Made by a program: the position numbers and the translations under genes
Part shown: one piece after another, positions 1 to 64,000 of the stretch
How positions within the stretch are numbered: position 1 is the stretch's first letter
Layout of the letters: the number at the start of each line of letters is the position of its first letter
From: Roseimicrobium sp. ORNL1
GTDB lineage: Bacteria; Verrucomicrobiota; Verrucomicrobiia; Verrucomicrobiales; Verrucomicrobiaceae
Length of the DNA: 64,000 nt
Direction of reading: 5' to 3'
Assembly (NCBI RefSeq): GCF_011044495.1
Contig: NZ_CP049143.1
Location: forward strand, 4,588,001 to 4,652,000
The notes under the pieces: generated by a model
The model's database searches: none
Seen by the model: the letters and a program-made list of their open reading frames with translations, nothing else
Told to the model about the DNA's origin: nothing

Positions 1-1154
1 TTCACGATGGCGGCGATGTCAGAGGTCGCGGCGAAGTTGTCCGGCAGCAGCTTGAACTTCTTCATGTACTGCAGCGCGTTGTGCACCTGCAGGACTTCAC
101 CCTTCTTGGACTCAATCTTGTCGGCCGGCACAGCCTTGATGCTGGCGACGTAGCCACTGGCGAGCTTGGTGCTTTCATCCAAGGCTGCTGCGTCCTGCTG
201 GTAGCAGAGGGACTCCATGAGGCCGAGCATCTTCTCCTTGCCTTCAAGCTTCGCGGCTTTCTCGCGAACGCCCTTGGCGATTTCAGCGCGCTTCGCAGCG
301 GTGGCTTCTTCGCTCATCACGCTCGTGTCGCCACCTTCGATGGCGCGCTTCGGCAGCGGGCGGTACCAGATGTTGCGATAGCGCACGGGGTTGCCGTGGT
401 CCTGGAGCTTGAGGGGTCCCTTCTCGGGGAAGGCGCGGTCCTTCGTACGCGCCTTGTGACCGCCGCCACCCTGCAGCGGGGTGTGGTCCTGCACGAGCAC
501 ACCGTTCACGAACACGGTCAGGTAGCCGGGATCCACGAGTTGGTCACCCTTGTACACGGGACGACGGAAGACGATGTCATACGCCTGCCACTCACCCGGT
601 TTGCGCAGCGGGTTGGCCATGGGCGGATTCACGCCGTACACGGAGCCGGCGAAGCCGTCCGCGTAGGTGGGGTTTTCATAGTTGTCCAGCACCTGCACTT
701 CCACCTGGCCCATGAGGAAGACGCCACTGTTGCCGCGGCCCTGGCTGTTGCCTTCCACCTTGCTGGGGGCGGACCATTCCACGTGGAGCTGGCAGTCGCC
801 GAACTCGAGCTTGCTGCGCACGTAACCGGAGCCGGGCACGCACTGGAGGGAGCCGTCTTTCACTTCCCACTTCGTTGCCTCGGAGGGATTCTTGTCCGAG
901 ACCCAGTTCACGATGGCGGACTCAGAACCGTCAAAGAGCACAATGGCGTCCGCTGGCGGCTTGCCCGGGACTTCCTGTGAGCTGAAAGTGCCCGGCTCCA
1001 CGCGGGCCGGCTGGGGACGATTCATGTCATGGATGGCCCAGGGATGCGTGGCATCCGGAGGGTCACCGTAGAATCCACCATCGGCTTGGAGGGACATGGT
1101 CAGTGTAGGCAGCGCCGTGACGGTCGCGGCCAGGATGAAGAGTGCGCGTTTCAT
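1..1154 (-). CDS. DUF1080 (3-keto-disaccharide hydrolase-like) protein, 3' end outside window
   Basis: The reading frame opens at an ATG at 1154 and runs off the window edge after 384 codons. It starts with a signal peptide (MKRALFILAATVTALPTLTM), so the product is probably exported. Residues ~60-250 match the DUF1080 (PF06439) concanavalin-like fold, with the family signatures GNSQGRGNSGVFLMG, NPTYADGFAGSVYG and a closing LQDHGNPVRYRNIWYRPL. After this domain comes a helical, Lys/Glu-rich extension whose end is not visible. Members of the family have been linked to hydrolysis of 3-keto-glycosides and are strongly expanded in Verrucomicrobia and Planctomycetes. A paralogue lies at 43989-44786 and shares the same motifs but lacks the C-terminal extension. 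Substrate is unknown. Confidence 0.85.
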   Translation of the reverse strand, partial: MKRALFILAATVTALPTLTMSLQADGGFYGDPPDATHPWAIHDMNRPQPARVEPGTFSSQEVPGKPPADAIVLFDGSESAIVNWVSDKNPSEATKWEVKDGSLQCVPGSGYVRSKLEFGDCQLHVEWSAPSKVEGNSQGRGNSGVFLMGQVEVQVLDNYENPTYADGFAGSVYGVNPPMANPLRKPGEWQAYDIVFRRPVYKGDQLVDPGYLTVFVNGVLVQDHTPLQGGGGHKARTKDRAFPEKGPLKLQDHGNPVRYRNIWYRPLPKRAIEGGDTSVMSEEATAAKRAEIAKGVREKAAKLEGKEKMLGLMESLCYQQDAAALDESTKLASGYVASIKAVPADKIESKKGEVLQVHNALQYMKKFKLLPDNFAATSDIAAIV

Positions 1155-1316
1155 GGAATGAATCGGGGGACGAGCGTGATGACTGGTGACAAAGGAACCG
1201 GTCACATCAAAGCGCCTCCAAGCCCGCGTGAGGGGAACGAGGAGGCACCTGATGAAACCGGGATGGAAAAGCCGCTCCGAGCGGCTGATTTCTATCGATC
1301 AAAACGTCACCGCCGA

Positions 1317-1727
1317 TCAATGGCAGCCGCAGCCGGAGCCGCAGCCACCGCTGCTGGACATTTCCTCGGCGGTGGGCACGCGGCCCTTTTCAAGCGTCTT
1401 GGAGACATGCTTGTTCACCATGTTCGCGATGCGCTGGAGCACCTGCTGGGCCTCCTGGAAGCTCTGGATGCCGGGATGGCTGTCGGCCTTCTCCTGAAGG
1501 TCCTCATAAACGCCGACTTCTTCGTCCGAGATGATTTCGCCGGCACGATGGCGGCGCTCAAGGTCATGCGAGGTGGTGGCGACTTCGCGGTATAGATTCA
1601 CCGCTTCCTCGTCAGCGAGGAACGTTTCCGCATTGGCGCGGGCGACCTTTACTTCCTCATCAGCGGCGATGGCTTCGCAGAGGTTTTGCAGTTGTTCTTC
1701 AATGGCAGAGGTGGCGATGGCGGTCAT
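1317..1727 (-). CDS. YlbF/YmcA-family protein with Cys-rich tail
   Basis: This 136-residue, almost wholly helical acidic protein matches the YlbF/YmcA (DUF964, PF06133) pattern, with an LADEEAVNLYREV-type segment and a second helix pair ending in QVLQRIANMVNKHV. In Firmicutes, YlbF and YmcA act with YaaT in the Y-complex that affects RNA processing and development; whether that role holds here is unknown. The C-terminus ends in GGCGSGCGCH, four Cys/His ligands in ten residues, which looks like a metal or Fe-S site. It is a single gene between a DUF1080 gene and a methyltransferase. Confidence 0.75.
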   Translation of the reverse strand: MTAIATSAIEEQLQNLCEAIAADEEVKVARANAETFLADEEAVNLYREVATTSHDLERRHRAGEIISDEEVGVYEDLQEKADSHPGIQSFQEAQQVLQRIANMVNKHVSKTLEKGRVPTAEEMSSSGGCGSGCGCH

Positions 1728-1825
1728 AATCTGGACAGGCTAAGATACTCCGGCGGGAATGCGAATGCGTTTCCACGGAAAATCGCGGGGCACGCCCCCG
1801 CTGGCTGGATGCAAAAGCCTGAGTG

Positions 1826-1860
1826 GAATGGCCGCAAAAGAACGCAGAGAACGCAAAGGG
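1826..1860 (+). repeat. Dispersed GAATGGCCG-AAAAGAACGCA repeat, copy A
   Basis: A short intergenic sequence containing AACGCAGAGAACGCAAAGGG is preceded by GAATGGCCGCAAAAG. A shorter copy lies on the opposite strand at 24719-24744 and shares GAATGGCCG followed by AAAAGAACGCA. The rest of the 1728-1952 gap shows nothing I can name. Confidence 0.55.
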
Positions 1861-1952
1861 GAAGCGGCTGGTGGAGGCCTGGGCATGCCTCGATTTTTTC
1901 TGCACGTTTGCACATCTGACTGCATGTTAAGCGACCAGCCCTGTCTTTTACG

Positions 1953-2711
1953 ATGTCCACGTCCGCCTTTTACGATTCATTGACTCCTTACTACCACCTC
2001 ATCTACCCGGATTGGGAGGTGAGCATGGGGCGGCAGGGCAGGGCTTTGGATTCCATCATCCGTTCCGAGGGCGGGCCGCATCTCCGGACCGTTCTGGACG
2101 CGGCTTCCGGCATCGGCACTCAAAGCCTTGCGCTGGCGACCCTTGGGTATGATCTCACCGTTTCGGATATTTCTCCTGCAGCCATTGAGCGCGCCCGGCG
2201 GGAGGCCCGGGAGCGCGGTCTCTCCCTCCAAGCCAGTGTAGCAGACATGCGACACGTATACGATCACCACCATCGCACCTTTGATGTGGTGATCTCCTGC
2301 GACAACTCCGTGCCCCATCTTCTCTCCGATGCGGAAATCTTGGCCGCTCTAAGGCAATTTTACGCCTGTACGAGTCACGGTGGCATCTGCCTCGTGTCCG
2401 CGAGGGATTATGCAGCCCTGGATCTTACTGGGCCACCGCAATTTCAGCCTTACGGGATACGCGAAGCGGCGGGTTCACGGTACGTCCTGTTCCAAGTCTG
2501 GGAGTCCTCGCCTCCGCTGTACGATACCACCTTTTACGTGATCGAGCATCCCGCGCACGCAGAGCCGGTCGTGCGTGCCAATCGGACTACGTACTATGCC
2601 ATATCCCTTTCACGCCTGGCTCAACTCATGGAAGAAGCCGGGTTTACTGATGTGCGGCGCATCGACGATGTGTTTTTCCAGCCGTTGCTCGTGGGGCGCA
2701 GGCTCTCCTGA
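1953..2711 (+). CDS. Class I SAM-dependent methyltransferase
   Basis: The 252-residue protein has the Rossmann methyltransferase core: motif I VLDAASGIGTQSLALA at ~48-63, an acidic loop LTVSDISPAAIERARREA, motif III-IV DVVISCDNSVPHL, and a long C-terminal beta region. It resembles the glycine/sarcosine N-methyltransferase-like group of small-molecule methyltransferases, but no residue fixes the substrate. It has no signal peptide, so it should be cytosolic. The ATG at 1953 is followed directly by conserved-looking sequence (YDSLTPYYHLIYPDW). It converges on the next gene with only 7 bp between stop codons. Confidence 0.85.
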   Translation: MSTSAFYDSLTPYYHLIYPDWEVSMGRQGRALDSIIRSEGGPHLRTVLDAASGIGTQSLALATLGYDLTVSDISPAAIERARREARERGLSLQASVADMRHVYDHHHRTFDVVISCDNSVPHLLSDAEILAALRQFYACTSHGGICLVSARDYAALDLTGPPQFQPYGIREAAGSRYVLFQVWESSPPLYDTTFYVIEHPAHAEPVVRANRTTYYAISLSRLAQLMEEAGFTDVRRIDDVFFQPLLVGRRLS

Positions 2712-2718
2712 AGCCCCC

Positions 2719-4056
2719 CTACTGCATCGGCAGCTTGAATTCCTTCTTCTCGCTGCCGCGTAGCACGGTGACGGGCACGGTTTCGCCGGGGAAATGATTC
2801 GTGAGCAGGTGGCCGATGATCTCGCCTTCGGTCATGCGCTTTTCCACGCCGGCGAAGTTCACGATCACATCTTCCTTTTGGAAGCCGGCGTTCTTCGCGG
2901 CGGCATGCTTGCCATACTGGCCCACCCCTTTGGCGCGGAGGGCCATTTGCTCCTTGGTGAGTCCGCGAGCGGTGCGTTCCTCATCAGGCAGGTCTTCCAG
3001 CACCATGCCGCCAAACGCCATGCCACGCATGGGCCAGGTGGCCACGCGGCGGGAGATGTCTGACTTGGTGCGCCAGTTCGGAGCGAGAGCCAGCTTGAGC
3101 GTGGCCGCCTCCCCTGCCCCGCCTTTCTTCACGGCAATCGCCAGAGATCCGGATTCGGGCGCATTGTGCAGTGCCCACGCCACATCGGCGATGGACACGA
3201 CCGGCTGACCTTCGACACTCGCAATCACATCCCCCGCACTCACGCCCGCCTGGGCTGCCGCCGTACCAGGCAGCACTTCCTTCACCTTGGCCACCTCATC
3301 CGGAGCCATCACCATGCCCAAGGTATCGGGAGCAGGCATGGGATAGATCCACTGGGCAGGAATGACCTGCTTCTGCTCGCGATAAGTCGCGCGAAAGGCA
3401 TCTCCCACCTGGTGGCAGTGCACACAGCTCCCCACGACCTTGCCATCCCAATTGAGTTCACGCTGGTACTTCCCTGCGAGCACGGGGATGTCCACCGGGG
3501 TCTTGAACTTCGCCGGACCGGCCTGCTTGCCTTGAAGGACATCCTTGTTCGCAGGATAGCCACCATGCAGAGCAAGCACCGCCTCCAGCGTGCGGCGATA
3601 CCCTGCCGTGCTGGCATCTTGGGAGTCCTTCTGGTGCGTCCACGAACCGTAGCGGCCGTAGATGGTCCCATCCCCATTGAAGAACATCGTGGAGAAAGAC
3701 AGGTCGTAGTCGAACTGGAATTTCGTGAGATCGAGATCGTTCGCGTTGATCACGCGCACGCAGACAAACTTGTCCAACACGGGCTGCAACTCCGCTTCTG
3801 TGAGCACGCTGGCATCCAGTCCCATGCACGCCATACAGGGAATGCAACGCAGGACCACCAGCAGCGGCTTGCCCGTGCGTTTTGCTTCGTCGAAGCCGCG
3901 CTGCACATCGTTGTAGATCCACCGCGCATCATTTTCCATCGTCGCCTTGTCCTTGCGGACCGCACCCTCGCGGTCTTTGACAGTCTCCGCGGGAAGCATG
4001 GGAAGAAGGGAAAAAAGCATTCCCGTGACAGCGAGCAGTGGGATCGTGACTTTCAT
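2719..4056 (-). CDS. Exported thioredoxin-fold protein with CxxCH and two PDZ domains
   Basis: I place the start at 4056, because MKVTIPLLAVTGMLFSLLPM is a clear signal peptide; an upstream in-frame start would add 17 unlikely residues. Of 445 residues, ~45-165 form a thioredoxin-like domain with the clustered cysteines CIPCMAC (71, 74, 77). A CVHCH motif at 211-215 is a c-type heme attachment site. Residues ~250-330 (LPGTAAAQAGVSAGDVIASV) and ~385-445 (AAAKNAGFQKEDVIVNFAG) are PDZ domains without any protease domain. Architectures of this type occur in Planctomycetes and Verrucomicrobia, but the function is not established. A periplasmic redox-linked scaffold is my inference. Confidence 0.75.
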   Translation of the reverse strand: MKVTIPLLAVTGMLFSLLPMLPAETVKDREGAVRKDKATMENDARWIYNDVQRGFDEAKRTGKPLLVVLRCIPCMACMGLDASVLTEAELQPVLDKFVCVRVINANDLDLTKFQFDYDLSFSTMFFNGDGTIYGRYGSWTHQKDSQDASTAGYRRTLEAVLALHGGYPANKDVLQGKQAGPAKFKTPVDIPVLAGKYQRELNWDGKVVGSCVHCHQVGDAFRATYREQKQVIPAQWIYPMPAPDTLGMVMAPDEVAKVKEVLPGTAAAQAGVSAGDVIASVEGQPVVSIADVAWALHNAPESGSLAIAVKKGGAGEAATLKLALAPNWRTKSDISRRVATWPMRGMAFGGMVLEDLPDEERTARGLTKEQMALRAKGVGQYGKHAAAKNAGFQKEDVIVNFAGVEKRMTEGEIIGHLLTNHFPGETVPVTVLRGSEKKEFKLPMQ

Positions 4057-4407
4057 ATTCAGTGAGGAAAAAGCAGGACGGGAGGTGCAAAAACGGAACT
4101 CGAGCACTTGCCCGGCCTTGCAGCGAGCTCCGACTGCTACGGGACAGACGGCCAGCCCTTTCAGAATTCAGGGATCACCTTTAGGGAAATGGAGAACCCT
4201 CGCACACGAATATCCTTCACAGACGATCAGGCCCCTCGCCGGCGTGCCGCCGTGGTGTGATAAAGTGTGGTAGATCATCACAGGAAATTTCGACCCGAGT
4301 CACTGATCGTTTGGCACTGCGGGTTGGCGCGCCTCCGCCTCTCGCGGATCGCAATTCCTGTCCATTTCCTTGCGCTCACCTTCACTCAGCAGCACCGTTT
4401 TCGGATC
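4057..4407. other. Divergent intergenic region, no gene seen
   Basis: This 351-bp gap lies between the oppositely oriented Trx-PDZ gene and the DUF1992 gene, and so should hold both promoters. Frames that cross it lack conserved sequence. I see no tRNA, riboswitch or strong inverted repeat in it. Confidence 0.5.
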
Positions 4408-4749
4408 ATGTCCGCCCTGGCTTCAGTTGCAGAAGCACGCATCCTGGAATCCCTGGAGGCGGGCGAGGACATGACGCTTGCCGGAAAAGGCCAGCCGCTG
4501 GATCTGGACGGCTATTTCGCCGCGCCCTCTTCGCTGCGCGCAGGATTTGGCATGCTGAAGAGCGCTGGCGTGGTGCCGCCCGAAGTGGAAGCCATGCGCG
4601 GGGTGAACTGGCTGCGTGAGCGCCTTGCGAAGGTGACGAGCGTCGCGGAACGGGAAGGTCTGCAGAAGGAATTAATGATGCGCGAAACGGAACTGGCCAT
4701 GGCCATGGAACGCATGAAACGCAGTCTCAAAGCGGACGCGGTTGGGTAA
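4408..4749 (+). CDS. DUF1992 (DnaJC28-type conserved domain) protein
   Basis: A 113-residue protein starts at the ATG at 4408; a longer in-frame extension upstream has no family similarity. Residues ~5-70 carry the DUF1992 signature: a helix followed by LAGKGQPLDLDGYFAAP, then helices with NWLRERLAKV. In eukaryotes this domain sits in DNAJC28 next to a J domain; in bacteria it usually stands alone and its function is unknown. No signal peptide or membrane segment is present. The Ser/Thr kinase gene follows 111 bp downstream on the same strand. Confidence 0.8.
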   Translation: MSALASVAEARILESLEAGEDMTLAGKGQPLDLDGYFAAPSSLRAGFGMLKSAGVVPPEVEAMRGVNWLRERLAKVTSVAEREGLQKELMMRETELAMAMERMKRSLKADAVG

Positions 4750-4860
4750 CTCAGGAGCGTTTTGAAATTTTTTCCTGCTTAAGACGAACACCTGACGCCG
4801 ATTCATGCTTGGCAGACAGGGGCCGTCCCAGATAGATTGTGGAATATTTCACCTTAAGGC

Positions 4861-6951
4861 ATGGCATCAGCACGATACAAAATCTTGGAGGAGCTGGGCG
4901 CAGGAGGGGCTGGCGCCGTGTACAAAGCCTACGACACCCAGCTCGACAGATATGTGGCCATCAAGCGGCTGCTCAGCAAAGAAGAGGCTGAAACCGCGGA
5001 CGCGCAGTCCGGGAACATCAAGAAAGAGGCAGCCTCGCTCGCCACGCTCCAGCACCCTAATGTGGTGTCTGTCTTCGATCTCGGAAGCGATGAGCAGGGC
5101 TTCTTCATGGTGATGGAACTGGTGGAAGGCGACACCCTCGGCGACTGGATCACCGCCGCGACCATGAGCCTGCCGGATTTCAATGAACTGGCGACCCAAG
5201 TGCTGGAGGCCCTCGTCTCCGCCCACAGCCAGAGCGTGCTCCACCGCGACCTGAAACCGGAGAACATCAAGATCCGCCGCCTGCCCAGCGGACGCCTCCA
5301 GGTGAAGGTGCTGGACTTCGGTCTCGCCCGCATGTCCTACGGCGCAAAGAAGATGACCGAGGACCAGAGCGGGAACATCCAGGGCTCCATCTACTACATG
5401 TCGCCGGAGCAGCTCCTGCGGAAGCCGCTGGACGGCCGCACGGACCTCTACGCACTGGGATGTGTCTTGTACCAGACCTTGAGCGGACAACGCCCATTCG
5501 AGTCGGATACGGTCCGCGGAGTCATGGATGCGCACCTGCAGCACCTCGTTTATCCGTTGGTGCAGATAGCGCCGAATATTCCCCAGCCCGTGTGTGACTG
5601 GGTGATGTGGCTTTTCAATGCGGATCCCGCCCATCGCCCCGCCAACGCCCAGCAGGCGCTTAATTCCCTGCGAGGGCTGGCAGTGGCCGGCTGGCTTTCT
5701 GAGAGTGCCGAGTCCGGCCATGTCGCCATGGCCGTGCCGGATGAGCCCTACCACCCTCCCGTGGCGGTGCCTCGCATTTCCACCGGCCATGTGCCGACAC
5801 GTCCCCCCACGGGTTCAGTGTCCCAGCGCATCACCGGCACAGTGCCACCACGGAAGCCCACTGGTGGCGTGCCTGCCCGGCGCCCCACGAGTTCCGTTCC
5901 CACACCGACCAGTTCCGTCCACCGCGCCCCCGCCAGAGTGGAGGAGGAGACGGAAGGTGGATTGAACAAGAAGATGATGCTGATCTATGCAGTGGGCGGT
6001 GGCCTGCTGCTGGCGGTCGCCTTGTTCTTCATGCTGCGTGGCGGCAAGTCTGAGCCCGGCAAGCCCGGCAGCCCGACAACCGCCAGCACTCCCGGGACTC
6101 CCGCGAGCATGGAACCACCCACGCGTGCAGCGAATTTCCTCCAGCCCGGCATCTTGCTTCACTTCCGAGCAGGAGAAAAAATGGACGCCTACACCGACCT
6201 CGGCAAACCTGCGGTCGCGGCCAAGCCCGGTGACAAGGTGCTGGCCTGGCATGACATGGCCAATACAGGCGGCGACGGCACCCTCATGGCCATCAATCGC
6301 CTTCAGCAGAACTGTCCGACCTACGTGCAGGAAGTGTCTTCAGCACTGAAGTTCAAGGCGGCCATGCTTCGCTTCACCGGCACGAATGCCATGATCCACT
6401 CCATGAGCAAGGATAACCCCAGTATCAGGGACTATCCGCTCGGTGGCACCCAAAAGGATCCGGGACTCACCATCGTGATGATGGTGCGTCCAAACATCAC
6501 CAACAAGGAGGTCCGTTGCCTGCGCATTCGCAACTCGGAAGACAAGGGACATCTGAGCGTGCGCGCCTATCCCAACAATGAATGGAAGCTGGGCATGAAG
6601 ATCGGCAACACCGTCAAGGAGCAGAAGGTCACGGGACGAAATGTAAAGCAGTTCAACCTGATCGGCGTCTCCTGGAACGCGAACACCGCCAAGATGCTGC
6701 TCTCCATCCGCTCGGAAGACGGCGGAAAGGGACGCGCCGAAGGGGATGCACCGAAGGAAAAAGCGGAAATCTTCAACGAAATCCGCATCGCCGATTACGA
6801 TCAGACGACGCCTGTCGGTGCCGAGGATCTCTTCAACGGAGATGTCCTGGAACTGATGGTGTGGCCCTACGCCATGGGCTGGGAGGATCGCAGCGGCCAG
6901 GAGTTCCGCATCGTACAGGAGTACTTTGTGAAACCGGGACAGAGGTACTGA
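4861..6951 (+). CDS. Transmembrane Ser/Thr protein kinase with concanavalin-like C-terminal domain
   Basis: Of 696 residues, ~5-275 are a complete Hanks-type kinase: glycine loop GAGGAGAVY, VAIK lysine K35, HRDLKPEN with catalytic D130, DFG with D152, and an SPEQ activation-segment end. All catalytic residues are intact. A Pro/Thr-rich linker (~300-360) with recurring TG-VP and TS-VP units follows. A single membrane helix (~373-392, MLIYAVGGGLLLAVALFFML) leads to an outside domain (~415-696) that resembles the LamG/concanavalin-like folds common in Verrucomicrobia and ends in VQEYFVKPGQRY. The topology implies an outside domain that could sense a ligand and an inside kinase. The convergent J-like/Sel1 gene lies 30 bp away. 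Confidence 0.85.
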   Translation: MASARYKILEELGAGGAGAVYKAYDTQLDRYVAIKRLLSKEEAETADAQSGNIKKEAASLATLQHPNVVSVFDLGSDEQGFFMVMELVEGDTLGDWITAATMSLPDFNELATQVLEALVSAHSQSVLHRDLKPENIKIRRLPSGRLQVKVLDFGLARMSYGAKKMTEDQSGNIQGSIYYMSPEQLLRKPLDGRTDLYALGCVLYQTLSGQRPFESDTVRGVMDAHLQHLVYPLVQIAPNIPQPVCDWVMWLFNADPAHRPANAQQALNSLRGLAVAGWLSESAESGHVAMAVPDEPYHPPVAVPRISTGHVPTRPPTGSVSQRITGTVPPRKPTGGVPARRPTSSVPTPTSSVHRAPARVEEETEGGLNKKMMLIYAVGGGLLLAVALFFMLRGGKSEPGKPGSPTTASTPGTPASMEPPTRAANFLQPGILLHFRAGEKMDAYTDLGKPAVAAKPGDKVLAWHDMANTGGDGTLMAINRLQQNCPTYVQEVSSALKFKAAMLRFTGTNAMIHSMSKDNPSIRDYPLGGTQKDPGLTIVMMVRPNITNKEVRCLRIRNSEDKGHLSVRAYPNNEWKLGMKIGNTVKEQKVTGRNVKQFNLIGVSWNANTAKMLLSIRSEDGGKGRAEGDAPKEKAEIFNEIRIADYDQTTPVGAEDLFNGDVLELMVWPYAMGWEDRSGQEFRIVQEYFVKPGQRY

Positions 6952-6981
6952 GGGAAAGGTGGAGCAGAAGAGCCCGCTTCC

Positions 6982-9153
6982 TCACTGAAGCCTGACGTCT
7001 TCTTCCTTTTCCTTCGGCTCCTCGGTGCGCTGTCCTTCGCGGGTGGCCTCTGCCATGCGATACCACTTGAGCGCTTCGGCATTGTCCTGAGGCACGCCGC
7101 TGCCGCTCTTGTAGGCGTCTCCCACGGCGTACTGGGCATCCACACTGCCATTTTCCGCGGCCTTGCGAAACCACTTCAGGGCCTCCTCGGGATTTGCCTC
7201 GACGGACTCGCCTTTCTGATAAGCCCTGCCCAACGTCAACTGCGCGTTGACGTTGCCGTTCTCGGCGCCCTGCTTGAGGCCTTCGAATGCCATCTGCCTG
7301 ATGCGGTCGCTCGGACCTCCTGAGCCCGGTTCAAAGCCCCAGGGATCGCGGCCAATGTCGGACTGGCTCACCCAGTAGATGCCATATCCGACGCCGACCA
7401 CACACACGCCGCCGAGCACGAAGCGATAGATTCTCTGCCAGGCACTCAATCGGACTCGTCCCGGACTCGCGGCTATTCCAGCCACGTTGTCCTCAGCCAC
7501 GGAGGCTGTGTCCTCGGATTCGTCCACAGCTTGGGACGGCGCGACGGGGCGAGTGGGAAAGTGCCGGGAAGTATCGGTATTCGGGCTGCCTTCCTTCTCC
7601 GCGGGATGGTAGCGATCACCCAGCGCGGGCACCAGAGCGTGATCTCCTGCACGCTCCTCGTCAGTCTCACTTTCGCCGTCCTGTCCTGTAGCGGGTTTGG
7701 GCTTGGACTTGAGCTTGGGGGCCGGAATCGCTGCCGGCACTACTGTGTGGTCAACGGCCGGAGTCGCAGCGGCGGCATGCACATGATGGGACGCCTGCTC
7801 CACCGCAGAAGCTTCCTCTGCTACGGTAGCCGAGACTGGGACAGCATGCGCCGACTCAGGGGCGGGAGTAGAAGCAGGGGCAGGCGTTGGTGCTGCTTCT
7901 GGTGCCAGCGCTGGAGAGACGGCTGGCGGGATCTCGGCAACAACAGCAGGTTTGTCCTCCACTAGGGAAGGCTCATCTACGGGCGCAGGAACCTCTGCTG
8001 CGATTGGTTCCACAGGTGTCTCAGCAACGGGGGCCGATGCAGGCTGCACCGCAGATTCTTCGGCAACGGCAGCCGACGCCAGTAGTGCTGCAGGTGCCTC
8101 GGCTACAGGAGCCGGTGCAAGTGGGGCCTCAGGTATCTCGGCTACAGTAACCGGTGCAGGCAGGGCCGCAGGTGCCTCGGCGACGGGGGCCGACTCAGGT
8201 GGCATCGGGGCCACCTTGGCAACGGGAGCCGGCGCCGCAAGGGGCGGCAGCGGCACTGGGACTGTCACTACCGGCATGGCCGGACGCACCGATGCCCCCT
8301 GCAATCGGGGTGAGATGACGACCTTGGGAGGGCGCACCTTTGTGATCGCGGTGTCCATGCGGGGCGCCACGGTGCTTCCTGAATCGACACCACCTTCAGG
8401 GGATGCAGAAGGAGTGGAAGGGGCCGCCGAGACAGAAGGAGAAGAGGTCGCCTGTCCCACTGGAGCCGCAGAGTTGCCACGAAGCTCAACTTTCGGACCC
8501 TCCGTCCCTTTCTTCAGGGAGACGATGTCATGGAGAAAAGGGTTCGCCGGTGTGGAAGTGGGAGATGCCGTGCTCTCGGTGGGCTTCGCTGAATCGGCGG
8601 TGACCGGTTCCGCATCCTTGTCCAGCGTTGGCACATCCGTATCGAGCGCAGGCTGCGCTTTCGCGACCGGTTCCCTCTTGGCGTCCTTTCCGCTCGTGCG
8701 TGGCGGGGCGGGTACAAAGGCAGCTGCCGTCTCCTTCTCCCAAGCAGCAAAAACGTCCCTGGAGGCGCGAGAGGAGTCTTCGCGCGCAGGAGGTTCCGGT
8801 GATCCAGGTCTTGGGGACTCAGGGGATGGTGAGCCGTCCGGTGTCACCTCCGGCAATGCCGCAGGATCCGGGGCGGAGGCTCCCGCAGGAGCTTGGCCGT
8901 ACGCTTGTTTCAGCGCATCATCCAGCCAGGGATTCGCGTTCTTTCGCTCCTCTGCTTCACACAACGGCAGGAGCAAATCATAGGCTTCGTGGATGCGCGC
9001 CGTTTGCTCCAGGGCTTTGGAAAGTTTCGCGCGGTCACTCATGAACTGGGCCGGAAACCAGGTCACGAGTGCGTTTTTGTGCGCCGACTTGAGCTCCACT
9101 GTGCTGAATGGAGGCTCGATACCGAGAGTTGTCTGGGCTTCCTGCGCCGTCAT
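6982..9153 (-). CDS. J-like domain / Pro-Ala-rich linker / TM / Sel1-repeat protein
   Basis: Residues 1-85 of 723 look like a DnaJ-type helical domain (TTLGIEPPFSTVELKSAHKN, later IHEAYDLLLPL), but the HPD loop is replaced by FPA, so Hsp70 stimulation is unlikely. Residues ~90-560 are low-complexity Ala/Pro/Val-rich sequence with recurring VAEAPAALPAP-like units. A membrane helix (~575-595, FVLGGVCVVGVGYGIYW) follows. Residues ~625-710 hold two Sel1 repeats (AENGNVNAQLTLGRAYQKG and AENGSVDAQYAVGDAYKSG). The protein is probably anchored in the inner membrane with the J-like part in the cytosol. It is convergent with the kinase gene; a working link is possible but not shown. Confidence 0.7.
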   Translation of the reverse strand: MTAQEAQTTLGIEPPFSTVELKSAHKNALVTWFPAQFMSDRAKLSKALEQTARIHEAYDLLLPLCEAEERKNANPWLDDALKQAYGQAPAGASAPDPAALPEVTPDGSPSPESPRPGSPEPPAREDSSRASRDVFAAWEKETAAAFVPAPPRTSGKDAKREPVAKAQPALDTDVPTLDKDAEPVTADSAKPTESTASPTSTPANPFLHDIVSLKKGTEGPKVELRGNSAAPVGQATSSPSVSAAPSTPSASPEGGVDSGSTVAPRMDTAITKVRPPKVVISPRLQGASVRPAMPVVTVPVPLPPLAAPAPVAKVAPMPPESAPVAEAPAALPAPVTVAEIPEAPLAPAPVAEAPAALLASAAVAEESAVQPASAPVAETPVEPIAAEVPAPVDEPSLVEDKPAVVAEIPPAVSPALAPEAAPTPAPASTPAPESAHAVPVSATVAEEASAVEQASHHVHAAAATPAVDHTVVPAAIPAPKLKSKPKPATGQDGESETDEERAGDHALVPALGDRYHPAEKEGSPNTDTSRHFPTRPVAPSQAVDESEDTASVAEDNVAGIAASPGRVRLSAWQRIYRFVLGGVCVVGVGYGIYWVSQSDIGRDPWGFEPGSGGPSDRIRQMAFEGLKQGAENGNVNAQLTLGRAYQKGESVEANPEEALKWFRKAAENGSVDAQYAVGDAYKSGSGVPQDNAEALKWYRMAEATREGQRTEEPKEKEEDVRLQ

Positions 9154-9312
9154 GAGAGAGGCTCAAATGCTGATAAGAGAATGACAGGAGGAGATTTGCG
9201 CATGCTACTGCAATTGTCGAGCAACGCTCCCGTCTTTTCGCTGCGAACGACAACGGGAAGCAAGGGGTGGCTCAAGGTCGGGCACAGTGCAGGAACCGCG
9301 CCAGCCCGGGCT

Positions 9313-10479
9313 TCACTGACCCTCCGTTGCTGGAGCAGGCGCTTTTGTCTGAGCCTGTGCCTGTTCCGCTACCTGAGCTGGCTGCTGGGGCGCGGCTCCG
9401 GGCAGCATGGTCAGGCGCCAGGCCGGCTTGTCGTAATCCCGGAGTTGGTCCATCTCGCAGGCGCGCAGCTTTGCCTCCATTTCCTCGCGATTGCTTCCCT
9501 CATAAAGGGCGTGGATGATGGCCAGGGCCACCATGTTGCCTTCGTCAAACCCTTGCACGGCATTCTCCCAAGGCGTGTAGCTGGTCAGGCGGGTGGAAAG
9601 AATCACGGCGGTGTGATGGCTCTTCTTGGCAAAGCACTCGGCAAACCACGAACGGAAGTGCTCATCCGAGAGGCAGCCGGTCCAGGAGAGCAGCTTGGGC
9701 GTGGCTTCCCGCTTTCTCAGGTAGGGACCCAATGCCTGCATGCCGGGACGATTTTTCTTATAGTAGGAGAAGTCCGTGGAGGATACACCGCCCGCGGCGG
9801 GCCGAGTTTCAGGTGGGTAGGTATCCGGGCCGCCACCGCTGCGGGAGTGGCCCACATAGATCATCACCTCCGCCTCGGCGCAGGCTTTCTTGGTGAAGTC
9901 CATGGCCTCATCACTGCGAAGGAGCTGGTCTTTGTAGCCCACGCCGATGTTCTTCGTACCGCTTCTGGAAAGCGCGCTCCACATGAGTGCCACGCGTAGC
10001 ATCTGGCCCTTCTTGGTCTGGCCGGTGAGGATGCGGAGGTTGGGCGCTTCCACCGGAACACCGAGCGTCTTCGCCGCGGCTTCACTGGCAGGATGTTCCT
10101 GAAATCCGAGCTCCTTCAGCGAATTCATGAACCGCTCCGCGCGGATGGGATCATTCGCCTCCCGGGCGTCCTTCGTGTCGTCATACCCAAAGGTCACCCG
10201 GATGTCAGCGATGCCGTCATCCGTGAAGATGGACTTGACGGTCTTTTCGAAGGCGGCGTCCTTCTCGCGCTGCGCAAGTAACTTTGCCTCTTCCGCAGAG
10301 GGGCCAGGCGGCTGCTTGTCCGGCGCGGGCGCGACTTTCTCCTCCCCCATCACTGGCCCCAGTCCAAAGCCAACGCCAAGTGCCAGCAGCAGAAAACCAC
10401 GAACAGCGGTCCGGAAAGACCGGTGAGCAGATGGGATGCTGAGCGTGGACAACAGCATGGGAGGTTTGGCTGCCCTCAT
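9313..10479 (-). CDS. Secreted protein of unknown function, possible clan CD (caspase-like) fold
   Basis: A 388-residue protein has an N-terminal export signal (RGFLLLALGVGFGLGPVMG, after a basic stretch). The start could be the ATG at 10479 or the one at 10458. I do not recognise a named family. The central region has VMIYVGHSRSGGG with H211, then LLSWTGCLSDEHF with C269. A hydrophobic strand ending in GH and, ~58 residues later, a strand ending in Cys is the order of catalytic His and Cys in clan CD peptidases, although the usual HG is HS here. The last ~30 residues are a Gln/Ala/Pro-rich tail. The caspase-like reading is an inference from two motifs only. Confidence 0.55.
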   Translation of the reverse strand: MRAAKPPMLLSTLSIPSAHRSFRTAVRGFLLLALGVGFGLGPVMGEEKVAPAPDKQPPGPSAEEAKLLAQREKDAAFEKTVKSIFTDDGIADIRVTFGYDDTKDAREANDPIRAERFMNSLKELGFQEHPASEAAAKTLGVPVEAPNLRILTGQTKKGQMLRVALMWSALSRSGTKNIGVGYKDQLLRSDEAMDFTKKACAEAEVMIYVGHSRSGGGPDTYPPETRPAAGGVSSTDFSYYKKNRPGMQALGPYLRKREATPKLLSWTGCLSDEHFRSWFAECFAKKSHHTAVILSTRLTSYTPWENAVQGFDEGNMVALAIIHALYEGSNREEMEAKLRACEMDQLRDYDKPAWRLTMLPGAAPQQPAQVAEQAQAQTKAPAPATEGQ

Positions 10480-10561
10480 TGTACATGATTCGCACGAGCA
10501 TGCCAGCGGGAGCAGAAAATGCCGTCAGAGTCCCGGAACGCGGCGCAGAACTCATCAAGAC

Positions 10562-12100
10562 TCAAACTTTGAAACCACCGACTACTTCCTTCGGAGGGGT
10601 CGTGGCACTGGTGTTTGTGAGCTGCATCTGGGAACGGGTGGAAACCTTTGTCCCGTCCTTTCCCATATCCTGTTGGAGCGAGGTCGAGGTACTGGTGCTG
10701 CTGATGCCCAGATTATCCCTCACGGACTTGCGCACGCCTGTGCCGACTCCACTCAAGTCGTATTGGCCACCACTGCCAGGAGTGAAGGTCTTGTAGATTT
10801 CACCAGGCTTGTTATCCAGCCGCTGCTCCACTTTGTCCGCGAATGGCAGAACCGTTGCGCGATGAGCCAGCACATCCTTCTGTGCAACATCCAGGTCCTC
10901 CCGGCTTACCTCCAGGCCTTCTTCAAGTTTCCGGACATGGTTCTGCACTTCCGTGGTCAGCGCCGCGCGCACGTCCGGCGCCTGACCGCTTTCAAACCGG
11001 GTTACTGCCTTCTGGATGACTTTTTCAGTCAGGCCAAGACTCTTGTCTGAGACGTCGTAGTTCAGCATCTTCGTCACCTTCCCAGGGTTGTCCTTCATCA
11101 TCTTGAGCAGATCCGTATCAGTGCCCACGAGGCCTGTGACTCGAGAAGCGATCCCCTGCACCTGGGACACGCTCTTCTCGCGCGTCTGCACATCCAGCTG
11201 GCACTCCTTTACCCTGTCCTCCAGCTGTGCGTGGGCACCCCGCATGTCCTTCATGGTATGACGCATGAACTCGTCTGAAACCTTTTCGGGTGTTTGTCCG
11301 GTCCCAATCGCACTGGGGGGCACCATGACGCACATCTTCACCTGGGCTTTATCCAGTGATTGCCGTGCCAGCTCCTCGCCCAGCACCACCTCCATGGACC
11401 CCAAATGCGCCGGCCCCATGTTGATGGCGACCAGACAACCTCCGTTTTTGTCCGCGAGGCCCTTCATGATCTCTGCGCCCTTCTTGCCCATGCCCTGGAC
11501 ACGCTCGTATTCGACCTCCTCAAGGGCACTACCATTGATCCTGCTTCCACCACCGGTAAGACGCGAAGACTTGTCCTTGTCAGAGATGGGGTCGAGCCCA
11601 CGAATCGGCACGTTGTTGTCAGACGCCCAGCGGAGAAGGGCAGCCTCCTCCATGCGGGCAGCTCCCCGGCCCACATTCACATCCTTGACGGTCTCTTTTA
11701 TATGAGCCGTAAAATGCCCTTCCATGACGTTCGCCTTCTGCCTTTCGAGAAAGCGCAAATCCGAGGCAGAAGTGGTGCTATCCACCTTCAGAAAGTGTGT
11801 CTGGCCGCTCCAGTCCATGTCATTGATGTGCTTCACCTTGAAATCGGCCACGTTGGGCACCCCACCTCGGGCGCGAGTTTCGTCACAGTACTTCTGCAGC
11901 AGGCTCTCGTTGTGAAACTGCGCCAGCGTTTCCGGCTTGCGCACGTCTTGATCCGAATGCTCGATGCCCAGCACCAGTTCCCTGCCTTCTGCCTTCAGGG
12001 CGGTGTGCATCTTTTTTAGCTGTTCGTGCACTGCCTGAAACGCCGTTTGATCCGAGTGGAATTGGCCAAAGGCCACAAAGCTGACATTCTCTCCAGGCAT
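10562..12100 (-). CDS. TIKI/ChaN/EreA-like superfamily candidate, 512 residues
   Basis: This protein has no signal peptide or membrane helix. Residues 6-17 (VSFVAFGQFHSD, H15), 41-49 (ELVLGIEHS, E47) and ~225-240 (LVAINMGPAHLGSME, H232) reproduce the order of motifs in the TIKI/TraB, ChaN and erythromycin-esterase-like folds: a G-x-x-H strand, an acidic strand and a late G-x-x-H-L. Residues ~270-400 are helical and Lys/Glu-rich, and the last ~90 are Ser/Thr/Gly-rich and probably disordered. The 180-bp region upstream is AT-rich compared with the neighbourhood and includes an 8-bp inverted repeat (12113-12120 and 12154-12161). Enzymatic role and substrate are unknown. Confidence 0.5.
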   Translation of the reverse strand: MPGENVSFVAFGQFHSDQTAFQAVHEQLKKMHTALKAEGRELVLGIEHSDQDVRKPETLAQFHNESLLQKYCDETRARGGVPNVADFKVKHINDMDWSGQTHFLKVDSTTSASDLRFLERQKANVMEGHFTAHIKETVKDVNVGRGAARMEEAALLRWASDNNVPIRGLDPISDKDKSSRLTGGGSRINGSALEEVEYERVQGMGKKGAEIMKGLADKNGGCLVAINMGPAHLGSMEVVLGEELARQSLDKAQVKMCVMVPPSAIGTGQTPEKVSDEFMRHTMKDMRGAHAQLEDRVKECQLDVQTREKSVSQVQGIASRVTGLVGTDTDLLKMMKDNPGKVTKMLNYDVSDKSLGLTEKVIQKAVTRFESGQAPDVRAALTTEVQNHVRKLEEGLEVSREDLDVAQKDVLAHRATVLPFADKVEQRLDNKPGEIYKTFTPGSGGQYDLSGVGTGVRKSVRDNLGISSTSTSTSLQQDMGKDGTKVSTRSQMQLTNTSATTPPKEVVGGFKV

Positions 12101-12281
12101 GGTTATAGCAAGGGTTTACAGTTATTTTTTCAATAAATTATTCGACACCACCGTGTAAACCACCTCTCCAGATGTGGCAAGCGCAGCATCCTGCACCGAT
12201 ATTCATATTAGGACATGCAACATCAGAGCATGAAAAAACATGCCCCAACGCTTCCGTGGGAAGTCGCTCGCGCGCCGTCAC

Positions 12282-12710
12282 TCAACCGTTCCGGTTCGGC
12301 GTACCCAACACATGGGTCTTCGGCGGCAGCATCACATTGTCGAACGTCTGGGTGAACATGGCAGCAGCGAAGAAAGCCACGGCCCGCAGTGTCTCGGATC
12401 CGGTGTTTACCAGATCGTGGCGCATCGGCGTGGGAAGCACAAAGACGCTCCCCGGGCCCACTTGATTTTTGCTGCCATCCTCCAGTTGAAGTTCACCGGT
12501 TCCAGCAAAGATGTACTGCGTCTCCTCCGTGGCATCCGTATGCCAGCCCAGCCGCCCACCCGGCTCGATTTCATAAACGATGGTGGAGGATTCCGTTGTT
12601 CCGTGTCCGCCGTAAAGAACGAATGCGCCATTCCAGCGCACACCAGGATCACCTTCGCCCCGGATGTTTACTCTCTCGAGTTTCCGGGTATCGACGATAG
12701 TCGCCTTCAT
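12282..12710 (-). CDS. Cupin-domain protein
   Basis: The product has 142 residues from the ATG at 12710; a GTG at 12737 could add nine residues, but neither has a convincing Shine-Dalgarno sequence. It is a single cupin barrel: motif 1 GGRLGWHTDATEETQYIFAGTGE supplies a His, a Glu and part of the metal site, and motif 2 PGSVFVLPTPMRHDLVNTG supplies the last His. It is probably a metal-binding cytosolic protein. Nothing in the sequence sets its reaction. It stands alone between the TIKI-like gene and the SGNH esterase gene, both on the same strand. Confidence 0.8.
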   Translation of the reverse strand: MKATIVDTRKLERVNIRGEGDPGVRWNGAFVLYGGHGTTESSTIVYEIEPGGRLGWHTDATEETQYIFAGTGELQLEDGSKNQVGPGSVFVLPTPMRHDLVNTGSETLRAVAFFAAAMFTQTFDNVMLPPKTHVLGTPNRNG

Positions 12711-12830
12711 GGAGGGACGCCTACTGGTGTTCTCCACGAAGTCAATGAACGCACGGGACCCCTCTGATAAAAACGAGTCCTAAATATTGATATACTACGA
12801 CCGGGGATCGAACGCTCAAACGACAGCGAG

Positions 12831-14600
12831 CTACTCCTCCACGGGGAAGCCGGAAAAGAGCACACACCAGTTCCACAACGGATAAGGTTGACCCGCACGA
12901 GTGCCGTAGCCTTCATCGCCAAAGACTTGCGCAGTCATGGCGCTGGAGTCATCGGAATCGCGCAGGTTTCCGTAGGTGAAGGGACGCTGGGCCACGACGG
13001 TCTGGCCTGCGTTGAAGGCGACACCATTGCGCAGTTCACGGGTCTCGAATTGCAGAAACGTATCGCCACTTTCATACCTCACCTTACGGATGGGCACACG
13101 CGTGACTGCGCGGCCTGTGAGGGTGTTCGTCACAAAGAACACGCCTTCGTCTGTGAGCGACTTCAACCTCTTGGAAAGGTCGCCTTCGAGAATCATCTCC
13201 ATGGTCGGCTGACCTTCCACACTGGGCCCCTGGCGAAAGGCGGCGATGGCACCGAGTTCTCCCGCATTGGGATGGCCGTAATTGATGGCATACTTGCCAC
13301 CGGCGGGCAGTGGATTGGCGAAATGCATACGCACGCGGGTTGCGCCCTCGACCTCCAGCTTGGTGATGGGATAGGCCACTCCCTTGTCATCGCGAAGTTG
13401 AAAGCCATGCAGCGATGCATAGCCACCATTCATCACGTTCTCCTGTCGCGGCAGGAAGGTTTCATCCAGCACCAATGGCGGATGTGGCACGTGAAACTCC
13501 ACGAGCACGCTGGCGCGTGACGGCTCCACGGTGGCTTTTGTGGGGCGCAGCGGAGTCCACTCAGCATTCCGGTGGGTGACTTCAAAGATCACCTTCCCAA
13601 ATTGTTGTCCAAGCCACCGCTCTGCATCCGCAGAGAGGTGAATGGGATCCCCGTAGATGCCACCGGGACGACGACTGTTGATGGCGCTGGCCATCGCATA
13701 ATGTGTCCCCACCATGTGAATGTGCGGGTCCTTATCTGTGGCCATGAGTTGCGCCTCCCCGGCAGGCCCCAGCGTCTGATAGGTGAACATGGGAATCTCA
13801 TTCTTCTGCCCTGTGATGCCGCGCAGATCGTCAGACCACTGCTTGCGATAGGCGATGAGTTGGTCGCGATACCACTCGAGTCCCTGGACACGCGGGATTT
13901 CATCGTCCCAACGCGTAGGCTTGATGCCGCCGGTGGGTCCGCCATTCGCCTCTCCCTGCATCCAGCAGAGCGCCAGGATATCGAACTTCTTTCCGAGGGC
14001 CGCAGCTTGCGCCATGGCTCGACGCGCATCATCCAGACTCGTCCTGTAGTAGCCGCCACCATGCCGCCGATTCTCCGGCGTGCGCAGATCCGTGGAGAGA
14101 TCCGCCTTGGAGAGTTCCTGAATCTGCCGACCTCCCTGTCCTGCGTAGGCGACCAGGAAATGCGGCGGTCCATCCTTGGGTCTTGGAGGCGTAGCTGGCT
14201 GGCCGCTTCCGCTTCCGGCCATCAGGCGCGCCTTCAAGCTGTCCGCCATGCCATTGGCTATCGTCTCGCCCAGGCCTCCATTCACCTGGGCTTTCAGGGG
14301 CACGAAATTGAACTGCTCTTTCGGCCGCTTCTCCGGCGTGGCCGCATTGTCACCGGCGATCCAGGTGCGCACGCCGCGCGCGAAGCTGTAGTTCCCCCAC
14401 CCCGTGTCCTCCTTGGTCACAATCGGCAGCGACTCCGAGCCGTCGCAGAGAGATTGACCCATCATCCAGAGACCGTGGATGGAGGAAAGATTCTGCTCCT
14501 TTCCAGCTGGCGGCTGCGTGGATGTCTGGGCATGCACGGAAGCACACGTGACCATCACAAAGATGACTCGAATAAGAAAACGACGCAGAAAATGGCGCAT
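12831..14600 (-). CDS. Exported sialate O-acetylesterase-like SGNH hydrolase (DUF303)
   Basis: The start at 14600 gives MRHFLRRFLIRVIFVMVTCASVHAQ, a good signal peptide; an upstream start would add 31 unlike residues. The 589-residue product matches the sialate O-acetylesterase / carbohydrate esterase group (PF03629). The nucleophile block is WMMGQSLCDG with S50, the middle contains LALCWMQGEANGG, and the Asp/His block is YGDPIHLSADAERWLG. The C-terminal ~200 residues form a beta-rich accessory region. The family removes acetyl groups from sugars, here probably of polysaccharides in the periplasm or outside. Exact substrate is unknown. Confidence 0.8.
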   Translation of the reverse strand: MRHFLRRFLIRVIFVMVTCASVHAQTSTQPPAGKEQNLSSIHGLWMMGQSLCDGSESLPIVTKEDTGWGNYSFARGVRTWIAGDNAATPEKRPKEQFNFVPLKAQVNGGLGETIANGMADSLKARLMAGSGSGQPATPPRPKDGPPHFLVAYAGQGGRQIQELSKADLSTDLRTPENRRHGGGYYRTSLDDARRAMAQAAALGKKFDILALCWMQGEANGGPTGGIKPTRWDDEIPRVQGLEWYRDQLIAYRKQWSDDLRGITGQKNEIPMFTYQTLGPAGEAQLMATDKDPHIHMVGTHYAMASAINSRRPGGIYGDPIHLSADAERWLGQQFGKVIFEVTHRNAEWTPLRPTKATVEPSRASVLVEFHVPHPPLVLDETFLPRQENVMNGGYASLHGFQLRDDKGVAYPITKLEVEGATRVRMHFANPLPAGGKYAINYGHPNAGELGAIAAFRQGPSVEGQPTMEMILEGDLSKRLKSLTDEGVFFVTNTLTGRAVTRVPIRKVRYESGDTFLQFETRELRNGVAFNAGQTVVAQRPFTYGNLRDSDDSSAMTAQVFGDEGYGTRAGQPYPLWNWCVLFSGFPVEE

Positions 14601-14726
14601 GGTGGAGAAGCGGCCTTCCTGATACGCACTCGAAGGCACCCGTCTTCCTGAGCCCCACACATCATCACATTCCGGGATTGAGATTTCCCGCATCGTCGTC
14701 TAGGCAAGCCTGAAGGAGTATCGAGT

Positions 14727-15251
14727 ATGCCCGACCGCGTCGTAGAATTTAAATCCGCCGCATTCCCCAAGTATCCCAACGAGAATGAGGAACTGGTGAA
14801 TGACAACTGCTGGGGCAAGCGCCTCGCGGAGTATTTGCGCGATCACCTGCCCAAGCACGGTGTCGCTACGGGAGATATTCTCTGTGAGGACTGGGGATGG
14901 CTGGTCTACGTGGAGAATGCTGACTTTCCGCTGTGGATTGGCTGCGGAGTCATGGATGAAGGTGACGATGACGAGAACGCCGGTGATGGCGACGAAGAGG
15001 ACGACCACTCATCCCACGACGATCCCGGCAAGTATGCCATGCCTCCTTCCACGCAACCCAAGCTGCCGAAGGGTGTGAACGAGTTCATCATGCATGTCAA
15101 TGCAGAGCCCGGCTTTCTGAAAAGGCTGTTCCGGAAGGTGGACACGGCACCGGCCGTGGAACGCGCCGAGCGCGCCATCCAAGACATGATGGCCGCAGCA
15201 CCCGATGCATTTCAAGACGTAAAGTGGATGGATACTTCACCGAAGAGGTGA
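14727..15251 (+). CDS. Hypothetical acidic protein
   Basis: A 174-residue soluble protein whose family I do not recognise. Residues ~1-70 look folded (WGKRLAEYLRDHLPKHGV, then EDWGWLVYVENADFPLWIGCGV). Residues ~72-92 are almost only Asp, Glu, Gly and His. A second folded part (INEF-like VNEFIMHVNAEPGFLKRLFRKV) follows. There is no signal peptide. It sits between the SGNH gene (divergent) and a membrane protein gene (convergent, 28 bp away). Confidence 0.65.
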   Translation: MPDRVVEFKSAAFPKYPNENEELVNDNCWGKRLAEYLRDHLPKHGVATGDILCEDWGWLVYVENADFPLWIGCGVMDEGDDDENAGDGDEEDDHSSHDDPGKYAMPPSTQPKLPKGVNEFIMHVNAEPGFLKRLFRKVDTAPAVERAERAIQDMMAAAPDAFQDVKWMDTSPKR

Positions 15252-15279
15252 TGCTGGCCCTGGACCATGTCCGGCAGAA

Positions 15280-15906
15280 TCACCTGCTCTCATCTGAATC
15301 TCGCACTGGCAGCTCCTGCCCAACTGCAAACGTTTCATCTTCTGGTGGGATGGGATTCCCCCCACGATCCCCAGTGTCTTCAATCATCCCAAAGTACTTC
15401 CTGCTAGGTTCTCCCAGTACGACGCGCCACCACAAGTACACCATTCCTCCCACCATGAGTTCACCCATGATGAGGGTATCCACACCTACGGACTTAGGAG
15501 CGCCGAACAATCGCACCATGAGCAGGGTCTGCAGGCCACGCAGGGTCAATACAGTGAGACCGGCACTCACGAGGTAATAGGCCCACTTGCGTCTCCCTCC
15601 GACCAGCATGACCAGAAGGATGAAAGGGCTCATGAACATCACAAACAGCGTCGCCGCCTGATTGAGTAAAAAGTGAAGTTTGTCCGGTTGCCCCATCATT
15701 CCACCCAATACCTTGACCAGCGGCAACGTGAACAGGCAACACAGTGCGATGAGCCACTTGTGAGAGGCAGGACGCCTGATCGTTCCAGGCGTGCGGTAGA
15801 AAATCAGCGCCAGCCCGATGCGCAGCGACTGGTACATGCTCAGAGGTCGAGGCGGATCCGCATCCGTGGTGGAGGACGGCTGTTCCTGGGGCTCACTCGA
15901 AGACAT
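15280..15906 (-). CDS. Hypothetical four-helix membrane protein
   Basis: From the ATG at 15906 the product has 208 residues. A Ser/Gln/Pro-rich N-terminus (~1-30) precedes four hydrophobic segments: around WLIALCCLFTLPLVKVLGG, AATLFVMFMSPFILLVML, YYLVSAGLTVLTLRGLQTLL and LIMGELMVGGMVYLWWRVVL. A charged cytosolic tail ends the protein. The pattern resembles YIP1-type membrane proteins only loosely and I do not assign a family. It lies 83 bp downstream of the hybrid histidine kinase on the same strand, so it could be the last gene of that unit. Confidence 0.6.
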   Translation of the reverse strand: MSSSEPQEQPSSTTDADPPRPLSMYQSLRIGLALIFYRTPGTIRRPASHKWLIALCCLFTLPLVKVLGGMMGQPDKLHFLLNQAATLFVMFMSPFILLVMLVGGRRKWAYYLVSAGLTVLTLRGLQTLLMVRLFGAPKSVGVDTLIMGELMVGGMVYLWWRVVLGEPSRKYFGMIEDTGDRGGNPIPPEDETFAVGQELPVRDSDESR

Positions 15907-15989
15907 GCGGCAATGCGTTTGGCATTCCTCGCTTGATGAGAATCGAGCTGAAGTCAACTGGAGAGGGCGGTGATCCGAGCCCCCGCCCC

Positions 15990-18875
15990 TCACTTCCCAT
16001 CCACCAAACTCCGAATCGCCTCTTCCAGCCTCGTGATATTCACAGGCTTCACCAGGTGCTGTGAGAAGCCGGCCTCGCGACTCTTGCGAATGTCCTCCGC
16101 CATGCCGTAGCCGCTCATGGCGATGCCCGGCATGGGATGGATCTCGACGATCTGTCGCATCAACTCGAAGCCGGATTGATCCGGAAGACCGAGGTCGCTG
16201 ACCACGAGATCAAACTCCTCCTCGCGCACCAGCTCCAGTGCAGAGGCCACGGTGTAAGCCACAGTGACAGTGAATCCCATGCGACGCAAATGGGTGCCCA
16301 GCACACGCGCCGTGTCCGCATGGTCCTCCACCAGCAGCAGGTGCTGCCGCGTCGCCTGCGGAGGAGTCCGCGCCCCCGGAGAGTCCGCGGCAGGAAGTTG
16401 TGTGCCTGACTCCAGGGGCAGCGTCACGGTAAAGCGCGCGCCGGAGCCATTGCCATCACTCTCGGCGATGATGGTGCCGTGGTGCATGTCCACCAGCGCC
16501 TTGGTGATGGCGAGTCCCAGCCCCAGTCCACCGAACTGCCGCGTGATGCGGATGTCCCCCTGCTCAAACGCATTAAAAATCTGCGGCAACAGTTCCTCAG
16601 CAATGCCAATGCCCGAGTCCTGCACCTGGATGCGCAGGTGCCCGTCCAGGCGCTCCGTGCGGAAGTCGATCGTACCACCGTCAGGTGTGAATTTCACGGC
16701 ATTGTTGAGCAGGTTCCACAGCACCTGCTGCAGTCGCGCAGAGTCCGCTCGCACCGTGCCTGGATCCTCCGCGAAATCACAACGCAGCTGGATGGCGCGC
16801 TCTGTGATTTGCGCCGCACACATGGCACACACCTGGCGGATGGAGGCATTCACATCCACGGACTCCAGATTGAGATTCAGCTTCCCACTGGTGATGCGGC
16901 TGATGTCCAGAAGGTCATCGATGATCTTCGCCTCCAGCTCCACGTTGCGGCGGATCATGGCAATGTCCGCCTTGTACTCCGCGGGCAACGCGACGTCGTG
17001 CTCCATCGTATCCGCCGCCAGCAACACCGGGGTGAGCGGTGTGCGCAGCTCATGACTCAGCACAGCGAGGAAGAGGTCCTTCGAGCGGTTCGCCGCCTCC
17101 GCCGCCGCTGCCGCCTCGCGCAGGCGGGTCTCCGCTTCCTTGCTCTCGGTGATGTCCTGCGCCACGCCCAGCATACCGGCAAGTCTGCCGTCCAGGTGAA
17201 AGACGCAGCGACCCTTCGCAGTCACCCACCGGTAGCCTCCCTTGGGACGGCGCACGCGATATTCGATATCGTAGTCACATCCCGTCTCCACGGATTTCTG
17301 CGCGGAAACCCGAGCCTGCTCTCGATCGTCCGGATGCAAGAGACGGCGCAACACGGATCGGGAGGGGTAGGTGCCTGCATTGAGACCGTAGATCTCGCCT
17401 GTGCGACCAGAGATGGTCATCGCATCCGTCTCCGCATCCCAGTTCCACGTGCCCAGCTGCGCCGCCCCGAGGGCCACGCCAAGTTGCTGGGCGTTCTTTT
17501 CCATGGCCTCGGTGGTCTTCAGGCGATCCAGCGCGATGGCCGCATACTGGGTGATGAGACGGAGAAACTCAATCTCCTCCTCGTCGAAGGCAGGCCTCGT
17601 ATGACTGGCGAAGGAGAGCGTGCCCAGCAGACGCTCACCGACCATGAGCGGATGGCACGCGTACGCCTGAATGCCGAGCCCGCGCACGAGGTCCGCCTTC
17701 ACATCAGTGGAATGCTGGATGTCCGTAGCGATGATGGGCTGGCGGAGCAGCGCCACGGTGCCGCAGATGGCAGTGCCCAGCGACAGAGTTTTAATGGACT
17801 CCTGCACCTCTGGAGATACACCCCGGCAAGAGTGCAACACGAGGTGATCACCCGACTCCGACAGCATGAAGTTGAAGTAAGTGTCGACGTCGAGGTTCTT
17901 CGCCACCTTGGGGAAAAGATCCCGCACCACCGTCTGCGAATCCGCCGCGCCGATGAGCTGGGCAAGCAACTCTGAAAGCAGTTGCATGCGCTCACTGCGG
18001 CGGCGCAGCAGCTCCGCGGCCTGCTTCCGCTCGGTGACATCGCGCACGTGCACCGCGAGCATCTCATGGGAGGGATAAGCGCGCACCTCCAGCCAGGTGC
18101 GTGCGGCCTCGTAGTGAAACTCCAGCACCCCCGGCTTCTGATCCGTGAAGACCTGGTGGAGGAACTTGCCCAATTCTGTCTCCACCAGCCTCGGGAACTG
18201 CTCCCAGAGCACCTGACCGAGCAGGCCTGGATTGCCACGCCGCGCTCGCGGCACGAGCTCCATGAAGCCGCGGTTCACATAGGTGAAGCGCCACTTCTGA
18301 TCCAGCACCGCGAAGGGTTCGCTGATGCTCTCAAAGATGTTGTGCAGCCTGAGTTCACTCTCCTCCTGCTCGCGAAGGAGGGTGCGCACCTGATACTGGC
18401 GCGACCGGGCGCGCATGGCCACTTCCACCGTGCTGATGAGAGTCTCCGGGTGAAAGGGCCTCTCCAGCAGGGATACATTTCCCCCCAAGCCCAGATTCGC
18501 CATGCGCCGCAACCTCCACTGCACCGCCTCCCCCCGGCCACCCACAATGATCACTGGCAGATCAGACCATGAGGGCTGCTGATGGAGCACCTCGAGAAAG
18601 GCCGGAACAGTCATGGACCCCAAAGCCTCCTCCGCTAGAACGACGGCGGAGCACCCTTGGGAAATCTGCACCCCTACCTCCATCACGGAGTTGCATATCG
18701 TCACGTTGTGTCCCACACCTGAGAGGATCTTCGCCGCAGTGCGACCATCGCTACCCGTGGGGGCGCACAGGAGAATGCGGCGCTCCACTTCAGGATAGTC
18801 ATCCAGCACCGCATCCGCATCCCGGCTTACAGTTGAACTTGGCGCCTGACCATCGTGGCCGGGGAGTGTGATCAT
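15990..18875 (-). CDS. Soluble hybrid histidine kinase (pseudo-REC, PAS, GAF, PAS, HisKA, HATPase, REC)
   Basis: This 961-residue protein has no membrane segment. Domains in order: a receiver-like N-terminus (~30-150) whose phosphoacceptor strand reads AVVLAEEAL, so the usual Asp is absent; PAS (~175-290, EPFAVLDQKWRFTYVNRGF); GAF (~310-455); PAS/PAC (~465-590); HisKA with [10 protein letters not shown] and H608; HATPase_c (~715-830, NNAVKFTP and GLGLGLAITKALV); and a C-terminal receiver (~845-960) with DLVVSDLGLPD. Its ATG overlaps the stop of the KaiC-like gene by 4 bp (ATGA), so the two are translationally coupled and very likely work together. The final receiver probably takes phosphate from H608. 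Confidence 0.9.
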   Translation of the reverse strand: MITLPGHDGQAPSSTVSRDADAVLDDYPEVERRILLCAPTGSDGRTAAKILSGVGHNVTICNSVMEVGVQISQGCSAVVLAEEALGSMTVPAFLEVLHQQPSWSDLPVIIVGGRGEAVQWRLRRMANLGLGGNVSLLERPFHPETLISTVEVAMRARSRQYQVRTLLREQEESELRLHNIFESISEPFAVLDQKWRFTYVNRGFMELVPRARRGNPGLLGQVLWEQFPRLVETELGKFLHQVFTDQKPGVLEFHYEAARTWLEVRAYPSHEMLAVHVRDVTERKQAAELLRRRSERMQLLSELLAQLIGAADSQTVVRDLFPKVAKNLDVDTYFNFMLSESGDHLVLHSCRGVSPEVQESIKTLSLGTAICGTVALLRQPIIATDIQHSTDVKADLVRGLGIQAYACHPLMVGERLLGTLSFASHTRPAFDEEEIEFLRLITQYAAIALDRLKTTEAMEKNAQQLGVALGAAQLGTWNWDAETDAMTISGRTGEIYGLNAGTYPSRSVLRRLLHPDDREQARVSAQKSVETGCDYDIEYRVRRPKGGYRWVTAKGRCVFHLDGRLAGMLGVAQDITESKEAETRLREAAAAAEAANRSKDLFLAVLSHELRTPLTPVLLAADTMEHDVALPAEYKADIAMIRRNVELEAKIIDDLLDISRITSGKLNLNLESVDVNASIRQVCAMCAAQITERAIQLRCDFAEDPGTVRADSARLQQVLWNLLNNAVKFTPDGGTIDFRTERLDGHLRIQVQDSGIGIAEELLPQIFNAFEQGDIRITRQFGGLGLGLAITKALVDMHHGTIIAESDGNGSGARFTVTLPLESGTQLPAADSPGARTPPQATRQHLLLVEDHADTARVLGTHLRRMGFTVTVAYTVASALELVREEEFDLVVSDLGLPDQSGFELMRQIVEIHPMPGIAMSGYGMAEDIRKSREAGFSQHLVKPVNITRLEEAIRSLVDGK

Positions 18876-20437
18876 AGATCGTGCTTCATCAGGGTGGGAG
18901 GACTGGTATGACCATTACCATGTCCGTTGCCACCTGTCTGGGGTGAAAAAACATTGGGGATACCTGTAAGCACCCCTTGCATGCGGGAGAGGGGCTCCCC
19001 CACCACGATGCCGCCAGCTCCCACCGTGATCTCGCGGATGGTGCGCTCGTGATTGCCACTGCGCTTCTTGATCACGGAGATGGCCTGCTTCACCGCGCCC
19101 AGCTCCTCGAAGTAACGGAGCAGCACCACGGTGTCCGCCAGATAGGTGAGATCCACGGCAGTTTTCATCGGGCCTACCATCCCCTGTTGGGCCAGCACCA
19201 TGATGGTGACTATGCCCAACTGGTTCAGGTACGTCAGCATCTCATGCAGTTGGAGATTGAGAAAGCGCTCCTGCGACATGGCATTGAGATAGCCATTGAT
19301 GCTGTCCAGCACCAGCACGCGGATGTCTTCCTTCTCCACGGCATGCCGGATCAGGCTGGCCAGCTCCCCCGGCACGATCTCCGCAGGATTCACCTGCAGG
19401 AATCGGATCATGCCTGAATCGATATGCGGCTGGAGATCCATGCCGAGCTGGCTGGCACGATTCATCAAGGTACCAAGGGTTTCATCCAGGATAAAGCCCA
19501 GGCTCTTCTCCCCGCGCTCCGCGGCTGCCAGCATGAACTTCAGGGCCAGAGTGGATTTCCCCGTACCAGGCGGCCCCATGAACATGTTGCTGGTGCCACG
19601 GTCCAGGCCACCGCCGAACAAGGCATCCAGCTCCTTGATTCCGCTCGCCACCGCCTCCCGGTCGAATGGTTGGTGATGCTCAGAAGCCACCAGCCGGGGG
19701 AAGACTTCCATGCCTCCGGTATTCAACTGAAAGTCATGATTCCCCTCCCGGTACTTGGAGCCACGAATCTTCTGCACATTCAAGCAGCGACGGGCCACCC
19801 CGTACTCTGGGGAAGTGCGATAGAGGTGGATCACCCCGTGGGCGATGCTTTCGATGTGCAGATCATGCCGATCCTCCGTCCGGTCATCCAGAAACACCAC
19901 GGTGGTCTTCCTCCCCTGGAAGGTCTGCTTCAGTTCCAGGATCTGTCTCCGGTAGCGCAGGGCCGTTTCAGCGAGCATGCGCATCTCCGAGAGCGAATCA
20001 AAGACCATGCGGACGGGATTGACCCGATCCATCTCGGCAAGGATCCGGGCAGTCATCCGGTTGAGCTCCACTTCTGACGGGTGGAAAAAGGTGTTCGCTC
20101 CCGCAGGATCGGCTTGCTCCCGGATCGCGGAGAGATCCAGCACGTTAAGTCCGGAGAGGTCCCAGCCATGCGAGGCAGCCACCGCTTCGAGTTCCTCGCG
20201 CGTTTCCGAAAGCGTGATGTACAGACCGGTCTCACCGCATCGCACGCCTTCCAGCAAGTATTGAAGCCCCAGAGTCGTCTTCCCCACGCCGGGGTCCCCC
20301 TGCACCAGATAAACGCGGTTCGCCGGGAGGCCACCATTGAGGATATCGTCAAGCCCCGCCACACCCGTGGCGCTGCGTTGTAAAGATGCGCCAGACGCTT
20401 GGGGAGCTGCGGTGGGAGTCACTGATTTCGCAGTCAT
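18872..20437 (-). CDS. KaiC-like double RecA-domain ATPase
   Basis: The start is taken as the ATG at 20437 (521 residues); a TTG 33 bp upstream is possible. Two RecA/KaiC domains are present: the first has Walker A GDPGVGKTT (K53) and the strand VRMVFDSLSEMR; the second has GPPGTGKST (K294) and VLVLDSINGYL. Where cyanobacterial KaiC has the Ser431-Thr432 phosphorylation pair, this protein reads Thr-Tyr (DLTYLADTVVLL) by my alignment. No kaiA or kaiB is in the window. KaiC homologues outside cyanobacteria often sit beside signalling kinases and need not be clocks. The gene is followed by the coupled hybrid kinase. Confidence 0.88.
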   Translation of the reverse strand: MTAKSVTPTAAPQASGASLQRSATGVAGLDDILNGGLPANRVYLVQGDPGVGKTTLGLQYLLEGVRCGETGLYITLSETREELEAVAASHGWDLSGLNVLDLSAIREQADPAGANTFFHPSEVELNRMTARILAEMDRVNPVRMVFDSLSEMRMLAETALRYRRQILELKQTFQGRKTTVVFLDDRTEDRHDLHIESIAHGVIHLYRTSPEYGVARRCLNVQKIRGSKYREGNHDFQLNTGGMEVFPRLVASEHHQPFDREAVASGIKELDALFGGGLDRGTSNMFMGPPGTGKSTLALKFMLAAAERGEKSLGFILDETLGTLMNRASQLGMDLQPHIDSGMIRFLQVNPAEIVPGELASLIRHAVEKEDIRVLVLDSINGYLNAMSQERFLNLQLHEMLTYLNQLGIVTIMVLAQQGMVGPMKTAVDLTYLADTVVLLRYFEELGAVKQAISVIKKRSGNHERTIREITVGAGGIVVGEPLSRMQGVLTGIPNVFSPQTGGNGHGNGHTSPPTLMKHDL

Positions 20438-20732
20438 GGCTACTGAGGGTGTCTTGTTGGATGGGCTCAATTTGAATCACTAAGAAGTTGTTGGTGCAGC
20501 GGATGGTAAGCTCGCTCTACCTATGAAACGGGGAGTGAAGGAATCGCGGCCTCATGGACACGGATTTTTTCGATTCGGAATGGCCGGACGGGGTTTGGTT
20601 GGATGTATGCACCCGGAATTTTTCGTCAGGCGCGGCCTGGATGGCATGGACAAGTAGCAAATGGTTGCTTGAGCCGCCCACCCCTGCGACCTACATGCGC
20701 CCGCACATTCGTATCCTTCCACCACCCACCGC

Positions 20733-22505
20733 ATGCGCATCCCTCCCTTTCTCGCCGCCCTGGCTGCCGGTTTCGTACTGGTCTTCGCCTATCCCGGGTG
20801 GAATCTCAGCTGGATCGTGTGGCTGTGGATGCTGCCGCTGCTCTACGCGCTGTGGGGGTGGGACAATAAGGCTTCTGACTCGATCAAAGCAGAGGCCTCA
20901 ACTCCTGCCCCAGATCAAAAATCAAAAATCAAAAATCAAAAATCGCGCAGCCCCGCCTGGCGTGGATTCCGCCTCGCTTACCTGGCCGGGCTCGCCTTTT
21001 TCATCCCGAACCTGAACTGGGTGCGCCACTCCTCCCGTGTCATCAGCGGCGCGAGTGACAACACGTGGATCGGCTGGGGACCGGAACTCATGGGCATCGG
21101 CGCGGTGGTGGGACTCTCCCTCTACATCTCCCTCTACTGGGGCATCTGGGGTGCCTTTGCTGCTACCATTGGGAGGCCACGCATCAGCCCGGAGGGAAAC
21201 ACGACTTCGGGTGACACGGGCAAGCTCTTCAGCGTGTCGTTCGAATCACTGCGCTCCGCATTCCTCTGCGCAGCCGCGTGGGTGGCCTGCGAGTGGCTGC
21301 GCGGGATCGTCTTCACCGGCTTCGGCTGGAATGGACTCGGGGTGGCCCTCTGGAAGATGAAGATCCTGATCCAGGGTGCGGAGTTTGTGGGGGTGACGGG
21401 GCTGTCCTTCCTGCCTGTATTCGTGGCCTGCATCCTGTGGAATACCATCCTGCGCTTCCGCCAGGAGGTGCGCACCTCCCGCGTGCGGCCACATGCGGAC
21501 TTCTTCTGCGCCGTCGCGCTCATGCTGCTGAATGCGGGCTACGGCGCGCGGATGCTCATGGACCAGAAGCCGGCGTCCTCTCCCGAGGTCGTCCCGCTGC
21601 GGATCGCCCTCGTGCAGGGAAACATCGGCCAGCAGGAGAAATGGGATGGCCGGCGGCACATGGAGGTCAGCGAGAATATTTACAACCTCTACGGCAAGCT
21701 CACCGTGCAGGCGGTGATGCAGAACCCGGACGAGAAGCCTCACCTGGTCATCTGGCCGGAGAGCGCCCTGCCCTTTCCATTTCACGATCCAAACCACGTC
21801 GATTTCCTGAACGACATCCTCGGCATCTCCGACTTCTCGCTGCTGACGGGGGCGGACATCTTGATTCCCATGGAGCCCAATTACACGGGTGCTTCGCTCA
21901 TGCGGGGGAACTTCAACAACCACCAACTGCATCGCAAGGTCCACCTCGTCCCCTTTGGCGAGTACCTGCCGCTGCGGAATTTCCCCGGCATGAACGCGCT
22001 CCTCGGTGACGTGATCATGGGTGACTTCGCCAGTGGTCCCTCCACCGAGCCACTGAAGCTGGAGGAGCCCGCCGGTGTGCAACTCATCCCGCTCATCTGC
22101 TTCGAGGACACGGTGGGCCGCCTCGCACGGAAGTTCGTGCGCGAGGCGCCACAGCTTCTCGTGAACATGACAAACGACGGTTGGTTCCTCCACAGCGAAG
22201 AAAATGAGCAGCACCTCTCCAACGCCATCTTCCGCAGCATCGAACTCCGACGTCCCATGGTCCGCGCCTGCAATACCGGCGTGACTTGCTTCATTGATGA
22301 CAAAGGTCGCATCCCACCCGGCGCGATGATGTGGAATGAGAAGGACAGCTTCTTTTACAAGGGCGTGCTGAAGCAGACAGTGAACCTAGAGAAGAATCCA
22401 CCCATGACCGTGTATGCGAGGTTTGGAGATGCGTTCTCCATCGGCATGCTGGGGATCATGGGCGTGGCGATTGGGGTGGCAGTGGTGAGGCGGAGGAAGA
22501 AATAA
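20733..22505 (+). CDS. lnt: Apolipoprotein N-acyltransferase
   Basis: The 590-residue product adds the third acyl chain to the N-terminal Cys of lipoproteins in the inner membrane. It has N-terminal membrane helices and a carbon-nitrogen hydrolase domain with the catalytic triad E343 (VIWPESALPF), K402 (HRKVHLVPFGEYLP) and C456 (LICFEDTVGR), equivalent to E. coli E267, K335 and C387, plus the NMTNDGWF motif and a last membrane helix. The length exceeds the usual ~510. Part of the excess is a Lys/Gln/Ser insertion near residues 50-72 in the loop after the first two helices, encoded partly by a heptamer tandem repeat. The gene is monocistronic here, and a 211-bp structured repeat follows its stop. 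Confidence 0.92.
   Translation: MRIPPFLAALAAGFVLVFAYPGWNLSWIVWLWMLPLLYALWGWDNKASDSIKAEASTPAPDQKSKIKNQKSRSPAWRGFRLAYLAGLAFFIPNLNWVRHSSRVISGASDNTWIGWGPELMGIGAVVGLSLYISLYWGIWGAFAATIGRPRISPEGNTTSGDTGKLFSVSFESLRSAFLCAAAWVACEWLRGIVFTGFGWNGLGVALWKMKILIQGAEFVGVTGLSFLPVFVACILWNTILRFRQEVRTSRVRPHADFFCAVALMLLNAGYGARMLMDQKPASSPEVVPLRIALVQGNIGQQEKWDGRRHMEVSENIYNLYGKLTVQAVMQNPDEKPHLVIWPESALPFPFHDPNHVDFLNDILGISDFSLLTGADILIPMEPNYTGASLMRGNFNNHQLHRKVHLVPFGEYLPLRNFPGMNALLGDVIMGDFASGPSTEPLKLEEPAGVQLIPLICFEDTVGRLARKFVREAPQLLVNMTNDGWFLHSEENEQHLSNAIFRSIELRRPMVRACNTGVTCFIDDKGRIPPGAMMWNEKDSFFYKGVLKQTVNLEKNPPMTVYARFGDAFSIGMLGIMGVAIGVAVVRRRKK
20914..20944 (+). repeat. Heptamer tandem repeat inside lnt
   Basis: Four full copies plus three bases of the 7-mer ATCAAAA lie in frame within lnt and encode a KSKIKNQKS-type stretch. 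The unit length is not a multiple of three, so gain or loss of one unit would shift the frame. Confidence 0.85.
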
Positions 22506-22525
22506 GTAGGGAGATACACACGAAT

Positions 22526-22736
22526 GATCCAGACGCTGTGACGCGTAGCGTCCTTAGACTGCGCGCAGCCCTGCTGCCGCTTTCCAGAGTCCGCAGCCTG
22601 CTGCGGCGATGGTGGCATTCGCTTGCAGGGTGATGTGTCCAGAAGAGCTTGGCGACTTCGTCGCGGTGAAGCGTGCAGCAGGCTGCACTTTAGGAAAGCG
22701 GCAGCAGGGCTGCGCGCAGTCCAAGGCCTTCGGCAC
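22526..22736 (+). repeat. 211-bp structured repeat, copy 1
   Basis: It begins 20 bp after the lnt stop. A 30-bp stem pairs 22556-22585 with 22693-22722 (29 of 30 positions). Inside it a 12-bp stem pairs 22593-22604 with 22675-22686, and a small hairpin GCGAC-TTC-GTCGC lies in the apical part. The second copy, at 30497-30707, has the same length and about 17 differences by hand count. Weaker similarity continues ~35 bp further in both. The rest of the gap to 22922 holds only the short repeat at 22864-22903. Confidence 0.85.
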
Positions 22737-22863
22737 CAATTCCACATCCCTATCCTAACGTTCACCCCTCTTGCGAGACCATTCGGCACGTCCTTGGGCT
22801 GGTGCACCTATTGCGCGCTATTCCTTTGAAGTCTCATCAAGAGCCGCCCTCTCTCCAAAAACC

Positions 22864-22903
22864 CTCCGCGTTTCTGTGTCTCCGTGTCTCTGTGTTGAAT
22901 CCC
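22864..22903 (+). repeat. GTGTCTCCGTGTCTCTGTGTTGAATCCC dispersed repeat, single copy
   Basis: About 40 bp of CT/GT-rich sequence ending in CTGTGTTGAATCCC. It closely matches both arms of the inverted pair at 63440-63481 and 63549-63590, so the family has at least three members in this window. Confidence 0.7.
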
Positions 22904-22922
22904 ATGCACACACCCACCGCCC

Positions 22923-24374
22923 TCACAGCACCGGCATAAACAGCCGCGCAAAACCATCACGCAACCGCAGGAGCAACCCTGCATTGCGCAGTTCTTCGCG
23001 TGTCACAGGCTGGCAATCCTCCAGGCTCTTCACGAAGATGGCGTTCAGTTGACGGGCGAGGATGTCATCGAAGCACGCGACATTGAACTCAAAGTTCAAC
23101 CGCAAGCTGCGAGGATCCCAGTTGGTGCTGCCCACCAGGGACCACAGGCCATCGACGGTCATGAACTTGCTGTGATCGAAATGCCCGTCCGCTTCCAGGA
23201 TATGCACGCCGCGCTCAAGCATCTGCGGGTACAGGGTGCGCCCGGCCCAGCGGACGAGGGGGATGTTGTTGTTCTTCGGCGTGATGATGGTCACATCCAC
23301 CCCCCGCAAGGCCGCGGAGTTCAGTGCCCAGAGAATCGGCGCATCCGGTAGAAAGTAGGGCGTCATCACGCGAATCTCGCGCTTCGCGGCGCCGATGGCG
23401 GCAAAGATGACCTTCGGCATCAACTCGAAATCTTCATCCGGTCCATCCGGCACGCCGATGATGCCGACTTCACCGGCAGGCTCCAGTTCGGGGTACCAGA
23501 TCTCCCCTTTCAGCACCTCCCCGCAGCAAAAGGCCCAGTCCTCTGCGAACACGCGTTGGAGCTGGCGCACAGCAGGCCCCTCCACCTGGAAGTGGAGATC
23601 GATGACGGGATGCTTCGGATTCTGCGAAAGCATGTTTCCATCCCGGATGTTCATGCCGCCGGTGAAACCGGTGACGCCATCCACCACCATGACCTTGCGG
23701 TGGTTGCGCATGTTCATGCTGAACACCCGGAAGAAAAAGTGGCTGTGCATGAAGCTCTGGGCATTGATGCCGCGCCGCTTCAACGTGTGAATGATGGGCG
23801 GCCAGGAGTACATGGTGCCCATGTTGTCCACCAGCACGCGCACCTCCACGCCACGGTTCTTCGCCTTCTCCAGTTCATTGACGAACTCCATCCCGACACC
23901 CTTGGCCTCAAAGATGTAGCTGCAGAGGCTGATGCTGCGCCGGGCATTCCGGATGGCGGTGACCATGGCGAACATCGCCTCCTCACTCCGCAGCGGGATC
24001 ATGTGGTTTCCCACTGAGAAATTGTATCGCGAGAGTTTGCCGATGGCATCGGCGAGTTCCCCCAGCATCTTGAGTTCAGGCACTTCCTTTTCCGGGTTCA
24101 CCGGGCAGGCCTCCAGCACCGCCTGGCGTTCCACATCCGTCATTGCGCGGTACTTCTGCCCACGCCGCTGGATGCGGTTGATGCCAAACATTGCGTAGAA
24201 GATGGCGCCCAACAGCGGCACGAAGGCAATGATCACCGCCCAGAACGCCGCAATGCGACCATCCCGCTGACGCAGCAATACATGGCTCACCGCAAAGCCC
24301 ACGACACAAATATCGAGAATCAGCAGCAACCAGTGCCACACGGGGAAGACAGCCTTGTACAATTCAACGAACAT
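22923..24374 (-). CDS. cls: Cardiolipin synthase (two HKD motifs)
   Basis: From the ATG at 24374 the product has 483 residues, the normal length for bacterial Cls; an upstream GTG would add 39 unlike residues. Two N-terminal membrane helices (WHWLLLILDICVVGFAVSHV and AAFWAVIIAFVPLLGAIFYA) are followed by two phospholipase D domains with H225-R-K (HRKVMVVDG, then GFTGGMNIRDG) and H401-S-K (HSKFMTVDG, then GSTNWDPRS). The enzyme joins two phosphatidylglycerol molecules into cardiolipin at the inner membrane. The gene is convergent with lnt. Confidence 0.9.
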   Translation of the reverse strand: MFVELYKAVFPVWHWLLLILDICVVGFAVSHVLLRQRDGRIAAFWAVIIAFVPLLGAIFYAMFGINRIQRRGQKYRAMTDVERQAVLEACPVNPEKEVPELKMLGELADAIGKLSRYNFSVGNHMIPLRSEEAMFAMVTAIRNARRSISLCSYIFEAKGVGMEFVNELEKAKNRGVEVRVLVDNMGTMYSWPPIIHTLKRRGINAQSFMHSHFFFRVFSMNMRNHRKVMVVDGVTGFTGGMNIRDGNMLSQNPKHPVIDLHFQVEGPAVRQLQRVFAEDWAFCCGEVLKGEIWYPELEPAGEVGIIGVPDGPDEDFELMPKVIFAAIGAAKREIRVMTPYFLPDAPILWALNSAALRGVDVTIITPKNNNIPLVRWAGRTLYPQMLERGVHILEADGHFDHSKFMTVDGLWSLVGSTNWDPRSLRLNFEFNVACFDDILARQLNAIFVKSLEDCQPVTREELRNAGLLLRLRDGFARLFMPVL

Positions 24375-24527
24375 GCAGATGGAGCGAGAATGGAGAAAGC
24401 GCGGCAATGATGTCCCACGATGACGAGGACGCAACGAGAGAAGGAATCGAGTCAGGGGTGATGGTGCATTCAGGGAACCACTAATAGACACTAACGGACA
24501 CTAATTTAGGAGAAGGCTTCGTCGGAC

Positions 24528-24662
24528 GGACCGCTAATGGGCGCTAATCTTCGCTAAAAGAATGAGGGCTATGGGTACGGTTCGCCATCGCAGGCTCCGA
24601 CACATCACAGCACGTCTCCCATTCACCATCCATTAGCGAACATTAGCGCCTATTAGCGGTCC
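24528..24662. repeat. Imperfect inverted repeat with GCTAAT units
   Basis: Left arm 24528-24556 (GGACCGCTAATGGGCGCTAA at its start) pairs with right arm 24631-24662, which ends in GCGCCTATTAGCGGTCC, with a few mismatches. The loop is ~75 bp. It looks like a REP-type intergenic element. Confidence 0.65.
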
Positions 24663-24718
24663 CCATTTCCGCACCACCCCTCGCCACCCCAATCCATCTC
24701 AGCGCCTACCCTTTGGCG

Positions 24719-24744
24719 CCCTTTGCGTTCTTTTACGGCCATTC
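24719..24744 (-). repeat. Dispersed GAATGGCCG-AAAAGAACGCA repeat, copy B
   Basis: Read on the minus strand it is GAATGGCCGTAAAAGAACGC followed by AAAGGG, matching copy A at 1826-1860 except for a missing 9-bp GAGAACGCA unit and one base. Confidence 0.6.
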
Positions 24745-24780
24745 TTCATCCCGCCATTCACCTTTCCCTCCCCCTCTACT

Positions 24781-24801
24781 GCTTCGCTGCTTTGCGTTTC
24801 A
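24781..24801 (+). repeat. GCTTCGCTGCTTTGCGTTTC repeat, copy 1 of 3
   Basis: An identical ~20-mer occurs at 29666-29686 (same strand), and its first 19 bases at 49893-49911 (opposite strand). All three are intergenic. Confidence 0.65.
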
Positions 24802-24876
24802 ACTTTCCCGCCCTGAAATCCCTTTGCGCGTCACGTTCCCAGCGGTTAACGCTCCCACCCCCTTTGCTCGCTCCCC

Positions 24877-25677
24877 ATGAACCGCATCGACCAACGTTTC
24901 GCTGACCTCCGCGCCTCTGGAAAGAAGGCCTTCGTGGCCTATATCTGTGCAGGAGATCCGAACCTGGACACCATGCGCGACATCGTGCTCACACTGGAAA
25001 AGTGCGGGGTGGACATCATCGAGCTGGGCCTGCCCTTCAGCGACCCGCTGGCGGACGGCATCGTGAACCAGATGGCCGCCGACCGCGCCCTGCGCGCCGG
25101 GGCCTCAACGCCGAAGGTCATCGCGGCCATCAAGAAGCTCCGCACGGAAACACAAATCCCGATCGTGCTCTTCACCTACCTGAATCCGGTGTACACCTAC
25201 GGGTTCGAGGCCTTCCACCGCGACGCGGCCGCCGCCGGAGCGGATGGCGTCCTGATTCTGGACCTGCCGCCGGACGAGGCGTCTGAGAATGCCGAACTCG
25301 TGGGGGGCGAAGCGCTGAAGCGCATCCGCCTCATCGCGCCCACCACCCCGGCGGAGCGCATCCCCCTGCTCACCGCCCAGGCAGAGGGTTTCATTTATTA
25401 CGTTTCCCGCGAGGGGGTGACCGGCGCGCAGACCTCGCTGGCGACCGGCATCGAGGCCCAGGTCGCCCGCATCAAGGCCACCACGGAAACGCCTGTGGCC
25501 GTGGGCTTTGGCATTTCCACCCCAGAGCAGGCCGGGGCCGTGGCCGGCATGGCGGACGGCGTCGTGGTGGGCAGCGCCATCGTAAAGCTCATTGAACAAC
25601 ACGGCTCCGACAACGCCCTCACGGACAGGCTCGCCGCCTTCGTGAAACCTCTTGTCGATGCCGTGAAGTCCGTCTAG
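24877..25677 (+). CDS. trpA: Tryptophan synthase alpha chain
   Basis: A 266-residue TIM barrel of normal length. It cleaves indole-3-glycerol phosphate to indole and glyceraldehyde 3-phosphate. Catalytic E49 (IIELGLPFSDPLADG) and D60 fall at the same numbers as in the E. coli enzyme, and the signature AYICAGDPNLDTM and the phosphate loop (GFGISTPEQ, then DGVVVGSAIV) are present. The beta chain trpB is not adjacent in this window. dapF starts 18 bp after the stop, so the two are probably co-transcribed, joining tryptophan synthesis with the lysine/diaminopimelate genes that follow. Confidence 0.95.
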   Translation: MNRIDQRFADLRASGKKAFVAYICAGDPNLDTMRDIVLTLEKCGVDIIELGLPFSDPLADGIVNQMAADRALRAGASTPKVIAAIKKLRTETQIPIVLFTYLNPVYTYGFEAFHRDAAAAGADGVLILDLPPDEASENAELVGGEALKRIRLIAPTTPAERIPLLTAQAEGFIYYVSREGVTGAQTSLATGIEAQVARIKATTETPVAVGFGISTPEQAGAVAGMADGVVVGSAIVKLIEQHGSDNALTDRLAAFVKPLVDAVKSV

Positions 25678-25695
25678 CTTCTCCGCCCCTTTCCC

Positions 25696-26511
25696 ATGGC
25701 CACCACGCTCAAATTCTGGAAGATGAACGGCGCGGGCAATGACTTTGTCATGCTCGACAACCGCACTCAGTCCGTGCAAATCGACAACGCTACGATCGCC
25801 CGCCTGTGCGACCGGCATCGTGGCGTGGGTGCGGATGGCCTCCTGCTGGTGGAGCCCCCGACGGATGGCGGCGACTTCAAGATGCGCTACCACAACGCGG
25901 ACGGCGGCGAGGCCGAGATGTGCGGCAATGGCGCGCGCTGCTTCGCCCGCTATGTGAACCGTCTGCATGACGACAAGCTCGGCGGCCTGAAGTTTGAAAC
26001 GCTCGCGGGCATGATCTCCGCCGACTACCTCGGCGACCAGGTGCGCATCAACATGAGTCCGCCGCACAGCCTGAAGCTGAACCAGACCCTCCCCGTGGAA
26101 GGCGCGGAACTCACCGTCCACAGCGTGAATACCGGCGTGCCTCACGCGGTCGTCTTCGTGCAGGACCTCGAGAATACCAATGTGCGCGGCCTCGGCGCCG
26201 GCCTGCGATACCACACCGCCTTTGCCCCGAAGGGCACCAATGCGAATTTTGTGAAGGTCACCGGACCGAACAGCATCTCCATCCGCACGTATGAACGCGG
26301 CGTGGAGGATGAAACACTGGCCTGCGGCACTGGCATGGTGGCGTGCGCGCTGATTGCCCATGAGCTGCACGGCTTCACTTCGCCGGTGTCCGTGCTCGTG
26401 CGCGGCGGCGACACCTTGCAAATCGGGTTCGAGAAGACGGCGGATGGCTACCAGAACGTGACGCTTCACGGACCGGCGGACTTCGTCTTCGAAGGCACCG
26501 TGGAGGTTTAA
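25696..26511 (+). CDS. dapF: Diaminopimelate epimerase
   Basis: A 271-residue enzyme converting LL- to meso-diaminopimelate for lysine and peptidoglycan. The two catalytic cysteines are visible: C76 in NADGGEAEMCGNGARC and C210 in DETLACGTGMVACAL. The N-terminus FWKMNGAGNDFVMLDNR is the usual family start. It is followed 10 bp later by a small zinc-ribbon gene and then by dapA and dapB, forming a diaminopimelate-centred group. Confidence 0.95.
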   Translation: MATTLKFWKMNGAGNDFVMLDNRTQSVQIDNATIARLCDRHRGVGADGLLLVEPPTDGGDFKMRYHNADGGEAEMCGNGARCFARYVNRLHDDKLGGLKFETLAGMISADYLGDQVRINMSPPHSLKLNQTLPVEGAELTVHSVNTGVPHAVVFVQDLENTNVRGLGAGLRYHTAFAPKGTNANFVKVTGPNSISIRTYERGVEDETLACGTGMVACALIAHELHGFTSPVSVLVRGGDTLQIGFEKTADGYQNVTLHGPADFVFEGTVEV

Positions 26512-26521
26512 TTTTCGCGTC

Positions 26522-26791
26522 ATGACCAGCAGGCAATCCCTTAAGAAGGCGCACCGCATGGCGTGGCCGATTGTAATCGTGGGAATCGTGCTGATGGCAT
26601 CGGCTGAGATGAAATGGCTGCAAGGCGTGGGCATAGCCCTGCTTTTCGCTGGCATTCTCTGGGGAAAGTTCGCGGGCAAATGTGTGCATTGCCTGAAGCC
26701 TGCGGGCGCCTGGATGCACAGCGCCAGCCCGGGCGTGCAGTACTGCCCCTGCTGCGGCAAATCCCTCGATGCCGAGCACTCGGCTGCATGA
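26522..26791 (+). CDS. Small membrane protein with zinc-ribbon-like CxxC pair
   Basis: An 89-residue protein with two hydrophobic helices (MAWPIVIVGIVLMASAEM and GVGIALLFAGILWGKFAG) and then a four-Cys module: CVHC and, 20 residues on, CPCC. This should bind one zinc. It starts 10 bp after dapF and ends 76 bp before dapA, so it belongs to the same transcript by position. Family and role are unknown to me. Confidence 0.7.
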   Translation: MTSRQSLKKAHRMAWPIVIVGIVLMASAEMKWLQGVGIALLFAGILWGKFAGKCVHCLKPAGAWMHSASPGVQYCPCCGKSLDAEHSAA

Positions 26792-26867
26792 GCTGCTTCC
26801 AGCGCGCTTGCGCTGACGTATTCCCTCTCTCAAATAGACTTTCGTCAAAACACGTAAACTACACCCC

Positions 26868-27746
26868 ATGTTCGCAGGTACCCATACCGCCATCATCACC
26901 CCTTTCCGCAACGGCCGACTGGATGAGGATGCGCTGAAAAAAGTCATCGACTACCAGTTCGATGGCGGCGTGCAGGGCGTGGTGCCGTGTGGCACGACCG
27001 GCGAGTCCCCCACCCTGGATTACGATGAGCATGACCGCGTGATTCAGCTCACCGTGGGCATCACCCGTGGTCGCGGCCTGGTGATTGCCGGTACCGGCAG
27101 CAACAGCACCCGTGAGGCGATTGAGATGACGCAGGAAGCCGAGGCCGCTGGCGCGAACGCCTCCCTGCAGGTCGCTCCGTATTACAACAAGCCCACACAA
27201 GAAGGTCTCTTCCGCCACTTCCGCGACATCGCGAAGAACACGAGCCTGCCCATCATGCTCTACAGCATCCCCGGACGCTGCGGCATTGAGATCGGCATCG
27301 AGACCGTGGTGCGCCTCGCCGAGGAGTGCCCGAACATCCGCGCCATCAAGGAAGCGGGTGGCAATGCCGACCGCGTGAGCGTGCTCAAGCAACTCCTGCC
27401 GGAGAATTTCGAAATCCTCTCCGGCGATGACTCCCTCACGCTTCCTTTCATGAGCGTGGGCGGCAAGGGCATCGTGAGCGTGGCGGGCAATCTGATTCCG
27501 AAGGAGATGAGCACCATGGTGCAGCACGCACTGAAGGGCGAGTGGGCCGAGGCCCAGGCTATCCATGCGAAGTTCAACCCGCTCTTCAGCATGTTCCTGA
27601 AGCTTGCGACGAACCCCATCCCCATCAAGACCGCCATGGCTCTCAAGGGCCTCTGCGACGCCGAACTCCGCCTCCCCATGTGCGAGATGAGCGACGCCCA
27701 GGTAGCCGAGCTGAAGGCCACGATGGTGAAGCTGGGAATCCTCTGA
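26868..27746 (+). CDS. dapA: 4-Hydroxy-tetrahydrodipicolinate synthase
   Basis: A 292-residue (beta/alpha)8 lyase of normal length that condenses pyruvate with aspartate semialdehyde. Schiff-base K161 lies in RAIKEAGGN, and the active-site tyrosine Y132 is in MLYSIPGRCGI. The GTTGESPTL loop and YYNKPTQEGLFRHF are also present. It is the first of the two early lysine-branch genes. A 154-bp gap with inverted repeats separates it from dapB. Confidence 0.95.
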   Translation: MFAGTHTAIITPFRNGRLDEDALKKVIDYQFDGGVQGVVPCGTTGESPTLDYDEHDRVIQLTVGITRGRGLVIAGTGSNSTREAIEMTQEAEAAGANASLQVAPYYNKPTQEGLFRHFRDIAKNTSLPIMLYSIPGRCGIEIGIETVVRLAEECPNIRAIKEAGGNADRVSVLKQLLPENFEILSGDDSLTLPFMSVGGKGIVSVAGNLIPKEMSTMVQHALKGEWAEAQAIHAKFNPLFSMFLKLATNPIPIKTAMALKGLCDAELRLPMCEMSDAQVAELKATMVKLGIL

Positions 27747-27750
27747 AGGA

Positions 27751-27882
27751 GTTGAGCGATGGTTTGCAGTAGTTGAGCTGTTGTTGAGCGATGGTTTGTA
27801 CTGAACTCAGCTCCCTCGCTCACGCCTTATCCTCTTCACCAACCACTGCTCAACCATCGCAAACCACTGCTCAACAACCGCC
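27751..27882. repeat. Inverted repeats built from TTGAGCGATGGTTTG units
   Basis: Between dapA and dapB, two copies of TTGAGCGATGGTTTG (27752 and 27783) face inverted relatives at 27840-27882 (for example CAACCATCGCAAACCACTGC). Units vary slightly (GCGATGG versus GCAGTGG). It begins 4 bp after the dapA stop and could fold as an RNA, but has no T-run of a terminator. Confidence 0.65.
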
Positions 27883-27900
27883 AACTTTCCCACCCTTCTT

Positions 27901-28638
27901 ATGTCTCTTCGTATTCTCGTCACCGGCGCCAAGGGCCGCATGGGCCAGGCCGTCATCCGCGCTACGGAAGCGGATCCTGACACCGTGGTCGGCGCTGCTG
28001 TCGACGTGGGTGACAATCTCGATGAAGCGCTCGCCCAGTGCGATGCGGTCATTGACTTCACCTCACACCACTTCAGCAATGAACTCGTGGCTGCTTGTGT
28101 GAAGCACAAGAAGGCCCTCATCATGGGCACCACCGGCCATACGGAGGAAGAACGCAACACCATCCGCGAAGCCGCCAAGACCATCCCCGTCGTGTTCGCC
28201 GCGAACTTCAGCGTGGGTGTGAATACCCTCTTCTGGCTCACCCGCCAGGCTGCGCGCATCCTCGGCGAGCCCTTCGACCTTGAGGTGATTGAAATGCATC
28301 ACCGCATGAAGACGGACTCCCCCAGCGGCACTGCCCGCCGCCTGGTGGAAATCCTCTGCGAGGAATCCGGCGTGAACTATGACAAGGACACGCGCCACGG
28401 ACGCTTCGGTGACGTGGGCGCGCGCACGAAGAAGGAAATCGGCGTACACGCCCTCCGCGGCGGTGATGTCGTGGGTGACCACACGGTCGTCTTCGCAAAC
28501 ATCGGCGAGCGTGTCGAGCTCACCCACAAGGCCAGCAGCCGCGACACCTTCGCCGGTGGCAGCGTCCGCGCCGCCAAGTGGCTCGCCGACAAGAGCGCCG
28601 GCATTTATGACATGCAGGATGTTCTGGGACTGAAGTGA
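27901..28638 (+). CDS. dapB: 4-Hydroxy-tetrahydrodipicolinate reductase
   Basis: A 245-residue NAD(P)H-dependent reductase. The nucleotide loop VTGAKGRMGQAV is at residues ~6-17. The C-terminal domain signature EMHHRMKTDSPSGTA carries the catalytic His and the Lys of the substrate site. Length is slightly short of the E. coli enzyme (273), mostly in the N-terminal domain, which is common in this family. It takes the dapA product to tetrahydrodipicolinate. Confidence 0.95.
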   Translation: MSLRILVTGAKGRMGQAVIRATEADPDTVVGAAVDVGDNLDEALAQCDAVIDFTSHHFSNELVAACVKHKKALIMGTTGHTEEERNTIREAAKTIPVVFAANFSVGVNTLFWLTRQAARILGEPFDLEVIEMHHRMKTDSPSGTARRLVEILCEESGVNYDKDTRHGRFGDVGARTKKEIGVHALRGGDVVGDHTVVFANIGERVELTHKASSRDTFAGGSVRAAKWLADKSAGIYDMQDVLGLK

Positions 28639-28681
28639 CCGAGAGAAAGTAGTCCGCCGGGCTCCGGCGGAGTGCATGGGA

Positions 28682-28773
28682 AATGCAAAATGAGAAATGA
28701 AAGGTGAAAAATGAAAAGTGCCTGAGGTGCCCGTCATTTTGCACTTTTCATTTTTCACTTCTCATTTTGCATT
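28682..28773. repeat. Imperfect inverted repeat, AATGCAAAATGAGAA units
   Basis: Left arm 28682-28721 and right arm 28741-28773 are complementary except for a 7-base extra piece in the left arm. The arms are AT-rich (AATGAAAAGTGC and GCACTTTTCATT at the inner ends). It lies between dapB and folK. Confidence 0.75.
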
Positions 28774-28810
28774 CTCTCGTACCGGCTGAAGTCTCGGCGG
28801 ACTCCCTTCC

Positions 28811-29320
28811 ATGATCTACGGCATCGCCCTCGGCTCGAATCTCGGTGACCGCCTGCACCACCTGCAGGAGGCCGTGCGCCAGCTCCGCACGGTGCATCCC
28901 ACCCTGATACTCCGCGGTGCCGCCGCAGTGTATGAGACGGACCCGGTGGATTGCCCGGAGGGTTCGCAGTCGTTCTTGAATACCGTGGTGGAAGTGGAGT
29001 GCGCCTTGGAACCACTGGAACTCCTTCGCGAGATGCGGGCTGTTGAAGTGAAGCTCGGCCGCCCTGCCGAGCACGGCCACCACGCCCCACGCACCGTGGA
29101 CCTGGACATGCTCTACGCGGACGATACGGTGATGGAGCAACCGGCACTCATCCTCCCGCATCCAAGGATGACTCAGCGCCGCTTTGTGCTGCAACCGCTG
29201 GCGGAAATCCGGCCGAAACTCGTGCTACCAAACGACTCACGAAGCATCTCTCAGCATCTGGAGACCCTGCAAAGTCCCGAGCCCCCCTTGCGCATCCTAC
29301 AGCGCGACTGGCTTCGATAG
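28811..29320 (+). CDS. folK: 2-Amino-4-hydroxy-6-hydroxymethyldihydropteridine pyrophosphokinase
   Basis: A 169-residue HPPK, which transfers pyrophosphate from ATP to the pterin in folate synthesis. Family signatures are GIALGSNLGDR at the start, YETDPV, SFLNTVVEVE and the HPPK motif region PRTVDLDMLYAD with its two Mg-binding Asp residues, then ILPHPRMTQRRFVLQPL. Length is normal. It follows dapB on the same strand after a repeat-filled gap of 172 bp. Confidence 0.95.
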   Translation: MIYGIALGSNLGDRLHHLQEAVRQLRTVHPTLILRGAAAVYETDPVDCPEGSQSFLNTVVEVECALEPLELLREMRAVEVKLGRPAEHGHHAPRTVDLDMLYADDTVMEQPALILPHPRMTQRRFVLQPLAEIRPKLVLPNDSRSISQHLETLQSPEPPLRILQRDWLR

Positions 29321-29398
29321 CTGAGGTGAAGCCTCTGGCGACGGTGATTTCAAAGTGACGCCGAAGGGCCAGCCCACCCACCGCATTGCGGCAGGCCC

Positions 29399-29546
29399 AA
29401 GGAGTGGGAACGCCTCGTTCCCATGGTGACAGAGTGCTCGATCGGCAACTACGAAGGCACACCGTTCGCGCCGCAAAGGTGTCCGGTGGGACGCAACACC
29501 GGAAGAAGTGGCAACCTCTGATGGGAACGAGGCGTTCCCACTCCTT
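29399..29546. repeat. Perfect 26-bp inverted repeat pair (GGGAACG hairpin units)
   Basis: 29399-29424 and 29521-29546 are exact reverse complements. Each arm is itself a hairpin (GGGAACG-CCT-CGTTCCC or its complement). This two-unit inverted layout is that of REP doublets. The remainder of the 406-bp folK-panB gap holds only the repeat at 29666. Confidence 0.85.
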
Positions 29547-29665
29547 GATTAGCCGCAGCGCCTCTCATGACCTATTACCCCTTTCGCTCCGTGACCGTGC
29601 ACGTCAGGCCGGAGGCCCAACGACCACTGTCAGGCGGGACGCCTAACCTCCGTAGCATCTCTGCT

Positions 29666-29686
29666 GCTTCGCTGCTTTGCGTTTCA
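29666..29686 (+). repeat. GCTTCGCTGCTTTGCGTTTC repeat, copy 2 of 3
   Basis: Same ~20-mer as at 24781-24801. It lies 41 bp upstream of the panB start codon. Confidence 0.65.
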
Positions 29687-29726
29687 CCTATTTGCGCCCC
29701 GGTTACGTACCATGTAAGTAACCCCT

Positions 29727-30491
29727 GTGCACGCCCTCACCCAGCAACTCCGCGACCGCAAAGCCTCCGGCGAGAAGCTCGCCGTGCTCACCGCCTACGA
29801 CTACCCCACCGCCCGCCTCTTCGATGAAGCTGGGGTGGATCTCATCCTCGTGGGTGATTCCCTCGGCATGGTGATGCTGGGCCTGCCTGACACCACGGGC
29901 GTGACCATGAACATGATGCTCCACCACGCGGCTGCCGTCCGTCGCGGTGTGAAAAAGGCCACCGTCATCGTGGACCTCCCCGCGAACACCTATGGCAATC
30001 CCGATCACGCCGTTCACAACGCCGAGCGTCTGGTGGAAGCCGGGGCGGATGCGGTGAAGCTCGAAGGCGGCGTGGACATGATCGAGTCCGTGCGCGCCAT
30101 CACAAAGGCGGGAATCGGATATGTGGGGCACATCGGCATGCTTCCGCAGAGTGTGTTGAAGGAAGGCGGCTACAAGAAGAAGGGCCGTACCGAGGATGGA
30201 GCCAGTCGCCTGGTGGAGGATGCGATTGCACTGGAGGAAGCCGGGGCCTCCGCCATCGTGCTGGAGAGCATCGTCCCGGATGTCGCCGCGCGCATCAGTG
30301 CCAGCATCAAGATTCCGACCATTGGCATTGGTGCGGGCAGTGCGTGTGACGGGCAGGTGCTGGTGTATCACGACCTCGTTGGCCTGTTCCCTTGGTTTGT
30401 TCCCCCGTTTGCCGTGCAGGAGGCGAATCTGGCCATGGAGATCACGCGGTCGGCGAGGAAGTTTATCGAGAGGGTGAAGGGGGAACATTGA
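29727..30491 (+). CDS. panB: 3-Methyl-2-oxobutanoate hydroxymethyltransferase
   Basis: A 254-residue ketopantoate hydroxymethyltransferase of pantothenate synthesis. The start is a GTG at 29727: the only nearby upstream ATG is directly followed by a stop, and the GTG gives the usual N-terminus with LRDRKASGEKLAVLTAYDYP. Metal-site residues lie in LVGDSLGMV, IVDLPANTYG and KLEGG. The barrel ends with PTIGIGAGSACDGQVLVYHDL. No clear Shine-Dalgarno precedes the GTG. A 211-bp structured repeat starts 5 bp after the stop. Confidence 0.93.
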   Translation: MHALTQQLRDRKASGEKLAVLTAYDYPTARLFDEAGVDLILVGDSLGMVMLGLPDTTGVTMNMMLHHAAAVRRGVKKATVIVDLPANTYGNPDHAVHNAERLVEAGADAVKLEGGVDMIESVRAITKAGIGYVGHIGMLPQSVLKEGGYKKKGRTEDGASRLVEDAIALEEAGASAIVLESIVPDVAARISASIKIPTIGIGAGSACDGQVLVYHDLVGLFPWFVPPFAVQEANLAMEITRSARKFIERVKGEH

Positions 30492-30496
30492 CGACA

Positions 30497-30707
30497 GATC
30501 CGAACGCTGTGACGCGCGGCGTCCTTGGACTGCGTGCAGCCCTGCTGCCGCTTTCCAGAGTCCGCAGCCTGCTGCGGCGATAGTGACATTCACTCGTAGT
30601 GTGATGCCTCCAGAAGAGCTTGGCGACTTCGTCGCGGTGTAGCGTGCAGCAGGCTGCACTTGAGGAAAGCGGCAGCAGGGCTGCACGCAGTCCAAGGCCT
30701 TCGGCAC
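30497..30707 (+). repeat. 211-bp structured repeat, copy 2
   Basis: Same element as 22526-22736, in the same orientation and again directly behind a plus-strand gene. The outer stem is perfect here: 30527-30556 pairs with 30664-30693 over 30 bp. At one position the left arm has T where copy 1 has C, and the partner base in the right arm has A instead of G, so pairing is kept. Nothing else is seen up to 30805. Confidence 0.85.
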
Positions 30708-30805
30708 TACTTCTCAATCATTAACCTGACGTTCACGCGCCCCACCTACTGGACATGACACCGCTTTAAATGGAGCCCAATTAAAAGGAGACGCGTAGTG
30801 CTCCC

Positions 30806-31300
30806 TCACCCCCTCGCCCTTGTCCTAGCCGCCTTCTTTGCGGCAGCAGAGCGCTTCGCTGGCCCCTTCGTTCTCGCAGCTTTCTTGGCCGCCGCAGACC
30901 GGTCCTTCGCAGTGCGCTTCTTTGCCGCTTGCTTCGTATGTCGCGACAACGCAGCAGAACTTGCAGCGCTATGACCTTCCCGCTCCAACGCCCGTCTGCT
31001 CGCTCTCGCTCGCTTCGGTGAGGGCTTCACCGGCCCATGTTCGGCCCGCTTAAGTTCCCGCTTCGCTTGCTTCCTCACCTTATCAGAGGCCTTGCCCTTC
31101 TCTGGTGGTGGCAGCTTCACGCCAGCACGACGTGCCATCGAGAGCCCGATCGCAATCGCCTGCTTCGTGGAGCGCGCACCGTGTTTGCCCTCGCGGATGT
31201 CATCGATGACTTCGCGTACAAATTCTCCAGCTTGCGTGGATGGAGCTTTGCCTTCCTTTTTGTCACGGCGGGCTCGCTTGATGGTGCTTTGCTTGGGCAT
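30806..31300 (-). CDS. DUF6496-type protein with histone-H1-like basic tail
   Basis: The start at 31300 is set by a strong Shine-Dalgarno (AGGAGG, 7 bases before the ATG). The 164-residue product has a conserved N-terminal half (AGEFVREVIDDIREGKHG, then STKQAIAIGLSMARRAGVKLP), which matches DUF6496. The tail of ~70 residues is rich in Lys, Ala and Arg, with repeated SAAAKKAART units like eukaryotic H1 and bacterial HctB-type proteins. DNA binding and nucleoid association are likely but inferred. It is divergent from the ADP-ribosylglycohydrolase-like gene. Confidence 0.7.
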   Translation of the reverse strand: MPKQSTIKRARRDKKEGKAPSTQAGEFVREVIDDIREGKHGARSTKQAIAIGLSMARRAGVKLPPPEKGKASDKVRKQAKRELKRAEHGPVKPSPKRARASRRALEREGHSAASSAALSRHTKQAAKKRTAKDRSAAAKKAARTKGPAKRSAAAKKAARTRARG

Positions 31301-31485
31301 GATGGCCTCCTGATGACAGATTGGTTGCTTGCTTGCCATGACGAGCACCATCATCGCGAGTTCCAGCCTGAGATGAGGCGCGTACGTACATAACGTTGAT
31401 CGCGACTGCCGTGAACTCCGCGTACCCTGGCCGTCCATTTCCCCAACCACTCACGATACGCCTCTCACTTCCTCGTCACTCATTC

Positions 31486-32544
31486 ATGAAATCCTCCCCA
31501 GACTCCATCGCCGATCGCGCCGCCGGTTGCATTGTAGGCGCATTCATTGGCGATGCCCTCGGACTCGGCCCGCATTGGTACTATGACTTGAATGAGCAAC
31601 GAAAAGACTACGGCCCTTGGATCGATGGCTACACTACGCCAAAGCAGGGCAGGTATCACTCGGGCATGGCTGCGGGTGAGCTCTCGCAAACGGGCATCAT
31701 CATGAAACTGTTGCTCGCCTCCGTGGCGGAGCGGGGCACGTATGATGAGGCGGACTTTACCCAGCGACTGGATGAGGAACTCCTCCCCAAGCTCAATGGC
31801 AAACCCCAAGGCGGTCCCGGTGGCTACACGAATCATTCCTTCCGCCAGGTCTGGACTGCGCGCGTACGCGACCAGAAACCCTGGCGCGAAGCCGCGGGAA
31901 ATGCCGATACGTCAGAGGCAGCAGAGCGCATCAGCATCATCGCAGCACGTTTTGCTACAGAGCCTTATCTCGCCGCAAAGTATGCCAACGAATGCTGCCT
32001 GCTCAGTCAGAATGATTCCCTGGTGGCCCAGCACTCCGTCGGCTTTGGGTGCGTGCTGGCGGCGCTGATTCGCGGCGAAACATTCGATGAGAGTATCTCT
32101 GACAAACTGCTGGATCTCGTGGCTGCCGGTGAGCTCCCCTTCCAGGCGGATCGGGCCATTGCGAAGCCCAATCAACAAAAGCCCACGTTCGGCTTTGCCT
32201 CGCCAGATGCCCTGCTGCTCCCCTCATGGGTCGCAGAGGCGGCACGAGACAAGGACATCCGAATCGAGCCCGCGTGGAAGGCCTCCATCGTGTACGGCAT
32301 GTCCTGCGCCATCAATTTCGTGCTGCCCTCCGCCTACTACCTTGCAGCACGTTTCCCCGATGACTTCGAAAGCGCCGTGCTCCACGCGATCAATGGCGGT
32401 GGTCAGAACATGTCCCGTGCCTGCCTCACCGGTGCGCTCGTGGGAGCTCAGGTCGGACTCAGCGAGATTCCCCAACGCTTCATCGACGGCCTCCTCGACG
32501 GGAAGGAGATCGTAGCCATGGCGCAGAAGGTGGCGGGCAGATGA
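31486..32544 (+). CDS. ADP-ribosylglycohydrolase / J1-crystallin-like protein
   Basis: From the ATG at 31486 the product has 352 residues, about the size of the DraG/ARH fold. The N-terminal GCIVGAFIGDALGLGPHWYYD is the family opening. Two metal-binding segments are altered: where active enzymes have a T-D-D-T motif the protein reads GELSQTG, and where they have GGDTD it reads NGGGQNMSRACLTGAL. Without those Asp residues a binuclear Mg site is doubtful. The protein may be a non-hydrolytic member like J1 crystallin, or use another substrate. The VOC gene follows 39 bp downstream on the same strand. Confidence 0.75.
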   Translation: MKSSPDSIADRAAGCIVGAFIGDALGLGPHWYYDLNEQRKDYGPWIDGYTTPKQGRYHSGMAAGELSQTGIIMKLLLASVAERGTYDEADFTQRLDEELLPKLNGKPQGGPGGYTNHSFRQVWTARVRDQKPWREAAGNADTSEAAERISIIAARFATEPYLAAKYANECCLLSQNDSLVAQHSVGFGCVLAALIRGETFDESISDKLLDLVAAGELPFQADRAIAKPNQQKPTFGFASPDALLLPSWVAEAARDKDIRIEPAWKASIVYGMSCAINFVLPSAYYLAARFPDDFESAVLHAINGGGQNMSRACLTGALVGAQVGLSEIPQRFIDGLLDGKEIVAMAQKVAGR

Positions 32545-32583
32545 AGTGATATCGTAATATCCAACTCCAACCCCACGCCCACC

Positions 32584-32988
32584 ATGAGTGTCCAAGTCTA
32601 CGGCTGCAATCACGTCGCCATTGAGGTCGATGATGTGGAGAAGGCGGTGGCCTTCTACCAGGACGTCTTCAATTTGGAAAAGCTCGATGAAGGCGAAGGC
32701 GACGCATTCTTCAAGCTGGGTGCGCATCAGTTCCTCGCCATGTTCAAGGTGGACCGCGTAGAGCCATCTCGCGCACGGCACTTTGGCATCATGGTGCGCG
32801 ATGAAAAACAAATCGCCGAAGTGCGCGACAAGCTCACGGGAAAGTATGGCATCAAGTTGATCGAAGGATTTCGGTGCGACTTCCGCGATCCATTCGGCAA
32901 CCGCATCCAGGTGGTGGACCTCCATGATGAGTCCCTCGTGTGGCTGCTGCCTTACCAAGAAGTGCAGAAGGTGGGAATCAAGTTCTGA
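32584..32988 (+). CDS. VOC-family (glyoxalase/bleomycin resistance fold) protein
   Basis: A 134-residue single-domain protein with the paired beta-alpha-beta-beta-beta modules of the VOC fold. The first module starts CNHVAIEVDDVEKAVAFYQDVF, with a His as possible metal ligand. The second contains ARHFGIMVRD and DFRDPFGNRIQVVDL, with another His and the typical D-P-x-G-N-x-x-x loop. It is cytosolic. Reaction is unknown; a metal-dependent dioxygenase, lyase or binding protein are all possible. Confidence 0.85.
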   Translation: MSVQVYGCNHVAIEVDDVEKAVAFYQDVFNLEKLDEGEGDAFFKLGAHQFLAMFKVDRVEPSRARHFGIMVRDEKQIAEVRDKLTGKYGIKLIEGFRCDFRDPFGNRIQVVDLHDESLVWLLPYQEVQKVGIKF

Positions 32989-33071
32989 GCCCCTAGGGTC
33001 CCGCACGACAGGCCTGCCTCACCCTCACCCCGAAAAAAAGTGTGGATTTCTCTTTGCATTCTTTCCTCGGC

Positions 33072-33105
33072 GAATAACATTCAACCATTCGGTTGAATGT
33101 TATTC
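33072..33105. promoter_or_regulatory. Perfect 15-bp palindrome, likely ArsR-type operator
   Basis: GAATAACATTCAACC (33072-33086) and its exact complement (33091-33105) are separated by ATTC. It lies 70 bp before the GFA gene and ahead of the arsR-like gene of the same cassette. The core ATTCAACC-N4-GGTTGAAT is the kind of A/T-flanked dyad bound by ArsR dimers, so autoregulation of the cassette is the simplest reading. Confidence 0.7.
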
Positions 33106-33174
33106 CTTACGGCAGCCACCCCTTTTCGAGCTGCCCACCAAGCCCATCCAGAGAACCACGAACCCACAGACCCT

Positions 33175-33600
33175 ATGAGCACCAAAACCACTTCAATTTC
33201 AGGCGGATGCGCCTGCGGGGCTATTCGCTACGAAGCCACTGCGGAACCGGTGGTGATGCTCCACTGCCATTGTCAGGACTGCCAGAAGGCCAGCGGCGGC
33301 CCGTTCTCGTCCATGGTGGTCGTGCCGCGAGAGGCATTCACCTTCCTCCAAGGGACACCGCGCTATCACGACTCACCCAGTGAGGCGGGCGGAAAGACGC
33401 ATCGTGGCTTCTGCCCGGACTGCGGCTCACCTGTGGTGATCAAGCCCGACGCCGCCCCGCAGATCATCGCGCTTAGAACGGCGAGCCTTGATGACCAGAG
33501 CTGGTTCAGCCAGCAAATCGACGTGTGGACTTCGGACGCGCATCCCTGGGATAAGATGGACCCCGCGCTACCGAAGTTCGAAAAGTATCCACCCATGTGA
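33175..33600 (+). CDS. GFA / CENP-V zinc-binding family protein
   Basis: The start at 33175 gives 141 residues beginning MSTKTTSISGGCACGAIRYE. Zinc ligands of the GFA fold are all present: CAC near the start, HCHCQDC at ~35, and CPDCGSPV at ~81. The family is named after glutathione-dependent formaldehyde-activating enzyme, but most members have unknown reactions. It is the first gene after the palindrome; the ArsR gene starts 40 bp after its stop. Confidence 0.85.
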   Translation: MSTKTTSISGGCACGAIRYEATAEPVVMLHCHCQDCQKASGGPFSSMVVVPREAFTFLQGTPRYHDSPSEAGGKTHRGFCPDCGSPVVIKPDAAPQIIALRTASLDDQSWFSQQIDVWTSDAHPWDKMDPALPKFEKYPPM

Positions 33601-33640
33601 TCCGAACACGCGGCCCGGGTGTCGCGAAGCAAAGAACAAT

Positions 33641-34018
33641 ATGGTCGAATATGAGTCAGACCTGCTGGACAAGACCTTCGGTGCGCTGGCAGACCCGACG
33701 CGGCGGCGGATTCTCGCCCAGCTTTCGGAAGGCGAGATCTGCGTCACCGATTTGGCGCGTCCGCATGCCATGTCCCTCGCGGCCGTATCGAAGCACGTCA
33801 TCGTGCTGGAAAAGGCCGGCCTGGTAAAACGCCGAAAAGATGGCCGGGTGCACTCCCTGGCCCTAGATGCAAAGCCGATGGAAGAAGCCCAGGCATGGCT
33901 GGACCGCTACCGCCAGTTCTGGACGGCGAACCTCGACGGCTTCGAGAAGTATCTGGAGAAACTACAACCTCAAAAGGAGACCAAACCCGATGACGATGAT
34001 GCCCACAGCCACAACTAA
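33641..34018 (+). CDS. ArsR-family transcriptional regulator
   Basis: A 125-residue winged-helix protein from the ATG at 33641. The helix-turn-helix is FGALADPTRRRILAQLSEGE, ICVTDLARPHAMSLAAVSKH and VLEKAGLVKRRKDGRVH. No metal-binding CxC is seen in the recognition helix, so it is of the kind paired with SRPBCC genes rather than an arsenic sensor. Its 3' end overlaps the SRPBCC gene by 29 bp, so the two are coupled. It is the probable binder of the palindrome at 33072. Confidence 0.9.
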   Translation: MVEYESDLLDKTFGALADPTRRRILAQLSEGEICVTDLARPHAMSLAAVSKHVIVLEKAGLVKRRKDGRVHSLALDAKPMEEAQAWLDRYRQFWTANLDGFEKYLEKLQPQKETKPDDDDAHSHN

Positions 34019-34493
34019 CGAACTGCAAACGCCCGACAATGCGACGCTGGTACTCAGGCGTGTGCTGAATGCACCGCAGGAGCTGGCGTACGAGGTCTGG
34101 ACTTCGGCAGAACACACGAAGCTCTGGATGCAGCCCGAGCCGGGCATGAAAATCCCCTTCGCCATCATGGATGTGCGCGTGGGTGGGAAGTTTCGCATCC
34201 AGATGCAGAATCCGGATGGCGAGTACTTCACGGCAGCGGGCGTGTTTCAGGAGGTGAAACCTCCCGAAAAGCTGGTCTATACTTGGGACTGGGAGAAGGA
34301 CGGCAGCGGCGAGGAATTCGGCGAGACCGAGGGAAAAGAAACCCTCATCACCGTGGAGTTCATCAAGCGGGGTGACCGCACGGAGATGATCTTCACACAC
34401 ACCAGATTCGCCACCGTGGAGAGCCGCGACAACCACGCCCGTGGATGGGGCAGAATCATCGACGGACTCGCGAGATTCCTGGAGAAGAAATAA
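33990..34493 (+). CDS. SRPBCC (AHSA1-like) protein
   Basis: The ATG at 33990 follows AAAAGGAG by about 10 bases and gives 167 residues; a second ATG six bases later is possible. The START/Bet v1-type fold shows in LVLRRVLNAPQELAYEVWTS, WMQPEPGMKIPF, VGGKFRIQM, GVFQEVKPPEKLVYTW and the final GWGRIIDGLARFLE helix. Such genes are very often encoded with ArsR regulators, as here. Ligand is unknown. Confidence 0.88.
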   Translation: MTMMPTATTNELQTPDNATLVLRRVLNAPQELAYEVWTSAEHTKLWMQPEPGMKIPFAIMDVRVGGKFRIQMQNPDGEYFTAAGVFQEVKPPEKLVYTWDWEKDGSGEEFGETEGKETLITVEFIKRGDRTEMIFTHTRFATVESRDNHARGWGRIIDGLARFLEKK

Positions 34494-34661
34494 CACCGGG
34501 GCCACAGCGCCTCTTCAGCTCAGAATTTTTTTCAGCAGAGCATGTCCTGGCGACAGCTGCCGGTTCGTCATGCCGCTGAAGACAGAAGCAAAAACCAGCG
34601 CCGATCGGTCCTGCTGGAACGGGACCGATCTGCCCAACAACAACGAAAGGTAACCACGCGA

Positions 34662-35525
34662 ATGAGTACCAATGCAATACTAGACGCACCTCAGAAATCG
34701 AAGCAGGAGCACAAGGTCGTATCCCGGGAGAAATGGATCGCGGCCCGCAAGGAACTGCTGAAAAAGGAGAAGGAGGCCACCCGCCTGCTCGATCAATTGA
34801 GCGCCGAACGACGCAGTCTTCCCTGGGTGAAAATCGAGAAGGACTACGTCTTCGATGGACCCGGCGGGAAAGTGAAACTCGCGGATCTCTTCGAGGGACG
34901 CAGCCAGCTCGCCATCTACCACTTCATGTTCGGGCCGGACTGGCAGGAGGGCTGCCCGAGTTGCTCGTATGTGTCTGACCACACCAATGCCACGCTTCCG
35001 CATCTCACAGCGCGGGATGTCACGCTGGTGGCCATCTCCCGTGCGCCACTGTTCAAGATTGAAGCCTTCAAGAAGCGCATGGGCTGGCACTTCAACTGGG
35101 TGTCCTCCCACGCTTCCGATTTCAACATGGACTTCCACGTCTCCTTCCCCAAGGAGCAGACGGGTGGTGGCAAGGTGGAATACAACTATGAGCTGATGGA
35201 ATTCCCCAGCGAGGAAGCTCCGGGACTCAGCATGTTCTACAAGGATGCCAGCGGAGACGTCTTCCACACCTACTCCACCTATGGGCGCGGCCTGGATCAA
35301 CTCCTCGGCACCTATCGCATTCTGGACATGGCACCGAAGGGCCGTGATGAAGATGACCTGCCCTTTGGCATGGCATGGGTACGCTACCACGACCGCTATG
35401 ACACCAAGCAGGCCGCCTTCGCCGACCCGGACAAGCCTTACTGGCCGGATGTGGATATCGAAGCGGGCACCCAGCCGAAATCCACCACGTCCTGCGGTTG
35501 CAGCTCAACCACGGCACACACGTGA
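34662..35525 (+). CDS. DUF899 thioredoxin-like protein
   Basis: The start at 34662 gives 287 residues. It matches DUF899 (PF05988): an N-terminal VVSREKWIAARKELLKKEKE helix, LPWVKIEKDYVFDGPGG, and the thioredoxin-like core YHFMFGPDWQEGCPSCSYV with a CPSC motif, then LDQLLGTYRILDMAPKGRDE. The C-terminus ends TTSCGCSSTTAHT. The family is commonly encoded beside ArsR/SRPBCC genes. A redox role is inferred from the fold. The 168-bp gap before it holds no separate gene that I can support. Confidence 0.85.
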   Translation: MSTNAILDAPQKSKQEHKVVSREKWIAARKELLKKEKEATRLLDQLSAERRSLPWVKIEKDYVFDGPGGKVKLADLFEGRSQLAIYHFMFGPDWQEGCPSCSYVSDHTNATLPHLTARDVTLVAISRAPLFKIEAFKKRMGWHFNWVSSHASDFNMDFHVSFPKEQTGGGKVEYNYELMEFPSEEAPGLSMFYKDASGDVFHTYSTYGRGLDQLLGTYRILDMAPKGRDEDDLPFGMAWVRYHDRYDTKQAAFADPDKPYWPDVDIEAGTQPKSTTSCGCSSTTAHT

Positions 35526-35842
35526 ACACACACCCCTGCTGCCAGACCAAGGCCAGCACCAACACGCGAGCCGGTGCCCCTGTGCGCCGGCCCGCGTCGC
35601 GGGTACGGCGTGGTGGTGAACTCGCCGGCTGGCTCCTCCCGGGCGTGACACTGGCTCTCCTGCCCAAGTGTCCTGCATGCGTGGCCGCTTACATCGCGCT
35701 GGCCACGGGCATCGGCATCTCCATGCCAACCGCGACCTATCTGCGTGCCACTCTGGTCGTGATGTGCGTCGCGTCGCTGGCGTTTGTTGCCACCATGCGG
35801 CTTCGCAGCTTCATGAGGCAACGCGTCCGACCTCAATCCTGA
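35522..35842 (+). CDS. Small membrane protein with PKCPAC motif (MerC-like)
   Basis: A GTG start overlaps the stop of the DUF899 gene (GTGA), giving 106 residues and marking translational coupling. The protein has an Arg-rich N-terminus with CC, then GELAGWLLPGVTLALLPKCP with C-P-A-C inside the first membrane helix and a second helix LRATLVVMCVASLAFVATM. The Cys pair in a helix recalls MerC/MerT-type transporters, but the similarity is short. It is the last gene of the cassette. Its 3' end overlaps the convergent PQQ-propeller gene by 10 bp. Confidence 0.65.
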   Translation: MNTHPCCQTKASTNTRAGAPVRRPASRVRRGGELAGWLLPGVTLALLPKCPACVAAYIALATGIGISMPTATYLRATLVVMCVASLAFVATMRLRSFMRQRVRPQS

Positions 35843-37266
35843 GCGCGGAACGCATACAGATGTTTGTCCGTGCGAATGTAAATCACGCCATCCACGATGG
35901 CAGGAGTGGCAAAGACCGGGGCCTTCAGATCCGTGCGTGAGAGCACCTTGAGATTGTCGCTGGTGGCATCAAGCACGACCACAGTGCCGCGCTGGGAGAT
36001 GACATAGATGCGACCATCAGCCGCCACGGCGGAGGCATAGTAGTCGCCGGAGGCATCCACACGTTCCGCCTGGTAAATGGGACTGCCGCTTTTGGCATCA
36101 TACGCGGAGGCGAGTCCCCCGCTCTTCATCGTGAAGACACGTCCATTCGCCGCGACGGGAGAAGAGACATAGGGCAGGTGCTTATTCTGCTGCCAGACCA
36201 CATGTGTCTCCGTACAGTCGCCGCTGCCGCCAGGCTTGATGGCAAAGATCTGATTTATCGAAGCGGCGAACATGCCGCGCATGGATTCATACTCGGCCTT
36301 CGACACGCGGCCATCCTTGTCCGCATCGATCTGCGAGTAGCGGTCTTTGATCTTCCCTGTGGGAAACTCATCCCGCGTGAGCAGACCGTCCTTGTCGGCA
36401 TCATTGGCAGCGGCGAAGTCCGCGTACGGATCCATCAGTACTCGATCGTCTTCATCACCGCCCACGTTCCAGCTGGAGACCAAGAGCATGCCATCTGCCG
36501 CGATGGGGCTGGCATTCGACACACGAGCCATGCCACGGCTGGTCCAGCGCTGCTTGCCATCCTTCAGATCATAACTCCTCACCCAAAGCGAACCACATAC
36601 CACGAGCTCCTGCATGCCATCGTGACTCCACACGAAAGGCGTGGAAAAGCCACGGCGGAATTCGCCGCGATCCACCCGCCATACTTCCTCTCCCGTCTTT
36701 GCATCCAGGGCAATCATGTAGCTGCCGACGTCCTGATCCGCCACGATGATCACTTTGCCATCCGCCACCACGGGCGAGCTGCTCGTACCAAACTCCACCA
36801 CCGGCAGTGGCAGCCGCGTTTTCCACAGTGCCTCTCCATTCCAATCATAAGCCAGCACGCCGTAAGAGCCGAAGTAGGCAAACACCCGCTCACCGTCCGT
36901 GCAACACGTCGGCGCCGCAGGACTGCCAATGCGATGCGCGCCTTCGATTTTCTCCGCCGGCGCCGCCACGCGCCAGAGTTCACGTCCATCCGTCTTGCTC
37001 AGGCAGAAGGTGACCAGCTTTCCCCCATCCAGTCCCGTGAGTGCGATCTTGTCGCCCCAGATGCAGGGAGAGGAATGCCCATGCGGTACGTCGACCTTCC
37101 ACAGCACGCCTGTTTCCGGAGACAGTTCGATGGGTGGCTTCCCCGTGCCAATCCCCAGCCCACCCGGACCGCGAAACTGCGGCCAGTTGGATGCAGATTC
37201 CGCCAGAGCGGCAGTGCAGAGGACGGTAGGCGCGAAAAGGTGCAGCGCAAGTCTCAGGTACTTCAT
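35833..37266 (-). CDS. Exported PQQ-like beta-propeller protein with EF-hands
   Basis: From the ATG at 37266 (signal peptide MKYLRLALHLFAPTVLCTAALA) the product has 477 residues. Repeated beta-propeller strands carry AWxx-type units: GVLWKVDVPHGHSSPCIWGD, GRELWRVAAP, GEALWKTRLP, GEEVWRVDRG and QRWTSRG. At ~285-330 two EF-hand loops interrupt the propeller (NDADKDGLLTRDEF and DADKDGRVSKAEY), probable calcium sites. It lacks the residues of a quinoprotein dehydrogenase that I could confirm, so a binding or scaffold role is as likely as an enzyme. Such proteins are abundant in Verrucomicrobia and Planctomycetes. Confidence 0.85.
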   Translation of the reverse strand: MKYLRLALHLFAPTVLCTAALAESASNWPQFRGPGGLGIGTGKPPIELSPETGVLWKVDVPHGHSSPCIWGDKIALTGLDGGKLVTFCLSKTDGRELWRVAAPAEKIEGAHRIGSPAAPTCCTDGERVFAYFGSYGVLAYDWNGEALWKTRLPLPVVEFGTSSSPVVADGKVIIVADQDVGSYMIALDAKTGEEVWRVDRGEFRRGFSTPFVWSHDGMQELVVCGSLWVRSYDLKDGKQRWTSRGMARVSNASPIAADGMLLVSSWNVGGDEDDRVLMDPYADFAAANDADKDGLLTRDEFPTGKIKDRYSQIDADKDGRVSKAEYESMRGMFAASINQIFAIKPGGSGDCTETHVVWQQNKHLPYVSSPVAANGRVFTMKSGGLASAYDAKSGSPIYQAERVDASGDYYASAVAADGRIYVISQRGTVVVLDATSDNLKVLSRTDLKAPVFATPAIVDGVIYIRTDKHLYAFRAQD

Positions 37267-37499
37267 GGGTGCGAGCCATGAACGCATCACCGCCCGCGGT
37301 CATTTCAAGGGCATGACAATCGAATCGGCAACGCATGGATTTTCTGGCTGCTCCTGGAAGCACGTGTTCTACGTAACTCCATCGCTCAGAGACTTAACGG
37401 CAACGCCACCCGTGCACTTTGCTATCAGCTATCCATGCATCCTTTCACTGCCCATGATTGCACCTTAGAAAAAACCTTCCTCCTGCACACAATTTAGTT

Positions 37500-40400
37500 A
37501 TGATCGCGGTTTCCAAAATCATGGCGACCGCACGCCCTTCTCGCTCCCTGCTTCCATTGCTGCTCGCAGGCGCAGCCTTCGCAGCCAGTCTTTGCCCCGC
37601 TCCCCGCGCCTTTGCCCAGGCGACATGGGACGGTCAGACCAATGCCAACTGGAGCACACCCACCAACTGGAATCCGGATGGCGAACCCACTCTGGCCACC
37701 GCGGTGTCCTTTGGCTCACCGGTGCCACCAACCGGTTCCACCATCACTCTCAGTGCCGGTGAGCAGGCCTTCTCACTCAGCTTCCTGGAAAGCTACACCC
37801 TCACGGGTGGTGACCTCACGCTTGGAGCTGCGACTTCCATCTCGGTAGACCCGACGTTCACGGCCACCATCAATTCCATCGTGGCTGGCGCTGGGACAAG
37901 TCTTGCCAAAACTGGGGACGGCACGCTGGTACTCACCGGTGCGAACACCTTTGCCGGCACGCTTACCTTGAACGCCGGTGTGCTGCGCGCCACGACCAAT
38001 GCCGCAGCACTCGGCACTGGCGCTCTTTCCCTCGGCGGCGGTGAATTGCAACTCGCCAATGACACGGCTCTGGGCTTCAACCGCAACACCACGGTCACCG
38101 GCAATACACAGATCACCTCCGACCGCCTCACTGCGGGCGCAGGTGTGACGCACACGCTGGGCACGCTTTCCATCGGTGCACAAACCCTGACCGTCGGCGC
38201 TGGAAGCAACGTGAACAGCGGCACGGCGGGAGTCACCTTTGGCGCAGTCACGCTCAGCGGCAACGCCGTGATCAACACCAATGCAGGCGCGCTCACCACC
38301 CTGGGCGCCGTGACCATGGGTACCAACAGTCTCACCATCGGCGGCCTGGGTGATACCACCATCACAGGTTCCACGGGAACTACGACCAGCAGTGCCGGTG
38401 CAATCACGAAGAACGACAGCGGCATCCTGCGCATCACGGCGGATCCGAACAACACCGGCCAACTCACCATCAATGGCGGTGTAGTCGAGCTCAACCACAG
38501 CGGCAGCACGGATTTCAACACCGTCATCAACAGCGGCGGCACCCTCCGCACAATCACTGCCGCGACCGGGGACTCCGCCGACATCACGGTGAATGCAGGC
38601 GGTACCTACGACTATCGCGTGAGCGATACCATCGGCGGCCTTTCCGGCGCTGGCACGGTCACCAAAGGGGTTGCCGGTGCAGCCACATTGACGGTCAACA
38701 ACAACAACGAGACCACCACCTTCTCCGGCGTCATCCAGAACGGCCTGGGCACGGTCACGGTGGCAAAAAATGGCACGGGCACGCTGACGCTCACGGGGGC
38801 CAATACCTACACCGGCTCCACGACCATCCTGCGAGGCATCGTCATACTGGATTTCTCTGCGGGAGGAGCTCCTGCGTCAAACATCCTCGCTGCGGGCAGC
38901 ACCTTGTTGTTCAATTCAAACACCACGACGACCAGCTTGGGAACCGTGCGAATGACGGGAGCCGCATCGACCGTCAACAGTCAGGCCTTCACGGCTACCA
39001 CGATTCAGTCCGGCACCAACATTCTCGAGCTCACTTCCGGCACGGGTGGCACGCTCAATGTCGCCCTCGGGAACATCACCCGCAGCGGCAGTGCCACGTT
39101 AAACATCCTGGCGCCAGCATCAGGAACGATCACGGCAACCAATGGCAATGGACTGCTGGGCAACTGGGCGACCTACACCTCCGGCGGCTCCACCAAACTC
39201 GCCCGCGTGGTCAGCAATACGGTCGTGGCTGCGACGGCCGACTTCATCTACCAGACCGGTGTGGACATTGCCAACGTGGCCAACTACAGCGCCACGGGCA
39301 TCATGCAGGTGGACAATACTTCCACCGGACAAGTGCTTCAGGGTGCAGGCAATACGCCACTGCACTCCGTCTATTATACGGACAGCGCCGCTCGAACGTT
39401 TGAGATTGCGAGTGGCGAGACGCTGCAATTCGCCAGCTCAGGCACCTTCCTTTCCGATGCTGGTGCAGGTCAGGCCACCTTGGGAGCGACGGTGGGCACA
39501 GGCAGCATCACTGCGGGAACCACTGGCGCTGCCGATTTGATGTTCCATGTAGTGGATGTCTCCGGTCAGGTCACGGTGAACTCCGTCATCGCCAACAATG
39601 CAGGCAGCGGTGCCGTATCGGTCACCAAGTCTGGGGCGGGAGAAGTCATCCTCACCACCGCCAACACCTATACCGGAGCTACGACGGTGACGGCGGGGAC
39701 CCTCGATGTGCGAAACGCCGGGGCCCTCGGAACCGGCGCTACCGGCACTACAGTGCTGGGCGGTGCGACTTTGGAGATCTCCGGTGGACTGGTGATGACG
39801 GAAGTGCTGAATCTTACCGGTGGCGGTGTCGGTGCAGGGGGAGCGCTCCGGAGTGTCAGTGGGAACAACACTTACGCCGCGACGATCACCTTTTCTGGAG
39901 GCTCCACCATCGGTGCCGATGCGGACACCCTGACGCTGGACGTGGCGAGTGGAAACTCCATCACCGCTGGCAACAACAGTCTCACCTTCGCGGGCGCGGG
40001 AGACATTGTGGTGAATGACAACATCACCCATGGAGGCTCCTCCAACCCTGGCATCGTAAAAAACGGCACCGGCACACTCTTTCTTACCGTTGCCAACACC
40101 TTGACCGGCACAGGAACTTTCACTATCAATGACGGCGTAGTACGCATCACGCATGGGGGAGCGCTCGGCACCGGGGCCACTGGCGCCACCAGCGTGACGG
40201 ACAATGCATCGTTGGAAATCTCCGGTGGGATCACCACCGACGAGCATATCAACATGGTGAACGCCACCGGCATCAACGCTTCCGGAGCCATTCACAACAT
40301 CGCGGGGAACAACACCATCACCGGCATCGTGACCACCGATGATGGCACGAGCCGCATCATGGCGGATGTCGGCACGCAACTCACCATTACCGGTGAATTC

Positions 40401-43349
40401 CGCGGTGATCCGAGTTCCGGTTCCAACCGCTCCGCCACCATCGGTGGCGATGGGACCGTGGTACTCGCAGGTGTGGTGCGCAATGGCACCGGAACCACAC
40501 CAGGCGTGCTCTCGCTCATCAAGGATGGCACCGGCACTCTGACCATGAGCGCCGCGAATACTTATACCGGAACCACGGCCGTGAACAATGGCACCCTCAC
40601 TCTTACGGGTTCCATCACCGCCTCTGCCATCACCGTTGCAGCTGCGGGTACTTTTACGGAAAGCGCTGCCGGTGTCCTGTCCGGCACCACCAGCCTTACC
40701 TCAGCCGGAACCAGCACCCTCGGAGGGGCCAACACGCATACGGGAGTTACGAACGTCACGGGAGGCACCGCCACCCTCACCGGTTCGGTCAGCGCCACGG
40801 CCATCACCGTGGGAACGAGTGGAACATTTAATCAAACTTCGGCAGGTGTGCTCGCAGGTACAGCGACTCTTTCCTCCGCTGGCAATACCACGCTCTCGGG
40901 TACGAATACCACCACCGGAGCCACGGCGGTCACCAACGGTACCCTCACGCTGAATTACGACACTGGAGCGGGCGGCACGAATACCTCCAAGCTGGCCAAC
41001 GGCGCGGCACTCACCCTGGGCGGTGGCACCGTGGTCCTGTCCGGTGGCTCTCACACGGAAGTCGTCGCATCCACCACCCTCACTGCCGGGACAAGGTCAG
41101 ACATCAGTCGTTCGAGCGGCACTTCGGTACTGGCTCTGAATACGGTCAATCCCGGAGCTGGAGCGGTGGTAAACTTCATGGGAGAGGACATTGCCTCCAC
41201 CGCCAATGCGAACGTGAACGGCATCCTGGGATCCTGGGCCACCATCACCGTCGCTGGCGAGACTGACTTCGCCATGAACTCCGGCGTGAGCGATGGCGTG
41301 ACGGGAGGCGGACTCATCCGTGCCTATAACGGGTACACCGACATCACACGCCTGGGCCCAGCCAGTGTCGTGCCGGACAACGGCACGCTGAACGTTCGCA
41401 TCATCAACGGCGGCACCTCGGGTCCCATCACGCTCGCGTCCATCAATACGGAGATCAACACGCTGCAAATGGATGCCAGCGACGGACCTGCCACCATCGA
41501 CCCCGGCACCACGGACGTGCTGATGATTGGTGGTGAGACTGGTGGTGCCATTCTGCAGACTGCTGCTTCAGGTGGACTCACCGTCGGGACGGCCTCGGGT
41601 GACGGGCGGCTGACAACCGGTGGCACCGCAAACACCACTCCTGCAGGGTTGCATTTCATCAATGAAAGCACCGCGAACGCGCTGACCATCAATGCCATCA
41701 TCACCAACAACGGTGCCTCCAACACCGATGTGGTGAACATCGTGAAGAGCGGCGCCGGGATGCTGGTCCTCACGGGGGCAAATACGTACACCGGCGGCAC
41801 TCGTCTGGAAGAGGGCATCATCAGGGCAACCACCAATGCCGGCGCCTTGAGCAACAGTGGTACCGTGACAATTGTGGGCGGTGAACTGCAACTGGCCAAC
41901 AACTCGAACCTGACCTTCGGGCGCGCCGTCTCGATCCTCGGCAGTGCCACCTTCACCAGTGACCGCCTCGCCGCAGGCGCTGGCGTCACGCACTCGCTCG
42001 CAGGCCTGGACCTCAATGCCAACAACACCACGCTCACCTTCCGCAAGGGCTCGAATGTCACCAGTGGCACTGCAGGCATCACGTTCACTGGCGCCTTCAA
42101 CACCAACGGAAACGCGGCGACGATCGATGTGGGTTCTGACGTGGTGATGACCATGAGTGGCAGCAATGGCACCGTCGCAGATGCCTCCAGCGTGCTCACC
42201 AAAATCGGTGCAGGCACCTGGGTCATCTCTGGCGCGAACAACTTCTGGGAAGGGCCCACCATCGCCATCGTCCAGGGCACGCTGGATCTTCGCAATGCGA
42301 ATGCCCTGGGGGACAACACTCCAGCCACCCAGCTCATCACGGCAGCAGACGGCACGACCCTTCGTCTCGGCATCGATACGGGCAGCGACTTCCGCACCGA
42401 CCTGACGCTCACCGGTACCGGCGGCACCGCCACCTTGATTGCTGACCGAAGCACCGCAGGCGCTGGCAACACGCACACCATGGACAGCCTCAACCTGGGA
42501 AGCAATACCCTGTTAATACAGCGCGGTTCCAATGTCACCAGCGGCACGGAGACGGTGATCTTCGACGCGGCTTCCACGGTGGGCGTCGGCGCTGCCATCA
42601 ATGCCACCACTGCCGATATCACCATCAGCGCCGCCATCAGCGGCACGGGCGGGAGTCTGACGAAGCTCGGTGCGGGACAGCTCACGCTCTCCGGTGTGAA
42701 TACCTACACCGGCCCCACCACCCTCTCCGCCGGCACCCTGCAGATTGGCCTCGGTGGCGTGGGTTCGCTCGCAGCCTCGAGCGCACTGACTGTGAATGGC
42801 GCAGGCACCGTGCTAGCCGGCACTGGCACGGTCAATGGCCTCACGACGGTGACACAAGGTGTGATACGCCCCGGTGACTCGGGCGGAGCCAGCGTGGGGA
42901 CCCTGAACCTGGCCGGTGGACTTACCACCAGTCCCGCCACGCCCAGTGTGGTCGCAGAGCTGCAGATTTCCGGCCCTTCGACCTCCGACCTCATTCACAT
43001 CACCGGCGGACTCACCCTCAGCAGCAACAGCAACATCACCGTGCTTCCTTCAACCTATACCGCCATGCTGGGAGACACCTTCCTACTCATGGACTGGACC
43101 GGTCTGCTGATGCTGAATGGCTGGAACACGGGCCTCAACTTCCGCGATGGCTCCGGCGACACCGGTACGAACTTCGACCTCCCGGACATTTCCGCCTCCG
43201 GTTTCATCTGGGACATCAGCACCCTGGTGGATGGAGCCAACGGCGGCTCTCTCCGTATCACCGTCGCAGCCGTTCCTGAGCCGAGCCGGATGTTGCTGCT
43301 CGTGGGGGCGTTTGCAGGGATGATCCTGAGACGGAGGAGACAGCGCTGA
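37500..43349 (+). CDS. Giant autotransporter-type beta-strand repeat protein with PEP-CTERM tail
   Basis: A 1949-residue protein from the ATG at 37500 (ATG at 37521 also possible), with a signal peptide ending APRAFAQ. About nine clear autotransporter-associated beta-strand repeats occur, of the form K-x-G-x-G-T-L-x-L-T-G-A-N-T-Y-T-G, for example TGDGTLVLTGANTFAG, NGTGTLTLTGANTYTG and LGAGQLTLSGVNTYTG. The rest is Gly/Thr/Ala/Ser-rich beta-helix. There is no outer-membrane barrel. The C-terminus has VPEPSR, a hydrophobic helix (MLLLVGAFAGMIL) and RRRRQR, which is a PEP-CTERM sorting signal for an exosortase. The mature protein is probably a cell-surface or matrix adhesin. Confidence 0.9.
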   Translation: MIAVSKIMATARPSRSLLPLLLAGAAFAASLCPAPRAFAQATWDGQTNANWSTPTNWNPDGEPTLATAVSFGSPVPPTGSTITLSAGEQAFSLSFLESYTLTGGDLTLGAATSISVDPTFTATINSIVAGAGTSLAKTGDGTLVLTGANTFAGTLTLNAGVLRATTNAAALGTGALSLGGGELQLANDTALGFNRNTTVTGNTQITSDRLTAGAGVTHTLGTLSIGAQTLTVGAGSNVNSGTAGVTFGAVTLSGNAVINTNAGALTTLGAVTMGTNSLTIGGLGDTTITGSTGTTTSSAGAITKNDSGILRITADPNNTGQLTINGGVVELNHSGSTDFNTVINSGGTLRTITAATGDSADITVNAGGTYDYRVSDTIGGLSGAGTVTKGVAGAATLTVNNNNETTTFSGVIQNGLGTVTVAKNGTGTLTLTGANTYTGSTTILRGIVILDFSAGGAPASNILAAGSTLLFNSNTTTTSLGTVRMTGAASTVNSQAFTATTIQSGTNILELTSGTGGTLNVALGNITRSGSATLNILAPASGTITATNGNGLLGNWATYTSGGSTKLARVVSNTVVAATADFIYQTGVDIANVANYSATGIMQVDNTSTGQVLQGAGNTPLHSVYYTDSAARTFEIASGETLQFASSGTFLSDAGAGQATLGATVGTGSITAGTTGAADLMFHVVDVSGQVTVNSVIANNAGSGAVSVTKSGAGEVILTTANTYTGATTVTAGTLDVRNAGALGTGATGTTVLGGATLEISGGLVMTEVLNLTGGGVGAGGALRSVSGNNTYAATITFSGGSTIGADADTLTLDVASGNSITAGNNSLTFAGAGDIVVNDNITHGGSSNPGIVKNGTGTLFLTVANTLTGTGTFTINDGVVRITHGGALGTGATGATSVTDNASLEISGGITTDEHINMVNATGINASGAIHNIAGNNTITGIVTTDDGTSRIMADVGTQLTITGEFRGDPSSGSNRSATIGGDGTVVLAGVVRNGTGTTPGVLSLIKDGTGTLTMSAANTYTGTTAVNNGTLTLTGSITASAITVAAAGTFTESAAGVLSGTTSLTSAGTSTLGGANTHTGVTNVTGGTATLTGSVSATAITVGTSGTFNQTSAGVLAGTATLSSAGNTTLSGTNTTTGATAVTNGTLTLNYDTGAGGTNTSKLANGAALTLGGGTVVLSGGSHTEVVASTTLTAGTRSDISRSSGTSVLALNTVNPGAGAVVNFMGEDIASTANANVNGILGSWATITVAGETDFAMNSGVSDGVTGGGLIRAYNGYTDITRLGPASVVPDNGTLNVRIINGGTSGPITLASINTEINTLQMDASDGPATIDPGTTDVLMIGGETGGAILQTAASGGLTVGTASGDGRLTTGGTANTTPAGLHFINESTANALTINAIITNNGASNTDVVNIVKSGAGMLVLTGANTYTGGTRLEEGIIRATTNAGALSNSGTVTIVGGELQLANNSNLTFGRAVSILGSATFTSDRLAAGAGVTHSLAGLDLNANNTTLTFRKGSNVTSGTAGITFTGAFNTNGNAATIDVGSDVVMTMSGSNGTVADASSVLTKIGAGTWVISGANNFWEGPTIAIVQGTLDLRNANALGDNTPATQLITAADGTTLRLGIDTGSDFRTDLTLTGTGGTATLIADRSTAGAGNTHTMDSLNLGSNTLLIQRGSNVTSGTETVIFDAASTVGVGAAINATTADITISAAISGTGGSLTKLGAGQLTLSGVNTYTGPTTLSAGTLQIGLGGVGSLAASSALTVNGAGTVLAGTGTVNGLTTVTQGVIRPGDSGGASVGTLNLAGGLTTSPATPSVVAELQISGPSTSDLIHITGGLTLSSNSNITVLPSTYTAMLGDTFLLMDWTGLLMLNGWNTGLNFRDGSGDTGTNFDLPDISASGFIWDISTLVDGANGGSLRITVAAVPEPSRMLLLVGAFAGMILRRRRQR

Positions 43350-43413
43350 ATGGAGTGCCAACCGGCCATTTTCGTTTTGGATGACGGAGACCTGATAGAG
43401 CATTTTAAACAAA

Positions 43414-43441
43414 AGACCCTGCAACTTGCGTTGCAGGGTCT
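43414..43441. terminator. Hairpin terminator, probably bidirectional
   Basis: AGACCCTGCAAC pairs perfectly with GTTGCAGGGTCT around TTGC. Read on the minus strand it is followed by TTTTGTTT, so it ends transcription from the tRNA/GIY-YIG side. Flanking TTTAAAC/GTTTAAA lengthens the stem. It also lies 64 bp after the stop of the repeat protein on the plus strand. Confidence 0.8.
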
Positions 43442-43451
43442 CTGTTTAAAT

Positions 43452-43526
43452 TGGTTGCGGGGACAGGATTTGAACCTGTGATCCCGCTTCGCGGGATTAT
43501 GAGCCTGGCGAGCTACATCGCTGCAA
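43452..43526 (-). pseudogene. Decayed copy of initiator tRNA-fMet
   Basis: On the minus strand this carries the D-loop, the CAT anticodon loop, the complete T arm and the 3' CCCCGCAACCA of the tRNA-fMet at 43810-43886. It lacks the 5' acceptor strand, the anticodon stem no longer pairs, and the variable region is replaced by a perfect 7-bp hairpin ATCCCGC-GAA-GCGGGAT. It cannot make a normal tRNA. Its 5' part is the 3' end of the GIY-YIG gene. Confidence 0.8.
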
Positions 43527-43763
43527 GCCAGTACGAGCATAGAACCCGGCTCCGCCTTTCTGACGTTTCAATTCGTTCTCCAGCTTACGGGCGTCGCCCA
43601 GGCTAAGTTCTTCGCTTTGCCAGATGAGCTTCCATGGGCCGCGGTACCTGGTCCATTTCGACACCCCATTGTTGTGGTCTTCGAGCCTCTTCAGGACATC
43701 TTCAGACACACCGATATAGAATCGCCCCTCTTCGTTTTGAACGACGTAGACTTTGTAGTCCAT
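43497..43763 (-). CDS. GIY-YIG nuclease-domain protein
   Basis: From the ATG at 43763 (a TTG two codons earlier is possible) the product has 88 residues, essentially one GIY-YIG domain of the small UvrC-N/UPF0213 type. The GIY and YIG positions read KVYVVQ and RFYIGVS, followed by RLEDHNNG and RGPWKLIWQSEEL, with the catalytic Arg/Glu region in ARKLENELKRQKG. The last nine codons and the TAA stop are supplied by the pseudo-tRNA; the stop lies in its anticodon loop. The gene is sandwiched between an intact and a broken tRNA-fMet, which points to a role as a homing or integration enzyme, but this is inference. Confidence 0.8.
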   Translation of the reverse strand: MDYKVYVVQNEEGRFYIGVSEDVLKRLEDHNNGVSKWTRYRGPWKLIWQSEELSLGDARKLENELKRQKGGAGFYARTGLQRCSSPGS

Positions 43764-43772
43764 GCTCAAGAA

Positions 43773-43804
43773 AAAGCCCGTCGCGCTTTCACGTGACGGG
43801 CTTT
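43773..43804 (-). terminator. Rho-independent terminator behind tRNA-fMet
   Basis: On the minus strand AAAGCCCGTC and GACGGGCTTT form a 10-bp stem followed by a run of T (TTTTTCTTG). It begins 6 bp after the tRNA 3' end and lies just upstream of the GIY-YIG start codon, so the nuclease gene is likely cut off from tRNA transcription. Confidence 0.85.
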
Positions 43805-43809
43805 GAAAT

Positions 43810-43886
<77 letters not shown>

Positions 43887-43988
43887 ATTGGACGGTGATA
43901 CTCGTTCAACATCCGAGGCTTGCAAGAAGAATCTGCAACAGTTATGCATGATGCGGCGTTTTACGCCTCCCCTCGTCTATCATCATCC

Positions 43989-44786
43989 ATGAAGATCCAG
44001 TTCCCTGCCGCCCTTCTGCTCACCGTTGCCTTCACCGCCGTGGCCTGTCATGGCCAGGAGAAGGACAAGCCCTCGCCCATCGGCTACGAAGACACGCCCA
44101 TCATCCCTGGCACGGAGTGGCGGGTGCATGATATCAAGCGACCGGCGCCTCCGGTGGTGAAGCCGGGCAAAACGAATGACGATGCCCCGGCGGATGCGGT
44201 CATCATTTTCAATGGCGGCAGCACGGACGCACTGGTGAGCAAGGAAGGCAAGCCCTGCCCGTGGAAGGTGGAGAATGGCGAACTCCTCATCGCCGGCGGT
44301 GACTGCTGGACGAAGGAGCAGTTTGGAAGCTGCCAGCTCCACATCGAGTGGATGAGCGCGCCGAACACCAAGGGCAACTCCCAGAAGAAGGGCAACGCAG
44401 GCGTGTTCTTCATGGACCGTTATGAGTCCCAGATGATGGACAACGACAACAACCCGACCTATGCCGACGGCATGACGGGTTCCATCTACGGCCAGACACC
44501 TCCCCTGGCGAACGCGGTACGCAAGTCGGGTGAATGGCAGACCTATGACATCATCTTCACCGCGCCGACGCTGAAGGACGGCAAGGTGGTGGAGCCGGCG
44601 TACGTCACCACCTTTGTGAATGGCGTGTGCGTGCAGGTGCATACCAAAATCATGGGCCCGACCAAGCACAAGAACATCACCAACTATGATGGCGACTTCC
44701 CCGAAAAGGCGCCCATCCGCTTGCAGGACCACAAGAATGATCCGCCGGTGCGCGTGCGGAACTACTGGGTGCGCCCGCTCCCCTGA
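43989..44786 (+). CDS. DUF1080 (3-keto-disaccharide hydrolase-like) protein
   Basis: From the ATG at 43989 the product has 265 residues and a signal peptide (MKIQFPAALLLTVAFTAVAC); the Cys at the end could be a weak lipobox. The DUF1080 domain fills the rest, with GNSQKKGNAGVFFMDRYESQ, NPTYADGMTGSIYG and RNYWVRPLP at the very end. It is shorter than the paralogue at the left window edge, which has an extra C-terminal region. A terminator follows, so it is monocistronic. Confidence 0.88.
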   Translation: MKIQFPAALLLTVAFTAVACHGQEKDKPSPIGYEDTPIIPGTEWRVHDIKRPAPPVVKPGKTNDDAPADAVIIFNGGSTDALVSKEGKPCPWKVENGELLIAGGDCWTKEQFGSCQLHIEWMSAPNTKGNSQKKGNAGVFFMDRYESQMMDNDNNPTYADGMTGSIYGQTPPLANAVRKSGEWQTYDIIFTAPTLKDGKVVEPAYVTTFVNGVCVQVHTKIMGPTKHKNITNYDGDFPEKAPIRLQDHKNDPPVRVRNYWVRPLP

Positions 44787-44825
44787 TTTGGAGCCGGGTT
44801 CTTAGTTCTTAGTTTTGATTGTTCG

Positions 44826-44861
44826 AATCCCGCGGTGCGAAAGCGCTGCGGGATTTTTTTT
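44826..44861 (+). terminator. Rho-independent terminator after the DUF1080 gene
   Basis: AATCCCGC and GCGGGATT form a stem around GGTGCGAAAGCGCT, with further partial pairing, followed by eight T. It lies 39 bp after the DUF1080 stop codon. Confidence 0.85.
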
Positions 44862-44886
44862 GGTGAGGTGGCGCGGTGACCAGAAA

Positions 44887-45001
44887 AGGAGGCAAGAGTG
44901 CCCCCGATCCGGCTTGGCTGGTGCCCGGTGGGAGCCTAAGATGGATAGGGCTATGATTTTGCATGAACTTAACTCAAGGTTCGGGGGCACTCCTGCCTCC
45001 T
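44887..45001. repeat. 21-bp inverted repeat pair (GGAGGCA-GAGTGCCCCCGA)
   Basis: 44887-44907 and 44981-45001 are complementary at 20 of 21 positions, 73 bp apart. The layout is the same as the REP-type pairs elsewhere in the window, with a different sequence. The rest of the 44862-45119 gap shows nothing else. Confidence 0.75.
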
Positions 45002-45119
45002 TCATCGCACACCCCTGATTTTCTTTCGTGAGGAATCCGCCGCCGTTCTGCGTATCTCATTCCGTGCGCCCAAGCTGGGCATGACTCCGAGGGTTTTCCA
45101 CCATCGAATCCTTCCTACC

Positions 45120-45500
45120 ATGAAATCCTTCACCACTCCCCTGCTCACTGCGTTGTTTGCCATGTTCTGCGTCGGCACCTCCACGCTCCATGCCCTCACT
45201 CCGGAAGAAGCGATGAAGCATGAAGGCGAACGCGGCACGGTGGAGGGATTGATCGTGAAGGTCGGCAGCAGCTCGAGGGGAAATCTCTTCCTCAACATGG
45301 GTGCGCCGTTTCCAAACCATACCTTCAGTGGCGTCATCTCGAAACCCTCCGTGGAAAAGCTGGGGAAGGACTACATCATGTCCCTGGAGGGCAAGTACAT
45401 CCGCGTGACAGGAGACATCACCATCTTCAAGGGCAAGCCAGAGATCCTGGTCGACGACAAGAAGCAGATCGAGATCGTGCCTGAGCCATGGAAGCCCTGA
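45120..45500 (+). CDS. Exported small OB-fold-like protein
   Basis: A 126-residue protein from the ATG at 45120 with signal peptide MKSFTTPLLTALFAMFCVG and a cleavage site near TLHA. The mature part reads HEGERGTVEGLIVKVGSSSR, LFLNMGAPFPNHTFSGVI and KYIRVTGDITIFKGKPEILV, the beta-strand spacing of tRNA_anti/OB-fold domains as found in periplasmic nucleic-acid or ligand-binding proteins. Function is unknown. Confidence 0.7.
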   Translation: MKSFTTPLLTALFAMFCVGTSTLHALTPEEAMKHEGERGTVEGLIVKVGSSSRGNLFLNMGAPFPNHTFSGVISKPSVEKLGKDYIMSLEGKYIRVTGDITIFKGKPEILVDDKKQIEIVPEPWKP

Positions 45501-45580
45501 TATCCGCGGGCGGGGGATGCCTGATCATGCCAACGCCTCTCTAAAAGGGGCAATTCCGGGTGAAATAATGTTGACCATTT

Positions 45581-45607
45581 CATATCCCATCGTATTGATG
45601 GGATATG
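45581..45607. promoter_or_regulatory. Perfect 11-bp palindrome
   Basis: CATATCCCATC and GATGGGATATG are separated by GTATT. It lies 158 bp before the PSCyt gene and could be an operator for it or an RNA hairpin. No T-run follows, so it is not a standard terminator. No regulator gene is adjacent. Confidence 0.5.
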
Positions 45608-45764
45608 TCGCCGGAAGCATCGGTGACAGCTCGCCGATCCGGACGACGGAAGGACACTGATTCCATCACCGCCGAAGCCCATCTGACTAGAGAAGGCACA
45701 CGGTTCAGTATTCACGCCGGGATGTGCGGCTCATGCAGCCCTCCTGTCGTGGCCATTTCCAGCC

Positions 45765-48437
45765 ATGTTTTCATCTCAGTTTGAGGGGCGTTTTCGCGGA
45801 CAGCCATCGCGAGGAGTCGTGTTCTCATTGCTCGCCGTCATCCTTTCCGGAGCCGGTGGCAGCAGTGTGTTTGCATCGCAGACACCCGATGCCGAGGCCC
45901 AGCAGGCGGCGAAGCTTGAATTCTTCGAGAAGAAGGTGCGACCCATTCTGGTGAGCCACTGCTATGCGTGCCACTCCGCGGAGACGAAGCCCTCCGGTGG
46001 ATTGCGCGTGGACGATCGCAACGGGCTGCTCATGGGCGGGAATGCCGGCCCTGCGGTGATTGCCGGCGATCCCAAGAAGGGACTGCTGCTGGATCGCATC
46101 CTTCACACGGACCCCAAGAAGCGCATGCCCAAGGAAGGTGAACTGCTCACCGAGTCCGAGGTGGACGTGCTCAAGACCTGGATCACCGATGGTGCGGTGT
46201 GGCCGCATGAGTCTCTGCCCGCCAATCTTGGCAAGCTCACGAAGAAGGCGGAGGATCTCAAGGCCACGCACTGGGCCTGGCAGCCGCTGAATGAGCCGAA
46301 GGTGCCCGAGGTGAAAGATGCTTCGTGGCCGCGCAGCAACATCGACCGTTTCATTCTCTCCACCCTGGAGGAAAAGAAACTGCGCCCCGTCGCAGAGGCA
46401 GACCGCACCACGCTGATTCGCCGCGTGACGTATGACCTCACCGGTCTGCCACCCACGCCGAAGGAAACCACCAACTTCCTTGAAGACAAGGACAGCACAG
46501 AGGTTGCTTTCGCTCGTGTGGTGGATCGTTTGCTAGCGTCCTCTGCTTTCGGCGAACGCTGGGGCCGCCACTGGCTGGACATCGCGCGGTATGGAGAATC
46601 GACCGGGCCCTCGCGGAATGTGCCGTACCCGCATGCGTGGCGCTATCGCGACTACGTACTGGATGCGGTGAATCGCGATGTGCCCTTTGACCGTTTCATC
46701 CAGGAACAGGTCGCCGGAGATCTGCTGCCCGCCGATTCACCCGCGGAACGCGATCGCCTGCTCACCGCCACGGGATTCCTCGCGCTCGGCGTGAAGGATG
46801 TGAACCAGCGCTTCAAGACGCGCTTCATCATGGACAATGTGGATGAACAGATCGACGCGGTCACACGCTCCGTGCTGGGGCTTACGGTGAGCTGCGCGCG
46901 CTGCCACGATCACAAGTTCGACCCCATCCCGGTGACGGACTACTATGCGCTCGCGGGTATCTTCACGAGCACGGACCACTGCGCCGGTGTGCGGAACAAA
47001 ATGGGCGGTGGCGGCCTGGATTACTACGACCCTTCCATGCTCGTCGCGCTCTCCACGAAGATGGAATCCGCGCCAAAGGAGCAGGTGGAGAAGCTGGAGG
47101 CCGAAGTCGCCGAAGCCAAGAAAGCCTGGGATGAAATCCGTGGTACGCCCGCGGGACTCAAGGTGAATGCGGAAGGACGCCCCACGCAGCGCGCCTATCG
47201 TGTGAAGTATGAGAAGGTGCAGGCTGACCTGCTTGCGCTCACGGATCCTGCGGCTCGCGGTAACGCGGTGCACGGGGTGCGCGACAGCAAGGTGGTGGCA
47301 GATACAGAAGTACGCATCCGTGGTGAGGCCGAGCGTCTCGGACCCGTGGTGCCACGTGGCTTCCTGAGCACCTTCACCGTGCCCGGCGCACCCGAGGTGA
47401 ATCCCACGCAGAGCGGTCGACTGGAACTCGCGCAGTGGCTCACCAGTCCGAACAATCCTCTTACACCTCGTGTAATCGTGAACCGCGTGTGGCAGCACCT
47501 GCATGGTGTAGGCATTGTCAACACGGTGGACAACTTCGGTGTGAATGGTGACCAGCCTTCGCATCCCGCGCTGCTGGACTACCTCGCTTCGCGTTTCATG
47601 CGTGAGGGCTGGTCCGTGAAGAAGCTCGTGCGTGAGGTGGTCCTGTCCAAGTCCTACCAGCTCGGCTCGGAAGCACCGGAAGGTTATCGTGAGATTGATC
47701 CCGCGAACCGCCTGGTGTGGCGTCATGCCCCGCGCCGCCTCAGCACAGAGGAACTGCGCGACTCCATGCTCGCCACCGCCGGTCGCCTGGAGACGAAGGT
47801 GCCTGAGGGTTCGCTGGCGAAGGAACTCAAGATGGTCGAGATGCGCGACAATGGCGCGGAAGCCCGCAACATCCATGAGGGCGCGGACCGCAGTCTCACT
47901 CGCAGTGTTTACCTGCCGTTGCTGCGAGGCGTTACTCCCTCGGCGCTCGCAGCCTTCGACCCGGTGGAGCAGACGCTGGTGACCGGTCAGCGTGAAGCCA
48001 CCACCGTGCCCACGCAAGCGCTGTACCTCTTGAACTCCACCTTTGTGCGGCAGCAGGCATTGGTGCTTGCAGAGCAGGTGGTGGCGGAGAGCGGTCGCTC
48101 AGATGTGGAAGCCCTACGGGAGGTGTACCAGCTCACGCTGGGCCGCCAACCCACGGAGCAGGAGGCCACCCGTGCGGGCGCCTTCCTCGCTTCTTATGAG
48201 TATTCCTATGAGGATGCATCACCTCCTGTAGTACTGGCCGCGCTCACCAGCGAGCCACGCGCCGCCGGTGCCTCAGATGCCAAGACCGACGCCATCCCGG
48301 TGAATCCGGATGATGTCGACCGCACCGAGCAAGCCGTGCGTGAGGAAGTGGTGCAGCCTCGCACCCCACGCGCCGCTGCCTGGATGAGCCTCGTGCAGGC
48401 CATCTACGCCTCCGCTGAGTTCCGCTTTTTGCGCTGA
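45765..48437 (+). CDS. PSCyt1 / DUF1549 / DUF1553 cytochrome c-type protein
   Basis: An 890-residue exported protein with the planctomycete/verrucomicrobial layout. The PSCyt1 heme domain at ~45-140 has VRPILVSHCYACHSAETKPS; DUF1549 starts near 190 with WPRSNIDRFILSTLEEKKL and LTGLPPTPKE and includes a second CxxCH (VSCARCHDHKFDPIP); DUF1553 occupies ~545-800 with LAQWLTSPNNPLTPRVIVNRVWQHLHGVG. The N-terminus has a hydrophobic signal (VVFSLLAVILSGAGGS). A partner DUF1501 gene follows 55 bp on. These pairs are linked to polysaccharide breakdown in the literature, but the reaction is not settled. Confidence 0.9.
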   Translation: MFSSQFEGRFRGQPSRGVVFSLLAVILSGAGGSSVFASQTPDAEAQQAAKLEFFEKKVRPILVSHCYACHSAETKPSGGLRVDDRNGLLMGGNAGPAVIAGDPKKGLLLDRILHTDPKKRMPKEGELLTESEVDVLKTWITDGAVWPHESLPANLGKLTKKAEDLKATHWAWQPLNEPKVPEVKDASWPRSNIDRFILSTLEEKKLRPVAEADRTTLIRRVTYDLTGLPPTPKETTNFLEDKDSTEVAFARVVDRLLASSAFGERWGRHWLDIARYGESTGPSRNVPYPHAWRYRDYVLDAVNRDVPFDRFIQEQVAGDLLPADSPAERDRLLTATGFLALGVKDVNQRFKTRFIMDNVDEQIDAVTRSVLGLTVSCARCHDHKFDPIPVTDYYALAGIFTSTDHCAGVRNKMGGGGLDYYDPSMLVALSTKMESAPKEQVEKLEAEVAEAKKAWDEIRGTPAGLKVNAEGRPTQRAYRVKYEKVQADLLALTDPAARGNAVHGVRDSKVVADTEVRIRGEAERLGPVVPRGFLSTFTVPGAPEVNPTQSGRLELAQWLTSPNNPLTPRVIVNRVWQHLHGVGIVNTVDNFGVNGDQPSHPALLDYLASRFMREGWSVKKLVREVVLSKSYQLGSEAPEGYREIDPANRLVWRHAPRRLSTEELRDSMLATAGRLETKVPEGSLAKELKMVEMRDNGAEARNIHEGADRSLTRSVYLPLLRGVTPSALAAFDPVEQTLVTGQREATTVPTQALYLLNSTFVRQQALVLAEQVVAESGRSDVEALREVYQLTLGRQPTEQEATRAGAFLASYEYSYEDASPPVVLAALTSEPRAAGASDAKTDAIPVNPDDVDRTEQAVREEVVQPRTPRAAAWMSLVQAIYASAEFRFLR

Positions 48438-48492
48438 GTCACTTCAGCATTCCGCCATTCCCTTTCTTCATCATTCCTTTCTTCCTGCCCCC

Positions 48493-49872
48493 ATGTCTCA
48501 CCCCTTCCATTCCCCCACCCTTACCCGCCAGACGCTGCTGCGTTCCGCAGGCGCGGGCTTTGGTTATCTCGCCCTTGCCGGGCTGCTGGGTCATCAGCAG
48601 CAGGCCTTCGGCGCGGAGAAGAAGCTGGAGCATCCGCTCGCTCCGAAGAAGCCGCACTTCACGCCCCGGGCGAAGCGCATCATCTTCGTCTTCATGGAGG
48701 GCGCGATGTCGCAGCTCGATACCTTCGAGTACAAGCCGCAGCTGGTGAAGGACGGAGGCAAGGGCGGTCCCGGCGGCGGCACGCTCACGAGCTCGAAGTT
48801 CAAGTTCAAGCAGTACGGCCAGACCGGGTCGTGGTTCTCTGAACTCCTGCCAAACATCGCCACGCACGCAGACAAGTTCTGCTGGCTGCGAGGTCTGCAC
48901 ACTGACACTCCGGCGCATCCGCAGGCCGTGGTGCAGCTTCATACCGGCAGTGCGAATGCGGCACTCACCCGCCCCAGCATGGGAGCGTGGTTGCTGTACG
49001 GACTCGGCAGTGACAATCAGGACCTGCCCGGCTATGTGACCATCAATCCCCCGCCGAACTTCGGTGGCGCGGTGAACTATGGCAGCGCCTTCCTCCCGGC
49101 TGAGTACCAGGGCACGCGCATCAATGACCAGGGCCAGCTCCCAAATGTGAAGGCGTACTCCGCGAGGTCCCTTCAAAGAAAGCAGCTTGATTTGATTCAA
49201 TCCATGAACCGCGACCTCGCCGCCACCTCGGGTGCACCGGATCCGGTGGATGCGATCATCGAATCTTTCGAGCTCGGCTTCCGCATGCAGAGCAAGGTGC
49301 CTGAGCTGCTCGACATTTCGAAAGAACCGACACACGTGAAGGAAGCCTACGGCGTGAAGGATGGTCCACAGGGAGCCTTTGCCCGCCAGTGCCTCATGGC
49401 GCGCCGACTCAGTGAGGCCGGTGTGCGCTTCGTGGAAATCTGCCAGTCAGGCTGGGACCATCACAACAACCTGCACAAGGGCCTCATCGACCGCACCGGA
49501 ACCATCGACCAGCCGGTGGCAGCGCTACTGCAGGACCTGGAGACGCGTGGTCTGCTGGAGGAGACGCTGGTGCTCTTTGGTTCCGAGTTCGGGCGCCAGC
49601 CCACGGCACAGGGGCAGGATGGTCGCGACCACAACATCACCGGCTACTCCATGGCCCTCGCCGGCGCCGGTGTGAAAGCAGGCTATGTGCACGGCGGCAC
49701 GGACGAGTACGGCATCAAGGCCGTGGAAGGCCGCATGCATACGAATGACCTGCACGCCACGCTGCTCGCCTTGATGGGTCTGGATCACGAGCGGCTGCGC
49801 TATCGTTATGCCGGTCGCGACTTCCGGCTCACGGATGTGGCGGGGAATGTGGCGACGGAGATTTTTGCGTAG
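48493..49872 (+). CDS. DUF1501 (sulfatase-fold) protein
   Basis: A 459-residue partner of the PSCyt/DUF1553 protein. The N-terminus has LTRQTLLRSAGAGFGYLALA, a Tat-like signal with only one Arg of the twin pair. The alkaline-phosphatase-like fold shows in KRIIFVFMEGAMSQLDTFEY, LRGLHTDTPAHPQAVVQLHTG, VEICQSGWDHHNNLHKG, LVLFGSEFGRQP and GYVHGGTDEYGIKAVEGRMHTNDLHATLLALMGLD by position, with metal-site-type Asp and His residues. The two genes are 55 bp apart on one strand, the usual arrangement. Confidence 0.9.
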   Translation: MSHPFHSPTLTRQTLLRSAGAGFGYLALAGLLGHQQQAFGAEKKLEHPLAPKKPHFTPRAKRIIFVFMEGAMSQLDTFEYKPQLVKDGGKGGPGGGTLTSSKFKFKQYGQTGSWFSELLPNIATHADKFCWLRGLHTDTPAHPQAVVQLHTGSANAALTRPSMGAWLLYGLGSDNQDLPGYVTINPPPNFGGAVNYGSAFLPAEYQGTRINDQGQLPNVKAYSARSLQRKQLDLIQSMNRDLAATSGAPDPVDAIIESFELGFRMQSKVPELLDISKEPTHVKEAYGVKDGPQGAFARQCLMARRLSEAGVRFVEICQSGWDHHNNLHKGLIDRTGTIDQPVAALLQDLETRGLLEETLVLFGSEFGRQPTAQGQDGRDHNITGYSMALAGAGVKAGYVHGGTDEYGIKAVEGRMHTNDLHATLLALMGLDHERLRYRYAGRDFRLTDVAGNVATEIFA

Positions 49873-49892
49873 CTACAGCGAAATCGGAGGGA

Positions 49893-49911
49893 AAACGCAA
49901 AGCAGCGAAGC
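49893..49911 (-). repeat. GCTTCGCTGCTTTGCGTTT repeat, copy 3 of 3
   Basis: Opposite-strand copy of the sequence at 24781-24801 and 29666-29686, in the convergent gap between the DUF1501 and GH28-like genes. Confidence 0.65.
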
Positions 49912-49953
49912 AACAAAGGGATGAGGCTCTTTGCGGCGCAGCCTGCTGCACTC

Positions 49954-51306
49954 TCATTGACTGTTCTCGCTGCCCTTGCGCACGTTGGTGGTGGCAACGT
50001 CGCGGAGATACTTCTCGCCAGACTCCAGCGTGACGGGCTCGGGCGCGGAGCCGTAGTGGACGACGCCACTGATGGATGAATCGCTGAGCGAGCCAGCGAT
50101 GAGGACTGCGTACTGCGCGCGGCTGGTGATATTGCGAGCGGTGATGTGGTTGGTATCGCCGAGCGGTGTCACGCCACCCCAGCGCGCGCTTTTGTCGCCA
50201 ATCTTCAGTGCGGCGCGGCAGGACCTGCCGGTGGGCGAGGTGTCGGTCACGCCATCGATGAGGATGTCGTGCATCTTGACCCCGGAGGTGTTGAGCAAGC
50301 GCACGATGTGGCAGCCGCCACGACTGTAGCCCTGGATGTTCCGCAGGGTGATGTGGTGGATATCATCCAGGCTGTTGCCTCGGTCGAGGGTACCGCTGAC
50401 CATCGTGGATTCGAAGCCGCCAGCGGCGCGCTTGCCGGGGATGGCCGTCAATGCGACGAGGTCATCGCCGGTGGTGCCGCGGATGTTTTCGACCTCAATA
50501 TCATAGCAGCCCATGCGCAAGTCGAGTCCGTCCTGGTTGAGGACGGAGTGCTTCACGCCATCAATCTTCTTTGACAGACCGGACGCGAACTCAATGTCCC
50601 GCACCTTGCCTTCCGCACAACGCTCCAATGAAATCGCCCAGCAGTGGGAGTTGTGGATTGCAAGACTCTCGATGCTGAAGTCCTCCACGTAGGCGAGCAG
50701 AATGCCAACGTTGCGCCAGTCGCCCTCCTGCGTCTCACCGACCACGCCTGCATCCGTGCCGAAGGTGTCCTTGCCGAGCACCTTGGCGCCGTCACCGGTC
50801 GCGCGAGGGAGGTCCGCGCCCTCCAGCAATACGTTACCTACACCACGGATGTGGATGTTTTGCAGCGGCTGAATCTCGGTGATACCCTGGCCGCAGTTGG
50901 CGCTACGCATGAAGTTATCACGGCAGCGGTCGGAGAGCTTGAGGTGGCAGTTGTCCAGTACCAGCGTCACATTGCTGCGCAGCAGAATGGCAGAATCCAG
51001 GAGCCACACCTCGCGCTGCTCGGTGCCACGGACATTCACGCGGGGAATCACCACACGACCACCGGACGCCGCGGCAGCTTCGATGGCGCGATTGATGCGC
51101 TCGGTGTCCGAGCCTTCGAAAGTATTCGGCGTGATTACGACAAGTTCGCTCGCTTCTCTGTTCGTGCCTGCGGGAGCTTCTGCCGCGAAGCTGTGTGTCG
51201 CGAGCAAGGCGACCATGGCGGCGAAAAGCAAGCTCCTGAGGTCGTATGTGCCTTGAGAATGCCGAGACACGCGGAGGAAGATTGATTTCAAGAACCCGAG
51301 TGTCAT
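49954..51306 (-). CDS. Exported GH28-like right-handed beta-helix protein
   Basis: From the ATG at 51306 the product has 450 residues, with a signal peptide whose hydrophobic core is LLFAAMVALLATHSFA. The beta-helix begins with NTFEGSDTERINRAIEAAAASGG, the usual polygalacturonase/pectate-lyase opening. Candidate catalytic residues lie in NQDGLDLRMGC and TTGDDLVAL, which matches the GH28 order of an NxD and a DD pair; the later G-H-G is not obvious. Its substrate is probably a plant- or algal-type polysaccharide, by inference. Confidence 0.75.
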   Translation of the reverse strand: MTLGFLKSIFLRVSRHSQGTYDLRSLLFAAMVALLATHSFAAEAPAGTNREASELVVITPNTFEGSDTERINRAIEAAAASGGRVVIPRVNVRGTEQREVWLLDSAILLRSNVTLVLDNCHLKLSDRCRDNFMRSANCGQGITEIQPLQNIHIRGVGNVLLEGADLPRATGDGAKVLGKDTFGTDAGVVGETQEGDWRNVGILLAYVEDFSIESLAIHNSHCWAISLERCAEGKVRDIEFASGLSKKIDGVKHSVLNQDGLDLRMGCYDIEVENIRGTTGDDLVALTAIPGKRAAGGFESTMVSGTLDRGNSLDDIHHITLRNIQGYSRGGCHIVRLLNTSGVKMHDILIDGVTDTSPTGRSCRAALKIGDKSARWGGVTPLGDTNHITARNITSRAQYAVLIAGSLSDSSISGVVHYGSAPEPVTLESGEKYLRDVATTNVRKGSENSQ

Positions 51307-51397
51307 AGCTGCGCTTTTGTCGAGACTACGTACGCCATCCCCGGTCGCAATCTCTCCAGCCAAGCTAGGAGCCCCCTCCCTTCCCACCAGCCTCCCC

Positions 51398-51661
51398 TCA
51401 CTTCGCCTTCGCCCGGTTCTTGTCCACGATGCCGGCGATGATGGTGAGGAAGGCGAGCAGGCGTACGCCGTAGCCCACGGGTGCAAGTTCACTCTCCATG
51501 AGCAGCACGGTGCGTACGACTCGCTCCAGCATCAGCAAGAAGAAGGCCACCGCAAAGTAGATGAAGAGCCGGTCCCTGGTCTTCTGCCAGAAACGCAGAA
51601 AGAACGCCGCGGCAGTCAAGCTCATGGCAGCAATGGCACCGGAAAGGAACGGGGCAATCAT
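51398..51661 (-). CDS. DUF5985-like membrane protein, second of a pair
   Basis: From the ATG at 51661 the product has 87 residues and three hydrophobic segments: FLSGAIAAMSLTAAAFFLRF, FIYFAVAFFLLMLERVV and VGYGVRLLAFLTIIAGIVDK, ending in KNRAKAK. It starts 10 bp after the stop of the companion gene. Conserved RFWQKTRDRLF and the final DKNR are features I associate with DUF5985. Function is unknown. Confidence 0.7.
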   Translation of the reverse strand: MIAPFLSGAIAAMSLTAAAFFLRFWQKTRDRLFIYFAVAFFLLMLERVVRTVLLMESELAPVGYGVRLLAFLTIIAGIVDKNRAKAK

Positions 51662-51671
51662 GGGAGTGGCG

Positions 51672-51935
51672 CTAGTTCGACTTGAAGATGAGTCCGTAGA
51701 GCAGAACACCCATGCCCACGAGGCTGAGCACGGTTCGCAACAAGGTAAGGTCCGCCCCATCCGGCCCGATGATCACCAGGTCGATCACGAGGACAATGTT
51801 CGCCAATCCCAGGATAATGAAGCACCACGCACTCCAGAAAAGCAAATCGTGCTTCGAGCGCCTGTACCCGCGCATCAGCAACACCGCGCACAGGAGACTG
51901 GCGAGTGAACATAAAATGTAGACGACCTGGGCCAT
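51672..51935 (-). CDS. DUF5985-like membrane protein, first of a pair
   Basis: An 87-residue protein with three membrane helices: VVYILCSLASLLCAVLLM, LLFWSAWCFIILGLANIVLV and TLLRTVLSLVGMGVLLYGLI. The RGYRRSKHDLLFWSAWCF segment matches the DUF5985 pattern. It starts 12 bp after the 131-residue protein gene and precedes its partner by 10 bp, so the three form an operon. Confidence 0.7.
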   Translation of the reverse strand: MAQVVYILCSLASLLCAVLLMRGYRRSKHDLLFWSAWCFIILGLANIVLVIDLVIIGPDGADLTLLRTVLSLVGMGVLLYGLIFKSN

Positions 51936-51947
51936 GAGATGAGCAGT

Positions 51948-52343
51948 TCAGTTTTTGCGAATTCGGAAGGCGTCCGCGAAATCCTGCGCGGGATCCGTCT
52001 GTGGCTTGCGTGGACGATAGATCGCTTCAATGACGCGCACGGGATAGGCCTTGTAGAAGGCGCCAAGCTTCTGCACCATTTCGAACTGTGCGGTGTTCAC
52101 GGAAGCAATCTGGTAGGTGGACAATGCACCCGCGTTGCACACTGCAAGATTTCCAGAGACCATCTCGTCCAGCCATCCCTGAACGGAGTCGCGTGTGCTC
52201 ATGATCTCCTGGTAAACGTCCTCTACGCTGAAGGCTTTTTCGGGATTTCTCCCGAGCAGCAGGATGATCTCCAGATGCTCCACCGAGCGCACATACTGCT
52301 CGATGAATTGCATGATGCTTGGAGAGATCCCGTCGTCGGCCAC
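51948..52343 (-). CDS. Hypothetical winged-helix-like protein, 131 residues
   Basis: The start is a GTG at 52343; an internal ATG at 52313 is possible. The sequence VEHLEIILLLGRNPEKAFSV, VYQEIMSTRDSVQGWLDEMV and SGNLAVCNAGALSTYQIAS has the helix-helix-helix-wing spacing of a small DNA-binding winged helix, but I recognise no named family. The C-terminal part is helical. It is first in the operon with the two DUF5985-like genes and divergent from the poly-HAMP kinase with 265 bp between start codons; that gap contains both promoters and no gene I can support. Confidence 0.6.
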   Translation of the reverse strand: MADDGISPSIMQFIEQYVRSVEHLEIILLLGRNPEKAFSVEDVYQEIMSTRDSVQGWLDEMVSGNLAVCNAGALSTYQIASVNTAQFEMVQKLGAFYKAYPVRVIEAIYRPRKPQTDPAQDFADAFRIRKN

Positions 52344-52608
52344 AGCTGTGATATAGGATGATACTAAATGAGGTCAGGGCCGGGGTCGTGACATTAGATC
52401 TCGACTTGAATGCGAGGAACTTGGAAACTGCCATTCGCATTTCACGCGAAGGTTGGATGGGTGCATCATCGGTTCGGAAAAAACTATACTTTGAGGGCAA
52501 GCTTGCGCGTTTCACCAGCTATATTAATGCTGGCGCCCAATGCAAGACGTACCCTCACGTCAGCATCTTCCCTATGCCCGGGAGTCTCTCTAGGATCGTG
52601 TCATCAAC

Positions 52609-55600
52609 ATGAAAACGCTGTCACCACGGAAACGAGCAGTCGCGAACAAAACCGCAGCCAACGGCAAACCCGCCGCCAGCCCTCCCTCCTCCACCTCTCC
52701 TGCTCCTGCGTCCGCTTCCGCGCTTGCTCCTACTGACAGTCATGAAGCCGCGACGTTTGCCATCCTGGAGGCGATGCTCGCGCTGCGTGAGGGGAACTTT
52801 TCCAAGAAGCTGCCGTCGAACTGGACTGGTGTGTACGGGAAGATCGCGGACACCTTCAATGAGGTACTGAGCATCAATGAGCGCCGCGCGCAGGAGACGA
52901 ACCGCATCTGCCGCGTGGTGGGCAAGGAGGGCAAACTCAAGCAGCGCCTCCGCATTCCCGGCCTCGTAGGGGGATGGGCGGAGGAAGTGCAGTCGTTGAA
53001 CGAACTGATGGATGACCTCGTGCGCCCGACCACGGACGTTACCCGCACCATCGGCGCCGTGGCGCAGGGCGACCTCACCCAGCCCATGGCACTCGAAATC
53101 GACGGCCGCTCGCTGCAGGGCGAGTTCCTCGTCTCCGCGCGGCTGGTAAACCGCATGATCGAGCAGCTCTCGGTCTTCACCTCGGAAGTGACGCGTGTGG
53201 CGCGCGAAGTGGGCACGGAAGGCAAGCTCGGCGGCCAGGCTCAGGTGAAGGGTGTATCGGGCGTATGGAAAGACCTTACGGAAAGCGTGAACCAGATGGC
53301 GGGCAACCTCACCGCCCAGGTCCGCAACATCGTGGACGTGACCATCGCCGTGGCGAACGGTGACCTTTCCAAGAAGATCACGGTGGACGTGCGTGGTGAG
53401 ATTCTCCAGCTCAAGGAGGCGATTAACTCCATGGTGGATCAGCTCCGCTCCTTCGCTTCCGAAGTGACTCGTGTGGCCCGTGAAGTGGGAACGGAAGGGC
53501 GACTCGGGGGTCAGGCGGTGGTGCCCGGTGTGGCCGGTACCTGGAAGGACCTTACCGACTCCGTGAACTCCATGGCTTCCAACCTCACGGCGCAGGTGCG
53601 AAACATCGCCGCCGTGACCACGGCCGTCGCGCGCGGTGACCTTTCCCGCAAGATCACGGTGGACGTGAAGGGCGAGATTCTCGAACTGAAGGAAACCATC
53701 AACACGATGGTGGACCAGCTCAACGCCTTCTCCTCGGAAGTGACTCGTGTGGCGCGCGAAGTGGGTACCGAAGGCAAGCTCGGCGGTCAGGCCGCGGTGT
53801 CCGGTGTGGCCGGCACGTGGAAGGACCTTACCGACTCCGTGAACTCCATGGCCTCCAACCTCACCGGCCAGGTGCGTAACATCGCCGACGTGACCACGGC
53901 CGTGGCACGCGGTGACCTTTCCCGCAAGATCACGGTGGACGTGAAGGGGGAAATCTTGGAGCTGAAGAACACCATTAATACGATGGTGGACCAGCTCAAC
54001 GGCTTCGCCTCGGAAGTGACACGCGTGGCACGTGAAGTGGGTACGGAAGGCAAGTTGGGTGGCCAGGCCGCCGTGTCCGGGGTGGCCGGCACGTGGAAGG
54101 ACCTTACCGACTCCGTAAACTCCATGGCCTCCAACCTCACGGGCCAGGTGCGCAACATCGCCGACGTGACCACGGCGGTGGCGCGCGGTGACCTTTCACG
54201 CAAGATCACGGTGGAAGTGAAGGGCGAAATTCTCGAACTGAAGAACACCATCAATACCATGGTGGACCAGCTCAATGCCTTCGCTTCGGAAGTGACGCGT
54301 GTGGCACGTGAAGTGGGTACGGAAGGCAAGTTGGGTGGCCAGGCCGCGGTGTCCGGTGTGGCCGGTACGTGGAAGGACCTTACGGACTCCGTAAACGCCA
54401 TGGCCTCCAACCTCACCGGTCAGGTGCGTAACATCGCCGACGTGACCACTGCCGTGGCGCGCGGTGACCTTTCCCGCAAGATCACCGTGGAAGTGAAGGG
54501 CGAAATCCTGGAGCTGAAAAACACCATCAACACCATGGTGGACCAGCTCAACGCCTTCGCCTCCGAAGTGAGTCGTGTGGCGCGTGAAGTGGGTACCGAA
54601 GGTGAGCTCGGCGGTCAGGCGGAAGTGGAAGGTGTGGCCGGCACGTGGAAGGACCTTACGGATAACGTGAACTCCATGGCCTCCAACCTCACCGGCCAGG
54701 TGCGTAACATCGCCGACGTGGCGACGGCCGTGGCGAATGGTGACCTTTCCAAAAAGATCACCGTGGACGTGAAGGGGGAAATCCTGGAACTGAAGAACAC
54801 CATTAATACGATGGTGGACCAGCTCAACGGTTTCGCCTCTGAAGTGACCCGTGTGGCGCGCGAAGTGGGTACGGAGGGCAAGCTCGGTGGCCAGGCGCAG
54901 GTGCGCGGTGTGGCTGGTACGTGGAAGGACCTTACGGATAACGTGAACTCCATGGCCTCCAACCTCACCGGTCAGGTGCGCAACATCGCCGACGTGGCCA
55001 CGGCCATCGCGAAGGGAGACCTTTCCCGTAAGATTACGGTGGACGTGAAGGGCGAGATTCTGCAGCTCAAGGAAACCATGAACACCATGGTGGACCAGCT
55101 CAACGGTTTCGCCTCCGAAGTGACGCGCGTGGCGCGCGAAGTGGGTACGGAAGGCAAGCTCGGCGGCCAGGCGAATGTGCAAGGTGTCGCCGGTACGTGG
55201 AAGGATCTCACGGATAACGTGAACTTCATGGCGAACAACCTCACCGCCCAGGTGCGTAACATCGCCGAAGTGACCACCGCCGTGGCGCGCGGTGACTTGT
55301 CCCGTAAGATCACGGTGGACGTGAAGGGCGAAATTCTCGCGCTGAAGGAAACCATTAACACGATGGTGGACCAGCTCAATGCCTTCGCCTCGGAAGTGAG
55401 CCGCGTGGCGCGCGAAGTGGGTACCGAGGGCAAGCTCGGCGGCCAGGCACAGGTGGGTGGTGTGGCGGGTACATGGAAGGACCTTACGGACAACGTGAAC
55501 TCCATGGCCTCCAACCTCACCGGCCAGGTCCGTAACATCGCGGAAGTGACCATCGCCGTGGCGAACGGTGACCTTTCCAAGAAGATCACAGTGGACGTGC

Positions 55601-58600
55601 GTGGTGAGATTCTGGAGCTGAAGGAAACCATCAATACCATGGTGGACCAGCTCCGTTCCTTCGCGGCAGAAGTGAGCCGCGTGGCCCGCGAAGTGGGTAC
55701 CGAGGGCAAGCTCGGCGGTCAGGCGCAGGTGCCAGGTGTGGCGGGCACGTGGAAGGACCTTACGGACAACGTGAACTCCATGGCCTTCAACCTCACCGGC
55801 CAGGTGCGTAACATCGCCGACGTGGCCACGGCCATCGCGCGCGGTGACCTTTCGCGCAAGATTACGGTGGACGTGAAGGGCGAAATTCTCCAGCTCAAGG
55901 AAACCATCAATACGATGGTGGACCAGTTGAGCGCCTTCGCCTCGGAAGTGACGCGAGTAGCGCGTGAAGTGGGCACCGAAGGCAAGCTCGGCGGCCAGGC
56001 CGAAGTGGGTGGCATCGCAGGCACGTGGAAGGACCTTACGGATAACGTGAACTCCATGGCCTCCAACCTCACGGGCCAGGTACGTAACATCGCCGAGGTG
56101 ACCATCGCGGTGGCGAACGGTGACTTGTCCCGCAAGATTACGGTGGACGTGCGTGGAGAGATTCTCCAGCTCAAGGAGACCATCAATACCATGGTGGAGC
56201 AGCTCCGCTCCTTCGCCTCCGAAGTGACGCGCGTGGCGCGTGAAGTGGGTACCGAAGGACGACTCGGGGTGCAGGCCGTGGTGCCGGGCGTCGCGGGCAC
56301 GTGGAAGGACCTTACCGACTCCGTGAACGCCATGGGCTCGAACCTCACGGCCCAGGTGCGAAACATCGCGGAAGTGACCACCGCCGTGGCGCGTGGTGAC
56401 CTTTCCCGCAAGATCACGGTGGACGTGAAAGGGGAAATTCTCGAACTGAAAAACACCATCAATACGATGGTGGACCAGCTCAATGCCTTCGCTGCGGAAG
56501 TGACGCGTGTGGCCCGTGAAGTGGGCACCGAGGGCAAGCTCGGCGGTCAGGCGCAGGTGTCCGGTGTGGCCGGTACGTGGAAGGACCTTACCGACTCCGT
56601 GAACGTGATGGCGGCGAACCTCACCGACCAGGTGCGAGGCATCGTGAAGGTGGTGACTGCTGTGGCCGATGGCAACCTGCGCCAGAAACTCACGGTTCAG
56701 GCCAAGGGTGAAGTGGCTGCACTCGCGGAAACCATCAACAACATGACGAACACGCTCGCGACCTTCGCCGACCAGGTGACGAACGTGGCGCGCGAAGTGG
56801 GTGTGGATGGACGACTGGGCGGCCAGGCCAACGTGCCCGGTGCTGCCGGTACGTGGAAGGACCTTACCGGGAACGTGAACCTGCTGGCGGCAAACCTCAC
56901 CACGCAGGTGCGAGCCATCGCCGAGGTGGCCACGGCCGTGACGAAGGGTGACCTCACCCGCTCCATCCAGGTGGAGACCCGTGGTGAAGTGGCCGAGCTC
57001 AAGGACAACATCAACACGATGATCAACAACCTCCGTGAAACCACGGAGCGCAACCAGGAGCAGGACTGGCTGAAGACGAACGTGGCCAAGTTCACCCGCA
57101 TGCTGCAGGGGCAGCGCGACCTCTTCACCGTGGCGCAGATGCTCCTCTCAGAGCTCGCGCCGCTGGTGGCCGCGCACCAGGGCACCATCTACCAGACCAC
57201 GGGCACGGGCTCGGACCGCAGGTTCCTCCGTCTGCTCGCGGGCTTCGCCACGCCCAAGAACCAGCGAAACCAGCTCAGCATGGGCGAGGGTCTCGTGGGC
57301 CAGTGCGCGGTAGAGCGCCAGCGCATCCTGCTCACGGATGTGCCGCCGGACTACTCCCCGGTGCAGTCCAGTCTGGGCATGGCCACACCGGCGAACATCG
57401 TGGTGCTGCCCGTGCTCTTCGAAGGGGAGACAAAGGCAGTCATCGAACTCGCCTCGCTGCAACCCTTCACCGAAGGGCGACTGAATTTCCTGGAACAGCT
57501 CACGCAATCCATCGGGGTGGTGCTCAATACCATCGAGGCGACCATGCGTACGGAAGGCCTGCTCCAGCAGAGCCAGCAGCTCACCACGGAACTGCAGTCC
57601 CGCCAGACGGAACTCCAGCAGACCAACGAAGAACTGGAACAGAAGGCCAGGGAACTCGCCGACCAGAATGCGGAAGTGGAACGCAAGAACGTGGAAATCG
57701 AGCAGGCCCGCCGCGCCCTGGAAGACAAGGCTGCGGAACTCGCGCTCACCTCGAAGTACAAGTCCGAGTTCCTCGCGAACATGTCCCACGAGCTGCGCAC
57801 GCCGCTGAACTCCATCCTGATTCTCGGCCAGCAGCTCTCGGAAAATGCCGCCGGCAACCTCTCCACCAAGCAGGTGGACTTCGCGAAGAACATCCACTCC
57901 GCAGGCTCCGACCTGCTCAACCTCATCAACGACATCCTCGACCTTTCCAAGATCGAATCGGGCACGGTCGCGGTGGAAGCGGAGGAGGTGACCTTCGACA
58001 CGCTGCGTGAGTCCGTGCAGCGCAACTTCGGCCACGTGGCGGAGAACAAGAACCTGCCCTTCATCGTGGAGTTCGATCCCACGCTGCCGCGCGCATTCTC
58101 CACGGACCTGAAGCGCCTCCAGCAGATCATCAAGAACCTGCTGTCGAATGCCTTCAAGTTCACCTCCCACGGCAGTGTGACCATCAAGGTGAGTCACGCC
58201 ACCGATGGCTGGGCCACAGACCACCCCATCCTGAAGCGCGCGCCGTATGTCATCAGCATGGCGATCACGGATACCGGCATTGGGATTGCTCCGGAGAAGC
58301 AACGTCTGATTTTCGAAGCCTTCCAGCAGGCGGACGCCGGCACCGCGCGCAAGTACGGCGGCACCGGTCTCGGCCTGGCCATTTCCCGTGAACTGGCCAC
58401 GCTGCTCGGCGGTGAGATTCGACTCTTCAGCACCTTGGGTGAGGGCAGCACCTTCACCCTGTATCTGCCGCTGCACTTCACACCCACAGGCCAGAGCATC
58501 GACCCCGTGAAGTCCCGCGCACTGCAGGAGGTCTCCGAGAGCGCCGCGATTCGCACGTACCGTGCGGCAGCGGAGGAAATCATTGATGACGATCGCGATG

Positions 58601-59787
58601 TCATCGTGAAGGGAGATGCCGTCGTGCTCGTGGTAGAGGATGACCCCCACTATGCACGGGTGCTGCTGGGACTGGCGCGAGACAAGGGGTTCAAGGGGCT
58701 CGTGGCCACCCGCGGTCACGAGGCGCTGCTGCTCGCGCGGCAGTATCTGCCCACCGCGATCACGCTGGACATCTTCCTGCCAGATATGCTTGGCTGGACT
58801 GTCCTGAATAATCTGAAACTCGACCCCGCCACCCGGCACATCCCTGTGCAGATCATCTCCCTGGAGGAGGAGCGGCAGCATGGGCTCTCCCACGGCGCCT
58901 TCTCCTACATGGTGAAGCCGGCCACCACGGACGAGCTGGATCACGCCTTTGACCGCATCAAGACCTTCGCACGCCCGCGCGTGAAAAATCTGCTGGTGGT
59001 GGAGGACAACGACGTGGAAAGCCAGAGCATCGTGGAGTTGCTTGGCTACGAAGACATCGAGATCACCACCGCCGCGACCGGGAATGAGGCGATGAAGCAG
59101 CTGCTGGACAAGCCCTATGACTGCGCGGTGCTGGACCTCCGCCTGCCGGACATGAGCGGGTTTGAACTGTTGGATAAAATCCAGGAGGAACCCAGCCTGC
59201 TGGAGGTGCCCATCGTGGTTTTCACCGGCAAAGATCTCTCCGAGGAGGAGGAAAAGCGCCTGCGCACCGTGGCGAAGAGCATTGTGCTCAAGGACGTGAA
59301 GTCCCCCGAGCGCCTGCTCGATGAGACGGCGCTCTTCCTGCACCGCGTCATCGCCGAACTGCCCGAGTCGAAGCAGAAGATGATTGCGCGCCTGCACAAC
59401 TCGAATGAAGCCCTGCAGAACCAGAAGGTCCTGGTGGTGGACGACGACGCACGCAACATCTTCGCCCTCTCCATCGTGCTGGAAAACCAACAGATGGAAG
59501 TGCTAAGCGCAATGAATGGCAGACAGGCGATTCAGATTATCGAAGACACCCCGGACCTTTCCATGGTGTTGATGGACATCATGATGCCCGAGATGGACGG
59601 TTACCAGACCATGCGCGAGATTCGTAAAAATCCCAAATTCCGCACACTGCCCATGATTGCTCTCACCGCCAAGGCGATGAAAGGCGACCGCGAAAAATGC
59701 CTCGAAGCCGGGGCGAGTGACTATATTGCGAAACCCGTGAACACCGACCAATTGCTTTCCCTGCTGCGAGTGTGGCTGCACCGCTGA
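52609..59787 (+). CDS. Giant poly-HAMP hybrid histidine kinase (14 repeats, GAF, HK, three receivers)
   Basis: A 2392-residue soluble protein. After a Pro/Ser-rich start and a HAMP-like stretch (~60-190), fourteen 92-residue HAMP repeats run without interruption from 194 to 1481, each reading [35 protein letters not shown] and [15 protein letters not shown] with small changes. Then follow a GAF domain (~1505-1650), a coiled coil (~1660-1715), HisKA with [10 protein letters not shown] and H1727, HATPase_c (~1830-1955, [12 protein letters not shown]), and three receivers starting near 2004, 2127 and 2275 (the last has [13 protein letters not shown] and [11 protein letters not shown]). No membrane segment is present. 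The repeat sequence and layout are those of fungal group III kinases (Nik1/Os-1). The next kinase gene starts 7 bp after the stop. Confidence 0.92.
53188..57051 (+). repeat. Fourteen in-frame 276-bp tandem repeats
   Basis: Each unit encodes 92 residues with one HAMP. Units are highly similar in DNA as well as protein, least so in the last two (from 56500). The pattern suggests duplication or gene conversion within the gene. Confidence 0.9.
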
Positions 59788-59794
59788 GAATTGG

Positions 59795-61834
59795 ATGACG
59801 ACCGCCGGCATCAACATCCTCCTTGTCGACGACGACCTGAAGAACCTGATGGTTCTTGAGACGATACTCGACGCTCCTGACTACCGCCTCATCAAGGCCA
59901 CCACCCCGGAACAGGCGCTCATGACGCTGATGTCTGAGCCATGTGCCGCGATCATCCTGGATGTGCAGATGCCAGGCATGACCGGCATCGAGCTCGCCCA
60001 GCTCATCAAGCAGCGGCGGAAGACGCAGAACATTCCCATCCTCTTCCTCACGGCCCACTATTATGAGGAGGAGCACATCGTGCTCGGCTACGGCGCGGGC
60101 GCGGTGGACTACATCACGAAGCCGGTAAATCCGGCCATCCTCCGCTCGAAGGTGGGTGTGTTCGTCGATCTCTACCGGAAGACGGATGCCCTGACAAAGC
60201 TGAATGACACGCTGCAGGCGGAGATTCAGGAACGTGAGGCCGCAGAGGAGAGATTCCGCTTTGTCGTGGAGGCCAGTCCCACGGCGATGGTGGTGACCGG
60301 GACGGATGAGAAAATCGTGCTGGTGAACTCACGTGCGGAGAGCCTGCTCGGCTTCACCCGCGATGAATTGCTGGGAGAATCCATACGCCTGCTCATTCCG
60401 GAAGGTCTGGCCTACGAACCCAGCACGCTCACCGCGCCGAATCTCAGCCCCCCCACCGAGCTGCTGCTCCGCCGGAAGGATGGCACGCAGGTCCCGGTGG
60501 AAGTGGGCCTCAGCCAGTTCGAATCCAGCAAAGGCGCGTTCCTCATTGCCTCCGTGGCGGACATCACCTTCAGGAAGCAGGCCGAGGCCGCCTTGATGGC
60601 CACCAACCGCGAGCTGGCCATCAAGAATGTGGAACTGGAACGCAGTGCAGAGGAAAAGACACGCCGCATCCTCGCAGAAGCTGCGCGCGCCGAGGCCGAA
60701 GCAGCAAACCAGGCGAAGGACCGCTTCCTCGCCATGCTCTCCCACGAGCTGCGCACGCCGCTCTCGCCCGTACTGCATGCCGTGGCCATCATCCGCGAAG
60801 AATACAAGCTGGAAGAGGCCGTGCGTGACCTGCTGGATACCATCCAGCGAAATGTGCAACTCGAAGCCAGGCTCATCGATGACCTGCTGGACCTCGCGCG
60901 CATTCGCAATGGAAAGATGCAGCTCCACCTGGAGAATCTGGACCTGCACACCCTGCTGCAGCGCTCGGTGGAAATCTGCCGCCCGGACCTTCAAAAGAAA
61001 AACATCCATCTCAACCTGAGCGTGGGGGCTGCGAACAGTCACAGCGTGGCCGATGCAGCACGCATCCAGCAAATCTTCTGCAACCTCATTGGCAACGCCA
61101 TCAAGTTCTCCCCTCCCGACTCCAACCTGACGATCAGCACCAACAACTCGGATGACGGGAAGATGGTGGAGGTCCACTTCCGGGACCTCGGCGTGGGCAT
61201 CGCGCCGGAGCGCATCACGCGCATCTTCGATGCCTTTGAGCAGGCTCATGGAGACCGGTCCACGGGCCTTGGCCTTGGGCTCGCCATCTGTCGCGCGCTG
61301 GTGGAGGGCCATCGTGGAACCATCTCGGCCTCTAGCGGCGGTCCGGACCGTGGCAGTGTGTTCACTGTGGGACTGCCTGCGGCTTCCACCACGGCGAAAC
61401 CAGCACATGCGAAGCCTGCGGCAGATGCGGAGTCTCCGCTGTCCCTGCGTCTCCTCGTGGTGGAAGACCATCAAGACACTGCCGTGCAGCTCAAACGCCT
61501 GCTCACCCGCCGCGGCTACGCAGTAGAGCTGGCCTCCAGTGTAGCCGGTGCGATGGAACTGATGCAGCGCTCCGACTTCGATGTGCTGGTGAGCGACATC
61601 GGCCTGCCCGATGGCGAGGGGCTGCAACTCATGCAGCCCTTCATCCAGGCAGCGGGCTCACGTTCGACTGCTGGCGTGGCGCTGAGTGGTTATGGCATGG
61701 CGGAGGATATCGCACTGAGTGAGAAGGCTGGCTTCGACTATCACCTCACCAAGCCGGTGGATATTGGCGAGCTGGACAAGTGCCTGCACAGTCTCTCCGC
61801 GAAGTTCCAGCCGGTGCAGACGAGGGCGAGTTGA
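59795..61834 (+). CDS. Response-regulator/PAS/hybrid histidine kinase
   Basis: A 679-residue soluble protein starting 7 bp after the poly-HAMP kinase. Domains: receiver (~5-125, ILLVDDDLKNLMVLETIL and AIILDVQMPGMTG); coiled helix; PAS (~150-270, RFRFVVEASPTAMVVTGTD); HisKA with [10 protein letters not shown] and H317; HATPase_c (~410-525, GNAIKFSPP and GLGLGLAICRALVEG); and a C-terminal receiver (~550-670, VLVSDIGLPDGEG). The N-terminal receiver could take phosphate from the upstream kinase, making the pair a phosphorelay. A perfect inverted repeat follows its stop. Confidence 0.9.
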   Translation: MTTAGINILLVDDDLKNLMVLETILDAPDYRLIKATTPEQALMTLMSEPCAAIILDVQMPGMTGIELAQLIKQRRKTQNIPILFLTAHYYEEEHIVLGYGAGAVDYITKPVNPAILRSKVGVFVDLYRKTDALTKLNDTLQAEIQEREAAEERFRFVVEASPTAMVVTGTDEKIVLVNSRAESLLGFTRDELLGESIRLLIPEGLAYEPSTLTAPNLSPPTELLLRRKDGTQVPVEVGLSQFESSKGAFLIASVADITFRKQAEAALMATNRELAIKNVELERSAEEKTRRILAEAARAEAEAANQAKDRFLAMLSHELRTPLSPVLHAVAIIREEYKLEEAVRDLLDTIQRNVQLEARLIDDLLDLARIRNGKMQLHLENLDLHTLLQRSVEICRPDLQKKNIHLNLSVGAANSHSVADAARIQQIFCNLIGNAIKFSPPDSNLTISTNNSDDGKMVEVHFRDLGVGIAPERITRIFDAFEQAHGDRSTGLGLGLAICRALVEGHRGTISASSGGPDRGSVFTVGLPAASTTAKPAHAKPAADAESPLSLRLLVVEDHQDTAVQLKRLLTRRGYAVELASSVAGAMELMQRSDFDVLVSDIGLPDGEGLQLMQPFIQAAGSRSTAGVALSGYGMAEDIALSEKAGFDYHLTKPVDIGELDKCLHSLSAKFQPVQTRAS

Positions 61835-61840
61835 GGGAGC

Positions 61841-61906
61841 AACGTAGCTCGCGAGTCCCTTCGCGAGTGGTACGCCGATCTCGCGAAGGGACTCGCGAGC
61901 TACGTT
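61841..61906. repeat. Perfect 27-bp inverted repeat (CTCGCGA hairpin units)
   Basis: 61841-61867 and 61880-61906 are exact complements around a 12-base loop. Each arm also folds as CTCGCGA-GTCCCT-TCGCGAG. It begins 6 bp after the kinase stop and has no T-run. The region 61907-62228 holds no gene or other repeat I can support. Confidence 0.85.
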
Positions 61907-62228
61907 GAGCTACGCGCCATCAATCGAGAGGAGGTGCGGTGCAGGCGGTGCACGCCGCAAGCGCTTCGCGCAAGGTGGTACACGGAGACATACACTCCAC
62001 ACAGAACGAGCTGTATAAACTCACGAGACGTCTCAACCGAAAAGAGACCGCCGCACTCCATCACCACGCATTCCGCACGACACTCCCCTTCGTGCCATTC
62101 GCCCAGTGGATGCATCCATCGATATTTTTTCGATCACGTTCTTCTTAAAAATTGCCTGCGGTTGAATGCCACAGGCCCCTTCCCCGTCGATTCAGATAGA
62201 GAGAACAAACAACCCCAAATACTGAATC

Positions 62229-63326
62229 ATGAAAATTCTACCCCGACCGTTTACGGCGTTGCTGGCGGCCACGATTGCGTTGGCCCTCACTGGCGGCGAC
62301 CTGATGGCGGCCAAAAAAGACAAGGACAAGGGCGGCGGCAATGACCGCAAGGGCAAGAAGGAACAGGTGCAGCGACGAAGCGGCGGTGGCGGCGGCGGAG
62401 ACCGCAGCCCGCGCGTGGCACATTCCAAGCCCGCTGCTCCGAAACCTGAACATCGTGTGGCGGCTCGCTCCGCGCAGAAGCCGAAAGCAGACAAGCCTTC
62501 CTCGCGTGACCGCAAGCATGATACCACCCGCCTGGCCGTGCAGCGCTCCTCGAAGGGACGCGACGACAATGCCCGCAAACGCTCCGAAGATATCGCGCGC
62601 CATCAACTGGCGTCCTCCTCGGCTGCCTCCCGGGCCCGCGCTGCTGACGCGAACCGCAAGTCCATCGAACGTTCGCAGAACGTCGCCAAGGCTCGTGAGC
62701 GTGGTAACAATGACCGGGATCGTGCCCGTGTCGCCGCAGCCAGCCGCGACGTGAACCGCAATCGTGCGGACGTGCGCCGTGACGTGAGTCGCGACCGCGC
62801 TGACGTGCGTCGTGAAATCGACCGTCGCAATATCGGCACCGTGGCGAGCAGTGCGGTGAATCGTGACCGTGACCGTGATGGCGATCGCCGCACGCGTTCC
62901 CATCGTGACCGTAGTCACTATACGGAGCGTCATGACCACGATCACAACCACAACTACGACTGGTACCGCAGCAATGGCTACTACTACGACCACGACTACT
63001 ACCGGACCTACCACAGGCACCGCTACTACAACGACAGCCTGGGTGTGTTCCTCTTCTCACTGACGGCACCCCCTGCCTATGTGTATGAGTCCACCCCCTA
63101 TGCGTATGACTCCACGCCCAACTACTACAGTGGGTATGGATATCAAACGCGCGTAGCGGTTCAAGAGGAGCTGGCTCGCGCAGGTTACTATGATGGCACC
63201 CTGGACGGCGTCATCGGACCCGGCACCCGCTCGGCCATCTATGCGTATCAGCAGGACTACGGCTTGTACGCTTCCGGTCAAATCGACGACCAGTTGCTGC
63301 AGTCGCTGGGTCTGACGAGCTACTAA
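62229..63326 (+). CDS. Exported Arg/His/Tyr-rich protein with peptidoglycan-binding domain
   Basis: A 365-residue protein with a signal peptide (MKILPRPFTALLAATIALAL, cut near MAA). The mature part is very basic: ~30-220 is rich in Lys, Arg and Asp, with RNRADVRRDVSRDRADVRRE-type repeats. Residues ~230-275 are His/Tyr/Asp-rich (HDHDHNHNYDWYRSNGYYYD). Residues ~304-365 match PG_binding_1, with VQEELARAGYYDGTLDGVIG and AIYAYQQDYGL. It probably sits in the periplasm attached to peptidoglycan; the basic part could bind anionic polymers. Confidence 0.75.
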   Translation: MKILPRPFTALLAATIALALTGGDLMAAKKDKDKGGGNDRKGKKEQVQRRSGGGGGGDRSPRVAHSKPAAPKPEHRVAARSAQKPKADKPSSRDRKHDTTRLAVQRSSKGRDDNARKRSEDIARHQLASSSAASRARAADANRKSIERSQNVAKARERGNNDRDRARVAAASRDVNRNRADVRRDVSRDRADVRREIDRRNIGTVASSAVNRDRDRDGDRRTRSHRDRSHYTERHDHDHNHNYDWYRSNGYYYDHDYYRTYHRHRYYNDSLGVFLFSLTAPPAYVYESTPYAYDSTPNYYSGYGYQTRVAVQEELARAGYYDGTLDGVIGPGTRSAIYAYQQDYGLYASGQIDDQLLQSLGLTSY

Positions 63327-63366
63327 CGGCTCATTTCACAGCTATTTCATAAACCCAACATCGCAG

Positions 63367-63402
63367 GGCAGGCGCGGAGACGTGCCTGCCTTGTTTTTGT
63401 TT
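63367..63402 (+). terminator. Rho-independent terminator after the PG-binding gene
   Basis: GGCAGGC and GCCTGCC form a stem around GCGGAGACGT, followed by TTGTTTTTGTTT. It lies 40 bp past the stop at 63326. Confidence 0.8.
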
Positions 63403-63439
63403 CTACTCCTCTGTTCAAGAGGACGGTGGTTTGCACATG

Positions 63440-63590
63440 GGATTCAACACAGAGACACAAAGACACGGAAACACAGAGGATTTGTAGAGAAGGCGAGAGA
63501 GCGCTGTCCGTGACAAAGCTGGCATCCCCTCTGTCTCCCCCTAAAAAAATATCCGTGTCTTTGTGTCTCCGTGTCTCTGTGTTGAAATCC
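63440..63590. repeat. Inverted pair of the GTGTCTCTGTGTTGAATCC repeat
   Basis: Left arm 63440-63481 and right arm 63549-63590 are imperfect complements of ~42 bp. Both match the single copy at 22864-22903. Confidence 0.7.
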
Positions 63591-63643
63591 CTGACACAAA
63601 ACGAAGCTTTCCATTCCCCAACGCGTTCGCTAAACTCGCCCGC

Positions 63644-64000
63644 ATGAACCGCAAACCCGCATCCGAATTCGACCAGGAATTGCTCGATCTCTATGACGAC
63701 TATGCGCACAGCCGCATCGACCGCCGTGGTTTTCTCGACCGTGCCTCGAAGTTTGCCGTGGGCGGCATGACGGCAGCGGCGCTGCTGGAAGCGCTCAGCC
63801 CGAACTACGCTTGGGCGCAGCAGGTACCCAAGGATGATGCACGCATCAAGGCGGAGTATGCCGAGTACGAGTCCCCGAAGGGTGGCGGCAAGATGCGTGG
63901 CTTGCTGGTGACGCCCGCGAATGCGAGCGGGAAGCTGCCGGGCATCATCGTGGTGCATGAGAACCGCGGGCTGAATCCGTACGTCGAGGATGTGGCGCGC
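63644..64000 (+). CDS. Tat-exported dienelactone hydrolase family protein, 3' end outside window
   Basis: The first 119 codons are visible. The N-terminus has [20 protein letters not shown], a twin-arginine signal, so the protein is exported folded. The mature part begins the alpha/beta-hydrolase fold with [20 protein letters not shown] and [22 protein letters not shown], the oxyanion-region signature of dienelactone hydrolase-like (YghX-type) proteins. The nucleophile and acid residues lie beyond the window. Confidence 0.85.

Follow-up and report, generated by a model that had tools for sequence, protein, structure and literature searches.

A REPIN-like palindromic element of Roseimicrobium sp. 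ORNL1, probably mobilized by a RAYT, and a candidate class of tagged repeats in Verrucomicrobiota

Results and Discussion

The 211-bp palindrome at positions 22526–22736 of the window is very probably a non-autonomous REPIN-like element, which comprises two inverted arms with two small hairpins each and would be mobilized in trans by a REP-associated tyrosine transposase (RAYT; HUH/Y1 transposase) encoded elsewhere in the genome. The window is the whole stretch of DNA analyzed here, namely 64,000 nucleotides corresponding to positions 4588001–4652000 of the 7.96-Mb single-contig genome of Roseimicrobium sp. ORNL1. The original prediction had named a non-autonomous mobile element as one possible identity, and this part is supported by the presence of approximately 100 copies in the genome and of element arms on both sides of all 19 distinct RAYTs of one clade.

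Architecture of the element

The prediction from the window alone was right in the coordinates of the element and its second copy of equal length (Table 1) and in the strong palindrome, the outer arms of which (22552–22585 and 22693–22726) span 34 nucleotides and are 97% complementary. The sole long frame over the element is a 150-aa ORF on the minus strand (22355–22807), which spans the element plus the end of lnt. Folded as single-stranded DNA, the element reached −76.7 kcal/mol, as compared with −47 ± 3.5 kcal/mol for shuffled sequences (z of −8.6), and none of the 200 shuffles was as low. The 211-bp extent is correct in its coordinates but too narrow for the conserved sequence; over 35 oriented copies, column information stayed above background from ~50 bp left of the first arm to ~50 bp right of the last. 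The left edge of the conserved zone touches the stop codon of lnt (22503–22505) in copy 1, and the stop codon of panB (30489–30491) sits in the corresponding edge of copy 2. The ends are of several types (X, Y, and Z) and are combined differently from copy to copy. No left outer repeat matching that on the right was seen by eye in the alignment for copy 1. Each of the two outer hairpins carries a bulged base, 22564 on the left, where the bulge is present in the DNA fold, and 22714 on the right.

Table 1. Features of the element in the window and of the flanking genes.
Feature	Position	Strand	Basis or remark
Full conserved extent, copy 1 (approximate)	22501..22769	+	211 bp plus ~25 bp left and ~33 bp right; column information, 35 copies
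Left end hairpin, type X, GACGCT...AGCGTC	22532..22552	+	DNA fold; aligned copies
Outer-left REP-like hairpin GCG(Y)GCAG-CCCTG-CTGCCGC, feet TTrGACT / TTTCC	22561..22580	+	Pairs kept in 33–34 of 34 copies
Inner-left hairpin CCGCAG-CCTG-CTGCGG, compensatory changes among copies	22591..22606	+	Counts at columns 48/60 and 47/61
Middle hairpin GCGAC-TTC-GTCGC	22652..22664	+	98.8% of cells paired (helix 2)
Inner-right hairpin GTGCAG-CAGG-CTGCAC	22673..22688	+	97.9% of cells paired (helix 3)
Outer-right hairpin, inverse of outer-left	22698..22717	+	Pairs kept in 33–34 of 34 copies
Right end hairpin, type Y, GCC-TTC-GGC	22726..22734	+	DNA fold; type Y/Z ends in aligned copies
Degenerate right outer inverted repeat; inward reading CCCGCnnnGCGCATGnnCGTCAGGTTAAG in better copies	22750..22769	+	By eye in alignment
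Second window copy	30497..30707	+	17 differences from copy 1, 0 indels
lnt, apolipoprotein N-acyltransferase; 3' end abuts element	20733..22505	+	LNT_N, CN_hydrolase
Phospholipase D / cardiolipin-synthase-like protein; 3' end faces element	22923..24491	-	PLDc_2

Covariation resides in a local hairpin

Between the two window copies, a C-to-T change at 22564 is accompanied by a G-to-A change at 22714, and this pair had been taken as evidence that selection or the copying mechanism preserves the long palindrome. The double change is real, but it does not generalize. The alignment A1 consists of 34 of the 35 copies (the best-scoring 30 of this genome plus 5 of genome G001) and leans to query-like copies because it was built from the best-scoring ones; L030 was left out because both of its ends are of one type. 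The two positions correspond to columns 19 and 174 of A1, where the 34 copies show CA in 10, CG in 8, TG in 8, TA in 6, AG in 1, and a gap in 1. Thus, the two columns vary independently of each other, and additional copies breaking the stem at random, which the original prediction itself had named as counter-evidence, occur at the very pair cited. Neither of the two measures over the long stem supports its preservation. Across the 49 pairs, 98.3% of the cells are paired against 98.2% in shuffled alignments, and 109 of 500 shuffles reached the observed value; the covariation score is 0.034 against 0.032, with 34 of 500 shuffles reaching it. One other long-stem pair, 9/184, leans to covariation (UA in 27, CG in 4, and others in 3), and the covariation term of RNAalifold on A1 was −0.17.

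In the local hairpins, 11 double-change cells were observed against 2.8 in shuffled alignments, none of 500 being as high, and all of them fall in the inner-left hairpin. Columns 48/60 of this hairpin are AU in 24, GC in 9, and GU in 1 of the copies, and columns 47/61 are CG in 31, UA in 2, and CA in 1; the number of local-hairpin pairs with a double change (two) is itself unremarkable, being equaled in 84 of 500 shuffles. Read locally, the outer arm forms a stem of 7 bp (GCG-GCAG / CTGC-CGC) from which a single base bulges; this base is column 19 on the left and column 174 on the right, and the bulge is seen when an isolated arm is folded as DNA. These columns are the most variable of their arms, with entropies of 1.15 (next highest, 0.38) and 1.0 (next highest, 0.21), respectively, because they are unpaired in the conserved form, the local hairpin. 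Altogether, the real covariation sits in a local hairpin and not in the long stem. As a caution, when only two copies are compared, one apparently pair-preserving change may consist of two independent changes at bulged positions.

Copy number and the RAYT of this genome

The arm motif GAAAGCGGCAGCAG, with at most one mismatch, was found 103 times on the forward strand and 105 times on the reverse strand of this genome, as compared with 3 and 2 for the reversed control. In one genus mate the corresponding numbers are 62 and 60, and reversed controls across both genomes gave 0–3 matches. As the motif usually occurs twice per element, we infer approximately 100 elements here and approximately 60 in the genus mate. 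Paired inverted arms are mostly 135–140 bp apart from start to start, with few other spacings, and single arms occur as well. With the element as the query, 40 places aligned over 188–219 bp, 40 of the 133 first-look candidates having been scored; the window copy matched itself with no difference, and the other places differ from it by 7–16%.

Of the 17 Y1_Tnp genes in the genome, the RAYT gene at G000:C1:836568-837194 lies between two element copies of opposite orientation. Its product passes the cut-off of the NCBIfam REP_Tyr_transpos model (81.5 against 80 bits), stands at that of Pfam Y1_Tnp (22.7–23.4 against 23), and possesses the NHYH (HUH) motif and the tyrosine motif YVHQN. All 16 members of the RAYT set A2 match the REP_Tyr_transpos model at E ≤ 0.001, and for a profile of 16 RAYT relatives the best solved relative was TnpA_REP (4er8; E of 7.6e-11). 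A paralog at 4897195–4897803 (82%) and the gene of the genus mate are likewise flanked by the element, and no element arms were found at the other 16 Y1 loci of this genome.

On these grounds, we propose that the mobilizing enzyme would be the RAYT at 836568–837194 together with its paralog. It would bind the single-stranded hairpins of the arms (feet TTGGAsT and TTTC, stem GCGGCAG / CTGCCGC, loop CCTG), cleave at these feet, and have a single-stranded copy inserted elsewhere, and the copies would survive mostly just behind genes. Binding, cutting, insertion, and the single-strand route, and with them mobilization overall, are predicted here from sequence features. Comparison of the window from 20700 to 31300 with G001 revealed syntenic genes and intergenic DNA that could not be aligned; G001 lacks the element at both window loci, and no clean empty site was found.

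The element accompanies one RAYT clade

Among the loci examined, element arms lie within 600 bp on both sides of 19 out of 19 distinct RAYTs of one clade and of none of 32 other Y1 transposases. Two of the 19 are from Planctomycetota. In the tree of 51 proteins, the 19 element-flanked RAYTs occupied one side of a branch with support values of 76/89, which are moderate, and the tree program warned of long branches among the other sequences. The flanked/unflanked split amounts to a single change on the tree, which none of 500 shuffles reproduced. The tree excludes L071 and L112 as short, L111, L121, L147, and L177 as duplicates, and L084 and L085 because they are further records of genes already included; L121 (Brevifollis gellanilyticus) repeats a RAYT already in the set, and the Prosthecobacter contig L147 has its RAYT at the coordinates (6070–6633) that it has in G024:C232.

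Some RAYT match was found in 57 of the 68 genomes of the family. Of the family loci examined, all 13 with 61–100% identity are flanked on both sides by element-related arms, which are absent from the 17 with 44–51% identity. The close matches outside the examined loci are G027:C8 and the pieces in G011:C289, the latter with arm motifs on both sides. At least five arm motifs were present in 13 of the 14 family genomes with a RAYT of the clade (in one of the 14, G011, the gene is present only as two pieces) against 7 of the 54 without it. A one-sided rank test of motif count against RAYT gave a p of 1e-6, or 8e-6 without the own genus, and these values are only a guide because the genomes are related and many are incomplete. 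The exceptions are the seven genomes with at least five motifs and no detected RAYT of the clade, and the RAYT-bearing genome G013 with a single motif.

Outside the family, the 26-base unit GGACTGCGGCAGCCTGCTGCCGCTTT was found in at least 119 stretches in a contig scan, and the titles among the matches listed belong to Verrucomicrobiota and Planctomycetota. Ten of the at least 119 stretches hold a related RAYT, four of which repeat genes of the family. One of the ten, the planctomycete locus L112, has a broken RAYT with arms on one side only. The exact unit is also present in L092, L095, L135, and L148, which are MAG contigs labeled Candidatus Kuenenia stuttgartiensis; these represent either a transfer, or mislabeled or mixed bins.

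Alternatively, the RAYT may no longer move the elements, the copies being relics or the RAYT performing a host job on them. We regard this as unlikely but the most serious of the alternatives. The divergence of 7–16% among the scored places means that a recent burst is not obvious, and possible reasons for the retention of stable RAYT genes in low copy number are considered in PMC6006769. Against this reading, 10 of the 13 close RAYTs of the family have no stop in the matched stretch, and the pairing of RAYT and repeat is kept over two phyla. Mobilization by the RAYT remains our preferred reading. As a side observation, the RAYT genes at L056, L060, L062, L066, and L071 contain one stop inside the matched stretch, which may be near the C-terminal end.

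A probable wider tagged class in Verrucomicrobiota

Sister RAYTs (44–51% identity) are accompanied by hairpins with other stems and identical feet, TGGAsT-[GC..GC]-TTT, for instance, TGGAGT-GCTCCAG..CTGGAGC-TTT and TGGAGT-GCGCCGG..CCGGCGC-TTT. A unit finder that required GGAsT, then a body whose stem starts with G and has five or more pairs, and then TTT detected units on both sides of 12 of the 19 clade loci and 12 of the 17 sister loci, and on any side of 16 and 15, respectively (the set left out L084, L085, L111, L112, L121, L147, and L177). At the 16 other Y1 loci of the own genome, units were detected on both sides of none and on any side of one. Reversed sequences gave 0 of 36 (0 of 17 for the sister loci) and 1 of 16. 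The finder, which is strict, detected no unit in the window (two in the reversed window) and none beside the RAYT loci L054, L063, and L083; the arms of the window, L054, and L083 carry an extra bulged base.

When 288 genomes from the phylum were scanned for TGGASTGCN{10,16}GCTTTC, the present genome gave 144 matches, followed by 65, 63, 31, 25, 15, 15, 14, and 13 in others, with controls there of 0–2. The distribution is patchy: any match was found in 141 of the 288 genomes, most with only one or two, which is like the control. For the own genus, the pattern is no test of the stem. Over the phylum as a whole the stems covary: among 100 distinct strings, taken among the pattern matches listed, 48 extend the stem by at least three pairs, as compared with 2.9 (maximum 10) in 1000 shuffles, and there are 17 different four-base stem ends among the 100 strings, 14 of which are fully paired.

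A RAYT profile was searched in 36 genomes, hand-picked as 18 with high and 18 with zero counts of the pattern; 11 of the former and one of the latter contained a strong match (E below 1e-50). In G272, the lone zero-count genome with a strong match, the bodies of the units exceed the length permitted by the pattern. The remaining 7 high-count genomes have no strong match, and G283, G076, G244, and G331 are cases of many units with none. Beside RAYTs of other families of the phylum, units were found on at least one side at 13 of the 14 loci with strong or middling matches (both sides at 7) and at none of the 16 with weak matches; in this count L278, L285, and L305 offered one side only, being on short contigs, and margins of 1500 bases were assumed for the 16 weak-match loci.

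The unit in the window appears to be a member of a broader class within Verrucomicrobiota, in which the feet TGGAsT and TTT are constant and the stems differ between RAYT lineages. We lean, with some reserve, towards a third large class of REPs beside the GTAG and CGTC classes: its members would be recognized by RAYTs and would bear unpaired feet, TGGAsT and TTT, on the two sides, the stem being a lineage-specific code matched to the RAYT; the class would be spread over Verrucomicrobiota, RAYT and repeat would have been transferred as a pair between Verrucomicrobiota and Planctomycetota, and layers would result from nesting of the repeats in the middle of other palindromes. Work on how RAYTs select their REPs has dealt with GTAG systems. 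The RAYT lineages described here, the feet of which stay constant while the stems vary, provide natural pairs for asking which protein region recognizes the foot, the stem, the loop, and the bulge.

Relation to known repeat systems

Among the closest known systems are REPINs and REPtrons with TnpA_REP of the GTAG type in Pseudomonas, Escherichia coli, and Stenotrophomonas, in which dispersed hairpins, often in inverted pairs, lie near gene 3' ends and flank an HUH tyrosine transposase that occurs in low copy number and belongs to the same NCBIfam family. The stems of the E. coli REPs also have a bulge, which is needed for activity (PMC8266576). Unlike GTAG-type repeats, the present arms have two hairpins each and the constant feet TGGAsT (5') and TTT (3'), and their stems vary by RAYT lineage. 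Because the unit finder sought GGAsT/TTT feet only, the flanks were also read by eye for GT[AG]G; neither GTAG nor GTGG was seen 5' of the arm hairpins, the units having GGACT or GGAGT 5' and TTT 3'.

TIRtrons (TIRYT; Di Nocera 2013, PMC3733652) resemble the present system in the RAYT-type gene between long inverted repeats, some of which are self-complementary and some of which belong to moderately abundant families. Nevertheless, the TIRtrons share the motif GGGGWSAS according to the accessible text of that paper, whereas the present repeats have TGGAsT and multi-hairpin REP-like units in approximately 100 copies. The Class 3 TnpA_Y1 transposases (Quentin 2018, PMC6006769), found mainly in Planctomycetes, Acidobacteria, and Proteobacteria, likewise have a non-GTAG foot, 5' CnGA, and their copy number can be high; as described in the accessible part of that paper, they bear NHVH and Y----Q, unlike the NHYH and YVHQN[AP] of the present enzymes, and the feet differ too. 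The CGTC-tagged REPs are short tagged hairpins, mostly in inverted pairs, as here, but no transposase association is reported for them in the accessible passages of PMC3733652, whereas the RAYT association is the strongest feature of the present repeats, which have no CGTC foot. Opitutus terrae (Verrucomicrobia) is rich in GTAG repeats (PMC3733652), so GTAG REPs also exist in the phylum. We found no description of TGGAsT/TTT feet in the accessible part of the openly licensed literature. Thus, the novelty lies in the class and the tag, not in the kind.

Outer inverted repeats and layers

The outer repeat CCCGCnnnGCGCATGnnCGTCAGGTTAAG had 15 and 17 matches, 32 in all, and the control had none. 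A minority of the copies have it at both ends: three are 305–306 bp long as bounded by the 21-base repeat, and further paired copies with the outer part of it are 319, 376, and 377 bp. The same outer repeats bound other interiors, namely L251 (G000:C1:2675670-2676106; 437 bp), L272 (2759796–2760207; 412 bp), and L257 (2492542–2492731; 190 bp), and the 412-bp element L272 lies inside a further 20-bp inverted repeat.

Since the outer repeats are common to unrelated interiors, another enzyme may have moved some of the copies, and a DDE element with outer-repeat ends is possible for part of the family. For the family as a whole, a MITE moved by a DDE transposase reading CCCGCnnnGCGCATGnnCGTCAGGTTAAG, with the REP-like core as a passenger, could account for the excess of matches over the control, the copies with both ends, and the repeat shared between families with different interiors. 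We nonetheless consider it improbable. With up to 6 mismatches in 21 positions, 7 of the 35 copies have the outer repeat at their X side and 23 have it at their Y side, whereas the core is kept, and it was not visible in the RAYT-flanking copies looked at. No direct repeat of at least 5 bp was found beside five of the six paired outer repeats, and the sixth showed one doubtful 5-bp match. Among the 32 matches there was no inward-facing pair 0.5–5 kb apart, and thus no autonomous copy showed. A search of the examined loci for an outer-repeat element without the core yielded only 27-bp repeat ends. Layers of this kind would arise if one palindrome inserted into the center of another, and REP dimers inserted in longer palindromes are on record (PMC3733652).

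Placement behind genes

The ORF-based gene context of the 35 copies was convergent in 15, tandem in 17, and divergent in 3, ORFs overlapping a copy by more than 60 bp being set aside. REPs favor gene 3' ends and often supply stop codons (PMC3733652). A side effect of the element on mRNA ends is plausible, and such an effect in the 3'-UTR is compatible with mobility. A scan of 22300–23000 for promoters and terminators found nothing above chance. The placement and the strong fold would suit a structured RNA, an option that the original prediction had raised; it would be a 3'-UTR stabilizer, an attenuator, or a small RNA spread by selection on its function, with RAYT flanking as a secondary matter. 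This is highly improbable in view of the Rfam search of 22300–23000, in which no family reached the cut-off (best, 48.1 bits against the 168 needed), the near absence of covariation in the long stem, and the co-occurrence of the arms with RAYT in other genomes and two phyla. The Rfam candidates were four weak matches to microRNA precursor models, none at threshold.

Other repeats

Many of the 16 other Y1_Tnp loci of this genome (L036–L051) are bordered by their own inverted or direct repeats, which differ by locus; several repeat-transposase systems thus seem to exist in parallel in this genome. In the window, another inverted repeat (24528–24557 / 24633–24662) with 30-nucleotide arms, 93% complementary and bearing TTAGCG motifs, lies between the phospholipase D gene and the gene at 24877; no likeness to the 211-bp element was seen. 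Between the genes at 28811 and 29727, stretches of 27–52 bp within 29371–29547 match several places in the G001 region on both strands, and they are perhaps a further small repeat family.
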